A stretch of DNA of 46,969 bases, taken from Clostridiales bacterium (GTDB lineage: Bacteria > Bacillota > Clostridia > Oscillospirales > Oscillospiraceae). The DNA is taken from the NCBI GenBank assembly GCA_021201475.1, contig JAJQEV010000062.1, positions 1 through 46,969 on the forward strand, written 5' to 3'. Below, in pieces: positions 1 to 46,969 of this stretch. The position numbers were made by a program, and so were the translations under genes. A model generated the notes under the pieces. It did not search any database. It saw only the letters and a list, made by a program, of their open reading frames with translations, and had not been told where the DNA came from. Numbering within the stretch: the first letter of the stretch is position 1; each line of letters begins with the position of its first letter.

Positions 1-398
1 CACATATCGATATACTCCCCCTGCTGGAAGAAGCTGATGACGGCATCCTCCGGCAGGTCGGCGATATGCTCTACCTTGTAGTCCTCGCCACGCTCCTGCA
101 TCAGGGCGACGGCCTCCTCCCTGGGGAGGATGAAGGACTTGAAGGGCAGGTTGGCCTTGGTGATTTTCTTCATCTCGGCCTCGACCTTGTCCAGGTCGCT
201 GTCGCTGAGGGTGGCGTCCCCCAGGTCGATGTCATAGTAGAAGCCCTTCTCCGTGGCAGGGCCGAAAGCCATCTTCGCCTGAGGGTAGAGGCGCTTCACT
301 GCCTGGGCCATGATATGTGCTGCAGAATGGCGGATGATGTGCAGCTCCTCCTCCGGCGCGCACTCCTTCACTGTGCCGTCATTGTAAATTACTTTCAT
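1..398 (-). CDS. thrS: Threonyl-tRNA synthetase, N-terminal part (cut by window edge)
   Basis: Partial gene; its 3' part lies beyond base 1. The protein begins MKVIYNDGTVKE and runs about 132 residues to the edge. The stretch RHSAAHIMAQAV near residue 23 carries the HxxxH zinc motif of the threonyl-tRNA synthetase second-additional (editing) domain. It is followed by the family's FGPATEKGFYYDID segment. The enzyme charges tRNA-Thr in the cytoplasm, and this region removes mischarged Ser. The protein starts almost directly at the editing domain, so the N-terminal TGS/ubiquitin-like domain of long ThrRS is missing, as in some clostridial forms. The ATG at 396-398 is preceded by AAAAGGAG. A T-box leader lies immediately upstream, which fits threonine-responsive control. 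Confidence 0.95.
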   Translation of the reverse strand, partial: MKVIYNDGTVKECAPEEELHIIRHSAAHIMAQAVKRLYPQAKMAFGPATEKGFYYDIDLGDATLSDSDLDKVEAEMKKITKANLPFKSFILPREEAVALMQERGEDYKVEHIADLPEDAVISFFQQGEYIDM

Positions 399-423
399 GG
401 TTCTTTCACTCCTTTTCGCAACT

Positions 424-462
424 AAAAGCACCCTTGAGCGGCGTAACGCCGCTCAAGGGTGC
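424..462 (-). terminator. Intrinsic terminator of the thrS T-box
   Basis: A perfect 16-bp stem (428-443 with 447-462) with a 3-nt loop is followed on the minus strand by TTTT. It lies between the T-box sequence and the thrS ribosome binding site, as expected for a transcriptional attenuator. Confidence 0.9.
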
Positions 463-670
463 AAATGCACGGTTCCACCTTGATGTTTCACTCGTTATCT
501 GCCCTAACGCGGCAGCCGTCGGCGGCACTTACCGGACGACCTCCCGCCCGTTCGTGCGCAGCTCCGGAGTGGTAAGGAAACGGTTCCGCAAAGGCCGCTC
601 TCAGCGCGTCACGGCCTCTCTCTTGTGCGGAAGGGATGCTTCCCCTTCTCCATCTTCGCCTTTTTATATT
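424..670 (-). promoter_or_regulatory. T-box riboswitch leader of thrS
   Basis: On the minus strand the leader runs from the predicted start near 670 to an intrinsic terminator just before thrS. The conserved T-box sequence AGGTGGAACCGTG is read at about 468-480. It can pair in an antiterminator that competes with the terminator hairpin at 428-462. Stem I lies in the distal half, and an ACC triplet in the GGAACCGTTTCC stretch (about 580-591) is a candidate threonine specifier. By family knowledge, uncharged tRNA-Thr stabilises the antiterminator. The specifier assignment is an inference from the sequence, not from a folded model. Confidence 0.88.
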
Positions 671-676
671 GCCCTT

Positions 677-704
677 ATTATAGCACAACCTTCCGGTTTG
701 TCAA
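677..704 (-). promoter_or_regulatory. Sigma-A promoter of thrS
   Basis: On the minus strand, TTGACA (699-704) and TATAAT (677-682) are separated by 16 bp, a near-perfect consensus. The expected start near 670 gives a leader of about 270 nt. Confidence 0.85.
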
Positions 705-723
705 CGGTTTTCTTGTTGCAGCT

Positions 724-1042
724 TTAGGGAACCTCTGAACAAATCAGCTTCGGCGCCTTGCGGTAAATTTGCGCCATAAATGCGTTGCAAAATCTTGAAA
801 TCCGTCAGGATTACCCTCAAGGGGTATGCCCGCGCCTGACGGCGCTCCTGATCCTGCGCTTTTGCGCCTTTTTGTGAAGCGCAGGCCGACAGGGAGGAGC
901 GAAGCTCCGGAAGTGCCGCTTGACGGCGATGGCCAATTCCTCTTATGCGCGAATGCAGGGAGCAATGGCCGTAGGCCATGCGAGTCGCTGACGCAAATTT
1001 CCTCGCAATTCGCTCTCGTTCATTTATTCAGAGGTTCCTTAG
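724..1042. mobile_element. MITE-like non-autonomous element, copy 1 (311 bp with TTAG duplication)
   Basis: Both ends carry the inverted repeat GGAACCTCTGAA followed by (C/T)AAAT: left end from 728, right end finishing at 1038. The 4-bp sequence TTAG stands on both sides (724-727 and 1039-1042) and reads as a target-site duplication. The similarity between the ends continues imperfectly for about 50 bp; AAATTTGCG occurs in both subterminal regions. No open frame inside resembles a transposase. A shorter relative with the same ends lies at 44431-44533. A YTAR-type 4-bp duplication is typical of the IS5 family, so mobilisation by an IS5-like transposase elsewhere in the genome is an inference. 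Confidence 0.75.
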
Positions 1043-1192
1043 GTAACGCCATGCAGGCTGATTGTGCCGTCCCTCATTTTAGCGCTTGAAAAATCCATCG
1101 GGCTGTTGTATTTTATTTACAGGAAGCTCCCCGCTGGGATGCAACCGTCAGTATTTGGTGAGTGTCGGAATTTTGTGGGGGTGAGGCACACC

Positions 1193-1753
1193 ATGTCAGA
1201 ATCCAGAACGAAGCAGCGCACCAGGAATCAAATCCAAACGGCATTTGTCCATCTGCTCGTGGAGAAGGGCTTGCAGAAAATCTCCGTTGCCGCCATCACA
1301 AAGGCGGCAAACATCAACCGCTCCACCTTTTACGAGTACTATCCCGACGTCCGCTCCCTGCTGGAGGACGTAGAAAACAACCTGCTTGCTAAGCTAAACA
1401 CCGGCATCCATGCGATTTGTGGAGAATTCACCGAGGGCAAACCGGAGCAGATTTTTGAGACGGGGCTTGACATCATGCAGGCAAGCGGAGACACGCTGGT
1501 GCTCCTGTTGGGCGTCAACGGGGACCCTGCCTTCGCTGCGAAGTTCATCGCGATGGTGAAGCCGCAAATCATTTCCGCATTTCATCTGAAGGAATTCACG
1601 CCACAGATGGACACGGCCGTCACATTCGCAATGTCCGGGCTGATTGGCGTATTCACGTCCTGGTATGCCGACGGGAAGCGGGAACCTCTGGAGCGCGTGA
1701 TTCAATCCACGCAGGAGCTTTTATCTGTCATTCTCCAGGGCACTTTCTGCTGA
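1193..1753 (+). CDS. TetR/AcrR-family transcriptional regulator
   Basis: A protein of 186 residues, a normal TetR length. The N-terminal 60 residues match the family DNA-binding domain: RNQIQTAFVHLLVEKG forms the first helix, and the helix-turn-helix lies around ISVAAITKAANINRSTFYEYY (residues 29-49) with the typical STFYEYYPD signature. The C-terminal ligand domain is not recognisable beyond the TetR fold. The reading frame is open upstream to 1064, but the ATG at 1193 has a GGGGGTGAGG ribosome binding site and starts the protein at the usual distance from the HTH. No target gene is adjacent on the same strand. The nearest upstream sequence is a MITE-like element, so its promoter may be affected by that insertion. 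Confidence 0.9.
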   Translation: MSESRTKQRTRNQIQTAFVHLLVEKGLQKISVAAITKAANINRSTFYEYYPDVRSLLEDVENNLLAKLNTGIHAICGEFTEGKPEQIFETGLDIMQASGDTLVLLLGVNGDPAFAAKFIAMVKPQIISAFHLKEFTPQMDTAVTFAMSGLIGVFTSWYADGKREPLERVIQSTQELLSVILQGTFC

Positions 1754-1790
1754 AGGAACCGAACCGGACTGCCGCCCATATCTGGCGCTC

Positions 1791-1827
1791 AAAAAACGGC
1801 GATATGCCCCTCAGGGGCATATCGCCG
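1791..1827 (-). terminator. Intrinsic terminator after hinT
   Basis: A perfect 14-bp stem (1797-1810 with 1814-1827) with a 3-nt loop is followed on the minus strand by six T. It lies just past the hinT stop codon and also separates hinT from the convergent TetR gene. Confidence 0.9.
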
Positions 1828-1837
1828 CAATCGTTTC

Positions 1838-2173
1838 TCAGCCCGGAGGCCAGGTCATATCCCGTCCGGCCAGGACGTGGAAATGCAGGTGCTTCACACT
1901 CTGCCCGGCCTGTTCGCCGCAGTTGGACACCACCCGGAAGTCGGTGAAGCCCAGCTGCTTGGCGCACTGGGCAATCACCTCAAAGCAGTGGGCCACCACC
2001 GGGGAGTTCTCCGGCGTGATTGCACCGACCGACTCAATGTGAGTCTTGGGAATCACCAGGAAGTGTACCGGAGCCTGGGGGTCCAAGTCGTAGAAGGCCA
2101 GGCACTGGTCGTCCTCATACACCTTATTGGAGGGGATTTCGCCATTGGCAATGGCACAGAACAGACAATCCAT
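1838..2173 (-). CDS. hinT: HIT-family nucleotide-binding protein (HinT-like)
   Basis: A protein of 111 residues, the usual size of bacterial HINT proteins. The histidine triad H95-L-H97-F-H99-V stands near the C-terminus, and the start MDCLFCAIANGEIP is typical, with two cysteines in CLFC. The family hydrolyses purine nucleoside phosphoramidates and AMP-lysine-type adducts in the cytoplasm. It starts 46 bp after the alaS stop codon with an AAAGGAG site 8 nt before ATG, so it is probably cotranscribed with alaS. This suits a role in clearing aminoacyl-adenylate by-products of synthetases, although that functional link is an inference. A strong terminator follows. Confidence 0.95.
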   Translation of the reverse strand: MDCLFCAIANGEIPSNKVYEDDQCLAFYDLDPQAPVHFLVIPKTHIESVGAITPENSPVVAHCFEVIAQCAKQLGFTDFRVVSNCGEQAGQSVKHLHFHVLAGRDMTWPPG

Positions 2174-2219
2174 TTTTTATGCTCCTTTCTGTCACGTCTC
2201 TATCTCGTTGCTGCCGGGC

Positions 2220-4868
<2,649 letters not shown>

Positions 4869-4911
4869 AAACACAAACCTCCAAATAAACTACACTCAAG
4901 TTCTGTGGTAC

Positions 4912-4944
4912 AAAAGAAAATCGCCCCTGATTTACTCAGGGGCG
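4912..4944 (-). terminator. Intrinsic terminator of the alaS T-box
   Basis: A 9-bp stem (4922-4930 with 4936-4944), loop of 5 nt, followed on the minus strand by ATTTTCTTTT. It competes with the T-box antiterminator. Confidence 0.85.
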
Positions 4945-5138
4945 GAAAATTCCACGGTACCACCCTGATGATGCGCAGTGCGCACCGCTCAGTTCATCCT
5001 GTAACGGGGATGAAGCGTTCCGGTCCTCCCGGACGGCAAACGAAGTGGCTGAAGGGGACCTGAGCCATGGAGCTTCCACCGTCCTCCACTCGCTTTGGAC
5101 TGGGCTGACCCGTCTCGTTCCGTTATCGCCTGTTTGGT
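4912..5138 (-). promoter_or_regulatory. T-box riboswitch leader of alaS
   Basis: On the minus strand the canonical T-box sequence AGGGTGGTACCGTG lies at about 4953-4966, followed by a 9-bp terminator stem (4922-4930 with 4936-4944) and a T-rich tail TTTTC. A GCU triplet at 5071-5073, in a GGAAGCTCC context, is a candidate alanine specifier. The family senses uncharged tRNA, here presumably tRNA-Ala given the gene it precedes. The specifier position is inferred. Confidence 0.88.
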
Positions 5139-5144
5139 ATTATC

Positions 5145-5172
5145 ATTTTATCATGTTTTACGCCGCTGTCAA
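5145..5172 (-). promoter_or_regulatory. Sigma-A promoter of alaS-hinT
   Basis: On the minus strand TTGACA (5167-5172) and TAAAAT (5145-5150) are separated by 16 bp. The start is expected near 5138, giving a T-box leader of about 270 nt. Confidence 0.8.
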
Positions 5173-5302
5173 GGGGGAATTTTCAGGGAAGACCGGCCCG
5201 CCGGGTGGACTTGATTCCCCTGTGCCACCCCTTTGCGCTGACGAAGCGCTCTGCCACAAGGGGTTGCAGGCTGCGCTTGTTCAGAGCGCCCTCGCTGAAC
5301 AG

Positions 5303-5341
5303 AAAAAATGGCAGGCCGCCACAAATGTGTGACGGCCTGCC
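5303..5341 (-). terminator. Intrinsic terminator after the cysteine-cluster gene
   Basis: A 9-bp GC-rich stem (5310-5318 with 5333-5341), followed on the minus strand by a run of T from the A tract at 5303-5308. It closes the minus-strand transcript that includes the cysteine-cluster protein. Confidence 0.75.
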
Positions 5342-5394
5342 GAACGTTTCTCATCCGGCTGGGCTCTGCCGCCCGGCGTATTCCTTTGGTCACA

Positions 5395-5712
5395 TCACTG
5401 TTCCAAGTCAGGCCCCCGCTTGTCCCACAAACGGAAGGTCTGCACATAGGTGCAGTCCTTCGGCAGGGCTGGATTGAATAACGCCGTGAACAGGTCCACT
5501 TTGCCGCAGTGGTCACATTTGCGGAAGCGGTCGTCAAAGACTTTACACAGGTGTGTCTCCGTGTCCAGATGCTCACAGGGGTTGTCATAATGGATAACGA
5601 CCTGACCATCCGGTCCCACGGAGCGGATATAGCAGCATTTCCCGCAGCAATTACACAGAGAATCCCAGTCCTTCCGCCACTTGAGCCAGGCCCTGAAAAT
5701 GCGAATCAGCAT
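5395..5712 (-). CDS. YkgJ-like cysteine-cluster protein
   Basis: A small protein of 105 residues rich in cysteine. CNCCGKCC at residues 20-27 is followed by single or paired cysteines near 46, 56, 66, 69 (CDHC) and 87. This layout matches the YkgJ/UPF0153 cysteine-cluster group, thought to bind zinc or an iron-sulfur cluster; no enzymatic role is firmly known. The ATG at 5712 was chosen because GGAGG lies 8 nt before it. A GTG nine bases upstream overlaps the ribosome binding site spacing. It begins 21 bp after the nitroreductase gene ends on the same strand, so the two are probably cotranscribed. Confidence 0.75.
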   Translation of the reverse strand: MLIRIFRAWLKWRKDWDSLCNCCGKCCYIRSVGPDGQVVIHYDNPCEHLDTETHLCKVFDDRFRKCDHCGKVDLFTALFNPALPKDCTYVQTFRLWDKRGPDLEQ

Positions 5713-5733
5713 CACAAACACCTCCCGACGGCG

Positions 5734-6402
5734 TCAGCGCCACTGGAAATTCTCCTCGCCTGCGCCAAGCGCGAAGTGATACTTGCAGATGCCCAAATCA
5801 GCGCCGGAGAAGGAGCCGCTGGCGTAGGTCATAGACACCTGATTGCCCGCGCCCTGGATGGTGAAGGACTGCCGGTTCATGGCAGTAGGGGCCAGCAGCG
5901 CCGCAGTAACGCCTGCCTGGAACCACTCCGGGGCGCTGCCCTCGTAAGAGGCGACCGCCTCTGCCGCCTTGGATTTGTGAGGAACGCCCTGGTTCTCTCC
6001 GTAGCCCACAATGACGACGCCGATGATTTTGGCGCTGTCCCCTGCGGTGGAGTTTTTCCTCGCCCCTTTATGGCTGTACATTCCGCCGACCCACCAGGTG
6101 TTCAGGCCCAGCGTCTGAGCAAAGAGCATCAGGTCGGCGCTGCTGTACCCCAGCTTTTCGTCCACATCGGCTGTGTCCGGCCCTGCGAGAATCATATAGT
6201 TGCGCACGCCCTTTGTCATGGTCATGCCAATGATCCCCGGCAGCGCGTCCGTGTTTTCCGTAACGAGCTGAATGTTCAGGCCGTACTTCTCGTTATGTGT
6301 TTGAATCCGCCCGTTCAGCTGACGAATCACGTCCGCCGACAGCGGCTCCTTTTTGTACTTGCGCACGGTATGCCGTGCCTGCATCGCTTCCTGTAAGGTC
6401 AT
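5734..6402 (-). CDS. Nitroreductase-family FMN protein
   Basis: A protein of 222 residues. The N-terminus (LQEAMQARHTVRKYKKEPL) is the characteristic nitroreductase FMN-binding opening with the R-x-V-R-K pattern. Near the middle, GYSSADLMLFAQTLGLNTWWVGGMY matches the family's helix and substrate-side segment. Near the C-terminus, APTAMNRQSF corresponds to the ALAPSAxNxQPW-type FMN contact. The family reduces nitro compounds, quinones or flavins with NAD(P)H; the physiological substrate cannot be read from the sequence. The ATG at 6402 follows AGGAGG by 5 nt. A promoter lies at 6483-6512 and a cysteine-cluster gene follows. Confidence 0.88.
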   Translation of the reverse strand: MTLQEAMQARHTVRKYKKEPLSADVIRQLNGRIQTHNEKYGLNIQLVTENTDALPGIIGMTMTKGVRNYMILAGPDTADVDEKLGYSSADLMLFAQTLGLNTWWVGGMYSHKGARKNSTAGDSAKIIGVVIVGYGENQGVPHKSKAAEAVASYEGSAPEWFQAGVTAALLAPTAMNRQSFTIQGAGNQVSMTYASGSFSGADLGICKYHFALGAGEENFQWR

Positions 6403-6482
6403 AACAGCCTCCTGATCTGATGTGGTCGCGTCCATTCGGCGGGCCTCCCACTGAGCAAATTGTTGATAAATTCTATCATTTT

Positions 6483-6512
6483 ATTATAATAGATAAAAGC
6501 GGTCAAAGTCAA
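6483..6512 (-). promoter_or_regulatory. Sigma-A promoter of the nitroreductase gene
   Basis: On the minus strand TTGACT (6507-6512) and TATAAT (6483-6488) are separated by 18 bp, about 75 bp before the chosen start codon. Confidence 0.7.
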
Positions 6513-6669
6513 CGGACTGTTGGTGTTAAAATGTTTTACAGTCAACAAGAGAGCCTTCATTTGTCATAAAGCCAACAGTTTCTGTAAATTTGTCGAGAAA
6601 AATTCACGTTATTTTCTGTCATCGTGTCCGGTTTTCGTTTACTACAGCACACCGGGTGACAGCGCACCG

Positions 6670-6699
6670 CAGGCCGGAAGGATGATTCCTTCCGGCCTG
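6670..6699. terminator. Strong hairpin after the PAP2 gene
   Basis: A perfect 13-bp stem (6670-6682 with 6687-6699) with a 4-nt loop lies 5 bp past the PAP2 stop codon. The sequence after it is not U-rich on the minus strand and only weakly so on the plus strand, so termination is likely from position rather than from a full motif. Confidence 0.5.
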
Positions 6700-6704
6700 T
6701 ATGT

Positions 6705-7271
6705 TTACTCTGCTTCCGGGGGCAGCGTGCCGCGCCTGCTTCGCTCCAGCCACTCCAGCGTCCGGCAGACCAGGACAGCAATCAGGCTCCCCACGGTCGC
6801 ACCGCCCAGAACATCGGTGGGATAATGTACCCCCACATAAAGCCGGGACAGCGCCATCAGCACCGCCGCAATTAACAGCAGGATTTTCAGCCATCGGATG
6901 TCCAGCGTCTGCCGCCAGGCCACTGCTGCGGCAAAAGCGGCACAGCTGTGCCCCGATGGGAAGGAGTAGTCCGTCGGCGCTTCCACCAGCGTCCAAAGCC
7001 CCTGGATTTGGGTAAAGGGCCTGGCGCGGCAGATGAGGTTTTTCAGCAGCTGGTTGTTGACCACCTGGCCAATCAGCAGAGCCACCAACCCCGCAACCCC
7101 CGCCCGCCGGGTGCGCCGGAAGCACAGCATCACCAGGGAGCCGGCGATCCAAATCCCGCCGTACTCTCCCAGGCGGGTCAACGGCACCAGCACGGCGGAC
7201 AGCGGCTCACAGCGCAGGTCCTGTATCAGCAGCAAAAGCTGCCCTTCCAGATGCTCAAACCAAAGGGACAC
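6705..7271 (-). CDS. PAP2-family membrane phosphatase
   Basis: A protein of 188 residues with several hydrophobic segments. It has the three phosphatase signature motifs: KNLICRARPF (motif 1, K and RP), PSGHS (motif 2, catalytic His) and SRLYVGVHYPTDVLGG (motif 3, Arg and nucleophile His). The family removes phosphate from lipid phosphates such as undecaprenyl pyrophosphate or phosphatidic acid in the membrane; which one cannot be decided here. The start is a GTG at 7271, because the ATG just upstream is followed at once by a stop. AAAGGA precedes it. A 40-bp gap separates it from the upstream HPr-like gene on the same strand. Confidence 0.92.
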   Translation of the reverse strand: MSLWFEHLEGQLLLLIQDLRCEPLSAVLVPLTRLGEYGGIWIAGSLVMLCFRRTRRAGVAGLVALLIGQVVNNQLLKNLICRARPFTQIQGLWTLVEAPTDYSFPSGHSCAAFAAAVAWRQTLDIRWLKILLLIAAVLMALSRLYVGVHYPTDVLGGATVGSLIAVLVCRTLEWLERSRRGTLPPEAE

Positions 7272-7311
7272 GCGTCACATTCCTTTCTGCATCGATCCTG
7301 CTGTCGCGCCT

Positions 7312-7548
7312 TTACACTTCTGCCTCTACGAAGTCTGCCAACAGCGCATAATCCTCTTCCAGCTGGCAGAAGACTCCGCCGTTTTCAATGATGTCCGAAG
7401 TCACGGCGGCGGTGGCGAACAGGTACTCCGACAGGGTGGATTTCAGGTTCAGCCGGTCGCCCTCCACGGTGTCATAGTACACCTCGCCCTTGCAACCGTG
7501 TACGCTGGCCAGGAATTTTGTATAGTCGATATTCTTTTTCAGTCTCAT
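7312..7548 (-). CDS. HPr-like small protein without the phospho-histidine
   Basis: A protein of 78 residues starting MRLKKNIDYTKFLASVHG, with TAGGAGG 9 nt before the ATG at 7548. The middle (GEVYYDTVEGDRLNLKSTLSEYLFATA) follows the HPr pattern of a strand, a turn, then the D/S-x-K-S helix start seen in PTS HPr proteins. The segment normally holding the phosphorylated His and the arginine after it is absent, and the first strand is short. It could be a regulatory or degenerate HPr-fold protein. The relationship is judged by eye only. It lies upstream of the PAP2 gene on the same strand. Confidence 0.6.
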   Translation of the reverse strand: MRLKKNIDYTKFLASVHGCKGEVYYDTVEGDRLNLKSTLSEYLFATAAVTSDIIENGGVFCQLEEDYALLADFVEAEV

Positions 7549-7666
7549 AACGGTATACCTCCTATCGTTATATTCCCAGTATACCACAAAACGGCGGCAT
7601 TGCCAGCCCCTCCCGTTCAAATCAGGACAGAATCAGCGGAATCACTGCAAAACCCGGAAAAAGCGG

Positions 7667-7695
7667 TGGCAAACCGGTGAACTATGTGATACAAT
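7667..7695 (+). promoter_or_regulatory. Possible promoter of the glycosyltransferase gene
   Basis: TACAAT (7690-7695) has a weak -35 (TGGCAA, 7667-7672) at 17 bp. It lies about 60 bp before the start codon. Confidence 0.45.
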
Positions 7696-7756
7696 AAAAA
7701 CAATGAAACTATATGCTTCCGCATAGCCGACGGCGGCCGCCGTCAGGGAGGTTTTC

Positions 7757-8869
7757 ATGGTGCAAATCGTTTCCATTCCCAATTACAGATGGCAACAGTT
7801 CCCATCCCGGCTGCGCCGCCTGCCCGGCTCCCTGGAGGATGTGGAGCTGATGGTCTTCGAACCGGCCATCGGGCCTTTCGCCTGGGGGGAGCGCAAGTGG
7901 CGGAACCCCAGAGAGGGCCGCCGGCTGGACAAGCGGGTCACGCTGTTCACCCTTCCCTGCTCTGTCTCCGTGACGGAGGACTATGAAACCCGTGCTCCGG
8001 GTGAGTGCAAACGCATCGGCGGCTTTATCCGCTCCGCCATTGCGCAATACGGCTGGGAGGAACCGCTGCTGTGGTGCTCCTCCCCCGTCTGCGCCGGATT
8101 TTATCAGGACATCCCCCACAGCGGCCTTGTCTACGACTGTGACCGCAGCTGGGCCGGCCTGGCCCCCGATGAGTGGGAGGCGGCGCTGTGCGACGGGGCG
8201 GACATCGTCTTTGCCGCCTCCCCCCTGCTGGAGGGGCAGCTTTCCCCGGCCTGTCACAACCTGGCCCTGGTACCCAACGGCTTCGACGAGGCCCTCTTCG
8301 CCCAGGGCATCGGCAGCAGTCTGCGCACCCCCCACGACCTGGCCGACATCCCCCACCCCATCTTCGGTATGCTGGGCGGCTGTGGGCGGGAGGTAAACCT
8401 GGCCCCGCTGATTTACGCCGCCAAAGCCCAGCCGGACTGGAGTTTTGTGCTGGTGGGCGAGGTCTCCCGCTACAACCCGGACTGCAACGCGGTGGCGCAG
8501 CTGCCCAACGTCCATGTGCTGGGGGAGAAGTCCTATGTCTCCCAGCCCCACTATCTGGGGCATTTTGACGTCTGCCTCTCCCTGTCCGGCTCCGATGGGT
8601 CAGAAAGCGTCCTGCCGGAAGCCTTCTACGCCTGCTTGCAGACCGGCAAGCCCATCGTCACCCTGACGGCGAGGCCGGAGCTGGATCAGTATACGGACGT
8701 AGTCTATCCCACCCACTTTGACATTGAATTTCTGGACGCCTGCCGCCGGGCACTGGCCGAGACGGGGGAAATGCTGCCCCGCACCCGTAAAGCCCACGCC
8801 GAGGAAGCGTCCTGGTCGGCGCGCATCGCCCAGTGCCAGCGCATTTTACACGGTACTGCGCTGTTGTAA
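7757..8869 (+). CDS. Glycosyltransferase family 4/TuaH-like protein
   Basis: A protein of 370 residues without membrane segments. The N-terminal half contains the pattern LVYDCDRSWAGL and a following ADIVFAASPLL segment, as in TuaH-type glycosyltransferases that begin with a Rossmann domain. The C-terminal half has a GMLGGCGREVNLAPL start, a VLVGEVSRY strand, NVHVLGEKSY, and the E-x7-E-like donor-binding stretch SESVLPEAFYACLQTGKPIV. This indicates a GT-B enzyme using a nucleotide sugar at the cytoplasmic face. Donor and acceptor are unknown. GGGAGG lies 5 nt before the ATG. It is alone on the plus strand between a divergent gene and the purine operon, and no other polysaccharide gene is adjacent. 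Confidence 0.8.
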   Translation: MVQIVSIPNYRWQQFPSRLRRLPGSLEDVELMVFEPAIGPFAWGERKWRNPREGRRLDKRVTLFTLPCSVSVTEDYETRAPGECKRIGGFIRSAIAQYGWEEPLLWCSSPVCAGFYQDIPHSGLVYDCDRSWAGLAPDEWEAALCDGADIVFAASPLLEGQLSPACHNLALVPNGFDEALFAQGIGSSLRTPHDLADIPHPIFGMLGGCGREVNLAPLIYAAKAQPDWSFVLVGEVSRYNPDCNAVAQLPNVHVLGEKSYVSQPHYLGHFDVCLSLSGSDGSESVLPEAFYACLQTGKPIVTLTARPELDQYTDVVYPTHFDIEFLDACRRALAETGEMLPRTRKAHAEEASWSARIAQCQRILHGTALL

Positions 8870-8961
8870 CAAAAGTTCTGGTCGGATTCACAAAGATAAA
8901 TTCTTTTTCTGCGGCTCCATTGTGGAAGCCGCCAAAGTTCCCTTTTCCATCTTGTTTTCAC

Positions 8962-8990
8962 TTGAAAACGGCTTTTAAATCCGCTAAAAT
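8962..8990 (+). promoter_or_regulatory. Sigma-A promoter of the purine operon
   Basis: TTGAAA (8962-8967) and TAAAAT (8985-8990) are separated by 17 bp, about 150 bp before purE. No purine riboswitch core was recognised in the leader. Confidence 0.75.
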
Positions 8991-8995
8991 GAACT

Positions 8996-9142
8996 TATCA
9001 AAGGAGGAGGGCGTGTGTTAAGTCAGTTCGTTCATCCTGCTTTTTCTTTTGCTTTTGGGGCCGGATGCGGCCCCGCAATCTGTGCAGCGGGCAGACTTTG
9101 TTTCTTCTGCTTGCTGTTTCTTTTACTGGGAGGTAAAGCTGA
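8996..9142 (+). promoter_or_regulatory. purE leader with GC-rich hairpin
   Basis: This untranslated leader of about 145 nt holds a good AGGAGG site near 9002-9008 followed by a three-codon frame (GTG TGT TAA). It also has a pyrimidine-rich stretch and a 7-bp hairpin (9057-9063 with 9068-9074). There is no T run directly after the hairpin, so it is not a plain terminator. The leader may carry control, but no known riboswitch or clear PurR box was identified. Confidence 0.4.
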
Positions 9143-9637
9143 ATGTCTTTGAAAGTAGCCGTTGTTATGGGTTCTGACAGCGACCTCAGCGTCATGCTGG
9201 ACGCCGTCAACAAACTGAAGGAATTTGGTATCCCCTATGAGGTGCGGGTCATCTCCGCCCACCGCACGCCCTCCGACGCGGAGCAGTTCGCCTCCCACGC
9301 CAAGGAAAACGGCTTCGGCGCAATCATCGCCGGAGCGGGTAAGGCCGCTCACCTGGGCGGCGTGCTGGCGGCTTACACCACCCTGCCCGTTATCGGCGTG
9401 CCCATCAAGACCAGCATGATGGGCGGGCTGGACAGCCTGCTCTCCATCGTCCAGATGCCCACCGGCATCCCCGTGGCCACTGTGGGCGTCAACGGAGCCG
9501 CCAACGCCGCCATTCTGGCCGCCCAGATGCTGGCCATCCAGGATGAGGCGCTGGCCGCCAAGCTGGCCGCCTTTAAGGTCGAGATGGCGGAAGGGGTCCG
9601 GGCCAAGGACGCCAAGGTTCAGGCGGAGCTGCAATGA
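9143..9637 (+). CDS. purE: N5-carboxyaminoimidazole ribonucleotide mutase
   Basis: A class I PurE of 164 residues. It converts N5-CAIR to CAIR in purine synthesis. The glycine-rich GSDSDL motif is at residues 10-15 and SAHRTP at 38-43. AGAGKAAHLGGVLAA and GVPIKTSMMGGLDSLLSIVQMP complete the nucleotide-binding site. A GGGAGG site precedes the ATG. It is the first gene of the operon. No purK is in the window, so the N5-CAIR synthetase either lies elsewhere or is bypassed. Confidence 0.98.
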   Translation: MSLKVAVVMGSDSDLSVMLDAVNKLKEFGIPYEVRVISAHRTPSDAEQFASHAKENGFGAIIAGAGKAAHLGGVLAAYTTLPVIGVPIKTSMMGGLDSLLSIVQMPTGIPVATVGVNGAANAAILAAQMLAIQDEALAAKLAAFKVEMAEGVRAKDAKVQAELQ

Positions 9638-9671
9638 GCTTCCCCAAGTTTTGACCGTCAGGAGTGTGACT

Positions 9672-11138
9672 ATGGAAACACTATCCCTGCCCCTTGACCC
9701 GGCTGAGGAACTGCATGAGGAGTGCGGCATCTTTGGCATTGTCAAGGCTCCCTCCAACCTGGCCGGAGCGGCCCAGGACAGCCGCGAACCGGTCTACGAC
9801 ACCTACAACGCCCTTTACACCCTCCAGCACCGGGGGCAGGACTCCTGCGGCATCGCCGCCTGCATTGACGGCTCCATCCGGCTCCACAAAGACCAGGGGC
9901 TGGTGCCGGAGGTCTTTTCCCAGAAGGGGCTGGACAGGCTGGTGGGCGCCAGCGCCGCCATCGGCCATGTCCGCCACGCCAACAACATTGCCGACGTGAA
10001 CCCGTTAAACGCCCAGCCCATCGTGGTTCACCGCACCATCGGTTCCATGGCCCTGTGCTACAACGGCAAGCTGGTGAACAGTATGCAGTTGAGAATTGAG
10101 ATGGAGAGCCGGGGAGCCATCTTCCAGACCACCAATGACGCGGAGATCATCACCTATCTCATCGTCCGGGAGCATCTGCGCACCAACACGTTGGAGGACG
10201 CGGTCATTAACGCCATGGAGTACATGATCGGCGCGTACTCCGTGGTAGTGATGAGCCAGGACGAAATGGTGGCCTTCCGGGACCCCAACGGCTTCCGCCC
10301 CCTCTGCCTGGGCAGGGTGGGGGACAGCTATGTCTTTGCCAGCGAGTCCGCCGCCATTGACGCTTTGGGAGGCGAACTGATTCGGGACGTGCATCCCGGT
10401 GAGTTGATTTCCATTCGGAACGGGTCGCTGACCTCCCAGTTCTGCCGGGTCAAGGCGGCAAAGAGCGCCCTGTGTATGTTTGAGTTGATTTATTTCGCCC
10501 GTCAGGACTCCGTCATTGACGGCACCACCATTGGGGACGTGCGGGAGGAGGCCGGGCGCTACCTGGCCCGGAACAGCACCGTGGACGGAGACCTGGTCAT
10601 CGGCGTACCTGACTCCGGGCTGGCCGCCGCCCTGGGCTACGCCAGGGAATCCGGCATCCCCTACGGCATCGGACTGGTGAAGAACCGCTATATCGCCCGC
10701 ACCTTTATCCAGAGCAGCACCTGGGAGCGCCGCAACGCCCTGCGCATCAAGCTGAACGCCAACAGCAGCGTGGTGAAGGGGAAGCGGGTCATTCTGGTGG
10801 ACGATTCCATCGTCCGGGGCAAGACCAGCGCCCGCATCGTGCAGCTCCTCCGGGATGCGGGGGCCACAGAGGTGCATATGAAGGTCACCGCGCCCCCCTT
10901 CCGCCACCCCTGCTACTACGGCACGGCCATCCCCAGCGGGGAGCAGCTGGCCGCCTATGACCGCACCGAGGAGGAGGTCTGCCGCCTAATTGGGGCGGAC
11001 TCCCTGCAATATATGCCCCTGGAGGGGCTGCGGCACCTGTCGGAAAAGCTGAATCTGAATTACTGCGACGCCTGTTTCACCGGTAACTATATTTTGCCGG
11101 TTCCACATCTTCACTTCCAGGAGGGACAAAAGTTATGA
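9672..11138 (+). CDS. purF: Amidophosphoribosyltransferase, [4Fe-4S] type
   Basis: A protein of 488 residues catalysing the first committed purine step (PRPP plus glutamine to phosphoribosylamine). The catalytic cysteine is C18 in HEECGIFGIV, so a propeptide of 17 residues would be removed, as in the Bacillus enzyme. The PRPP loop VDDSIVRGKT is near 376-385. Four cysteines at 268, 414, 465 and 468 (the last two as CDAC) match the iron-sulfur cluster ligands of Bacillus-type PurF. The frame is open upstream into purE, but the ATG at 9672 has an AGGAG site and gives the right N-terminus. It overlaps purM by 4 bp. Confidence 0.97.
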   Translation: METLSLPLDPAEELHEECGIFGIVKAPSNLAGAAQDSREPVYDTYNALYTLQHRGQDSCGIAACIDGSIRLHKDQGLVPEVFSQKGLDRLVGASAAIGHVRHANNIADVNPLNAQPIVVHRTIGSMALCYNGKLVNSMQLRIEMESRGAIFQTTNDAEIITYLIVREHLRTNTLEDAVINAMEYMIGAYSVVVMSQDEMVAFRDPNGFRPLCLGRVGDSYVFASESAAIDALGGELIRDVHPGELISIRNGSLTSQFCRVKAAKSALCMFELIYFARQDSVIDGTTIGDVREEAGRYLARNSTVDGDLVIGVPDSGLAAALGYARESGIPYGIGLVKNRYIARTFIQSSTWERRNALRIKLNANSSVVKGKRVILVDDSIVRGKTSARIVQLLRDAGATEVHMKVTAPPFRHPCYYGTAIPSGEQLAAYDRTEEEVCRLIGADSLQYMPLEGLRHLSEKLNLNYCDACFTGNYILPVPHLHFQEGQKL

Positions 11139-12178
11139 TTGCAAACAGTAAATCTGACTCCTACGCCGCCGCCGGTGTAGACGTCACAGCCGGTTATGAG
11201 GCGGTAGACCGCATCCGCCCGCTGGTGGAGTCCACCTACATCAAGGGCGTGGTGGGCAGCATTGGGGACTTCGGCGGCCTGTTCCAGCCCGACCTGACCG
11301 GGATGAAAACCCCCATGCTGGTCTCCGGCACCGACGGAGTCGGCACCAAGCTGAAAATCGCCTTCCTGATGGACAAGCACGACACTGTGGGCATTGACTG
11401 CGTGGCCATGTGCGTCAACGATATTATCTGCGGCGGCGCTATGCCCATGTTCTTCCTGGATTATATCGCCTGCGGCAAGAATATCCCCACCCGCATTGAG
11501 GCCATTGTGAAGGGCATCACCGACGGCTGCCGCATGGCGAGCTGCGCCCTGATCGGCGGAGAGACCGCCGAAATGCCCGGCTTCTACCCGGAGGACGAGT
11601 ACGATTTGGCCGGATTCTCTGTAGGCATCGTAGACCGGGAGAAGGTCATTACCCACGACCATATGGCGGCAGGGGACATTCTCCTGGGCCTGACCTCCAG
11701 CGGCGTTCACTCCAACGGCTTCTCCCTGGTGCGGAAGGTGCTGGATGTGGAGCATCACTACGCCGACTACTCTGACGAGTTGGGCTGCACCATCGGCGAG
11801 GAGCTGCTGAAGCCCACCCGCATCTATGTCAACGCCATCCGTCAGCTTATGACCGCAGGGGTGGACATCCACGGTATCAGCCATATCACCGGCGGCGGCT
11901 TCTATGAGAACGTCCCCCGGATGATGAAGGAAGGGCTCACCGCCGTCATTGACACCAACGCCTTCCCCTGTCCCCCGATTTTTGACCTGATTCAGAAGGC
12001 GGGCGACATCCCCACCCGGGATATGTACAACACCTTCAACATGGGCATCGGCATGGTCATCGCCGTCCCCAGGGAGCAGGCCAGGCTGGCGCTGGAGACC
12101 GTGGTGCGGGCCGGTCAGCACGCCTTCGTCATCGGTCATATCGGTCAGGGCGATAACGCCGTCGAGGTGAAGTACTGA
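11135..12178 (+). CDS. purM: Phosphoribosylformylglycinamidine cyclo-ligase (AIR synthetase)
   Basis: A protein of 347 residues, the usual length. It closes FGAM to aminoimidazole ribonucleotide with ATP. The start AAAGVDVTAGYEAV-type segment (here AAAGVDVTAGYEAVDRI without the first residue), GTDGVGTKLKIAF near residue 70 and GGGAMPMFFLDYIA-type ATP-binding stretches are present, together with ALIGGETAEMPGFY near 140. It starts inside the end of purF (ATGA overlap) with GGAGGG upstream and shares one base with the purN start, indicating tight translational coupling. No purL/purQ/purS genes are in the window. Confidence 0.97.
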   Translation: MIANSKSDSYAAAGVDVTAGYEAVDRIRPLVESTYIKGVVGSIGDFGGLFQPDLTGMKTPMLVSGTDGVGTKLKIAFLMDKHDTVGIDCVAMCVNDIICGGAMPMFFLDYIACGKNIPTRIEAIVKGITDGCRMASCALIGGETAEMPGFYPEDEYDLAGFSVGIVDREKVITHDHMAAGDILLGLTSSGVHSNGFSLVRKVLDVEHHYADYSDELGCTIGEELLKPTRIYVNAIRQLMTAGVDIHGISHITGGGFYENVPRMMKEGLTAVIDTNAFPCPPIFDLIQKAGDIPTRDMYNTFNMGIGMVIAVPREQARLALETVVRAGQHAFVIGHIGQGDNAVEVKY

Positions 12179-12804
12179 TGGTAAAAATCGCCGTGCTGGT
12201 GTCCGGCGGCGGCACCAATTTGCAGGCGCTGATCGACGCCCAGGCCGCCGGAATGTTCCCCAACGGGAGGCTGGCCGCTGTGGTGTCCTCCTCCCCCACC
12301 GCCTACGCCCTGGAACGGGCGAAAAAGGCCGGTATCCCCACCTATGTGGTGAACCGGAAGGACTATGCCTCCAATCAGGAGATGACCGCCGCCCTGACCC
12401 TCCAGCTGAAAGACCTGGGCATCGGCCTCATCGTCCTGGCCGGATTCATGTACGTCCTGACCCCGGAGCTGGTGGACACCTACCCCAACGCCATCATCAA
12501 CATCCACCCCGCCCTGATCCCCTCCTTCTGCGGCGAGGGGTGCTACGGCCTCCACGTCCACGAGAAGGCGCTGGCCTACGGCGTGAAGGTGTCCGGCGCC
12601 ACGGTGCATTTCGTCTCCGCCGTCTGCGACGGCGGCCCCATCATCCTGCAAAAGGCGGTGGACGTGCTGCCGGAGGACACGCCGGAAACCTTGCAGCGGC
12701 GCATCATGGAGGAGTGCGAGTGGAAGCTGCTGCCGAAAGCGGTGCAGCTCTTTTGCGACGGGAAGCTCTCGGTAGAGGGCCGCATCGTCCGCATTGCAGA
12801 CTAA
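12178..12804 (+). CDS. purN: Phosphoribosylglycinamide formyltransferase
   Basis: A protein of 208 residues that transfers formyl from 10-formyl-THF to GAR. The N-terminal SGGGTNLQAL segment binds the phosphate. The catalytic residues known from the E. coli enzyme are present as N108 and H110 in NIHPALIPSF and D151 in VCDGGPI. The ATG shares its A with the purM stop codon (TGATG), so it is translationally coupled. It is followed after 18 bp by purO. Confidence 0.97.
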   Translation: MVKIAVLVSGGGTNLQALIDAQAAGMFPNGRLAAVVSSSPTAYALERAKKAGIPTYVVNRKDYASNQEMTAALTLQLKDLGIGLIVLAGFMYVLTPELVDTYPNAIINIHPALIPSFCGEGCYGLHVHEKALAYGVKVSGATVHFVSAVCDGGPIILQKAVDVLPEDTPETLQRRIMEECEWKLLPKAVQLFCDGKLSVEGRIVRIAD

Positions 12805-12822
12805 AGAAAGGGTGGAACACCT

Positions 12823-13530
12823 ATGAAGGTTTTGAATCTGGCAGAGCTTCTGCAGGCAAATTCCTATCCCGGCCGGGGCATCGTCCTGGGCCGCAGCGCC
12901 GATAACACGAAGGCGGTCATTGCCTATTTCATCATGGGGCGCAGCGTCAACAGCCGCAACCGCATCTTTACCGTCACGGAGGACGGCATCCGCACCGAAG
13001 CCTTTGACCCCTCCAAAATGACTGACCCCAGCCTCATCATCTATCACCCCGTCCGGGTCTACGGGGGCAAAACCATCGTCACCAATGGCGATCAGACGGA
13101 CACCATCTGGCACGCCTTCCAAGAGGGCCAGTGCTACCGCCACGCCCTGCTCCAACGCACCTTTGAGCCGGACGCCCCCAACTACACCCCCCGCATCTCC
13201 GGCGTGATGAAGCCCGACGGTAGCTACAACCTGTCCATCCTCAAGAGCTTTGAGGGCGACCCGTCCCAGACCTGCCGGTACTTTTTCGAGTATGACGCCC
13301 CCGTGGCCGGTTACGGGCACTTCATCCACACCTATATGGGAGACGGCGACCCTCTGCCCTCCTTCGAGGGGGAGCCGGAGCTGGTGGGCATTGACGCGCC
13401 CACTGCGGAGGCCTTCGCTGAGTTGGTGTGGAGCAGCCTGAACCAGGACAACAAGGTCAGCCTGTTCGTCCGCTATCTCGACCTGGCCACCGGCGAGACC
13501 CAGGATGTCATCAAAAACGTGAACGTTTGA
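12823..13530 (+). CDS. purO: Stand-alone IMP cyclohydrolase (PurO type)
   Basis: A protein of 235 residues of the IMP_cyclohyd (PurO) family, which closes FAICAR to IMP and is unrelated in sequence to the PurH cyclohydrolase domain. Recognisable stretches are NSYPGRGIVLGRS near the N-terminus, AYFIMGRSVNSRNRIF, YHPVRVYG, and a region NYTPRISGVM followed by YFFEYDAPVAGYGHFIHTY. The last step of the pathway is thus supplied by this separate enzyme and the following AICAR formyltransferase instead of a bifunctional PurH. It lies 18 bp after purN and 17 bp before purH, in one operon. Confidence 0.93.
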   Translation: MKVLNLAELLQANSYPGRGIVLGRSADNTKAVIAYFIMGRSVNSRNRIFTVTEDGIRTEAFDPSKMTDPSLIIYHPVRVYGGKTIVTNGDQTDTIWHAFQEGQCYRHALLQRTFEPDAPNYTPRISGVMKPDGSYNLSILKSFEGDPSQTCRYFFEYDAPVAGYGHFIHTYMGDGDPLPSFEGEPELVGIDAPTAEAFAELVWSSLNQDNKVSLFVRYLDLATGETQDVIKNVNV

Positions 13531-13547
13531 AAGGTCGTGTGTAAACG

Positions 13548-14726
13548 ATGAAGGAACTGGAACTGAAATACGGCTTGAACCCCAACCAAAAGCCCTCGAA
13601 AATCTACATGGCGGACGGCGGCGACCTGCCCATCACCGTGCTGAACGGCCGTCCGGGTTACATCAACTTTATGGACGCCTTCAACTCCTGGCAGCTGGTC
13701 AGCGAGCTGAAAGCCTCCACCGGCCTGCCCGCCGCCGCCTCCTTTAAGCACGTCTCCCCCGCCGGGGCCGCCGTGGCCAAGCCCCTGACGGACATTGACC
13801 GGCACATCTACTTCGTGGAGGAGGGCGCCGAGGTCTCCCCCATCGCCTCTGCCTACATCCGGGCCCGGGGCGCTGACCGGCTCTGCTCCTATGGCGACTG
13901 GGCTGCTCTGTCCGATGTCTGCGACGCCTCCACCGCCACCTATCTCAAGGCCGAAGTCTCCGACGGCATCATCGCCCCCGGCTATACCGACGAGGCCCTG
14001 GCTATCCTGAAAACCAAGAAGAAGGGCAACTACAACGTCATCCAAATCGACCCCAACTATGTGCCCAAGGCCCAGGAGCGGCGGGAAATCTTCGGCGTGG
14101 TCTTTGAGCAGGGCCACAGCTTCCTGACCATCGACGAGGGAATGCTGTCCAACATCGTCACCGAGAATAAGAACCTGCCTGACAGCGCCAAAACCGACCT
14201 GATTCTCTCCCTCATTACCCTGAAATACACCCAGTCCAACTCCGTCTGCTATGTGAAGGACGGCCAGACCATCGGCGTGGGGGCGGGCCAGCAGAGCCGC
14301 ATTCACTGCACCCGTCTGGCCGGGGACAAGGCCAACAACTGGTGGATGCGCCAGCATCCCAAGGTTTTGGGCCTGCAATTTGTGGACGGTATCCGCCGCC
14401 CCGACCGGGACAACGCCATCGACGTCTACACCTCCAATGAATACGAGGACATCCTGGCCGACGGCGTGTGGCAGGAGAGCTTCAAGGTCAAGCCGGAGCC
14501 TCTCACCGAGGCGGAGAAGAAGGAATGGGTTTCCAAGCTGTCCGGCGTGGCCTGCGGCAGCGACGCTTTCTTCCCCTTTGGCGACAATGTGGAGCGGGCC
14601 TTCAAGTCCGGCGTGCAGTACATCGCCGAGCCGGGCGGCTCCATCCGGGACGATAACGTCATCGAAGCCTGCAACAACCACGGCATTACCATGTGCTTCA
14701 CCGGGATGCGGCTGTTCCATCACTAA
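13548..14726 (+). CDS. purH: AICAR formyltransferase (monofunctional PurH)
   Basis: A protein of 392 residues containing only the AICAR transformylase half of PurH; the N-terminal MGS-like cyclohydrolase domain is missing. Motifs include LKYGLNPNQKPSKIYM at the start, FKHVSPAGAAVA around residues 67-78, SNSVCYVKDGQTIGVGAGQQ, DAFFPFGDN, and the C-terminal AEPGGSIRD followed by MRLFHH. The enzyme uses 10-formyl-THF to make FAICAR, which PurO next door would close to IMP. A stem-loop terminator follows about 10 bp after the stop. Confidence 0.95.
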   Translation: MKELELKYGLNPNQKPSKIYMADGGDLPITVLNGRPGYINFMDAFNSWQLVSELKASTGLPAAASFKHVSPAGAAVAKPLTDIDRHIYFVEEGAEVSPIASAYIRARGADRLCSYGDWAALSDVCDASTATYLKAEVSDGIIAPGYTDEALAILKTKKKGNYNVIQIDPNYVPKAQERREIFGVVFEQGHSFLTIDEGMLSNIVTENKNLPDSAKTDLILSLITLKYTQSNSVCYVKDGQTIGVGAGQQSRIHCTRLAGDKANNWWMRQHPKVLGLQFVDGIRRPDRDNAIDVYTSNEYEDILADGVWQESFKVKPEPLTEAEKKEWVSKLSGVACGSDAFFPFGDNVERAFKSGVQYIAEPGGSIRDDNVIEACNNHGITMCFTGMRLFHH

Positions 14727-14734
14727 TGACAAAC

Positions 14735-14775
14735 CGTGCCTGCCGCAATTTCCCCGGCAGGCACGCTGATTTTAT
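14735..14775 (+). terminator. Terminator-like hairpin after purH
   Basis: A 10-bp stem (14735-14744 with 14756-14765) and an 11-nt loop, followed by a T-rich tail. It lies between purH and the aldo/keto reductase, so transcription may be partly interrupted before the last two genes. Confidence 0.65.
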
Positions 14776-14794
14776 TCTGAACGGAGGGAACGCT

Positions 14795-15823
14795 ATGGAT
14801 ATGGTCACCCTGGGCGGCACCGGCATCACCGTCAACCGGAATGGCTTCGGCGCGCTGCCCATTCAGCGTATCTCCCAGGCGGATGCGGTTCGGCTGATTC
14901 GCAGGGCTTACGACGGCGGTATCCGCTTCTTTGATACCGCCCGGTTCTACACCGACAGCGAGTGCAAGCTGGGCGAGGCGCTGGAGGGCATTCGGGAGCA
15001 GGTGTATCTGGCCACGAAAACCGCCGCTGAGACGGCGGAGGACTTCTGGAAGGATTTGAACACCTCCCTCGGCAACCTGCGCACCGATTATATCGACCTC
15101 TATCAGTTCCACAACCCGGCCTGGTGTCCCAAGCCGGGGGACGGCACCGGGGTCTATGAGGCCATGCTGGAGGCCAAGGCCAAAGGGATGGTACATCACA
15201 TTGGCATCACCAACCACCGCCTGGCAGTGGCCCAGGAGGCCATTGCCTCTGGGCTGTACGAAACGCTGCAATTCCCCTTTTCCTACATCTCCGGGGAGCA
15301 GGAGCTGGAGCTGGTGGCGCTGTGCCGGGAGAAAAATATGGGCTTTATCGCCATGAAAGCCCTGTCCGGCGGCCTGATTACCAACTCCGCCGCCGCTTAC
15401 GCCTTTGAGGCCCAATTCGACAATGTGCTGCCCATCTGGGGGGTGCAGCGGGAGCGTGAACTGGACGAGTTCCTCTCCTACATCGACGCTCCGCCCGCCC
15501 TGACGCCGGACTTGCAGGCGGTCATTGACCATGACCGCGCCCAGCTGCGGGGCGAGTTCTGCCGGGGCTGCGGCTACTGTATGCCCTGCCCGGTGGGCAT
15601 TGAAATCAACAGCTGCGCCCGGATGTCCCTGATGCTGCGGCGGGCCCCCGCCCAGTCCTGGCTGACCCCGGAGTGGCAGGAGAAGATGAAGCGCATTGAG
15701 CAGTGCCTCCACTGCGGCAGGTGCAAGGGCAAATGCCCCTATGGGCTGGACACCCCGACCCTGCTGGAGAAAAACTACGAGGATTACAAACAGGTGCTGG
15801 CCGGAACGGTCAGCGTGCAGTAA
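14795..15823 (+). CDS. Aldo/keto reductase with two 4Fe-4S clusters
   Basis: A protein of 342 residues. The N-terminal barrel has the aldo/keto reductase catalytic tetrad: D47 and Y52 in FFDTARFY, K75 in ATKT and H106 in LYQFHNP. The C-terminal domain has two ferredoxin-like cysteine sets, C256, C259, C262, C265 (CRGCGYCMPC) and C304, C307, C310, C314 (CLHCGRCKGKC), indicating two [4Fe-4S] clusters. Family members of this fused type are common in anaerobes; substrates are unknown. The ATG at 14795 follows GGAGGG. It sits between purH and purD in the purine operon, although no purine step is known to need it. Confidence 0.9.
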   Translation: MDMVTLGGTGITVNRNGFGALPIQRISQADAVRLIRRAYDGGIRFFDTARFYTDSECKLGEALEGIREQVYLATKTAAETAEDFWKDLNTSLGNLRTDYIDLYQFHNPAWCPKPGDGTGVYEAMLEAKAKGMVHHIGITNHRLAVAQEAIASGLYETLQFPFSYISGEQELELVALCREKNMGFIAMKALSGGLITNSAAAYAFEAQFDNVLPIWGVQRERELDEFLSYIDAPPALTPDLQAVIDHDRAQLRGEFCRGCGYCMPCPVGIEINSCARMSLMLRRAPAQSWLTPEWQEKMKRIEQCLHCGRCKGKCPYGLDTPTLLEKNYEDYKQVLAGTVSVQ

Positions 15824-15872
15824 CGCTATGACAAAAAATCATTTGGGATACCATAAAAAGGAGCTGTGAACT

Positions 15873-17135
15873 ATGAAAGTATTAGTCGTCGGCGGCGGTG
15901 GCCGCGAACACGCCATCTGCTGGAAGCTGGCCCAGTCCCCCAAGGTGACGGAGCTGTACTGCGCTCCGGGCAACGCGGGCATCGCCCAGCTGGCCACCTG
16001 TGTCCCCATCGGGGCCACGGACGTGGCGGGGATGGTGGCCTGGGCCAGGGAGAACGCCATGGATTTCGTCATAGTGGCCCCGGATGACCCGCTGGCCCTG
16101 GGCATGGTGGACGCCATGGAGGAGGCGGGTATCCGCGCCTTCGGCCCCCGGAAGAACGCCGCCATCATCGAGGCATCCAAGTCCTTCTCCAAGGATTTGA
16201 TGGCGAAGTACCACATCCCCACCGCAAAGTACCAGACCTTCACCGAGGAGCAGGCCGCGCTGGACTATATCGACGCTCAGGGCGCGCCCATCGTGGTGAA
16301 AGCGGACGGCCTGGCCCTGGGCAAGGGCGTCACCGTGGCCGCCACGGTGGACGAGGCCAAGCAGGCCGTCCGGGAGATGATGGAGGACGGCAAGTTCGGC
16401 GCTTCCGGCTCCACTGTGGTCATCGAGGAGTGCATGACCGGCCCGGAGGTGACGGTGCTGGCCTTCGCGGACGGGGAGCACGTCGTCCCCATGCTGTCCT
16501 CCCAGGATCACAAGCGGGCCTTTGACGGCAACCGGGGCCCCAACACCGGCGGCATGGGCGCCTTCGCCCCCTCCCCCAACTACACCCCGGACATCGCCCG
16601 GCGCTGCATGGAGGAAATTTTCCAGCCCACCATCCAGGCCATGAAGGCGGAGGGCCGCCCCTTCAAGGGCGTGCTGTACTTCGGCCTGATGCTGACCCCC
16701 GACGGCCCCAAGGTGGTGGAGTACAACGCCCGCTTTGGCGACCCGGAGACCCAGCCCCTGCTCTACCTGCTGGACAGCGACCTGTTTGACATCTTCAACG
16801 CCTGCATCGACGGGACGCTGGACCAAACCGACATCCGCTGGAAAGACGGCGCGGCCTGCTGCCTGGTGCTGGCCTCCGGCGGCTATCCCCTGAGCTATGA
16901 GAAGGGCAACGTCATCTCCGGCCTGGAGCAGGTGGAGGGTGCCTATGTGTTCCACGCAGGCACGAAATTTGGCCCGGACGGCGCTTACCTGACGAGCGGC
17001 GGCCGTGTGCTGGGTGTCACCGCCCGGGGCGACACCCTGCAGGAGGCCGTGGCCAACGCCTACGCCGCCGCCAAGCCCATCACCTGGAAGGATATGCAGT
17101 ACCGCACCGACATCGGCAAGGTTTGGGTGGACTGA
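15873..17135 (+). CDS. purD: Phosphoribosylamine--glycine ligase
   Basis: A protein of 420 residues with an ATP-grasp fold, forming GAR from phosphoribosylamine, glycine and ATP. MKVLVVGGGGREHAI opens the protein. KADGLALGKGVTVA around residue 143 and VIEECMTGPEVTVLAF (about 190) are the ATP-grasp strands. The stretch GPNTGGMGAFAPSP and the metal-binding EYNARFGDPETQ complete the site. AAAAAGGAG precedes the ATG. It closes the purine run and is followed by a perfect intrinsic terminator. Confidence 0.98.
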   Translation: MKVLVVGGGGREHAICWKLAQSPKVTELYCAPGNAGIAQLATCVPIGATDVAGMVAWARENAMDFVIVAPDDPLALGMVDAMEEAGIRAFGPRKNAAIIEASKSFSKDLMAKYHIPTAKYQTFTEEQAALDYIDAQGAPIVVKADGLALGKGVTVAATVDEAKQAVREMMEDGKFGASGSTVVIEECMTGPEVTVLAFADGEHVVPMLSSQDHKRAFDGNRGPNTGGMGAFAPSPNYTPDIARRCMEEIFQPTIQAMKAEGRPFKGVLYFGLMLTPDGPKVVEYNARFGDPETQPLLYLLDSDLFDIFNACIDGTLDQTDIRWKDGAACCLVLASGGYPLSYEKGNVISGLEQVEGAYVFHAGTKFGPDGAYLTSGGRVLGVTARGDTLQEAVANAYAAAKPITWKDMQYRTDIGKVWVD

Positions 17136-17147
17136 CCGAAACGACAC

Positions 17148-17187
17148 AACTCCCCGCTTCCTGTCACGGAAGCGGGGAGTTTTCTTT
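17148..17187 (+). terminator. Intrinsic terminator of the purine operon
   Basis: A perfect 14-bp stem (17148-17161 with 17168-17181), 6-nt loop, followed by TTCTTTG. It may also limit the convergent lipoprotein transcript, but the minus-strand tail is not T-rich. Confidence 0.9.
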
Positions 17188-17201
17188 GCAGGATTGTTTG
17201 C

Positions 17202-18023
17202 TCAGGACAGGCTGACCGGCAGCTCCAGCCCCACATAGGCGTACATGGCTTCAAAGGCCGCCACATCCTCCGCCGTCAGGGCGGATGGCTGGCACAGCAT
17301 CTCATAGGCGATGCACCAGTCGCTTTCCTCCACCTCAAACATCAGGTTCAGCACCACGATTTCCGCATCCAACTCCTCATCATAGTAGGCGAAGCCTGCG
17401 GTGTAAGCGTCGCCCGCCTCATTGGAGGTAATGCCGGTCATGGCAGTCGTCTCCTCATAGCCGTACTGCTCCACCAGCGCCTCGTAGTATCCCTCGATGG
17501 AGGTTTGCAGCACCTCCTCCACCGTCCTGGTGGAGGCGTCCAGATTCTCTGCCGTCAGGGTGTAGGCGGACGAGGTCAGGTCAAAGTCCGTGATATGGTC
17601 GTTGTTCAGCATTACCTCCGGCTCGCCGTCATAGGTGTCCACAATGGGCAGATACACCAGATAGCCGTCCCAGGTCACCATCTCCACCTGGGAAATACCG
17701 TCTTCTTCCAGGGCGGTCAGGTTCAGGTCGTCGCTGGTGTCGTATCCCTCGTCTGCCTCCTGGAAATACTCGTCAATTTCTTCGTCGGTCATGCCCTCAA
17801 AGGGGTCCACCGACTCCTCCTCTTCGGATTCCGTGGCCGAGGTTTCGGCATTCTCTATCAGGGATTCAAATTCCTCCGCGGTCAGACCGCTGGAGGAGGC
17901 CTGGCTGGTGGATGCCTGACTGGTGTCGGCGTCCTCCTGGCTGGAGCAGCCCGCCCCTGCCAAAAGCAGCAGAGCCAGGGACAGGGTCACAGCGCATAGC
18001 CGCATGGCGTTTGATTTTTTCAT
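17202..18023 (-). CDS. Secreted lipoprotein of unknown function
   Basis: A protein of 273 residues. It starts with a lysine, then a hydrophobic helix (SLALLLLA) and a lipobox LAGAGC, so a lipid-anchored extracytoplasmic protein is expected. The following 60 residues are rich in Ser, Thr, Glu and Asp and are probably disordered. From about residue 85 there is a globular part with many acidic residues and no motif I recognise. The ATG at 18023 has GAGGAG 8 nt upstream, inside the last codons of the HD gene, and the gap is 4 bp, so the two are coupled. Function is unknown. Confidence 0.8.
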   Translation of the reverse strand: MKKSNAMRLCAVTLSLALLLLAGAGCSSQEDADTSQASTSQASSSGLTAEEFESLIENAETSATESEEEESVDPFEGMTDEEIDEYFQEADEGYDTSDDLNLTALEEDGISQVEMVTWDGYLVYLPIVDTYDGEPEVMLNNDHITDFDLTSSAYTLTAENLDASTRTVEEVLQTSIEGYYEALVEQYGYEETTAMTGITSNEAGDAYTAGFAYYDEELDAEIVVLNLMFEVEESDWCIAYEMLCQPSALTAEDVAAFEAMYAYVGLELPVSLS

Positions 18024-18027
18024 GGTA

Positions 18028-18603
18028 TTACTCCTCAAAATAGGCGTTGATGGCCGCTTCGCTCTCCTTCATGGCGTCCAGGGTGCGCTGCATCAGGTCG
18101 CCCAACTCCCAGCCCAGCATCTCCGCGCCCCGTACAATGACATCCCGGCTGCATCCGGCGGCAAACTTTTTGTCCTTAAACTTCTTTCGGATGCTTTTCA
18201 GCTCCATGTCCTGCACGCTCTTGCTGGGGCGCATCAGCGCCGCAGCGTAAATCAGGCCGGTCAGTTCGTCGCAGGCAAACAGCACCTTCTCCATCTCATG
18301 CTCCGGCTTGATGTCGCAGCACAAGCCGTAGCCGTGGCTGGCTGTGGCGTGAATCAGCCGCTCGTCCCAGCCATGCTGGCGCATGATCTCCTGGCTCTTA
18401 ATGCAGTGTTCCTCCGGGTAGCGCTCGAAGTCCAGGTCGTGGGTCAGCCCCACAATGCCCCAGAACTCCTCCTCATCGCCATAGCCCAGGGTTCGGGCGA
18501 AGGAACGCATAGCGCCCTCCACCGTCAGGGCATGGCGGATGTGGAAGGGCTCCTGATTGTACTCCTTCACCAGGGCAAACGCCTCGTCTCTCGTGGGCAT
18601 CAT
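18028..18603 (-). CDS. HD-domain metal-dependent phosphohydrolase
   Basis: A protein of 191 residues. HALTVEGAMRS is followed by GLTHDLDFERYPEEH, giving the HD motif (H, then HD) and the later metal-binding Asp in an ACDELTG stretch. Such proteins hydrolyse nucleotides or other phosphoesters, and the substrate cannot be read off. The ATG pair at 18603 follows AAGGAGG. It lies between mnmA and the lipoprotein gene, 13 bp after mnmA, apparently in one operon. The frame extends upstream into mnmA but has no better start there. Confidence 0.85.
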   Translation of the reverse strand: MMPTRDEAFALVKEYNQEPFHIRHALTVEGAMRSFARTLGYGDEEEFWGIVGLTHDLDFERYPEEHCIKSQEIMRQHGWDERLIHATASHGYGLCCDIKPEHEMEKVLFACDELTGLIYAAALMRPSKSVQDMELKSIRKKFKDKKFAAGCSRDVIVRGAEMLGWELGDLMQRTLDAMKESEAAINAYFEE

Positions 18604-18616
18604 CGCAAATTCCTCC

Positions 18617-19702
18617 TTATCGCTGAATCGCTCTGTCAATGGTCGCCCCGCCCAGGACGATCTCATCACTGTACAGCACCACAGCCTGCCCCGGCGTGAC
18701 CGCCCGCTGGGGCTGGTCAAACCGCACCTCCAGAGTGTGTTCGCCGGTTTGGACTGCTGTGGCGGGGGCCTCCTGGCGGCTGTGGCGAATCTTCACTGTG
18801 CAGCGGGTGGGGCCGTCCAGCCGGTCACAGGCAATCAGGTTCAGCCCTCTGGCCTCCAGGCCGTCGGAAAACAACTCCTCGTTGCCGCCCAGGGTAACGG
18901 TATTTTGCGCCGTGTCCTTGGCCGTCACATAGGCCCGATGGCCCAGAGCAATCTCCAACCCCTTCCGCTGGCCCAGGGTATAGCGGATATGCCCCCTGTG
19001 CCTGCCCAGCACGTTGCCCTCCCGGTCGATAAAGTCCCCCGGCGGGCAGGTCTGGCCGGTAAATCGTTCGATAAAGGCTCCATAGTCCCCGTCCGGCACA
19101 AAGCAGATGTCCTGGCTGTCCCCCTTCTTCGCGTTCAGGAAGCCATGCTGCTCCGCGATTTGCCGCACCTCCCCCTTGGTCAGCCCACCCAGGGGCATCA
19201 GGGTATGGGCCAGCTGCGCCTGGGTCAGGTTGTAGAGGAAGTAGGTCTGGTCCTTTTGCCCGTCCGCCGCCTTTTTCAGCAGGTAACGGCCTCCGGCCTT
19301 TTCAATGCGGGCATAGTGCCCTGTAGCCACATAGCTTAGCCCCAGCTCCACCCCGCGGTGGAGCATGGCACCGAACTTCAGCTCCCCATTGCAGAGGATG
19401 CAGGGGTTGGGGGTCTCCCCCCGGAGATAACTCTCCGCAAAGTCCTCCATGACCTCCCGGCGGAACTGCTCCTTGAAGTTCAGCACATAGTGGGCAATCC
19501 CCAGCTTCCAGCACACCCGGCGGGCGTCCTCCACGTCGCTGAGGCTGCAGCAGGTGGATTCCTGCCCTAACCCCAGGGCGTCATTGCCAAAGAGGTGCAT
19601 GGTGCAGCCCGTTACCCCGTATCCCTGCTCCAGCAGCAGGGCGGCGGCCACCGAACTGTCCACGCCCCCGGACATTCCCACCAGTACGCTGTTATCAGCC
19701 AT
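18617..19702 (-). CDS. mnmA: tRNA-specific 2-thiouridylase
   Basis: A protein of 361 residues that thiolates U34 of tRNAs for Lys, Glu and Gln. The ATP-pyrophosphatase loop SGGVDSS is at residues 11-17. The two catalytic cysteines are C101 in NPCILCN and C200 in DSQDIC, at the positions of E. coli MnmA C102 and C199. The C-terminal OB-like domain is complete. It overlaps the upstream pepT stop by 8 bp, so translation is coupled. The HD gene follows after 13 bp. Confidence 0.97.
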   Translation of the reverse strand: MADNSVLVGMSGGVDSSVAAALLLEQGYGVTGCTMHLFGNDALGLGQESTCCSLSDVEDARRVCWKLGIAHYVLNFKEQFRREVMEDFAESYLRGETPNPCILCNGELKFGAMLHRGVELGLSYVATGHYARIEKAGGRYLLKKAADGQKDQTYFLYNLTQAQLAHTLMPLGGLTKGEVRQIAEQHGFLNAKKGDSQDICFVPDGDYGAFIERFTGQTCPPGDFIDREGNVLGRHRGHIRYTLGQRKGLEIALGHRAYVTAKDTAQNTVTLGGNEELFSDGLEARGLNLIACDRLDGPTRCTVKIRHSRQEAPATAVQTGEHTLEVRFDQPQRAVTPGQAVVLYSDEIVLGGATIDRAIQR

Positions 19703-20912
19703 CCGCCTGCACCAGGTTCACCAGCACCTGCACCATGGCCTCCATAGACTCCACTGGGATGTACTCATACAGGCCGTGATAGTTGACGCCGCCAACGGAC
19801 AGGTTGGGGCAGGGCAGCCCCTCATAGCTCAGCCGTGCGCCGTCGGTGCCGCCCCGGATGGGGACGGTGCAGGGCTGCACCCCCGCATCCAGGAACGCCT
19901 GCTCCGCCCGCTCAATCAGCTCCATATGGGGTTCGATGCAGGACTTCATGTTATAGTAGGAATCCCGCAGCTCCAGGGTGAACCGCTCCTCGCCATACTT
20001 GGCGTTCAGGAAGGCCACCACCTGCTCCAGGTAGGCTTTGCGGGCCTCAAAGCTGGCCCGGTCATGGTCGCGAATAATCATGCGCACCGTGGCGGAGCTG
20101 GTGTCCCCCTTCACGCCGCCCACATGGTAGAAGCCCTCATAGCCCTCTGTGTGGGCCGGGGTCTCCGCCGGAGGCAGCATTTGAATCAACTCAGAGGCCA
20201 GGAGAACGGCGTTCACCATCTTGTTCTTGGCCGCGCCGGGATGGATGCTGCGGCCCCGGATGGTGATTTTCGCGGCGGCGGCGTTGAAGTTCTCATACTC
20301 CAGCCCGCCCAGTTCGCCGCCGTCCACGGTGTAGGCATACGGCACCTGGAAATAGTCAAAGTCAAAGTGGTCTGCGCCGCGGCCAATCTCCTCATCCGGG
20401 GTGAAGGCCACATAGACCGCCCGATGGGCTGCCTCCGGATGCTCCACCAGCCAGGCTACGGCGCTGACGATTTCCGCCACACCGGCCTTATCGTCCGCCC
20501 CCAACAGGGTGGTGCCGTCGGTGACAATCAGGTGATTCCCCACATACCGGTTCAGGCTGGGGAACTCCCTGGGGGACAGGACGATGCCCAGCGCCTCGTT
20601 CAGGACGATGTCGCCCCCCTGGTAGTCCACGATGCGGGGCTTCACGTTGGCGCCGCTCTCCTCCCCCGCCGTATCCATATGGGCAATCAGCCCCAGGCCG
20701 GGCAAATCCACGCAGCCGGGGGTGGCGGGCAGGTGGCCGTATACCCGGCCAAACTCGTCCACCTTTACGTCCTCCAGGCCCAGCGCGGCCAGCTCCTGCC
20801 GCAACTCCTGCGCCAGAGCCAGCTGCTTGGCGGTGCTGGGGACGGTCTGGCTCTCGCCGTCCGACTGGGTATCAAAGGATACATAGCGCAAAAAGCGTTC
20901 ACAAACAGTCAT
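19695..20912 (-). CDS. pepT: Peptidase T (tripeptide aminopeptidase)
   Basis: A protein of 405 residues, M20B metallopeptidase that removes the N-terminal residue of tripeptides in the cytoplasm. Zinc ligands and catalytic residues fit Salmonella PepT: H78 and D80 in AHMDTAGEE, D140 in GADDKAG, and E174-E175 in TPDEEIGRG. A later DTSSATVRMIIRDHD stretch belongs to the dimerisation domain. The ATG at 20912 was chosen because it starts at the family N-terminus TVCERFLRYVSFD; the 12 residues upstream lack support. A GAAAG site is weak. It begins 32 bp after clpE and overlaps mnmA. Confidence 0.97.
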   Translation of the reverse strand: MTVCERFLRYVSFDTQSDGESQTVPSTAKQLALAQELRQELAALGLEDVKVDEFGRVYGHLPATPGCVDLPGLGLIAHMDTAGEESGANVKPRIVDYQGGDIVLNEALGIVLSPREFPSLNRYVGNHLIVTDGTTLLGADDKAGVAEIVSAVAWLVEHPEAAHRAVYVAFTPDEEIGRGADHFDFDYFQVPYAYTVDGGELGGLEYENFNAAAAKITIRGRSIHPGAAKNKMVNAVLLASELIQMLPPAETPAHTEGYEGFYHVGGVKGDTSSATVRMIIRDHDRASFEARKAYLEQVVAFLNAKYGEERFTLELRDSYYNMKSCIEPHMELIERAEQAFLDAGVQPCTVPIRGGTDGARLSYEGLPCPNLSVGGVNYHGLYEYIPVESMEAMVQVLVNLVQADG

Positions 20913-20944
20913 TTTTTCACATCTTTCCAACAATTTACAGCGTC

Positions 20945-23509
20945 TCACTGGGATTGCAGCACGATGCCGCTTTCCCCGGCGCCGGCGTGCATCCGGGTGA
21001 TGGCAATCATATACTGGTCAATCAGCACGCTGGCAATGGCGTCCTCCAACTCCTTCTGAATCAGGCGGCGCAGGTTTCTGGCCCCATAGGTCAGGGAGTA
21101 GGACTTCTCCGTCAGGTAGTCCAGAAGGCTGTCGTCCCAGGTGAAGGTGATGCGCTTCTCCGCCAAAGCGTCCCGCAGCTCGCCCAGCATGATGCCGGCG
21201 ATGGCCTGGAAGTTCTCCTCGCTGAGGCGGTTAAAGTGGATGATTTCATCCACGCGGTTGATAAACTCCGGTCGCAGGAAGCCCTGGAGGGCCTTCATGG
21301 TCTTGTCCTTATCCTGCTCGTTCACCGTCTTGCCGAAGCCCACGCTGCCTACCTGCTCATTGCTGCCGGCGTTGGAGGTCATAACGATGACGGTGTTCTC
21401 AAAGTTCACCTTGCGGCCATGGGAATCGGTCAGCTGGCCGTCGTCCAGGATTTGCAGCATGATGTTCAGCACATCGGGGTGGGCCTTCTCGATTTCATCA
21501 AACAGGATAACCGAATAGGGCCTGCGGCGCACCCGCTCCGTCAGCTGGCCCGCCTCATCATAGCCCACATAGCCGGGAGGGGAGCCAATCATCTTGGAGA
21601 CGGCATAAGTCTCCATATACTCCGACATATCCAGCCGAATCAGGGAGTCCGGCGTGCTGAACAGGTCCTCTGCCAGCCGCTTCACCAACTCCGTCTTGCC
21701 CACGCCGGTGGAGCCCACGAAGATGAAGGACACCGGCTTGTGCTTGGGGGAGATACCCACCCGGTTCCGGCGGATGGCGGCGGTGACGGCCTCCACCGCC
21801 TCGTCCTGGCCCACGATGTGCTCCTTCAGCCGGTCGCCCAGGGTGGACAGCCGGGCAAACTCCACCTCCTGGATGCGGCTGGCGGGGATGTCCGTCCACT
21901 GCTCAATGACCCGGGCCAGGTTCTCCACACTCAGCTCCGGTCTGGGAATGGCCTTCAACTCACTGAGTTGGTTCTCCGTCTGGAGGATTTTGCTCTGGAT
22001 GATGGCCCGCTGCTCAAAGGTGCGGTCATCGTTGGCCTCCTGCATCCTCCGGCGCTCCTCCTGGAGTTTGGCCATCTCCTCCTTGACGTGCTGGGTCTGG
22101 TCGGCGTTCTGGCGGAGCCGCTCCTCCCGCTGCTCCTCCGTCAGGGAGGTATTGGCCCGCAGGTTCTGCCGGGCCGCGTTCAGGTTGGACAGTTCCTGAC
22201 GGCGGCGGGAAATCTGCTTCTCATTGGCGGTCAACTCATTGTTATGGGCCTCGCTCTGCTGGCTGCTCTGGAGTTGGAGCAGTTCCTGCTCCTTCTCCAG
22301 GTCGGCCTTGTCCTTCTCCAGCGCGGCGATTTTCGCCAGATTGGCGTTGTGCAGGTTCACATCGGAGCAGGCTTCGTCAATCAGGTCAATGGCCTTGTCC
22401 GGCAGATACCGGTCGGTGATATACCGCTCGGAGAGCAGCACCGCGTCCCGGGCCACCGCGTCGGGGATGATGACCTGATGATAGTCCTCATAGTAGTGGG
22501 CCACGCCCCGGATGACCTCCACGGCGTCGTCAATGGACGGCTCCGCCACAGTGACCGGCTGGAACCGGCGCTCCAGGGCGGTATCCTTCTCGATATACTT
22601 GCGGTACTCGTCAAAGGTGGTGGCACCGATGACCTGAATCTCCCCCCTGGACAGGGCAGGCTTCAGGATGTTGGCTGCGTTCATGCTGCCCTCGGCGTCG
22701 CCGGCGCCGACGATATTGTGAATCTCATCAATGACCAGGATGACATTGCCCACCGACTTGATTTCGTCAATCAGGCCCTTCATCCGGCTTTCAAACTGGC
22801 CGCGGAACTGAGTGCCCGCCACCAGGGCGGTCAGATCCAGCAGATAGACCTCCTTGTCCTTCAGCTTATAGGGAACGTTGCCCTCCACAATGCGGATGGC
22901 CAGGCCTTCGGCGATGGCCGTCTTGCCGACGCCCGGCTCGCCAATCAGGCAGGGGTTGTTCTTCTGGCGGCGGTTCAGGATTTGAATCACCCGGGCAATC
23001 TCCTCCTGGCGGCCAATGATGTTGTCCAGCTTGCCCTCTCTGGCCCTGCCGGTCAGGGATTGGCAATAGCTCTCCAGGAACTTCCGCTTGCCGCCCTGCT
23101 GCCCCTGGGCGGATCGGTCCCTGGGCGGTTCATTTTTCCGATCCTGCCTGCCGTTGCTGTTGTCGACATTCTGGGGGCGGTCAGATTGGTTGTCTCGGTT
23201 GAAAAGCCTGTTCAGGAAGGGGAAGGTGGCAGTTTTATGTTCCTCCTCCTCATCCTCCTGCTCATCGCCGTCGGTAATCTCCTCCAGGGACTCCGGGCCG
23301 CCGAATGCGTTCATCATTTCGCCTGTCAGATTTTCCACGTCCTCATCGGAGATGCCCATCTTATCTATCAGTTCATTCACCGGCTGAATGCCCATCTCTT
23401 TTGCGCATTTCAGACACAGCCCTTCGTTCTTCGTTTCGCCGTTCTCCAAGCGCGTGATAAAAACGACTGCAACGTTTTTTTGACATTTTGAGCAAAGTGT
23501 AGGTTTCAT
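20945..23509 (-). CDS. clpE: ClpE-type AAA+ unfoldase with N-terminal zinc finger
   Basis: A protein of 854 residues (counted from the second ATG, which has AAGGAG 8 nt upstream). The N-terminus carries four cysteines C6, C9, C32 and C35 in a zinc-finger pattern, then an acidic linker, and no Clp-N repeats. This is the ClpE arrangement, not ClpC. The first AAA+ domain has a Walker A GEPGVGKT at 190-197 and Walker [12 protein letters not shown] long charged coiled-coil middle domain spans roughly 400-535. The second AAA+ domain has [10 protein letters not shown] and [13 protein letters not shown]. It would feed substrates to ClpP. No McsA/McsB or CtsR gene is adjacent. Confidence 0.93.
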
Positions 23510-23574
23510 TTTCATTACTCCTTGGCGTTTGTACTACTGTACACCTGGGGGTTCCCTCCCCCGTTCTCCTATCC

Positions 23575-23580
23575 AGTATA
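23575..23580 (-). promoter_or_regulatory. Possible -10 element of the clpE transcript
   Basis: TATACT on the minus strand, about 65 bp before the start. No clear -35 and no CtsR heptad repeat were found upstream, so the assignment is tentative. Confidence 0.35.
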
Positions 23581-23659
23581 GCACGGGGTTATGAATATTT
23601 TATGTCCAATCGCAAACTTTTTCTGAAAAAACCGCAAATTCTTCTTCGCTCAGCCCCTG

Positions 23660-24853
23660 TTATGGCACATAAAGGTGGGCGCTGCCGTCCCCAATCAGCA
23701 TAGCAGAGCCGTCGGTGCGCATCAGCACCGTCGTCTCGCCGCCGTTGGCAATGGAGGCATACTCGTCCAGGTCCCGGGTGAAAATCATCAGCCGGTTTGC
23801 TGTCAGCACCGCGATATACCGCCCTGCCACTGACACGGACAGCACCTCCTCCTTGATGGCCCTGGAAGCGTACTCGTCCCCGTTTTCATCGATTACCATC
23901 AGCTGGCCCATACTGCCCGCTTTATATTTCCCCATCAGCTCCACGGAAAAGTCCAGGCCGTTGATGGCAAAGCTTTGCAGGTACTGGGAACTGTCCGACC
24001 AGCTGTTCAGCAGCGTCCCACTGCCGTTCACCAGCATCACACCGCTCTCCGTCTGAATGCGGATGGTATCCCCTGTCCAGTACAGATCCAACACCGTATC
24101 GGAACCCAGATTCAGCCCCACCAGTTTCTCCCCGGTGGCGCATTCGTACAGCTCCAGGTAGCTGGCAAAGGAAGTGTCCTCCTGACCGATGGTGATGAGT
24201 GCCAGGGTGTCATTGTCCGGGGACACCAGCGCATCCATAACGTAGACGCTGGAAATATTCTCCTTCAGCACAGGGTCATAGCCCTCGTCGAACACTGTGA
24301 CGGCCGCCTTATACCCGGCGGCCTCCTCGATCACCGTCAGATAACCGTTTTCGTTCAGCCGTGCGCCTAAGATAGCGTAATTGGTCTCTGTGCGATAGGA
24401 AAAGACAACCTCTTCCCTCTGAATCACCATCAGGTCGTTGCCACCCACGTCATAGACCACGGCGATATCCCCCTCTGACAGAGCCACCGGCGTGGTGTAC
24501 TGCACCGACTCCTCCAGCAGCAGGTTGCCGGAGAGGGAGTACACCTGAACGGAATTGGTGGCGTAAATCACCAGGTTGTCCCCCGCCATGACGTAGGCAT
24601 CCGCCACGTCGGTGCTGAAGGTGAAGTCCTGGGCCTCGCCGTCCTCATCCCGCTCAATGTTCCGATACAGGAAGTAGCGCACCACACCGTCCAGCGTGAC
24701 GGTGTCCCGATACACGATGAAGAGCACCGCCCCCAGCACCATTACGCAGGTCACGATGATGGCCACCAGCCGCACCAGTACACGGACGGGAATGGGCAGC
24801 GGCCTGGGTTCCGTCGCGGTTTGTTTTTTCTTTTTCAGTCGTTTCCCTGTCAT
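23660..24853 (-). CDS. DUF5711-type membrane-anchored protein
   Basis: A protein of 397 residues. Basic residues (KRLKKKK) precede one transmembrane helix at about 24-48 (VRLVAIIVTCVMVLGAVLFIV). The remaining 340 residues lie outside the cytoplasm and consist of short repeats with D-N-L-V-I-Y, L-x-V-x-D and similar strands, resembling a beta-propeller. The pattern matches the DUF5711 family of clostridia, which has no established function. The ATG at 24853 has AAAGGGAG upstream. It lies 37 bp after truA on the same strand, so it is probably the end of the truA transcript. Confidence 0.72.
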   Translation of the reverse strand: MTGKRLKKKKQTATEPRPLPIPVRVLVRLVAIIVTCVMVLGAVLFIVYRDTVTLDGVVRYFLYRNIERDEDGEAQDFTFSTDVADAYVMAGDNLVIYATNSVQVYSLSGNLLLEESVQYTTPVALSEGDIAVVYDVGGNDLMVIQREEVVFSYRTETNYAILGARLNENGYLTVIEEAAGYKAAVTVFDEGYDPVLKENISSVYVMDALVSPDNDTLALITIGQEDTSFASYLELYECATGEKLVGLNLGSDTVLDLYWTGDTIRIQTESGVMLVNGSGTLLNSWSDSSQYLQSFAINGLDFSVELMGKYKAGSMGQLMVIDENGDEYASRAIKEEVLSVSVAGRYIAVLTANRLMIFTRDLDEYASIANGGETTVLMRTDGSAMLIGDGSAHLYVP

Positions 24854-24890
24854 AGATGCGCTCCCTTTCCCGCCTGATGAAAGGCGGCAA

Positions 24891-25673
24891 TCAAGCCCCG
24901 CCGTCCACTGGGTCTGTCTCCAGCCCCACCGGCTCCCGATACCAGAGCTTCGTCATATACAGGCCCTCCGGCGGCGCGGTGGGGCCTGCCTCGGTGCGGT
25001 TCTTCCGGGCCAAAATGCCGTCAATATCCTCCGGGCGGAACTTTCCCTCCGCCGCGTAGAGGATGGTGCCCACCATGCAGCGCACCTGATTGTACAAAAA
25101 GCCGTCCGCGCAGACCCGGAGTTCAATCAGGTCTCCGCTCCGGCTGACGGTAAAATAGGAGATGGTGCGGACGTTGGTGCGGGTAGGGGTGCCCACATCC
25201 CGGACGGCGGAGAAGTCGTGGGTGCCCACGAAGCGGTTCGCCGCGTCCTGCAAGAAGTCCTCGTCCAACCGCTTGGGATAAAAATACGCCCGGTTCACAT
25301 AAAAGGCATTGCGGATACGGGAGTTGTACACCCGGTAGGTGTACTCCTTCCGGAGGCAGGAGCCGATGGCGTTGAACTCCTCCGACACCTGCCGGGCGGC
25401 CAGCACCACAATGTCCCCCGGAAGCCGGGCGTTGAAGGCCAGGGGCATCCGGTCACAGGGGATGTTGCAGTTCGTGCGGAAGTTGGCGATATAGACCTCG
25501 GCGTGGACGCCGGCGTCTGTCCGCCCCGCCCCGGTGAATTTGACCGGGTGCTTCACCACCTTGGCCACACAGGTCTCCAGCATCTCCTGCACTGTCATGG
25601 CGTTCTTCTGCCGCTGCCAGCCGTGGTAGGCTGTACCCACATACATCAGCTTTAAGGCGATGTTTCTCATCAT
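24891..25673 (-). CDS. truA: tRNA pseudouridine synthase A
   Basis: A protein of 260 residues that isomerises U38-U40 in tRNA anticodon stems. LMYVGTAYHGWQRQ opens the domain, and the catalytic Asp is in FTGAGRTDAGVHA. The C-terminal region contains DGFLYNQVRCMVGTIL, the family's signature. Its start is ATGATG overlapping the ecfT stop codon by 1 bp (TGATG), so translation is coupled. The ecfT-truA pairing is common in Firmicutes. The reading frame continues upstream but the ecfT overlap makes 25673 the best start. Confidence 0.97.
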   Translation of the reverse strand: MMRNIALKLMYVGTAYHGWQRQKNAMTVQEMLETCVAKVVKHPVKFTGAGRTDAGVHAEVYIANFRTNCNIPCDRMPLAFNARLPGDIVVLAARQVSEEFNAIGSCLRKEYTYRVYNSRIRNAFYVNRAYFYPKRLDEDFLQDAANRFVGTHDFSAVRDVGTPTRTNVRTISYFTVSRSGDLIELRVCADGFLYNQVRCMVGTILYAAEGKFRPEDIDGILARKNRTEAGPTAPPEGLYMTKLWYREPVGLETDPVDGGA

Positions 25674-26482
25674 CACAGCCCGAAGCCCACGCCCAGCACG
25701 CCCACCAGGACGCACAGGGCCAGCCCGCCCACCATAGCGGTATAATCGTTCCTGACGTATTTCAGCCGGTGCAGCCGGGTGCGGCCCTGGCCGCCGTGAT
25801 AGCAGCGGCACTCCATGGCCGTCGCCAGCTCGTCCGCCCGGCGGAAGGCCGAGATGAACAGCGGCACCAGCAGCGGCACCATGGCCTTGGCCCGGTCGAT
25901 GAGGCTGCCCGTCTCGAAGTCCGCCCCACGAGCCTTCTGGGCGGACATGATTTTATCCGTCTCCTCGATCAGGGTGGGGATGAACCGCAGGGCAATGGAC
26001 ATCATCATCGCCAGGTCATGCACCGGCACATGGAGCTTCTTCAGCGGCCCCAGCAGGCTTTCGATGGCGTCCGTCAGCTGGATGGGGGAGGTGGTATAGG
26101 TCAGCAGGAAGGTGCCGGAAATCAGCATCATAATGCGGGCCACCATGAACACCGCCGTCTTGACGCCCTCGCTGTAGATGTGGAGGAAGCCGATGTGAAC
26201 CAGCTCCACCCCGCCGGTGGCGTAAAACAGATTCAATACGCCGGTAAAAATCAGAATAATCAGCACCGGCCGCATCCCCCGGACGATGGGCTTCACCCCC
26301 ACCTTGGAGGCATGAATGCAACCGGCCAAAATCAGAAACATGATGGCATAGGTCAGAAAGCTCTCCGCCAGAAACAGGGCCACGATGTAGACCACGACCA
26401 AAATCAGCTTCGTCCTGGGGTCCAGGCGATGCACCACCGAGTCCCCCGGAAAATATTGGCCCAGCGTAATGTCCTTTAACAT
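25673..26482 (-). CDS. ecfT: ECF transporter transmembrane subunit EcfT
   Basis: A protein of 269 residues with about five membrane helices and two cytoplasmic coupling helices carrying the Ala-Arg-Gly-type motifs, one as QKARGADF and one as AMECRCYHGG. It is the scaffold of energy-coupling-factor vitamin/metal transporters and needs the ATPases EcfA1/A2 and an S component. None of these is next to it in the window, unlike the usual ecfA1-ecfA2-ecfT layout, so they must be elsewhere. It is coupled to truA downstream. Confidence 0.95.
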   Translation of the reverse strand: MLKDITLGQYFPGDSVVHRLDPRTKLILVVVYIVALFLAESFLTYAIMFLILAGCIHASKVGVKPIVRGMRPVLIILIFTGVLNLFYATGGVELVHIGFLHIYSEGVKTAVFMVARIMMLISGTFLLTYTTSPIQLTDAIESLLGPLKKLHVPVHDLAMMMSIALRFIPTLIEETDKIMSAQKARGADFETGSLIDRAKAMVPLLVPLFISAFRRADELATAMECRCYHGGQGRTRLHRLKYVRNDYTAMVGGLALCVLVGVLGVGFGL

Positions 26483-26594
26483 ACCGGATACTCCTTCTAT
26501 CCTTCAAAATTTGCGAGACGTGTTAGGCGTGTCCGCAGGCACACACAAATCGGGCTTCGGGCGTTTGGACGCCCTGCCTTCGCTGCCCGTCAGC

Positions 26595-26780
26595 TCACTG
26601 GTTCATGTCAATATAGGTTTTCACGAAGCTGGATAGCAGGCCGCAGGCAATGCCGCCAATCAGCCTGGCATAGTCCGTGTCGCCCGTCAAAAAGTTGGAG
26701 GTGACAAAGAGCAAGACACCGACGGCCAGCAGCGCCATATAGACGAAGGTCAGTATTTTGTTGAGATTCTTTTTATCCAC
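26595..26780 (-). CDS. Small protein with two membrane helices
   Basis: A protein of 61 residues beginning at a GTG (26778-26780), with GAGGAC about 9 nt upstream. Helix one is LTFVYMALLAVGVLLFVTSNF and a second, weaker hydrophobic segment runs through LIGGIACGLLSSFV. No family was recognised. It lies between the rRNA methyltransferase and ecfT on the same strand, 94 bp and 112 bp from each. Short membrane proteins of this type are often overlooked; this one is supported by its helix pattern and start site only. Confidence 0.55.
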   Translation of the reverse strand: MDKKNLNKILTFVYMALLAVGVLLFVTSNFLTGDTDYARLIGGIACGLLSSFVKTYIDMNQ

Positions 26781-26874
26781 GATGAAGTCCTCGCTTTCCC
26801 GTTTTTATCCTACCCCGCCGGATGGCTCCCGGCGGGAGGCTCATACAGTTTCCCGCGATAACTGATGCAGCGCC

Positions 26875-27645
26875 TCACCGGCCCGCTTCGCCGCGGTACC
26901 ACTCCCACAGCACCACGGCGGCGGCTGTGGCCGCGTTCAGCGACTCGCATTGCATCTCCATGGGGATTTTTACCGTCTCCCGGCAGGCGTCCAGCAGCCA
27001 GGCCGACACGCCATGCCCCTCGCTGCCGATGGCAACCGCGCACCGGGCCAGGTCGGCCTGTTGCAGCGCCACCGTGTCCTCCCGCAAGGCGGTGGCGTAC
27101 AGGGGCAGACCGCTCCTGTACAGCAGGGGCAGCAGCGCCTCGCCCTCCACCTCCCACACCGGGAGGCGGAACGCTGCCCCCATACTGGCCCGGACCGCCT
27201 TCCAGCCGAAGGGGTCGGCGCAGTGACCGGTCAGCAGCAGACCGTCCGCGCCGAAGGCGTCGGCGGTGCGCCAAATGGTTCCCACATTGCCGGGGTCTTG
27301 CAATCCGTCCAGAATCAGGTACCGGCTGCCGTCCAATCGCTCCGGCGGCCGGAGGTCTGGCTGCCGGAGGGAGAACAGCGCGCCCTGGGGTGCCTTCATG
27401 GGGGAAACCGAGGCCATCACATCAGAGGGCAGGACAGCCCGCCGCACCCCTTGGGGCAGCGGTGGGCAGGTGACGTCCTCAGTCAGCAGGACGGCAGTCA
27501 AAGGAGCCTGCCAGCGAAGGGCTTCCTCCAGCAGCTTGACCCCGTCGCCAACATATTCCCCGCAGGAACGGCGGTAGCTCCGATCCCGCAGCAGCTTTTT
27601 GAAATGCCCCAAAAGGGGGTTTGTTCGGCTGGTAATCTTTTCCAA
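26875..27645 (-). CDS. TrmH/SpoU-family RNA 2'-O-methyltransferase
   Basis: A protein of 256 residues. The N-terminus LGHFKKLLRDRSYRRSCGEYVGDGVKLLEEAL is the usual RNA-binding part, and the C-terminal knot domain has its three signatures: LDGLQDPGNVGTIWRTADAFG, AIGSEGHGVS, and IPMEMQCESLNAATAAAV with the catalytic Asn. Members methylate the ribose of rRNA or tRNA; the target (23S rRNA or tRNA) cannot be decided. It is followed on the same strand by the two-helix peptide. The BspA-like gene upstream ends 24 bp before it. Confidence 0.93.
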   Translation of the reverse strand: MEKITSRTNPLLGHFKKLLRDRSYRRSCGEYVGDGVKLLEEALRWQAPLTAVLLTEDVTCPPLPQGVRRAVLPSDVMASVSPMKAPQGALFSLRQPDLRPPERLDGSRYLILDGLQDPGNVGTIWRTADAFGADGLLLTGHCADPFGWKAVRASMGAAFRLPVWEVEGEALLPLLYRSGLPLYATALREDTVALQQADLARCAVAIGSEGHGVSAWLLDACRETVKIPMEMQCESLNAATAAAVVLWEWYRGEAGR

Positions 27646-27669
27646 ACCTTAAACTCCATTTCCACGGTC

Positions 27670-29796
27670 TTACCTTTTGTTCCGTTTGAAATGGAACAAA
27701 GCGGCCCCAGCCAGCACACCGCCCGAAAGAACCAGCACGCCGCACCAGACGGCCAGGTTGGATTGATCGCCGGTGTCCAGCGAAGCGACAGCCGTTGTCC
27801 CGTCCGCCCCCGTTTCATCGGTGCTGTCCTCCGAAGCGGCAGCAGACTGCGCAGCATCGGCTGCGTCGTCTCCCTCCGTTGTGTCCTCGCTCCCGTCCCC
27901 GGCATCCGTGCCCGTTGGGTCAGTGGTGATTGTCGTGGTCAGGTATTGCAGCTGCTGCTCGGCGGAGGCGGCGCTGGTCACATCGCCGCAAACCGCCACC
28001 AGCCGGTAGCAGTACAGGGTGCAGGACGTTACGTCGGCATCCACATAGGACACTGTTCCACTGTAGAAGGTGGCCAGTTCCTGGAATGCGCCTCCGTTGC
28101 TGGCGCGGTAAAGAAGGTAGCGCTCCGCGCCGGGAATCTCCGTCCAGCTGACGAGGATACCCTCCTCGCTGCCTTGCAGTTCGGCCAGCACGGGGGTTGC
28201 CAGCGTGATGGAGAAGTCAGCCGTCAGGCTGCCGGTATAGCCGCCAACGCCGGTGACCAAAACGGTGGCCGTGCCCGGCTGGACATTGTCGCTATAGGTC
28301 AGGGTATAATCCTTCCCCTCTGTCAGCGTATTGTCCCCGTAGGACACAGTGACGGCAGGCGTCTGGGCAGTCCCGTCGCAGACGAACTCGGTCCCCTCCA
28401 GCGCGATGGTGCAGGTGGCCAGGTCAACAGTTTCCACCGTGTCAAGCGCCACAAAGGAAATGTTATAGGCGTCGGCGTACTGCATGGCAGAGGAGCCGCT
28501 GTACCCGTAAACGGTCAGCGCATCACAGCTGTAAAAGACGTTGGCATTCAATGTGATGCTGTTATTGTAAATCGTGATATTCTCAAGTGCCGTACAATTC
28601 TTGAAGGCATAGGCGTAGACGCTGCTGACGCCGGCAGGTAGCACCATGGCGGTCAGCTGGGTGCAGCCGGAAAAGGCACAGTATCCAATGAGGGTCAGGC
28701 TGTCAGGCAAGTCCAATGCGGTCAGGGAGGTGCAGGCTCCAAAGGCATACTCGTTAATGGCAGTCACAGTATCGGGAAGGGTAATGCTGCTCAGGCTGGT
28801 GCAGCCATAGAACAGCCCGGCACTGATAGAGGTCAGGGAGGCAGGCAGCTTAGCCGAAGTCAGGCCGGTGCAGTTTTGAAACACATAACTGCCCAGGTCG
28901 GTGACGCTGTCGGGCAGGGAGATGCTCGTCAGGCCGGTGCAGCCGTGGAAGGCGTGGCTCCCGATGGACACAACGCCGCTCTGCATGGAAACAGAGGTAA
29001 GGCCGGTGCAGTTCAGGAAGGCGCTCTCCCCTATCGTGGTCAGGCTGGCAGGAAGGGTCACAGAGGTCAGGCCAACGCAGTCCTCAAAGGCGGATTCGTC
29101 AATGACGGTGACGCCGTCAGGCACAACGTAACTCCCCTCGTAACCGGCAGGGCAGCAAATCAACTCTGTCAGCGCCGCGTTAAAGAGGACGCCGTCCACG
29201 CTGGCATAGGTGCTGTTCCCTGCCTCCACCCCGATTTCCGTCAGTGCGGTGCAGCCGGAAGTCAGCCACATTCCAATGCTGATCACACTGGCCGGAATGG
29301 TCAGAGAGGTCAGCGACGTGCAGCCATAGAAGGCTTCCCGGCCCAGCTCCGTCAGGGTTTCAGGCAGCGTCACCGAGGTCAATCCGGTGCAGTCAGCAAA
29401 CGCCCACTGCCCAACGGAAGTGATGCCCTCCGACAGGGTGATGGAGGTCAGTTGGGTGCAGTCCGCGAAGGCGCTGTCCCCAATGGCGACCACGGGATAG
29501 CCATCCAGGGACGCCGGAACGGTAAGCGCCCCGCCGCTCCCCTCATACTTGATGATGGTGGCCGCGCCGTCAGACAGGGTATAGGTGTAGCCGCTGCTCG
29601 TCGTGTATGTGGTGGCGCCGCTGTCGTCCGATTCTGTGGAATCGTCCGAGTCCACCGTAAGGTCGTCCTCCTCTGTTGCCTCGGCGGCGGACACAGCTGC
29701 GGTGTCCCCCACCTCGCCCACCGCGAAGGCGGCCGTGGACAGAGCCGCACAGAACGCCAGCGCCGCCAACAGCGCAAGCCCCTTCTTCATTTCCAC
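27670..29796 (-). CDS. BspA-like leucine-rich-repeat surface protein
   Basis: A protein of 708 residues. A signal peptide (ALLAALAFCAALSTAAFA) is followed by a Ser/Asp-rich stretch. A long run of about 23-residue LRR_5 repeats (CTGLTSVTLP and variants) covers roughly residues 95-430. A beta-sandwich segment and an FN3-like segment (ATPVLAELQGSEEGILVSW) follow, then a Thr/Asp/Ala-rich linker. The C-terminus has a hydrophobic helix and a basic tail (FHFKRNKR), with SLDTGD before it, a degenerate sortase-like motif. It is expected on the cell surface, possibly in adhesion. The GTG at 29796 has GGGGG 5 nt upstream; an ATG two codons later is an alternative. Confidence 0.88.
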   Translation of the reverse strand: MEMKKGLALLAALAFCAALSTAAFAVGEVGDTAAVSAAEATEEDDLTVDSDDSTESDDSGATTYTTSSGYTYTLSDGAATIIKYEGSGGALTVPASLDGYPVVAIGDSAFADCTQLTSITLSEGITSVGQWAFADCTGLTSVTLPETLTELGREAFYGCTSLTSLTIPASVISIGMWLTSGCTALTEIGVEAGNSTYASVDGVLFNAALTELICCPAGYEGSYVVPDGVTVIDESAFEDCVGLTSVTLPASLTTIGESAFLNCTGLTSVSMQSGVVSIGSHAFHGCTGLTSISLPDSVTDLGSYVFQNCTGLTSAKLPASLTSISAGLFYGCTSLSSITLPDTVTAINEYAFGACTSLTALDLPDSLTLIGYCAFSGCTQLTAMVLPAGVSSVYAYAFKNCTALENITIYNNSITLNANVFYSCDALTVYGYSGSSAMQYADAYNISFVALDTVETVDLATCTIALEGTEFVCDGTAQTPAVTVSYGDNTLTEGKDYTLTYSDNVQPGTATVLVTGVGGYTGSLTADFSITLATPVLAELQGSEEGILVSWTEIPGAERYLLYRASNGGAFQELATFYSGTVSYVDADVTSCTLYCYRLVAVCGDVTSAASAEQQLQYLTTTITTDPTGTDAGDGSEDTTEGDDAADAAQSAAASEDSTDETGADGTTAVASLDTGDQSNLAVWCGVLVLSGGVLAGAALFHFKRNKR

Positions 29797-29880
29797 AGCA
29801 ACCCCCTTCCCCGACGGAATATCCTCCGGCCGACAAAACGGCAGCCGGCGGAACAGCGTACAGGCATGACATTACTTAAT

Positions 29881-29909
29881 ACTTTACTATGTTTCCCCGG
29901 AAAATGCAA
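29881..29909 (-). promoter_or_regulatory. Possible promoter of the surface-protein gene
   Basis: On the minus strand TTGCAT (29904-29909) and TAAAGT (29881-29886) are separated by 17 bp, about 85 bp before the gene. Moderate match. Confidence 0.4.
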
Positions 29910-30014
29910 TCTTTTTTTCGGCTTTTCCCCAGGGAACCTCCGAAGGAACGGAGCTATGACCTCTCGCTTAAATTTGTTCCGCGCCTTTTTAAAACCATGT
30001 AACCGAAAAACGCA

Positions 30015-30053
30015 GGGAAAACCCCGCCGGAGCCTTGCAGCAGGCCCCGGCGG
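30015..30053 (-). terminator. Intrinsic terminator after the DUF1284 gene
   Basis: A long bulged GC-rich hairpin (outer stem 30024-30030 with 30047-30053) is followed on the minus strand by GGTTTTC. It ends the DUF1284 transcript before the surface-protein gene. Confidence 0.6.
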
Positions 30054-30068
30054 AGCTGTCCTTGCTTA

Positions 30069-30527
30069 TCATTCTTCCAATTCCGTCCATCGGCCCGGCC
30101 CGCCGCACAGCTCGTTCCACTGGCAGCCGCCGCAGATCGCCGCTCGTCCGCCGGGCGCTAAAATCCGGCTCTGTACGGCGGCGGCAAACGTCAGGAAGGG
30201 CAGCACATCCCCCTCGCGCAGACCGCAGCGCTCCAGCACCGCCCGGTCATAGCGGGAGGCACTCCCCGTCCCGGCGCATTCGCTCCCCCGCCGGTTGGGG
30301 CAGGCGGCGCACATCACATCCGCCGCCACCGTCAGCCGCACAACGGGGTTCTCCTCGGTCAGCCGGAGCAGCAACGCATCCGCCGCCTGGGTAAAGGCCG
30401 GACTGTAGCCCTTGCCCTGATAGTAGGCCAGGCACATCCCATGATGGGGCCTCAGCGGTATGCCTGCGCCGGTGGTTTCTAGTTGATTTAGGCTGCCGCC
30501 AGCAGCTACGCCTGTTTCCTTCATCAT
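30069..30527 (-). CDS. DUF1284-type iron-sulfur/cysteine-rich protein
   Basis: A protein of 152 residues. It has the DUF1284 pattern: LRPHHGMCLAYYQGKGYSP at about 25-43, then a cysteine pair MCAACPN with a further C in GSECAG, and a final ICGGCQWNELC set. Six or more cysteines suggest a metal or iron-sulfur centre. No biochemical role is known for the family. The ATG pair at 30527 follows GGGGAGG. A consensus promoter precedes it, and a hairpin terminator follows, so it is a single-gene unit. Confidence 0.8.
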   Translation of the reverse strand: MMKETGVAAGGSLNQLETTGAGIPLRPHHGMCLAYYQGKGYSPAFTQAADALLLRLTEENPVVRLTVAADVMCAACPNRRGSECAGTGSASRYDRAVLERCGLREGDVLPFLTFAAAVQSRILAPGGRAAICGGCQWNELCGGPGRWTELEE

Positions 30528-30570
30528 AGATGACGCCTCCCCTACCCGAGTTCTTCACGTTTTCTTCGTG

Positions 30571-30599
30571 ATGATAGCACACGTCCAGTGGATTGTCAA
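30571..30599 (-). promoter_or_regulatory. Sigma-A promoter of the DUF1284 gene
   Basis: On the minus strand TTGACA (30594-30599) and TATCAT (30571-30576) are separated by 17 bp, about 45 bp before the start. Strong match. Confidence 0.8.
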
Positions 30600-30895
30600 C
30601 ACTACGGTTTCTTGGTGGTGTTGGCTCGTAAATGGGTCGTTCTGGCTAAATTTAGTCCCGCCGAGCCATATAACACAGGACTTGTTGAACGCTGGATTTG
30701 GCTCACCAGCCCAAATCATGACCAGCATCCTCAAAATTCTTAACGCGGCGCCTGACCTCTGCTGACAGCTGGTGACTTGCCTCGCTGATACCCGGTGCCA
30801 TCTATCCAAGCAGCCCGAGCCTCGGTTCAGGCTGCTGCGCGTGTTCCGGCAGGGTGCAATTTATGTCAAATTATCAACCAATTATGCAAAAACGC

Positions 30896-30924
30896 TTGTC
30901 AAATTTTCTGTGCTTTGCTACAAT
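30896..30924 (+). promoter_or_regulatory. Sigma-A promoter of the beta-galactosidase gene
   Basis: TTGTCA (30896-30901) and TACAAT (30919-30924) are separated by 17 bp, about 38 bp before the start. No palindromic operator was found here. The sequence from 30600 to 30895 holds no gene I can support. Confidence 0.65.
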
Positions 30925-30926
30925 AA

Positions 30927-33905
<2,979 letters not shown>

Positions 33906-34070
33906 GAGAGGCTTCCCTGGCCGGTTTCGCCCGTACTCCCATGTGTTTCAGTTTCACGGCGTTGCGTTTTTCCTCCGACGCGACACGTAGGAGCGAAGCA
34001 CCCGCTGCATCACTGCCGGTATCCCGTGCCGGTCTAACCGCCGTCTGGTTTGACGGTTATCGCAAAACAG

Positions 34071-34106
34071 CCCCCTCTGCATGGAACGTGTTCCATGCAG
34101 AGGGGG
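34071..34106. terminator. Hairpin terminator between the beta-galactosidase and aqpZ
   Basis: A perfect 16-bp stem (34071-34086 with 34091-34106) with a 4-nt loop lies between the two convergent genes. The minus-strand tail is TGTTTTG, the plus-strand tail GCATTTG. Probably bidirectional. Confidence 0.7.
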
Positions 34107-34145
34107 CATTTGCCGCAAGGAAGCTGACAGGGTGCCAGCCCAGCA

Positions 34146-34823
34146 TTAAGCCTCTTCCTTGTCCAGCGCAGAGTACACAACCGCCGCAAGGGCGCCGCCG
34201 ACGAGCGGCCCGACAATGAAAATCCAAACCTGAGCGAGCGCATCGCCACCGGCGAACAGGGCGGGCATCAGGCTCCGGGCCGGGTTGACGGAGGTGCCGG
34301 TCAGCGCGATGCCAAGGATATGTACCAGGGTCAGCGTCAGGCCAATAACCAGGCCGGAAACCGCGGTATTCTCAACCTTGCTGGTGACGCCGATGATTGC
34401 CAGGACGAACACAAAGGTCAGGATAATCTCCACCAACAGCGCGGAGCCGACTGTACCCTGTTCCCATCCGGCCTGGATCTGGTTTGCGCCAAACCCGCAG
34501 TCGAACCCGAACACGATGCCAAGGATCACGCAGCCAAGGGCAGCCCCGACCAGCTGGGCGATCACATAGCCCACAAAGTCTTTTCCGGAGAGCTGCTTGC
34601 GAATCAGCATTGCGATGGAGACCGCCGGGTTCACATGACAGCCGGAGATATTGCCGATGCTGTACGCCATAGCGACGATGACCAGCCCAAAGGCCAGCGC
34701 CGTCAACAGATAGCCGCTGCCGGAGGCGCTGTCGCAGCCAACCGCGACAGCCGTGCCACAGCCAAACGTCACCAGCACACAGGTTCCGATGGCTTCCGCG
34801 ATGTACTTTTTGATGCTACTCAT
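34146..34823 (-). CDS. aqpZ: Aquaporin, AqpZ type
   Basis: A protein of 225 residues with six membrane helices and the two NPA boxes, as NPAVS (GCHVNPAVS) and NPARS (GTSVNPARS). The segment before the second box (GLTLTLVHILGIALTGTSVNPARS) aligns with E. coli AqpZ, including the selectivity-filter histidine, threonine and arginine positions, so it should conduct water and not glycerol. The ATG at 34823 follows AAAGGAG by 10 nt. Its promoter lies at 34872-34900. Confidence 0.92.
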   Translation of the reverse strand: MSSIKKYIAEAIGTCVLVTFGCGTAVAVGCDSASGSGYLLTALAFGLVIVAMAYSIGNISGCHVNPAVSIAMLIRKQLSGKDFVGYVIAQLVGAALGCVILGIVFGFDCGFGANQIQAGWEQGTVGSALLVEIILTFVFVLAIIGVTSKVENTAVSGLVIGLTLTLVHILGIALTGTSVNPARSLMPALFAGGDALAQVWIFIVGPLVGGALAAVVYSALDKEEA

Positions 34824-34871
34824 TATAGGACAACTCCTTTTTTTGCAGCGGTTCCGCTGCTGACTGAGGAC

Positions 34872-34900
34872 AGTATAGCACATCTCGTAGGAAAAGGCAA
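34872..34900 (-). promoter_or_regulatory. Sigma-A promoter of aqpZ
   Basis: On the minus strand TTGCCT (34895-34900) and TATACT (34872-34877) are separated by 17 bp, about 50 bp before the start codon. Confidence 0.65.
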
Positions 34901-34911
34901 GACAGGCTATC

Positions 34912-34935
34912 AGGCAGCGCCCTGGGGCGCTGCCT
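34912..34935. terminator. Inverted repeat past the lacI-type gene
   Basis: A 9-bp GC-rich stem (34912-34920 with 34927-34935) between the end of the LacI-type gene and the aqpZ promoter. No T tract on the minus strand, so termination of the regulator gene is only suggested. Confidence 0.4.
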
Positions 34936-34955
34936 TTATGCCGTTGCAGGGCGGG

Positions 34956-35948
34956 TCAAATCCGGGTGCAGCTCTCCCGCTGAATGATTTTGCAGGGAAA
35001 CTCGATGCGTACCGTCTCCTGATGCCCCCGGCGGATGCGATCCAGCAATGTCTGCACCGCCATGTGCGCCATCTCCTGCCGGGGGATGTGAACGGTGGTC
35101 AGCGCAGGCTCCCGATCCCACAGCCCGTCGATGTCATCGATGGAAATCACCGAGATTGAGCGGCCAATGCGCCGCTTTTGTTCGTTCAGCGTTTGGAGAA
35201 CGCTGACTGCGGTAATATCGTTGGCGCAGAATACGGCGGAGAATCCGTCCTCCCCTTCCAGGAGCTCCAGAATAGCCCGGCAGCCCTGGGTATAGGTCTG
35301 GTCGGTGGATTTGATCAGATTATAATTGATGGGGATGTCATGCTGAATCAATGCGTTGCTATAGCCTACATACCGGCTTTCAAAGGAGCAGTCCCCGATG
35401 TAGGCGATGCTGCGGTGGCCCAGCCCGATCAGATGCTCCATCGCCAGCTCCGCCGCCTTCTTGCCGTCGCAGACCACCTCGTCCACCTTAAAATCCATGG
35501 TGTTGCGCCAGATGCCCACAATATTTCCGGTCCGGCTTTGAAGGCGTTCCAGGAGGGATTGGGCGCAGCGGCCCAGGACAATCACCCCGTCGGAATCGGC
35601 TGCCTCCAGGTCTGCTTCAGCGTAGACAACGTGTTGCAGCAGCGCCCCCTGGGCATACAGCTCTGTCCTCAGACAGTGCAGCAAATCCTCAAAAAACGGG
35701 TCCGATTCGACATCCTGAACCCGCGCCATCAGCACAGAGACCCGCAGGGTTGTTCCTGTAGGATTTTCGATGCCGCCGCCCCGCAGTGCGCGGGCGGCCT
35801 CATTGGGACGGTATCCAAGCTCGTGGGCCGCCGCCCAGATGCGCTCCTGCAGCTCCTTCGAGGCGCATTTGGGCGAGGTATTGTTGAGTACACGGGATAC
35901 GGTGGAGACGGATGTCCCCACCCTGTCGGCAATTTCTTTCAGCGGCAT
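34956..35948 (-). CDS. LacI-family transcriptional regulator
   Basis: A protein of 330 residues. The N-terminal helix-turn-helix is LKEIADRVGTSVSTVSRVLNN (residues 3-23), followed by the hinge helix ELGYRPNEAARALR. The remaining 270 residues are a periplasmic-binding-protein-like sensor domain, with VISIDDIDGLWDREPALTTVHIPRQEMAHMAV near the end as in LacI/GalR proteins. The ligand is unknown; the family usually binds sugars or nucleosides. It faces the sulfate transporter operon across a 221-bp region holding two palindromes of LacI type, so it probably controls that operon and itself. Confidence 0.93.
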   Translation of the reverse strand: MPLKEIADRVGTSVSTVSRVLNNTSPKCASKELQERIWAAAHELGYRPNEAARALRGGGIENPTGTTLRVSVLMARVQDVESDPFFEDLLHCLRTELYAQGALLQHVVYAEADLEAADSDGVIVLGRCAQSLLERLQSRTGNIVGIWRNTMDFKVDEVVCDGKKAAELAMEHLIGLGHRSIAYIGDCSFESRYVGYSNALIQHDIPINYNLIKSTDQTYTQGCRAILELLEGEDGFSAVFCANDITAVSVLQTLNEQKRRIGRSISVISIDDIDGLWDREPALTTVHIPRQEMAHMAVQTLLDRIRRGHQETVRIEFPCKIIQRESCTRI

Positions 35949-35981
35949 GGTGCGTTCCCCCTTTTCCGTTCATCTGAACCC

Positions 35982-36010
35982 ATTGTAGCGGATGGGGGCG
36001 CAGATTGCAA
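35982..36010 (-). promoter_or_regulatory. Sigma-A promoter of the LacI-type gene
   Basis: On the minus strand TTGCAA (36005-36010) and TACAAT (35982-35987) are separated by 17 bp, about 35 bp before the start. The palindrome at 36020-36031 lies just upstream of its -35. Confidence 0.65.
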
Positions 36011-36019
36011 GCTTTTTAT

Positions 36020-36031
36020 GCAAACGTTTGC
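36020..36031. promoter_or_regulatory. LacI-type operator O1 (palindrome)
   Basis: The perfect 12-bp palindrome GCAAACGTTTGC stands between the divergent promoters, 11 bp before the sbp -35 and 9 bp before the regulator's -35. The central CG is typical of LacI-family operators. The surrounding TGCAAACGTTTGCG also resembles a CcpA catabolite site. Confidence 0.72.
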
Positions 36032-36042
36032 GCAATTTTGGA

Positions 36043-36071
36043 TTGACAATCGGGTGTTTACGGTGTAGATT
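36043..36071 (+). promoter_or_regulatory. Sigma-A promoter of the sbp-cysTWA operon
   Basis: TTGACA (36043-36048) and TAGATT (36066-36071) are separated by 17 bp; transcription would start near 36078. Confidence 0.7.
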
Positions 36072-36141
36072 GTTGGTTACAAGCAGGTCAAACTCTGAAA
36101 AATTAGACCGTTTTGGAAAAATCAATCACATATCCGTAACG

Positions 36142-36151
36142 CAAACGTTTG
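36142..36151. promoter_or_regulatory. LacI-type operator O2
   Basis: The palindrome CAAACGTTTG repeats the core of O1 and lies about 60-75 bp downstream of the expected start, just before the sbp ribosome binding site. The two centres are 121 bp apart, allowing DNA looping. Confidence 0.68.
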
Positions 36152-36169
36152 GCCGAAAAGGAGTATACC

Positions 36170-37228
36170 ATGAACTGCAATCTGCTGAAATCCAAAAAAC
36201 AGATAAAAACGGCCGCTCTGGGCCTGTGCGTATGCCTGCTGGCCGGGGCGTTGACCGGCTGCGGAGCGTCCTCCGGCGAGACCTCGGAGGAGGGCAGCGA
36301 GGTGATCGAACTGCTGAACGTGTCCTATGACCCCACCCGGGAGTTCTACGCGGCGTATAACGAGCTGTTTACCGCCTACTATGAGGAGACCTATGGTGTG
36401 ACGGTGGAGGTTACCCAATCCCACGGCGGTTCCGGCTCCCAGGCCCGCTCCGTCATCGAGGGCAACGAGGCCGATGTGGTGACCCTGGCGCTGGCCCATG
36501 ACATCACCCTGATTGAGGACGAGGGCATGATCGACGAAGGCTGGATAGACGAGTTTGAGAATAACAGCTCACCCTACACCTCCACCATCGTCTTCCTGGT
36601 GCGCGCCGGAAACGAGAAAAATATCCAGGACTGGGACGATCTGTTGCAGGAGGACGTGGACATCATCACCCCTGACCCGAAGTCCTCCGGCGGGGCCTGC
36701 TGGAACTTCCTGGCCGCCTGGTATTACGCCCAGCAGCAGTATGGCGACGACGAGAGCCAAATCAAGGAATTCATGCACTCACTCTACGCCAATGTGCTGG
36801 TCATGGACTCCGGCGCAAGAGGCGCCACCACCACCTTTGTGGAGAACGGCCAGGGGGATGTACTGATTGCCTGGGAGAATGAGGCGCTCCAGACGATGGA
36901 AGACTATCCTGACGAGTACGAAATCATCACCCCCAGCGTCAGCATCCTGGCCGAGCCCTCCGTGGCTATTGTGGATGAGAACGTAGCCGACCATGGCACG
37001 GCGGAGGTGGCAGAGGAGTATCTGGAGTACCTCTACACCGACGAAGCCCAGCGCCTTATCGGAGAGTATTACTACCGTCCCACCAATGAGGAGATTTTGA
37101 ACGAGTTCTCCGATGTCTTTGACCTGGACGTGGAGCTGTGCACCATCGACGACTTCGGCGGCTGGGATGCGGCGTATGAGAAGTTCTTCCAGGACGACGC
37201 CATCTTCGATGAGATTTATAACAGCTGA
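36170..37228 (+). CDS. sbp: Sulfate ABC transporter substrate-binding lipoprotein
   Basis: A protein of 352 residues. The signal segment GLCVCLLAGALTGCG ends in a lipobox with the modified cysteine at about residue 31. It is a solute-binding protein of the sulfate/thiosulfate type; LLNVSYDPTREFYAAYNELF, THGGSGSQARSVIEG-like (QSHGGSGSQARSVI) and NPDPKSSGGACWNFLAA-like stretches are characteristic. The ATG at 36170 follows AAAAGGAG; an upstream in-frame TTG is not supported. It delivers sulfate to CysTW. Its stop codon overlaps the cysT start. Promoter and operators lie upstream. Confidence 0.95.
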   Translation: MNCNLLKSKKQIKTAALGLCVCLLAGALTGCGASSGETSEEGSEVIELLNVSYDPTREFYAAYNELFTAYYEETYGVTVEVTQSHGGSGSQARSVIEGNEADVVTLALAHDITLIEDEGMIDEGWIDEFENNSSPYTSTIVFLVRAGNEKNIQDWDDLLQEDVDIITPDPKSSGGACWNFLAAWYYAQQQYGDDESQIKEFMHSLYANVLVMDSGARGATTTFVENGQGDVLIAWENEALQTMEDYPDEYEIITPSVSILAEPSVAIVDENVADHGTAEVAEEYLEYLYTDEAQRLIGEYYYRPTNEEILNEFSDVFDLDVELCTIDDFGGWDAAYEKFFQDDAIFDEIYNS

Positions 37229-38076
37229 TGGAGCGCAAAATGAAGAAAAAGAAACGGAACAGGGTCATTCCGGGCTTTGGCCTGACGATGGGGATTACAG
37301 TCACCATGCTGTCCCTGCTGATTTTGCTGCCGCTGGCCTCGGTGCTGATTCGTTCCTTTGAGCTGACCCCGGCGGAGTTCTGGGAGACGATCACCCGAAG
37401 CAACGTGGTGGGGGCCTTCCAGACCAGCATCCTGTGCGCCCTGCTGGCGGCGGCCATCAACTGTGTGTTTGGGCTGATTCTGGCCTGGATTCTGGTACGC
37501 TACGACTTCCCCGGCAAGCGGCTCATCGACGGCATGATTGAGCTGCCCTTCGCCCTGCCCACTGCCGTGGCGGGCATTACGCTGGCCAAAATGTACTCCG
37601 ACCAGGGGGTGCTGGGGCAGGCGCTGAACCGCATCGGCATTCAGGGCTCCTACAGCCGGGTAGGGCTGGTCATCGCCCTGGTGTTCGTGGGGATTCCCTT
37701 CGTGGTACGCTCCATTCAGCCGGTGCTGCGGAAACTGCCCCCCTCCTGCGAGGAGGCGGCGCTGACGCTGGGGGCGTCGAAGGGGTTCACCTTCCGCCAC
37801 GTCATCCTGCCGGAGCTGACTCCGGCGCTGCTGACCGGCTTCGGTCTGGCGCTGGCGCGGGGCATTGGCGAGTACGGCAGCGTCATCTACATCTCCGGCA
37901 ACAGCGCAAAAAACGGCACCCAGGTAGTCTCCTACGTTATTATGCAGAAGCTGAATTCTGGCAGCGCTGATTATGTCGGCGCCGCCGCCATCGCATTGGT
38001 GCTTTTGGCGATTTCCTTTCTGTTGATGCTCCTTCTGAATATGGTGCAGTGGTTTGCTGCCAGACGAACCCAGTGA
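37228..38076 (+). CDS. cysT: Sulfate ABC transporter permease CysT
   Basis: A protein of 282 residues with six membrane helices and a very basic N-terminus (RKMKKKKRNR). The EAA loop is CEEAALTLGASKGFTFRHVILPEL around residue 175-198. ELPFALPTAVAGITLAKMY is the CysT signature. It forms the inner-membrane channel with CysW. The ATG overlaps the sbp stop by 1 bp (TGATG). CysW follows 15 bp later. Confidence 0.95.
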   Translation: MERKMKKKKRNRVIPGFGLTMGITVTMLSLLILLPLASVLIRSFELTPAEFWETITRSNVVGAFQTSILCALLAAAINCVFGLILAWILVRYDFPGKRLIDGMIELPFALPTAVAGITLAKMYSDQGVLGQALNRIGIQGSYSRVGLVIALVFVGIPFVVRSIQPVLRKLPPSCEEAALTLGASKGFTFRHVILPELTPALLTGFGLALARGIGEYGSVIYISGNSAKNGTQVVSYVIMQKLNSGSADYVGAAAIALVLLAISFLLMLLLNMVQWFAARRTQ

Positions 38077-38091
38077 AAGGGGGGGTGCGCT

Positions 38092-38952
38092 GTGAAACGA
38101 ACGAAAAAAAGCCGTCTATCTGCGGGGCAGATTGCGCTGACCGTTACAGGAGTGCTGTTCTTTGCGGTGATGCTGGTCTGGCCGCTGGCAGAGGTACTCT
38201 ATCGGTCGCTGAAGGACGGCTGGGCGCTGTATTGGAGCGCCGTCACAGCGGAGAACACGCTCTCCGCCCTCCGGGTTACGCTGCTGGCGGCGGTCATCGC
38301 CCTGCTGGTGGACACGTTCTTCGCCCTGGCGGCCTCCTGGCTTCTGACCAAGTTTGACTTTCGGGGCAAGAGCCTGCTGACGACGCTGATCGACATTCCG
38401 TTCTCCATCTCTCCGGTCATAGCCGGCCTGTCCTTCATCATGATGTTCGGCCGCAACGGCCTGGCAACCCCTGTGGTAAACTGGTTCAACGACACCTTCG
38501 GCGTAGACATCGCCCTGGTGTTTTCCATCCCTGGCGTGGTGCTAGCCACCATCTTCGTGACCTTCCCCTATGTGCTGCGGGAGCTGCTGCCGGCGATGAA
38601 CCTGCAGGGCCGCGCCGAGGAGGAAGCCGCCGCACAACTGGGGGCGGGCGGCCTTGCCATCTTCCGCAGGGTCACGTTGCCGCATATCAAGTGGTCCCTC
38701 ATCTACGGGATGGTGCTGTGCGCGGCGCGTGCGTTTGGGGAGTTTGGCGCGGTCTATGCGGTCTCCAAGGCACGGGGCGAAACCTTTACGCTCCCCCTGG
38801 AGGTGGACGCTCTCTATATGTCCGGCGGCGCAGAGGCCATTACCCAGGCCTTCGCGGTCTCCTCCATCCTGGTGCTGATGGCGCTGGTCATGCTGATTTT
38901 GAAGAACATCGCCGAATGGCGGGCCAGAAAATCCAGTGAGCAGGAGGAATAA
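38092..38952 (+). CDS. cysW: Sulfate ABC transporter permease CysW
   Basis: A protein of 286 residues with about six membrane helices, starting at GTG (MKRTKKSRLSAGQ) after AAAGGGGG. The coupling loop AEEEAAAQLGAGGLAIFRRVTLPHIKW and the segment DIPFSISPVIAGLSFIMMFGRNG are typical CysW. GEFGAVYAVSKARGETFTLPLEVD is the characteristic C-terminal region. CysA begins 3 bp later. Confidence 0.95.
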   Translation: MKRTKKSRLSAGQIALTVTGVLFFAVMLVWPLAEVLYRSLKDGWALYWSAVTAENTLSALRVTLLAAVIALLVDTFFALAASWLLTKFDFRGKSLLTTLIDIPFSISPVIAGLSFIMMFGRNGLATPVVNWFNDTFGVDIALVFSIPGVVLATIFVTFPYVLRELLPAMNLQGRAEEEAAAQLGAGGLAIFRRVTLPHIKWSLIYGMVLCAARAFGEFGAVYAVSKARGETFTLPLEVDALYMSGGAEAITQAFAVSSILVLMALVMLILKNIAEWRARKSSEQEE

Positions 38953-38955
38953 AAA

Positions 38956-40017
38956 ATGTTCATCGAGACAAGACATCTGAACAAGCGGTTTGACGACTAC
39001 GAGGCGGCTAAGGACGTCACCTTCGGCGTGGAGCAGGGGAAGATGGCCGCCCTGCTGGGCCCCAGCGGCAGCGGCAAAACCACCATTCTCCGCATGATTG
39101 CGGGGCTGGAGCAGCAGGACAGCGGCGACATTCTGATCGACGGAAAGAACGTCAACGATGTGCCCGCCGGGGAACGCGGCATCGGCTTCGTATTTCAGAA
39201 CTATGCGCTGTTCCGCTATATGAATGTCTATGACAACATCGCCTTCGGCCTGAAGGTGCAGAAGAAAAGCAAGGCAGAGATTCACGCCAGGGTCACGGAG
39301 CTGATGCAGCTCATCGGCCTGAGCGGCCTGGAGAAACGGTATCCCAACCAGCTCTCAGGCGGCCAGCGGCAGCGGGTGGCCTTCGCCAGAGCCATCGCCC
39401 CGGATCCGGCACTGCTACTGCTGGACGAACCGTTCGCAGCCATCGATGCCAAGGTGCGCAAGGAGCTGCGGGTCTGGCTCCGGGATATGATCGTCCAAGT
39501 GGGCATCACCAGCATCTTTGTCACCCACGACCAGGAGGAGGCGCTGGAGGTGTCCGACGACATCATCATCCTCAACGAGGGCCGCATCGAGCAGATGGGG
39601 CCGCCGGCGGAGATTTACCTGCACCCCAAGACCCCCTTTGTGGCCCAGTTCGCGGGCAATTCCAGTGTGGTGGAGAGCCTTTCCGGCTTCCGGGGCTTTG
39701 AGCGCCTGCCGGCGGGACAGAAGATTTTAATTCGGCCTGAGTTCGTGGATGCGTTCAAGAAGGACAACTCCCAAATGCAGGACTATACGGACCGGGCGGA
39801 GGACGGCGTCGTCACCGGCATCAGCTTCCGGGGCAGCTTCCTGGAGGTGCGGCTGAAGGTCCACGGAATCACATTACTGACCAACCGCTCTCTGGAGCGC
39901 AGGGAGATTTGCCTTGGGGAGCATGTGAACGTCTTCCTGCACCGGGTTTACTGTATGAAGGGAGGGCGCACGCAGGTCGTGGAAAATGAGCTGCTCAGGG
40001 ATATCAGCATGGAGTAG
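38956..40017 (+). CDS. cysA: Sulfate ABC transporter ATPase CysA
   Basis: A protein of 353 residues. The ATPase domain has Walker [10 protein letters not shown] (about 35-43), Q-loop [12 protein letters not shown], signature [14 protein letters not shown], Walker [13 protein letters not shown] and the switch histidine in VTHDQEE. The C-terminal third is the TOBE-like regulatory domain of CysA/MalK proteins. It energises CysTW at the cytoplasmic face. AGGAGG lies 7 nt before the ATG. It is the last gene of the transporter operon; a 247-bp gap with a new promoter separates it from cysD. Confidence 0.95.
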
Positions 40018-40132
40018 TTCCCGCCTGCTGATGCGCAGTATCGTTGCCGACTATTCCGCTGTTTCTGACAGCATAGGTGTGATATACTCTGTGAAATTTA
40101 CAATTTTTTTACTTATCGTACACTCAGAATGG

Positions 40133-40161
40133 TTGACATCCGATAGCGAAACAAGTATGAT
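40133..40161 (+). promoter_or_regulatory. Sigma-A promoter of the cysD operon
   Basis: TTGACA (40133-40138) and TATGAT (40156-40161) are separated by 17 bp, a strong match. It suggests cysD, cysNC and the sulfotransferase can be expressed separately from the transporter. No copy of the CAAACGTTTG operator was found in this gap. Confidence 0.75.
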
Positions 40162-40264
40162 TTTAACGTCTATCAGCCAACCATGCATGATAGGGGCGCA
40201 GGTGTATACTTTCCTGCTGCATTGCGCATGGTTCAACAGAGAAACATGGGAAGGCAAGATTGAA

Positions 40265-41155
40265 ATGTCACACTTAGATGAACTGGAAGCGGAATCCATC
40301 TATATCATGCGAGAGGTGGCGGCGGAGTGCGAAAAGCCGGTTATGCTGTATTCCATCGGCAAGGACAGCTCTGTGATGCTGCATCTGGCGCTGAAGGCAT
40401 TTTACCCGGAGAAGCCGCCGTTTCCTTTCCTGCATATCGACACCACCTGGAAATTCCGGGAGATGATTGCATTTCGGGATCGAATAGCCAAGGAAAAGGG
40501 CATCGAGATGCTGGTTTACACCAACATGGACGGTGTGCGCCAGGGCATCAACCCCTTTGACCACGGCGCTGCCTACACGGATATCATGAAAACCAAGGCG
40601 CTGCGGGATGCCCTGGATCTCTACGGATTTACGGCGGCCTTCGGCGGCGGACGGCGGGATGAGGAAAAGTCCCGCGCCAAGGAACGGGTGTTTTCCTTCC
40701 GGAACAGCTCCCACGGCTGGGAGCCGAAGAAGCAGCGGCCGGAGATGTGGCAGCTTTACAATACCCAAATCCATAAAGGCGAGAGCATACGGGTGTTTCC
40801 CCTGTCCAACTGGACGGAGAAGGACATCTGGCAGTACATCATGCGGGAGCAGATTGAAATCGTGCCGCTGTACTTTGCCAAGGAGCGGCCTGTGGTATAC
40901 CGGGACGGCAACATCATTATGGTGGATGACGACCGGATGAGGCTGCGCCCAGGGGAGGAAATCCAGTGGAAAAAGGTGCGATTCCGCACGCTGGGCTGCT
41001 ATCCCCTGACCGGCGCGGTGGAGTCCGAAGCGGATACCCTGGAGGCCATCGTGGCGGAGACGCTGGGCGCGGTGGAGTCCGAACGAACCAGCCGGGTCAT
41101 TGACCATGAGGCGGCCGGCAGCATGGAGCGCAGAAAAAGGGAAGGGTATTTCTAA
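40265..41155 (+). CDS. cysD: Sulfate adenylyltransferase subunit 2
   Basis: A protein of 296 residues. The PP-loop [10 protein letters not shown] is at residues 30-39 and [20 protein letters not shown] binds substrate. It joins ATP and sulfate to make APS; the CysN half of the next protein supplies GTP energy. The reading frame is open back to 39986, inside cysA, but the ATG at 40265 has GGAAGG 10 nt upstream and gives the family N-terminus. It stops 3 bp before cysNC. Confidence 0.96.
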
Positions 41156-41158
41156 GCC

Positions 41159-43021
41159 ATGAAGAATGAGATGAACGAAAGCGGCGGACTTCTGAAATTT
41201 GTCACCTGCGGCAGTGTAGATGACGGAAAGTCTACGCTGATTGGCCATATGCTTTACGATGCCAAGCTGCTGTATGCCGACCAGGTGCAGGCGCTGGAAC
41301 TGGACAGCAAGGTGGGCAGCCGGGGCGGCAAAATGGACTATTCGCTGCTGCTGGACGGCCTGATGGCTGAGCGGGAGCAGGGTATTACGATTGACGTAGC
41401 CTACCGCTATTTCAGCACTGAGCGCAGGAGCTTCATTGTGGCGGATGCGCCGGGCCATGAGGAATACACCCGCAATATGGCTGTGGGTGCCTCCTTTGCC
41501 GATTTGGCGGTGATTTTGGTGGATGCCACCCAAGGCATCCTGCCCCAGACCCGACGGCATACCAGAATCTGCGCCCTGATGGGGATTCGGCACTTCGTCT
41601 TCGCCGTCAACAAGATGGATCTGGTGCAGTATAACCGCTATCGGTTCTATGAGCTGGAGCGGGACCTGCGGCGACTGGCGGCGGAGTTCCTGCCCGTCTC
41701 TGTGACGGTCATCCCCGTGTCAGCCACCGAGGGCGACAACGTGACCCGACCCTCCACCAATATGTATTGGTACGAAGGGCCGGCACTGCTGAGCTACCTG
41801 GAGCAGATTCAGGTGACGGATGACAGCATCAAAAACGGTTTTGTGCTGCCGGTGCAGCGGGTTTGCCGTCCGGACCGCACCTTCCGGGGCTTCCAGGGGC
41901 AGGTAGCCTGCGGTCGGCTCCGGGTGGGGGACGAGGTCACCGTTCTGCCCAGCGGGGAGACGGCCCATGTGAACCATCTTCTGATGGCAGGCCAGCCGGC
42001 AGAGCAGATTGCGGCAGGAGAGGCTGTCACCGTCCAGCTGGACCGGGAGATCGACATCTCCCGGGGCGATGTCATTATGAAGGATGCCAACCTGAATCTG
42101 GGTCGGCTGTTCACCGCGACCATCCTCTGGATGGACGATGTTTCCCTCTCTGCCGGACGCAATTACATTTTAAAGCTGGGAACCAAGCAGGTTCCGGCCA
42201 CTGTGCTGAAAATTCGGCACAAGGTGGACATCAATACCGGTTCTCGCATCCCTGCGGACCGGCTGAAAAAGAACGAGTTGGCGGTCTGCGACATTGCCGC
42301 TTCGGACAAGGTGATTTTCAACCGATTCCAGAGCCGTCACGGCGGCAAGTGCGACAAAGCGCTGGGTTGCTTCCTGCTCATTGACCGGGTCTCCAACATG
42401 ACCTCGGCCTGCGGCACGGTGATAGGCCCCCTGAGCCGTGATAAGCACCTGGTCTATCAGGAAACGGACATTACGAAGGAACTTCGGGCTGCCCAGAAGA
42501 ACCAGAAACCGTTGACGGTGTGGTTCACCGGTCTTTCCGGCTCAGGAAAATCCGCCCTGGCCAACGAGCTGGAGAAGCGTCTGGTGGCCATGGGGAAGCA
42601 CACCATGCTGCTGGACGGCGATAACATCCGCATGGGGCTGAATAAGAACCTGGGCTTTGAAGAGGCCGACCGGGTGGAAAATATTCGCCGCATTGCGGAG
42701 GTGGCCAAACTGATGAACGACGCCGGCCTCATCGTGATGACCTCCTTCATCTCCCCCTTTGAGCGGGATCGGAACAACGCCCGCGAGGTGATCGGCAGCG
42801 ACTTCTTTGAGGTTTATGTCAGCACCCCCCTGGAGGAGTGCGAGCGCAGGGACGTCAAGGGGCTGTATCAAAAGGCCCGGAACGGTGAGATTCCAGACTT
42901 CACCGGTATTTCCAGCCCATTTGAGGTACCCCAGAACGCCGAGTTGACAGTCAACACCGCAGATCAGAGCGTGGAAGCCTGCGTGGATGAAATTCTACGC
43001 TGCATTGCGGAGCGCATCTGA
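41159..43021 (+). CDS. cysNC: Bifunctional sulfate adenylyltransferase subunit 1 / APS kinase
   Basis: A protein of 620 residues. The N-terminal GTPase part has the P-loop GSVDDGKST (18-26), the G3 motif DAPGHEEY and NKMD. From about residue 453 a second P-loop GLSGSGKS (458-465) begins the APS kinase domain, with DGDNIRMGLNKNLGF and FISPFERDRNNAR. The protein therefore makes APS with CysD and phosphorylates it to PAPS. Fusions of this kind (CysNC, NodQ) are typical of routes that need PAPS. It lies 3 bp after cysD and ends in a stop that overlaps an ATG (TGATG). Confidence 0.96.
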   Translation: MKNEMNESGGLLKFVTCGSVDDGKSTLIGHMLYDAKLLYADQVQALELDSKVGSRGGKMDYSLLLDGLMAEREQGITIDVAYRYFSTERRSFIVADAPGHEEYTRNMAVGASFADLAVILVDATQGILPQTRRHTRICALMGIRHFVFAVNKMDLVQYNRYRFYELERDLRRLAAEFLPVSVTVIPVSATEGDNVTRPSTNMYWYEGPALLSYLEQIQVTDDSIKNGFVLPVQRVCRPDRTFRGFQGQVACGRLRVGDEVTVLPSGETAHVNHLLMAGQPAEQIAAGEAVTVQLDREIDISRGDVIMKDANLNLGRLFTATILWMDDVSLSAGRNYILKLGTKQVPATVLKIRHKVDINTGSRIPADRLKKNELAVCDIAASDKVIFNRFQSRHGGKCDKALGCFLLIDRVSNMTSACGTVIGPLSRDKHLVYQETDITKELRAAQKNQKPLTVWFTGLSGSGKSALANELEKRLVAMGKHTMLLDGDNIRMGLNKNLGFEEADRVENIRRIAEVAKLMNDAGLIVMTSFISPFERDRNNAREVIGSDFFEVYVSTPLEECERRDVKGLYQKARNGEIPDFTGISSPFEVPQNAELTVNTADQSVEACVDEILRCIAERI

Positions 43022-43230
43022 TGGATGCGGAGCGGCACAGGCTTCGGACGCTTCTGACGGCAGTGCGCTTCGCCTGTGACAACCGTCTCCTGTCTGAACG
43101 CTCGGTTTGCGGAGCGTCTCTGCACCGACTCAGGGTGTCGGGAGATCTTCACCTTTATCAAAAGCATGGTACGGCCCATTGTGTCCCTGTTTATAGGCAG
43201 CACCCGCCGGAGGCTGCCGCAGAAGGATAG
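43021..43230 (+). CDS. Possible small protein coupled to cysNC
   Basis: A frame of 69 residues whose ATG overlaps the cysNC stop (TGATG), with GCGGAG upstream. It is basic and cysteine- and histidine-containing (HRLRTLL, FACDN, CGASLHRL). No family is recognised, and an overlapping frame is also open in 43076-43261. The space before the sulfotransferase (43022-43280) could simply be non-coding or a decayed gene. Reported only because of the start overlap. Confidence 0.25.
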   Translation: MDAERHRLRTLLTAVRFACDNRLLSERSVCGASLHRLRVSGDLHLYQKHGTAHCVPVYRQHPPEAAAEG

Positions 43231-43280
43231 CAATGTGCTCCCTGCCTTTTTTGGCGGCTGACGCCAGGAGGTATTAGAAC

Positions 43281-44297
43281 ATGGGGTATCCCGATTTTGT
43301 CTGTATGGGCTTTCAAAAGTGCGGCACCACAACGCTATATGCGCTTTTAAAGCAGCACCCGCAAATCGCCCTCTGCCGGGACGTAAAGGAGCCGATGTAC
43401 TACCGTGTGCCCGCCTGGCACATCATCTGCGGCGGAACGCGGTTCTATAACTGGCGCTACTTCGGGCACCTCCAGCCGGAGGACCCCAGATTGACGGGCG
43501 AGGTCAACGCGGGGCTGACCTACGGCGGCTGCGCGAAAAAGGTCAGCCAGACTATGTCGCCGGACACAAAAATGATTTTCATGATGCGCAATCCGGTGGA
43601 CCGCAGCTATTCCGCTTACCGGTACTTTCTGGCCAGGGGCTTCCTGAGCGCCCGGGACATCCGTTATGATGCGGAGCACGGTCACGCCCAAGGCTTTGAC
43701 CACTACGTCCATTTTGTGCTGGACAATCCCAGGCGGCGGAGCCAGGTGATGAAGCGGCAGATGAAGTATATTGTGCTGTCCCAGAGCAATTACGCCACCT
43801 GCATTTCCGAGTACCTGGAGCACTTTGACCGAAAAAATATGAAGTTTGTCCTCTTTGAGGAGTTTATCCGGGATCAACACACCGCCTGCCAGGAGATTTA
43901 TGACTTCGTCGGCGCGCCTGATGCTCCGGAGATTTCCTATAACCTGAAAAGCAACGAGGGCAACGAGTGCGCCGTCTCCCCACTATGCGCCAAAAAGCTG
44001 TACTGGGTTAAGGGAATGAACTACCTGTTTTACGACCTCTGCGCCATGCCCTATTGGGGGCCGAAGCTCTATGAGCGGTTCCGCCGGTATTTCCTGCGGG
44101 TGCGGTCGGAATGCCTGGCACAGGACATGGACAAGAGCAAGGTACTGCCGGAAACCAGGACCTACCTGATGGACTATTTTGATCGGGAGATTTGCCGCGC
44201 AGAGGCGCTGACCGGGCGGGATTTGCATGGAGTCTGGGGACGGCCTCCGGCATCGTCCGGCAGAACAGTGGGTCTTGCTACCGGAGCGGAGCCCTGA
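43281..44297 (+). CDS. PAPS-dependent sulfotransferase
   Basis: A cytoplasmic protein of 338 residues with no signal or membrane helix. The 5'-phosphosulfate loop is GFQKCGTTTLY at 10-20, with the catalytic-type lysine K13. The 3'-phosphate site is RNPVDRSYSAYR at 103-114, with R103 and S111. This is the Sulfotransfer_1/NDST-like layout. It should move the sulfuryl group from PAPS to an alcohol or amine of an unknown acceptor. It is 259 bp after cysNC, on the same strand, without a clear terminator between, and an AGGAGG site (43268-43273) precedes the ATG. Its supply of PAPS is encoded directly upstream. Confidence 0.92.
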   Translation: MGYPDFVCMGFQKCGTTTLYALLKQHPQIALCRDVKEPMYYRVPAWHIICGGTRFYNWRYFGHLQPEDPRLTGEVNAGLTYGGCAKKVSQTMSPDTKMIFMMRNPVDRSYSAYRYFLARGFLSARDIRYDAEHGHAQGFDHYVHFVLDNPRRRSQVMKRQMKYIVLSQSNYATCISEYLEHFDRKNMKFVLFEEFIRDQHTACQEIYDFVGAPDAPEISYNLKSNEGNECAVSPLCAKKLYWVKGMNYLFYDLCAMPYWGPKLYERFRRYFLRVRSECLAQDMDKSKVLPETRTYLMDYFDREICRAEALTGRDLHGVWGRPPASSGRTVGLATGAEP

Positions 44298-44397
44298 ACC
44301 GCCGCCCACCAACGAAACCGAACGCCGGAGAATCTGCTCCGGCAAGGGACACCTATGGTCTGCGGTCTCCCCTTTCCATACGGAACGAAAAACGTTT

Positions 44398-44418
44398 GCC
44401 GCTGCCATCGGCAGCGGC
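44398..44418. repeat. GC-rich hairpin past the sulfotransferase gene
   Basis: GCCGCTGCC and its complement lie face to face with a 3-nt loop, 100 bp past the stop codon. No T tract on the plus strand, so termination is not certain. Confidence 0.4.
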
Positions 44419-44430
44419 AGGCAACAACAG

Positions 44431-44533
44431 GGAACCTCTGAATGAATGAGCACGTGTGATTTGCGAGAATGCCTGCGCGTTTGCGGCGCAGCCTTGCCGC
44501 AGGACGCCGTAGCTGCATCTGTTCAGAGGTTCC
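44431..44533. mobile_element. MITE-like non-autonomous element, copy 2 (103 bp)
   Basis: Both ends carry GGAACCTCTGAA as an inverted repeat, the same ends as the 311-bp element at 728-1038. The inner right end (CAGCTACGGCGTCCTGCGGC on the minus strand) resembles the inner left end of that copy (CAGCTTCGGCGCCTTGCGG). The flanks here (ACAG and CTGC) are not a direct duplication. It codes for nothing. Confidence 0.7.
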
Positions 44534-44899
44534 CTGCTATTGCAATATCCCGCTGCGACCTGAGCGAACCCTGACCTTCGCGGAGCGCGTTGCAATCTGT
44601 GAACTGCCTCTTATGAATGGGCGGGTGGAACTGAGGGGCACACTGTTTGCAGAACCGTATGAATCGAGCCATGGAAGAACTGAAGCGGCGGATCGATTCC
44701 GGCGAATATGGCAATCATCGACATCCGGTGGCGTCCCCCTCCCCGCCGAGAGGCGTGCTGAAGGACCAATGTGCAGGCTGTCGGTTGTTGTCTTTTCACT
44801 CATTTCAGCCCCAGCACGGTTTACACAAGCAGTCGGGCAAGAGCGCCCGTCTTTTTGACCCCTTTGCCAACATTTTTTACCTGGCAGGCACAATGTGGG
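44534..44899. other. No gene recognised; possible decayed sequence
   Basis: This stretch between the MITE-like element and the MATE promoter has only short overlapping frames on both strands. A frame holding MEELKRRIDSGEYG (near 44670) looks protein-like for a short distance and then loses any pattern. No repeat, RNA or control element was seen. Confidence 0.4.
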
Positions 44900-44928
44900 T
44901 AGAAAAGTTCATAAATATGTGATACAAT
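44900..44928 (+). promoter_or_regulatory. Possible promoter of the MATE gene
   Basis: TACAAT (44923-44928) with a partial -35 TAGAAA (44900-44905) at 17 bp, about 56 bp before the start. Confidence 0.5.
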
Positions 44929-44984
44929 CAGTTGCCGTGGAAGTGTAACATTTATAATATTCCTAACAGCAAAGAGGGACTGAT

Positions 44985-46349
44985 ATGCGAAAAACGAAAG
45001 AAAAAGTGCCGCGTTCCCGCAATGAGCGTATGCTGAACGACCCGGTGGAAAAAGTAATCCCTGCGCTTGCGGGACCGACCATTCTGTCAATGCTGATTAC
45101 TTCTATCTACAATATGGCAGACACCTTCTTTGTCAGCCAGCTCGGCACGTCCGCATCCGGCGCTGTGGGTATCATCTACTCGGCAATGTCGCTGATACAG
45201 GCTTTTTCCTTTATGATTGGCATGGGCGCGGGAAATCAGATTTCTCAGCTGCTGGGAAAGGGCCAGGAGGAAGATGCAAAGCACTATGCATCGGTGGCCT
45301 GGTTTACCGGCTTTGGGCTCGGGTGCGTGGTTGCGGTGCTGGGCATGACGCAGATGGAATCCATCGTCATGCTGTTGGGCTCCACGGAAACGATTGCCCC
45401 TTACGCGGTGGCCTATGCCCGCTACATCTTCCTGGCTGCGCCGTTTATGATGTGTTCGTTTATCATGAACAATCTGCTGCGGTTCCAGGGGCTGTCTGTC
45501 TATTCCATGGTGGGCATCACCACCGGCGGCATTCTGAACATGATTCTCGACCCGATTCTCATTTTCGGCGCCGGGATGGGCACAATGGGCGCCGGGGTCG
45601 CAACCGGCTTCTCCCAGTTTGTCAGCTTCTGCATTCTTCTGTTTATGTGCAATACGCATAAAGACGCGATTCGGATCACCCCCCGCAATTACCGCCCAAC
45701 TGTGCAGATGTATGGAAGAATCCTATATACGGGCGCGCCCTCTCTTGCGCGGCAGGGCATCGCAAGCATCTCGTCCGTGATGCTGAATTCCATCGCCGGA
45801 GGGTACGGTGACGCAGCGGTAGCGGCAATGTCCATCGTTTCGCGCTTCACGATGTTCATCAATTCCGTCGTCATCGGCTTTGGGCAGGGCTTTCAGCCAG
45901 TCTGCGCATTCAATTTTGGTGCAAAGCAATACGACCGCGTCAAGCGGGCGTTCTGGTTCTGCGTAAAGATCGCAACAGCAGCGTTGCTCATCCTGTGCGT
46001 AATTTCCCTGCTGTTCTCCGGCCACATTATCGAGCTGTTCCGGAGGGACGATGCGCAGGTGATTGAAATTGGCACCTTCGCGCTGCGTGCGCAGTTGGTC
46101 ACCATGCCGCTCTGGGGCTACTACATCATGTGCAATATGCTCTCTCAATCCATCGGATACGGCTTTCGTGCGTCCATCATTTCCTGCGCGCGGCAGGGGC
46201 TGTTTCTGATTCCCGTGTTGGCCATCCTCCCATCCGTGCTTGGCCTGCGCGGGCTGCAGCTCGCGCAGCCGGTCTCCGATGTGTTCGCCTTCCTTCTGGC
46301 CTTTGTACTGACAAGCAGGATATTGAAGGAGCTAGGGACGAAAGGATAG
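44985..46349 (+). CDS. MATE-family multidrug/Na+ efflux protein
   Basis: A protein of 454 residues with twelve hydrophobic segments. The N-terminus LNDPVEKVIPALAGPTILSMLITSIYNMADTFFVSQLG is the standard MATE opening, and the two halves both carry MatE domains (second half from about TPRNYRPTVQMYGRILYTGAPSLARQG). It resembles the MepA-like branch and would export organic cations or metabolites using a Na+ or H+ gradient. AGAGGGACTGAT precedes the ATG. It is a single-gene unit downstream of the sulfation genes, with no evidence that it belongs to them. Confidence 0.93.
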   Translation: MRKTKEKVPRSRNERMLNDPVEKVIPALAGPTILSMLITSIYNMADTFFVSQLGTSASGAVGIIYSAMSLIQAFSFMIGMGAGNQISQLLGKGQEEDAKHYASVAWFTGFGLGCVVAVLGMTQMESIVMLLGSTETIAPYAVAYARYIFLAAPFMMCSFIMNNLLRFQGLSVYSMVGITTGGILNMILDPILIFGAGMGTMGAGVATGFSQFVSFCILLFMCNTHKDAIRITPRNYRPTVQMYGRILYTGAPSLARQGIASISSVMLNSIAGGYGDAAVAAMSIVSRFTMFINSVVIGFGQGFQPVCAFNFGAKQYDRVKRAFWFCVKIATAALLILCVISLLFSGHIIELFRRDDAQVIEIGTFALRAQLVTMPLWGYYIMCNMLSQSIGYGFRASIISCARQGLFLIPVLAILPSVLGLRGLQLAQPVSDVFAFLLAFVLTSRILKELGTKG

Positions 46350-46450
46350 CGTCCGTGCGGAACCCCCCTGCGCTTATACGAGTCTTCGTTCCAAGGACGG
46401 TATCCCCTGCTTGACGCATCACATGGGAGGCGCTCCACGGCAGACGCGCA

Positions 46451-46503
46451 AAAGCAAAAGAAAGGCGGCTTCAGCAAGAGTTCCGGGAACCCCCGCTGAA
46501 GCC
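46451..46503 (-). terminator. Intrinsic terminator on the minus strand
   Basis: A 9-bp stem (46467-46475 with 46495-46503), followed on the minus strand by TTTCTTTTGCTTTT. It probably ends the transcript of the membrane-protein gene at the window edge, about 240 bp beyond its stop. Confidence 0.65.
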
Positions 46504-46746
46504 ACTTCCTGTGTCGGCCAACCTGCTCAGCCTTCTCCTGACGTCAGCCGGTTCCGCAGGAAACAGGCGTGATGCCTCCCACTGACGCGGCTACCGCCTG
46601 TGCCGCTGGGGCAGGCTCTGCGGGCTTCGGCTGGCTATGTTACTCTGTTTTTCCGTAGGAGCCCACCCTCTCCGCAGCAAAGGCGTAGAAGCGTCTCCCG
46701 TCGGCGGCATCGGCCTCCATCGAAGGGCTGGGCCTCCCTTCGATGC
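46504..46746. other. No firm gene; 3' region of the edge membrane-protein gene
   Basis: The stretch holds a perfect 10-bp inverted repeat at about 46717-46745 just after the stop of the edge gene. An 84-residue minus-strand frame (46640-46894) overlaps the edge gene in another frame; its last 26 codons from ATG at about 46717 could form a short peptide (MEADAADGRRFYAFAAERVG), unsupported. Nothing else was recognised. Confidence 0.35.
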
Positions 46747-46969
46747 TCAGGAGGATTTTCTGCGCTGCCCCCTGCCCCTGCCGGCGGCCCCCACAAAGCC
46801 GGCCGGCACCGCCCCTACAACGGACGCCCCCAACAGGGGCAGCGCCTTTTGCAGGGTGGTCATCGCGTAGAGAGCGCCGCCAAGGGCGAGCCACGCCGCG
46901 AAGAACACTGCGCTGACCGCCAGCGCCACCACCAGCGCCTGCCGTCCCTCCCGGAAGGCAGCATAGCAG
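46747..46969 (-). CDS. C-terminal part of a membrane protein (cut by window edge)
   Basis: Open to the right edge. The final 73 residues contain two hydrophobic helices, VVALAVSAVFFAAWLALGGALYAM and LPLLGASVVGAVPAGFVGA, then a basic tail (RGRGQRRKSS). The protein starts beyond the window, so its family cannot be determined. Confidence 0.55.
   Translation of the reverse strand, partial: CYAAFREGRQALVVALAVSAVFFAAWLALGGALYAMTTLQKALPLLGASVVGAVPAGFVGAAGRGRGQRRKSS

Follow-up and report, generated by a model that had tools for sequence, protein, structure and literature searches.

We analyzed in silico a 46,969-nucleotide stretch of clostridial DNA, referred to below as the window, and conclude with moderate confidence that seven of its genes constitute a dedicated, non-assimilatory sulfation module. 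Its most likely acceptor is a glycan of the cell surface or the lipid-linked precursor of one. Judged from the encoded proteins, the Sbp-CysTWA transporter very probably imports sulfate; CysD and the CysN part of CysNC would then form APS, which the CysC part would convert into PAPS, PAPS synthesis being the step assigned with near certainty. A presumably cytosolic sulfotransferase is, with high probability, the enzyme that transfers the sulfo group from PAPS to the acceptor. This group would land on a sugar hydroxyl or amino group, a carbohydrate acceptor being reasonably likely, and the sulfated surface glycan or lipid-linked precursor would then be exported.

Organization of the locus

An earlier note on this DNA had described seven genes, sbp-cysT-cysW-cysA followed by cysD-cysNC-sulfotransferase, and all their positions and their strand (+) were verified. 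The features of the region are as follows.

34956..35948, - strand: LacI-family regulator, candidate local regulator (PF00356/PF13377), divergent from sbp
36020..36031, no strand: palindrome GCAAACGTTTGC, resembling a LacI-type operator, between the LacI gene and sbp
36141..36152, no strand: another operator-like sequence with a single mismatch, within the leader of sbp
36170..37228, + strand: sbp, sulfate-binding lipoprotein of the ABC transporter (NF008022, 409 bits, cut-off 288)
37228..38076, + strand: cysT, permease (TIGR02139, 333.6 bits, cut-off 246.1)
38092..38952, + strand: cysW, permease (best match TIGR02140, 284.2 bits, below the cut-off of 329.1)
38956..40017, + strand: cysA, ATPase (TIGR00968, 340.1 bits, slightly below the cut-off of 342.75)
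40133..40161, + strand: promoter-like TTGACA-17-TATGAT (11/12 positions), in the cysA-cysD gap in front of cysD
40265..41155, + strand: cysD, ATP sulfurylase small subunit (TIGR02039 and NF009214, both above cut-off)
41159..43021, + strand: cysNC, fusion of the ATP sulfurylase GTPase subunit with an APS kinase (NF004035, 831 bits, cut-off 715)
43281..44297, + strand: PAPS-dependent sulfotransferase, heparan-sulfate NST/3-OST-type fold (PF00685, 63.8 bits, cut-off 22; PF13469)
44577..44738, no strand: deletion scar, about 100 bp kept of one of four sugar-modifying genes of locus L055

CysW is narrowly above the cut-off of the general sulfate permease model TIGR00969 (241.2 versus 240 bits), and the start codon of cysD was picked from homologue length. 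CysNC also exceeds the cut-off of the apsK model TIGR00455, with the APS kinase domain at residues 451-599, and is predicted to be the PAPS former. As in dedicated PAPS-sulfation modules of the NodPQH or BT_0411-0416 kind, ATP sulfurylase, APS kinase and sulfotransferase are co-encoded, and neither the unit nor the remainder of the genome yielded a match for a PAPS/APS reductase or a sulfite reductase. Within the window, no glycosyltransferase or wall-polymer gene was recognised adjoining the module.

The sulfotransferase resembles the heparan-sulfate type

The sulfotransferase contains the motifs GFQKCGTTTL, KEP and RNPxxRxxS, and its AlphaFold model has a pLDDT of 89.9. The predicted fold scored clearly higher with the NST/3-OST-type group than with other sulfotransferase groups and gave corresponding PDB matches. 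Residues K13, E37, R103 and S111 are invariant in a structure alignment of 47 sequences (the window, 40 of the 66 family loci described below and six distant loci), and they align with residues of 3-OST-3 and 3RNL. We take K13 to be the 5'-phosphosulfate loop Lys, E37 the catalytic Glu, and R103 and S111 the 3'-phosphate Arg and Ser; the window enzyme has these residues in common with the NST/3-OST type. It differs from the heparan sulfate enzymes of this group and from 3RNL (Alicyclobacillus) in being 15-30% identical to them, bacterial and presumably cytosolic. The PDB listing title of 3RNL is just 'Sulfotransferase'.

Sequence profile and predicted fold group the enzyme with the heparan-sulfate NST/3-OST type, apart from the steroid SULTs. 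The earlier note had instead drawn an analogy with steroid sulfation in Bacteroides. In that system, BT_0412 is envisioned as a sulfate importer and BT_0413-0415 as PAPS makers, while BT_0416, found by similarity to human SULT2A1/2B1, makes cholesterol sulfate (PMC9417993). If the window enzyme, like BT_0416, acted on a lipid or steroid of the host, this would fit the gene logic that the window has in common with BT_0412-BT_0416. However, the SULT2A1/2B1 type was the closest neither in sequence nor in fold, and comparison with the SULTs gave the analogy no support; we regard such an acceptor as improbable. The fold alone does not fix the acceptor. PF00685 was the sole sulfotransferase family searched genome-wide, so that sulfotransferases of other types could exist in the genome.

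No reduction branch found in the window's lineage

A reduction branch, previously reported as not seen at the locus, was also not found in the entire genome containing the window (G000; completeness 100, 129 contigs). PF01507 gave one match, which is the window CysD; PF01077 (NIR_SIR) gave none, the same model matching 11 of 14 control genomes; and an AprA protein of a congener detected nothing at 1e-20. The combination that defines an assimilatory sulfate reduction operon, CysH or AprAB together with a sulfite reductase, is thus not present among the matches in this genome. The reported lack of a cysteine synthase applies to the locus but not to the genome, which encodes four PALP-family proteins elsewhere; cysteine could therefore probably be made from sulfide. 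No route from sulfate to cysteine was found in G000, and it is very likely that this organism does not use sulfate for cysteine. No protein could be assigned with confidence as the phosphatase that recycles PAP: the single PF00459 protein reaches 72.3 bits, far short of the CysQ cut-off of 228.8.

The genus contains two kinds of carriers. In the lineage of the window (type A, five genomes, four of them 94-100% complete), the sulfite reductase domain and AprA were each found in 0 of 5 genomes. In the seven type B congeners, NIR_SIR was found in 7/7 and AprA in 5/7, the sulfotransferase gene is linked solely to a stand-alone APS kinase gene, and cysD is located on other contigs. Linkage of cysD, cysNC and sulfotransferase, which the earlier note expected relatives to keep, is therefore not seen in type B, where only the link to an APS kinase is present; by one of that note's own refuting tests, this partly counts against its reading. 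Reduction genes were not found in the window's genome but do occur beside sbp-cysTWA in two type B loci (L057 and L059), where the order sbp-cysTWA-aprA-aprB-cysD-cysN constitutes a reduction operon. In type B genome G022, the ATP sulfurylase can also serve reduction.

Ordinary assimilatory sulfate metabolism, with reductases overlooked because they are divergent or lie in an assembly gap, would agree with the occurrence of reduction genes in the genus. Against it stand the zero counts for both reductases in the type A genomes, four of the five being complete or nearly so, and the joining of a cysNC fusion to a sulfotransferase gene, which suits sulfation, and we consider it highly improbable. 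Within the genus, a strong APS kinase is encoded in 12/12 carriers of the sulfotransferase and in 0/20 non-carriers, at most 34 candidates being scored per genome. Together with the type A counts, this supports the original proposal that the unit serves sulfation and not cysteine synthesis. A clostridial cysDNC set by itself should not be equated with sulfate assimilation.

A MATE transporter gene adjoining the sulfotransferase gene was considered as a product exporter and rejected as a required part, since it occurs without the sulfotransferase and is missing in most carriers. At 1e-120 it was detected in 4/12 carriers and missed in eight (G001, G002, G004, G019, G022, G026, G028 and G031); congeners without the sulfotransferase have it at 89-91% (G005, G008, G016) or 46% (G006) identity. 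A copy that is 76-78% identical is located 4.5-4.8 kb from the sulfotransferase gene in five Lachnospiraceae-labelled loci.

The wider family and its gene neighbours

The family comprises 66 of 80 loci, 14 distant ones (L130-L132, L134, L136-L145) being left out; these are loci rather than genomes, JAJPXQ contributing two. They include records labelled Lachnospiraceae, Oscillospiraceae and Coriobacteriaceae. Of the 64 loci L066-L129, all except L121 entered the tree; with L135, the window and the outliers L130, L131 and L140 this gives 68 rows, from which L133 is also missing. The division of the tree into 15 sulfotransferase groups is our own cut. Genes in the loci outside the window were called by a codon-score caller trained on window genes, which cuts gene starts short and overlooks genes in low-G+C loci. 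cysNC lies directly upstream of the sulfotransferase gene in 27/66 loci, and 25/66 have no APS kinase within the compared stretch. Outside the genus, a strong APS kinase occurs without this enzyme in 6/66 genomes (at most 34 candidates scored per genome), in three of which its gene adjoins a different sulfotransferase gene.

Glycan-assembly neighbours were seen in six of the 66 loci (L088, L103, L096, L075, L078 and L121), which is not a systematic count; the three loci with LytR-CpsA-Psr genes all belong to one sulfotransferase group. These neighbours could, against a surface glycan, be chance insertion sites. We give a surface glycan, as opposed to a sugar that is free or foreign, slightly less than an even chance of being the acceptor.

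Other neighbours suggest a diet-derived acceptor, with plant glycosides or aglycones being sulfated in the gut for detoxification or solubilisation and glycosidases releasing or trimming the acceptor. A GH3 glycosidase gene lies directly upstream in 5/66 loci (L079-L083), with the order GH2 - FGGY sugar kinase - rhamnose isomerase - class II aldolase - GH3 - sulfotransferase in L082. In L055, the closest relative, the sulfotransferase gene is followed by genes for two Gfo/Idh/MocA oxidoreductases and two xylose-isomerase-like proteins. Two loci (L072 and L101) belong to MAGs obtained from Zagget, a koala and thus an animal that feeds on eucalypts (PMC5697889), and 52 more of the 66 come from the similarly labelled JAJP/JAJQ/JAJB MAG series, sorted by hand on accession prefix. 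However, the GH3 loci represent a single sulfotransferase group, the predicted fold is of the carbohydrate and not the phenol type, and the window has lost the sugar genes by deletion: positions 44643-44738 align with 16018-16117 of L055, while the sequence on either side corresponds to L055 as far as 13308 and again from 17639 onwards. The enzyme is also encoded in genomes of other sources, such as Blautia sp. An81 (linked unit) and Eubacterium sp. An11 (enzyme alone in the compared stretch), which we take to be chicken isolates. We therefore consider a dietary acceptor unlikely. Enrichment of the family in koalas, a source documented for L072 and L101, was dropped from the verdict, a literature search having yielded no host for the JAJP/JAJQ/JAJB series.

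An unbiased neighbour count, from which several apparent antisense or wrong-frame shadows of sulfotransferase, cys and TauE genes were removed by eye, yielded a generic ABC ATPase cluster in 6 groups and 9 loci, real yet unspecific, among the first 40 clusters listed. No recurring biosynthetic cluster was found among these 40, which argues against a small molecule that is sulfated and secreted, be it a glycolipid or a natural product, in the manner of the Nod factor that rhizobia produce with NodPQ and NodH; we deem this improbable.

Under the preferred reading of a surface-glycan acceptor, a broader scenario is possible though doubtful. Gut Clostridia may sulfate cell-wall or capsular glycans by means of a horizontally moving cassette that combines genes for PAPS synthesis with a sulfotransferase of the heparan-sulfate type and a sulfate-related transporter that can be exchanged. 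The surface of a Gram-positive commensal would then look like the sulfated glycans of its host. The enzyme would apparently have been acquired twice by one genus, and the window's lineage would keep sulfate activation for this use only.

Comparison with known sulfation systems

In Sinorhizobium, the CysD/CysNC homologues NodPQ feed PAPS to one sulfotransferase, NodH, that modifies a carbohydrate-based molecule. The window similarly combines PAPS-supplying CysD/CysNC with one sulfotransferase, NodH being likened by description; unlike that system, it includes a sulfate transporter and no Nod gene cluster was seen in it.

Two further systems are similar. Like BT_0411-BT_0416, the window comes from a gut bacterium and groups a sulfotransferase gene with genes for PAPS synthesis and for putative import of sulfate; it differs in phylum, in having Sbp-CysTWA and an NST/3-OST-like fold, and in a genome in which no reduction genes were found. 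Cluster VI of Campylobacter jejuni HS:19 contains cysD, cysN, a putative sulphate permease gene, cysC and a putative sulfotransferase gene, and has been proposed to sulfate biomolecules such as the capsule (PMC8743553). It shares the clustering of cysD/cysN/cysC, sulfate transport and sulfotransferase, but lies downstream of a capsule locus and has a sialyltransferase, another permease and a poly-G/C tract in the putative sulfotransferase gene.

In mice, one PAPS-dependent sulfotransferase of gut bacteria alters both cholesterol and cholesterol sulfate of the host (PMC9417993). Most of the PAPS-dependent sulfotransferases that a gut survey found with BT_0416 as query were from Bacteroides and Parabacteroides (PMC10932419). 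No published report of such a unit in Clostridia was found in the open-access PMC literature, which is no proof of its absence from print. If our reading is true, the unit would be a second source of sulfated gut molecules beside Bacteroides/Parabacteroides, with the sulfate maybe on sugars and not on sterols. It also offers named strains that can be tested and a bacterial model for the NST/3-OST fold.

Regulation and transcript structure

The seven genes, previously viewed as a single unit, probably form two transcripts, since a promoter-like site between cysA and cysD is kept in L055, where the upstream gene is the same, and in L053, where it is different. Ten sites of that quality occur in the stretch versus 4.9 in shuffles. 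Rfam searches of the entire window at gathering thresholds gave no match, so that neither a SAM riboswitch nor a T-box was indicated; folding of the cysD leader RNA was unremarkable (z -0.58).

Upstream of sbp, two operator-like sites were found with one mismatch allowed, where 0.13 were expected, and at least two were obtained in 1 of 100 shuffles. The 10-bp core of both sites is kept in L055. The divergent LacI-sbp arrangement is found again in L077, a Coriobacteriaceae-labelled locus, in which sbp is 59% and LacI 39% identical.

Organization of the Probable Sulfation Module in the Window

In the 129-contig assembly of a 2.69 Mb genome (G000), the window corresponds to contig C114. The earlier note described seven genes on one strand: sbp, cysT, cysW and cysA (36170..40017), cysD, cysNC and the sulfotransferase gene (43281..44297); gene calls and profile searches confirmed them all at the stated coordinates, on the forward strand. 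The cysD start is probably at 40265, giving a protein of 296 aa, as in L055, the closest relative of the window. The following features accompany these genes:

34956-35948, divergent from sbp: LacI-family gene
LacI-sbp gap: palindrome GCAAACGTTTGC
sbp leader: copy of GCAAACGTTTGC with one mismatch
40133-40161, before cysD: promoter-like sequence (sequence scan)

The promoter-like site is kept before cysD in L055 and also in locus L053, despite the different gene upstream of it in the latter, and therefore cysD-cysNC-sulfotransferase looks like a separate transcript. The divergent LacI-sbp order is shared with L077, a Coriobacteriaceae-labelled locus carrying the sulfotransferase (LacI 39% and sbp 59% identical).

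Elsewhere in the window, 27670-29796 encodes a BspA-type leucine-rich-repeat protein of 708 aa, a probable surface protein. The window's MATE gene was rejected as a required part of the module; even so, in five Lachnospiraceae-labelled loci (L069, L071-L074) a MATE 76-78% identical to it is located 4.5-4.8 kb from the sulfotransferase.

Reduction Genes in the Genome and Its Congeners

The claim that a reduction branch is missing held for the whole genome. CysD was the sole PF01507 match in a profile search of G000, PF01077 gave zero matches there (the same search was positive in 11 of 14 control genomes), and AprA of a congener, used as a query, had no match at 1e-20. The window sulfotransferase is the only PF00685 match (2/14 controls positive), and four PALP proteins are present. 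The search for a PAP phosphatase, proposed earlier, did yield one PF00459 protein, but at 72.3 bits it falls below the CysQ cut-off; it looks more like an inositol monophosphatase (148.7 bits, also below cut-off).

Twelve of the 98 genomes searched contain the sulfotransferase, and all 12 belong to the 32 genomes of the window's genus. A sulfite-reductase domain is absent from the five with the window-type unit (type A: G000, G002, G004, G020 and G028) and present in all seven other carriers (type B), and AprA was found in 0/5 versus 5/7. Among the 20 congeners lacking the sulfotransferase, seven have NIR_SIR and none AprA. Loci L057 (G001) and L059 (G027) have the order sbp-cysTWA-aprA-aprB-cysD-cysN, which is the reductive counterpart of the window's unit. 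This operon is assimilatory-looking, with an APS reductase of the dissimilatory type. L059 AprA passed NF005331 (847.5 bits, cut-off 557) and failed TIGR02061 (359.1 versus 641.75), and AprB matched weakly (29.9 bits, cut-off 135.65).

Two Architectures within the Genus

Among the candidates scored (at most 34 per genome), strong APS kinases (E <1e-50) within the genus occur in precisely the 12 carriers; the weaker hits elsewhere in the genus (E 5e-5 to 1e-3) resemble P-loop noise. CysD (E <1e-50) is present in 11/12 carriers and 0/20 other congeners. Whether cysD-cysNC-sulfotransferase stay together, a question raised by the earlier note, depends on the type. The order is kept in type A (G000, G020, G004 and G028; a contig end cuts the unit in G002), with sbp-cysTWA adjoining it in G000 and G020 only; G004 and G028 have no such adjacency. 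The seven type B genomes depart from this order: a gene without family assignment, PAP2, NUDIX, sulfotransferase, ADP-ribosylglycohydrolase, APS kinase and radical SAM genes are found together and cysD is on other contigs. The sole CysD found in G022 adjoins AprA, so ATP sulfurylase must, on this gene content, be shared there by both uses.

Outside the genus, a strong APS kinase (E <=2.5e-48) unaccompanied by a window-type sulfotransferase occurs in 6/66 genomes (G048, G052, G057, G064, G074 and G087); in the first three the kinase is fused to cysN and adjoins a Sulfotransfer_3-type gene. L062-L064, from other genera of the same family, have a second, different unit, in which such a gene directly adjoins a cysD-cysNC only distantly related to that of the window (34-37% identity). 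The same architecture seems to have arisen more than once in this family.

In the tree, the window enzyme clusters with its four type A relatives (100/99). These are nested within a 17-member set (99/94) that also holds L077 (labelled Coriobacteriaceae) and L069-L076, L078, L084 and L086 (labelled Lachnospiraceae or Clostridiales). Type B forms a separate 8-row group (100/100) outside the 38-row set (99/96) containing type A. Most simply, the genus would have gained the sulfotransferase at least twice; two old copies may instead have been differentially lost, but none of the 32 congeners has two matches. Transfer between families is likely, although the placement of L077 may reflect a binning error.

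The Wider Family and Its Transporters

Only five genomes in a 391-genome sample of the class match at 1e-20, own genome included (best other 42%); the family is therefore rare overall. A named-genome scan gave 80 loci, 66 of them with clear family members (>=36% identity). cysNC is immediately upstream on the same strand in 27/66, and an APS kinase or cysD lies within the locus in 41 and 31, respectively. TauE/SafE is located within 450 bp in 21 and ChrA within 200 bp in eight. Of the 66 loci, 54 have one or more of APS kinase, TauE and ChrA; three of the 12 loci with none are on 3.3-7.1 kb contigs.

We also counted all reading frames within 6 kb of the sulfotransferase in 15 groups. Among the clusters listed, those recurring in at least four groups were cysNC/cysC (11), cysD (10), generic ABC ATPases (6), TauE (5) and ChrA (4); the remainder were judged to be shadow frames. 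From these counts, sulfate-related transport looks exchangeable between ABC, TauE/SafE and ChrA, and we infer that the latter two serve sulfate in these loci.

In L087 (10099-10707), an HD_3/YfbR-like nucleotidase gene adjoins the sulfotransferase on the opposite strand, and other TauE-group loci have similar-sized genes at this position; as a guess, it might recycle PAP. The L121 sulfotransferase frame (6602-7544) is in two pieces, and this copy is probably broken or mis-assembled.

Candidate Acceptors

No acceptor gene recurred across the 15 groups among the clusters listed (all frames, within 6 kb). Neighbours picked out in relatives, rather than systematically tallied, lead us to favour a surface glycan. 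Two loci in different groups (L088 and L103) have cysD-cysNC-chrA-sulfotransferase followed by a family-2 glycosyltransferase, which in L096 is 1.2 kb downstream; TauE and then two LytR-CpsA-Psr proteins follow in L075, L078 and L121, and type B loci have the PAP2 phosphatase. Other neighbours would suit plant glycosides: GH3 is present in five loci belonging to another group, L082 having GH2 and rhamnose genes as well, and sugar oxidoreductases adjoin the sulfotransferase gene in L055. These oxidoreductases have been lost from the window, leaving a scar: at 44577-44738, compared with L055 13308-17639, two xylose-isomerase-like and two Gfo/Idh/MocA oxidoreductase genes are gone, and about 100 bp of one of the four remains.
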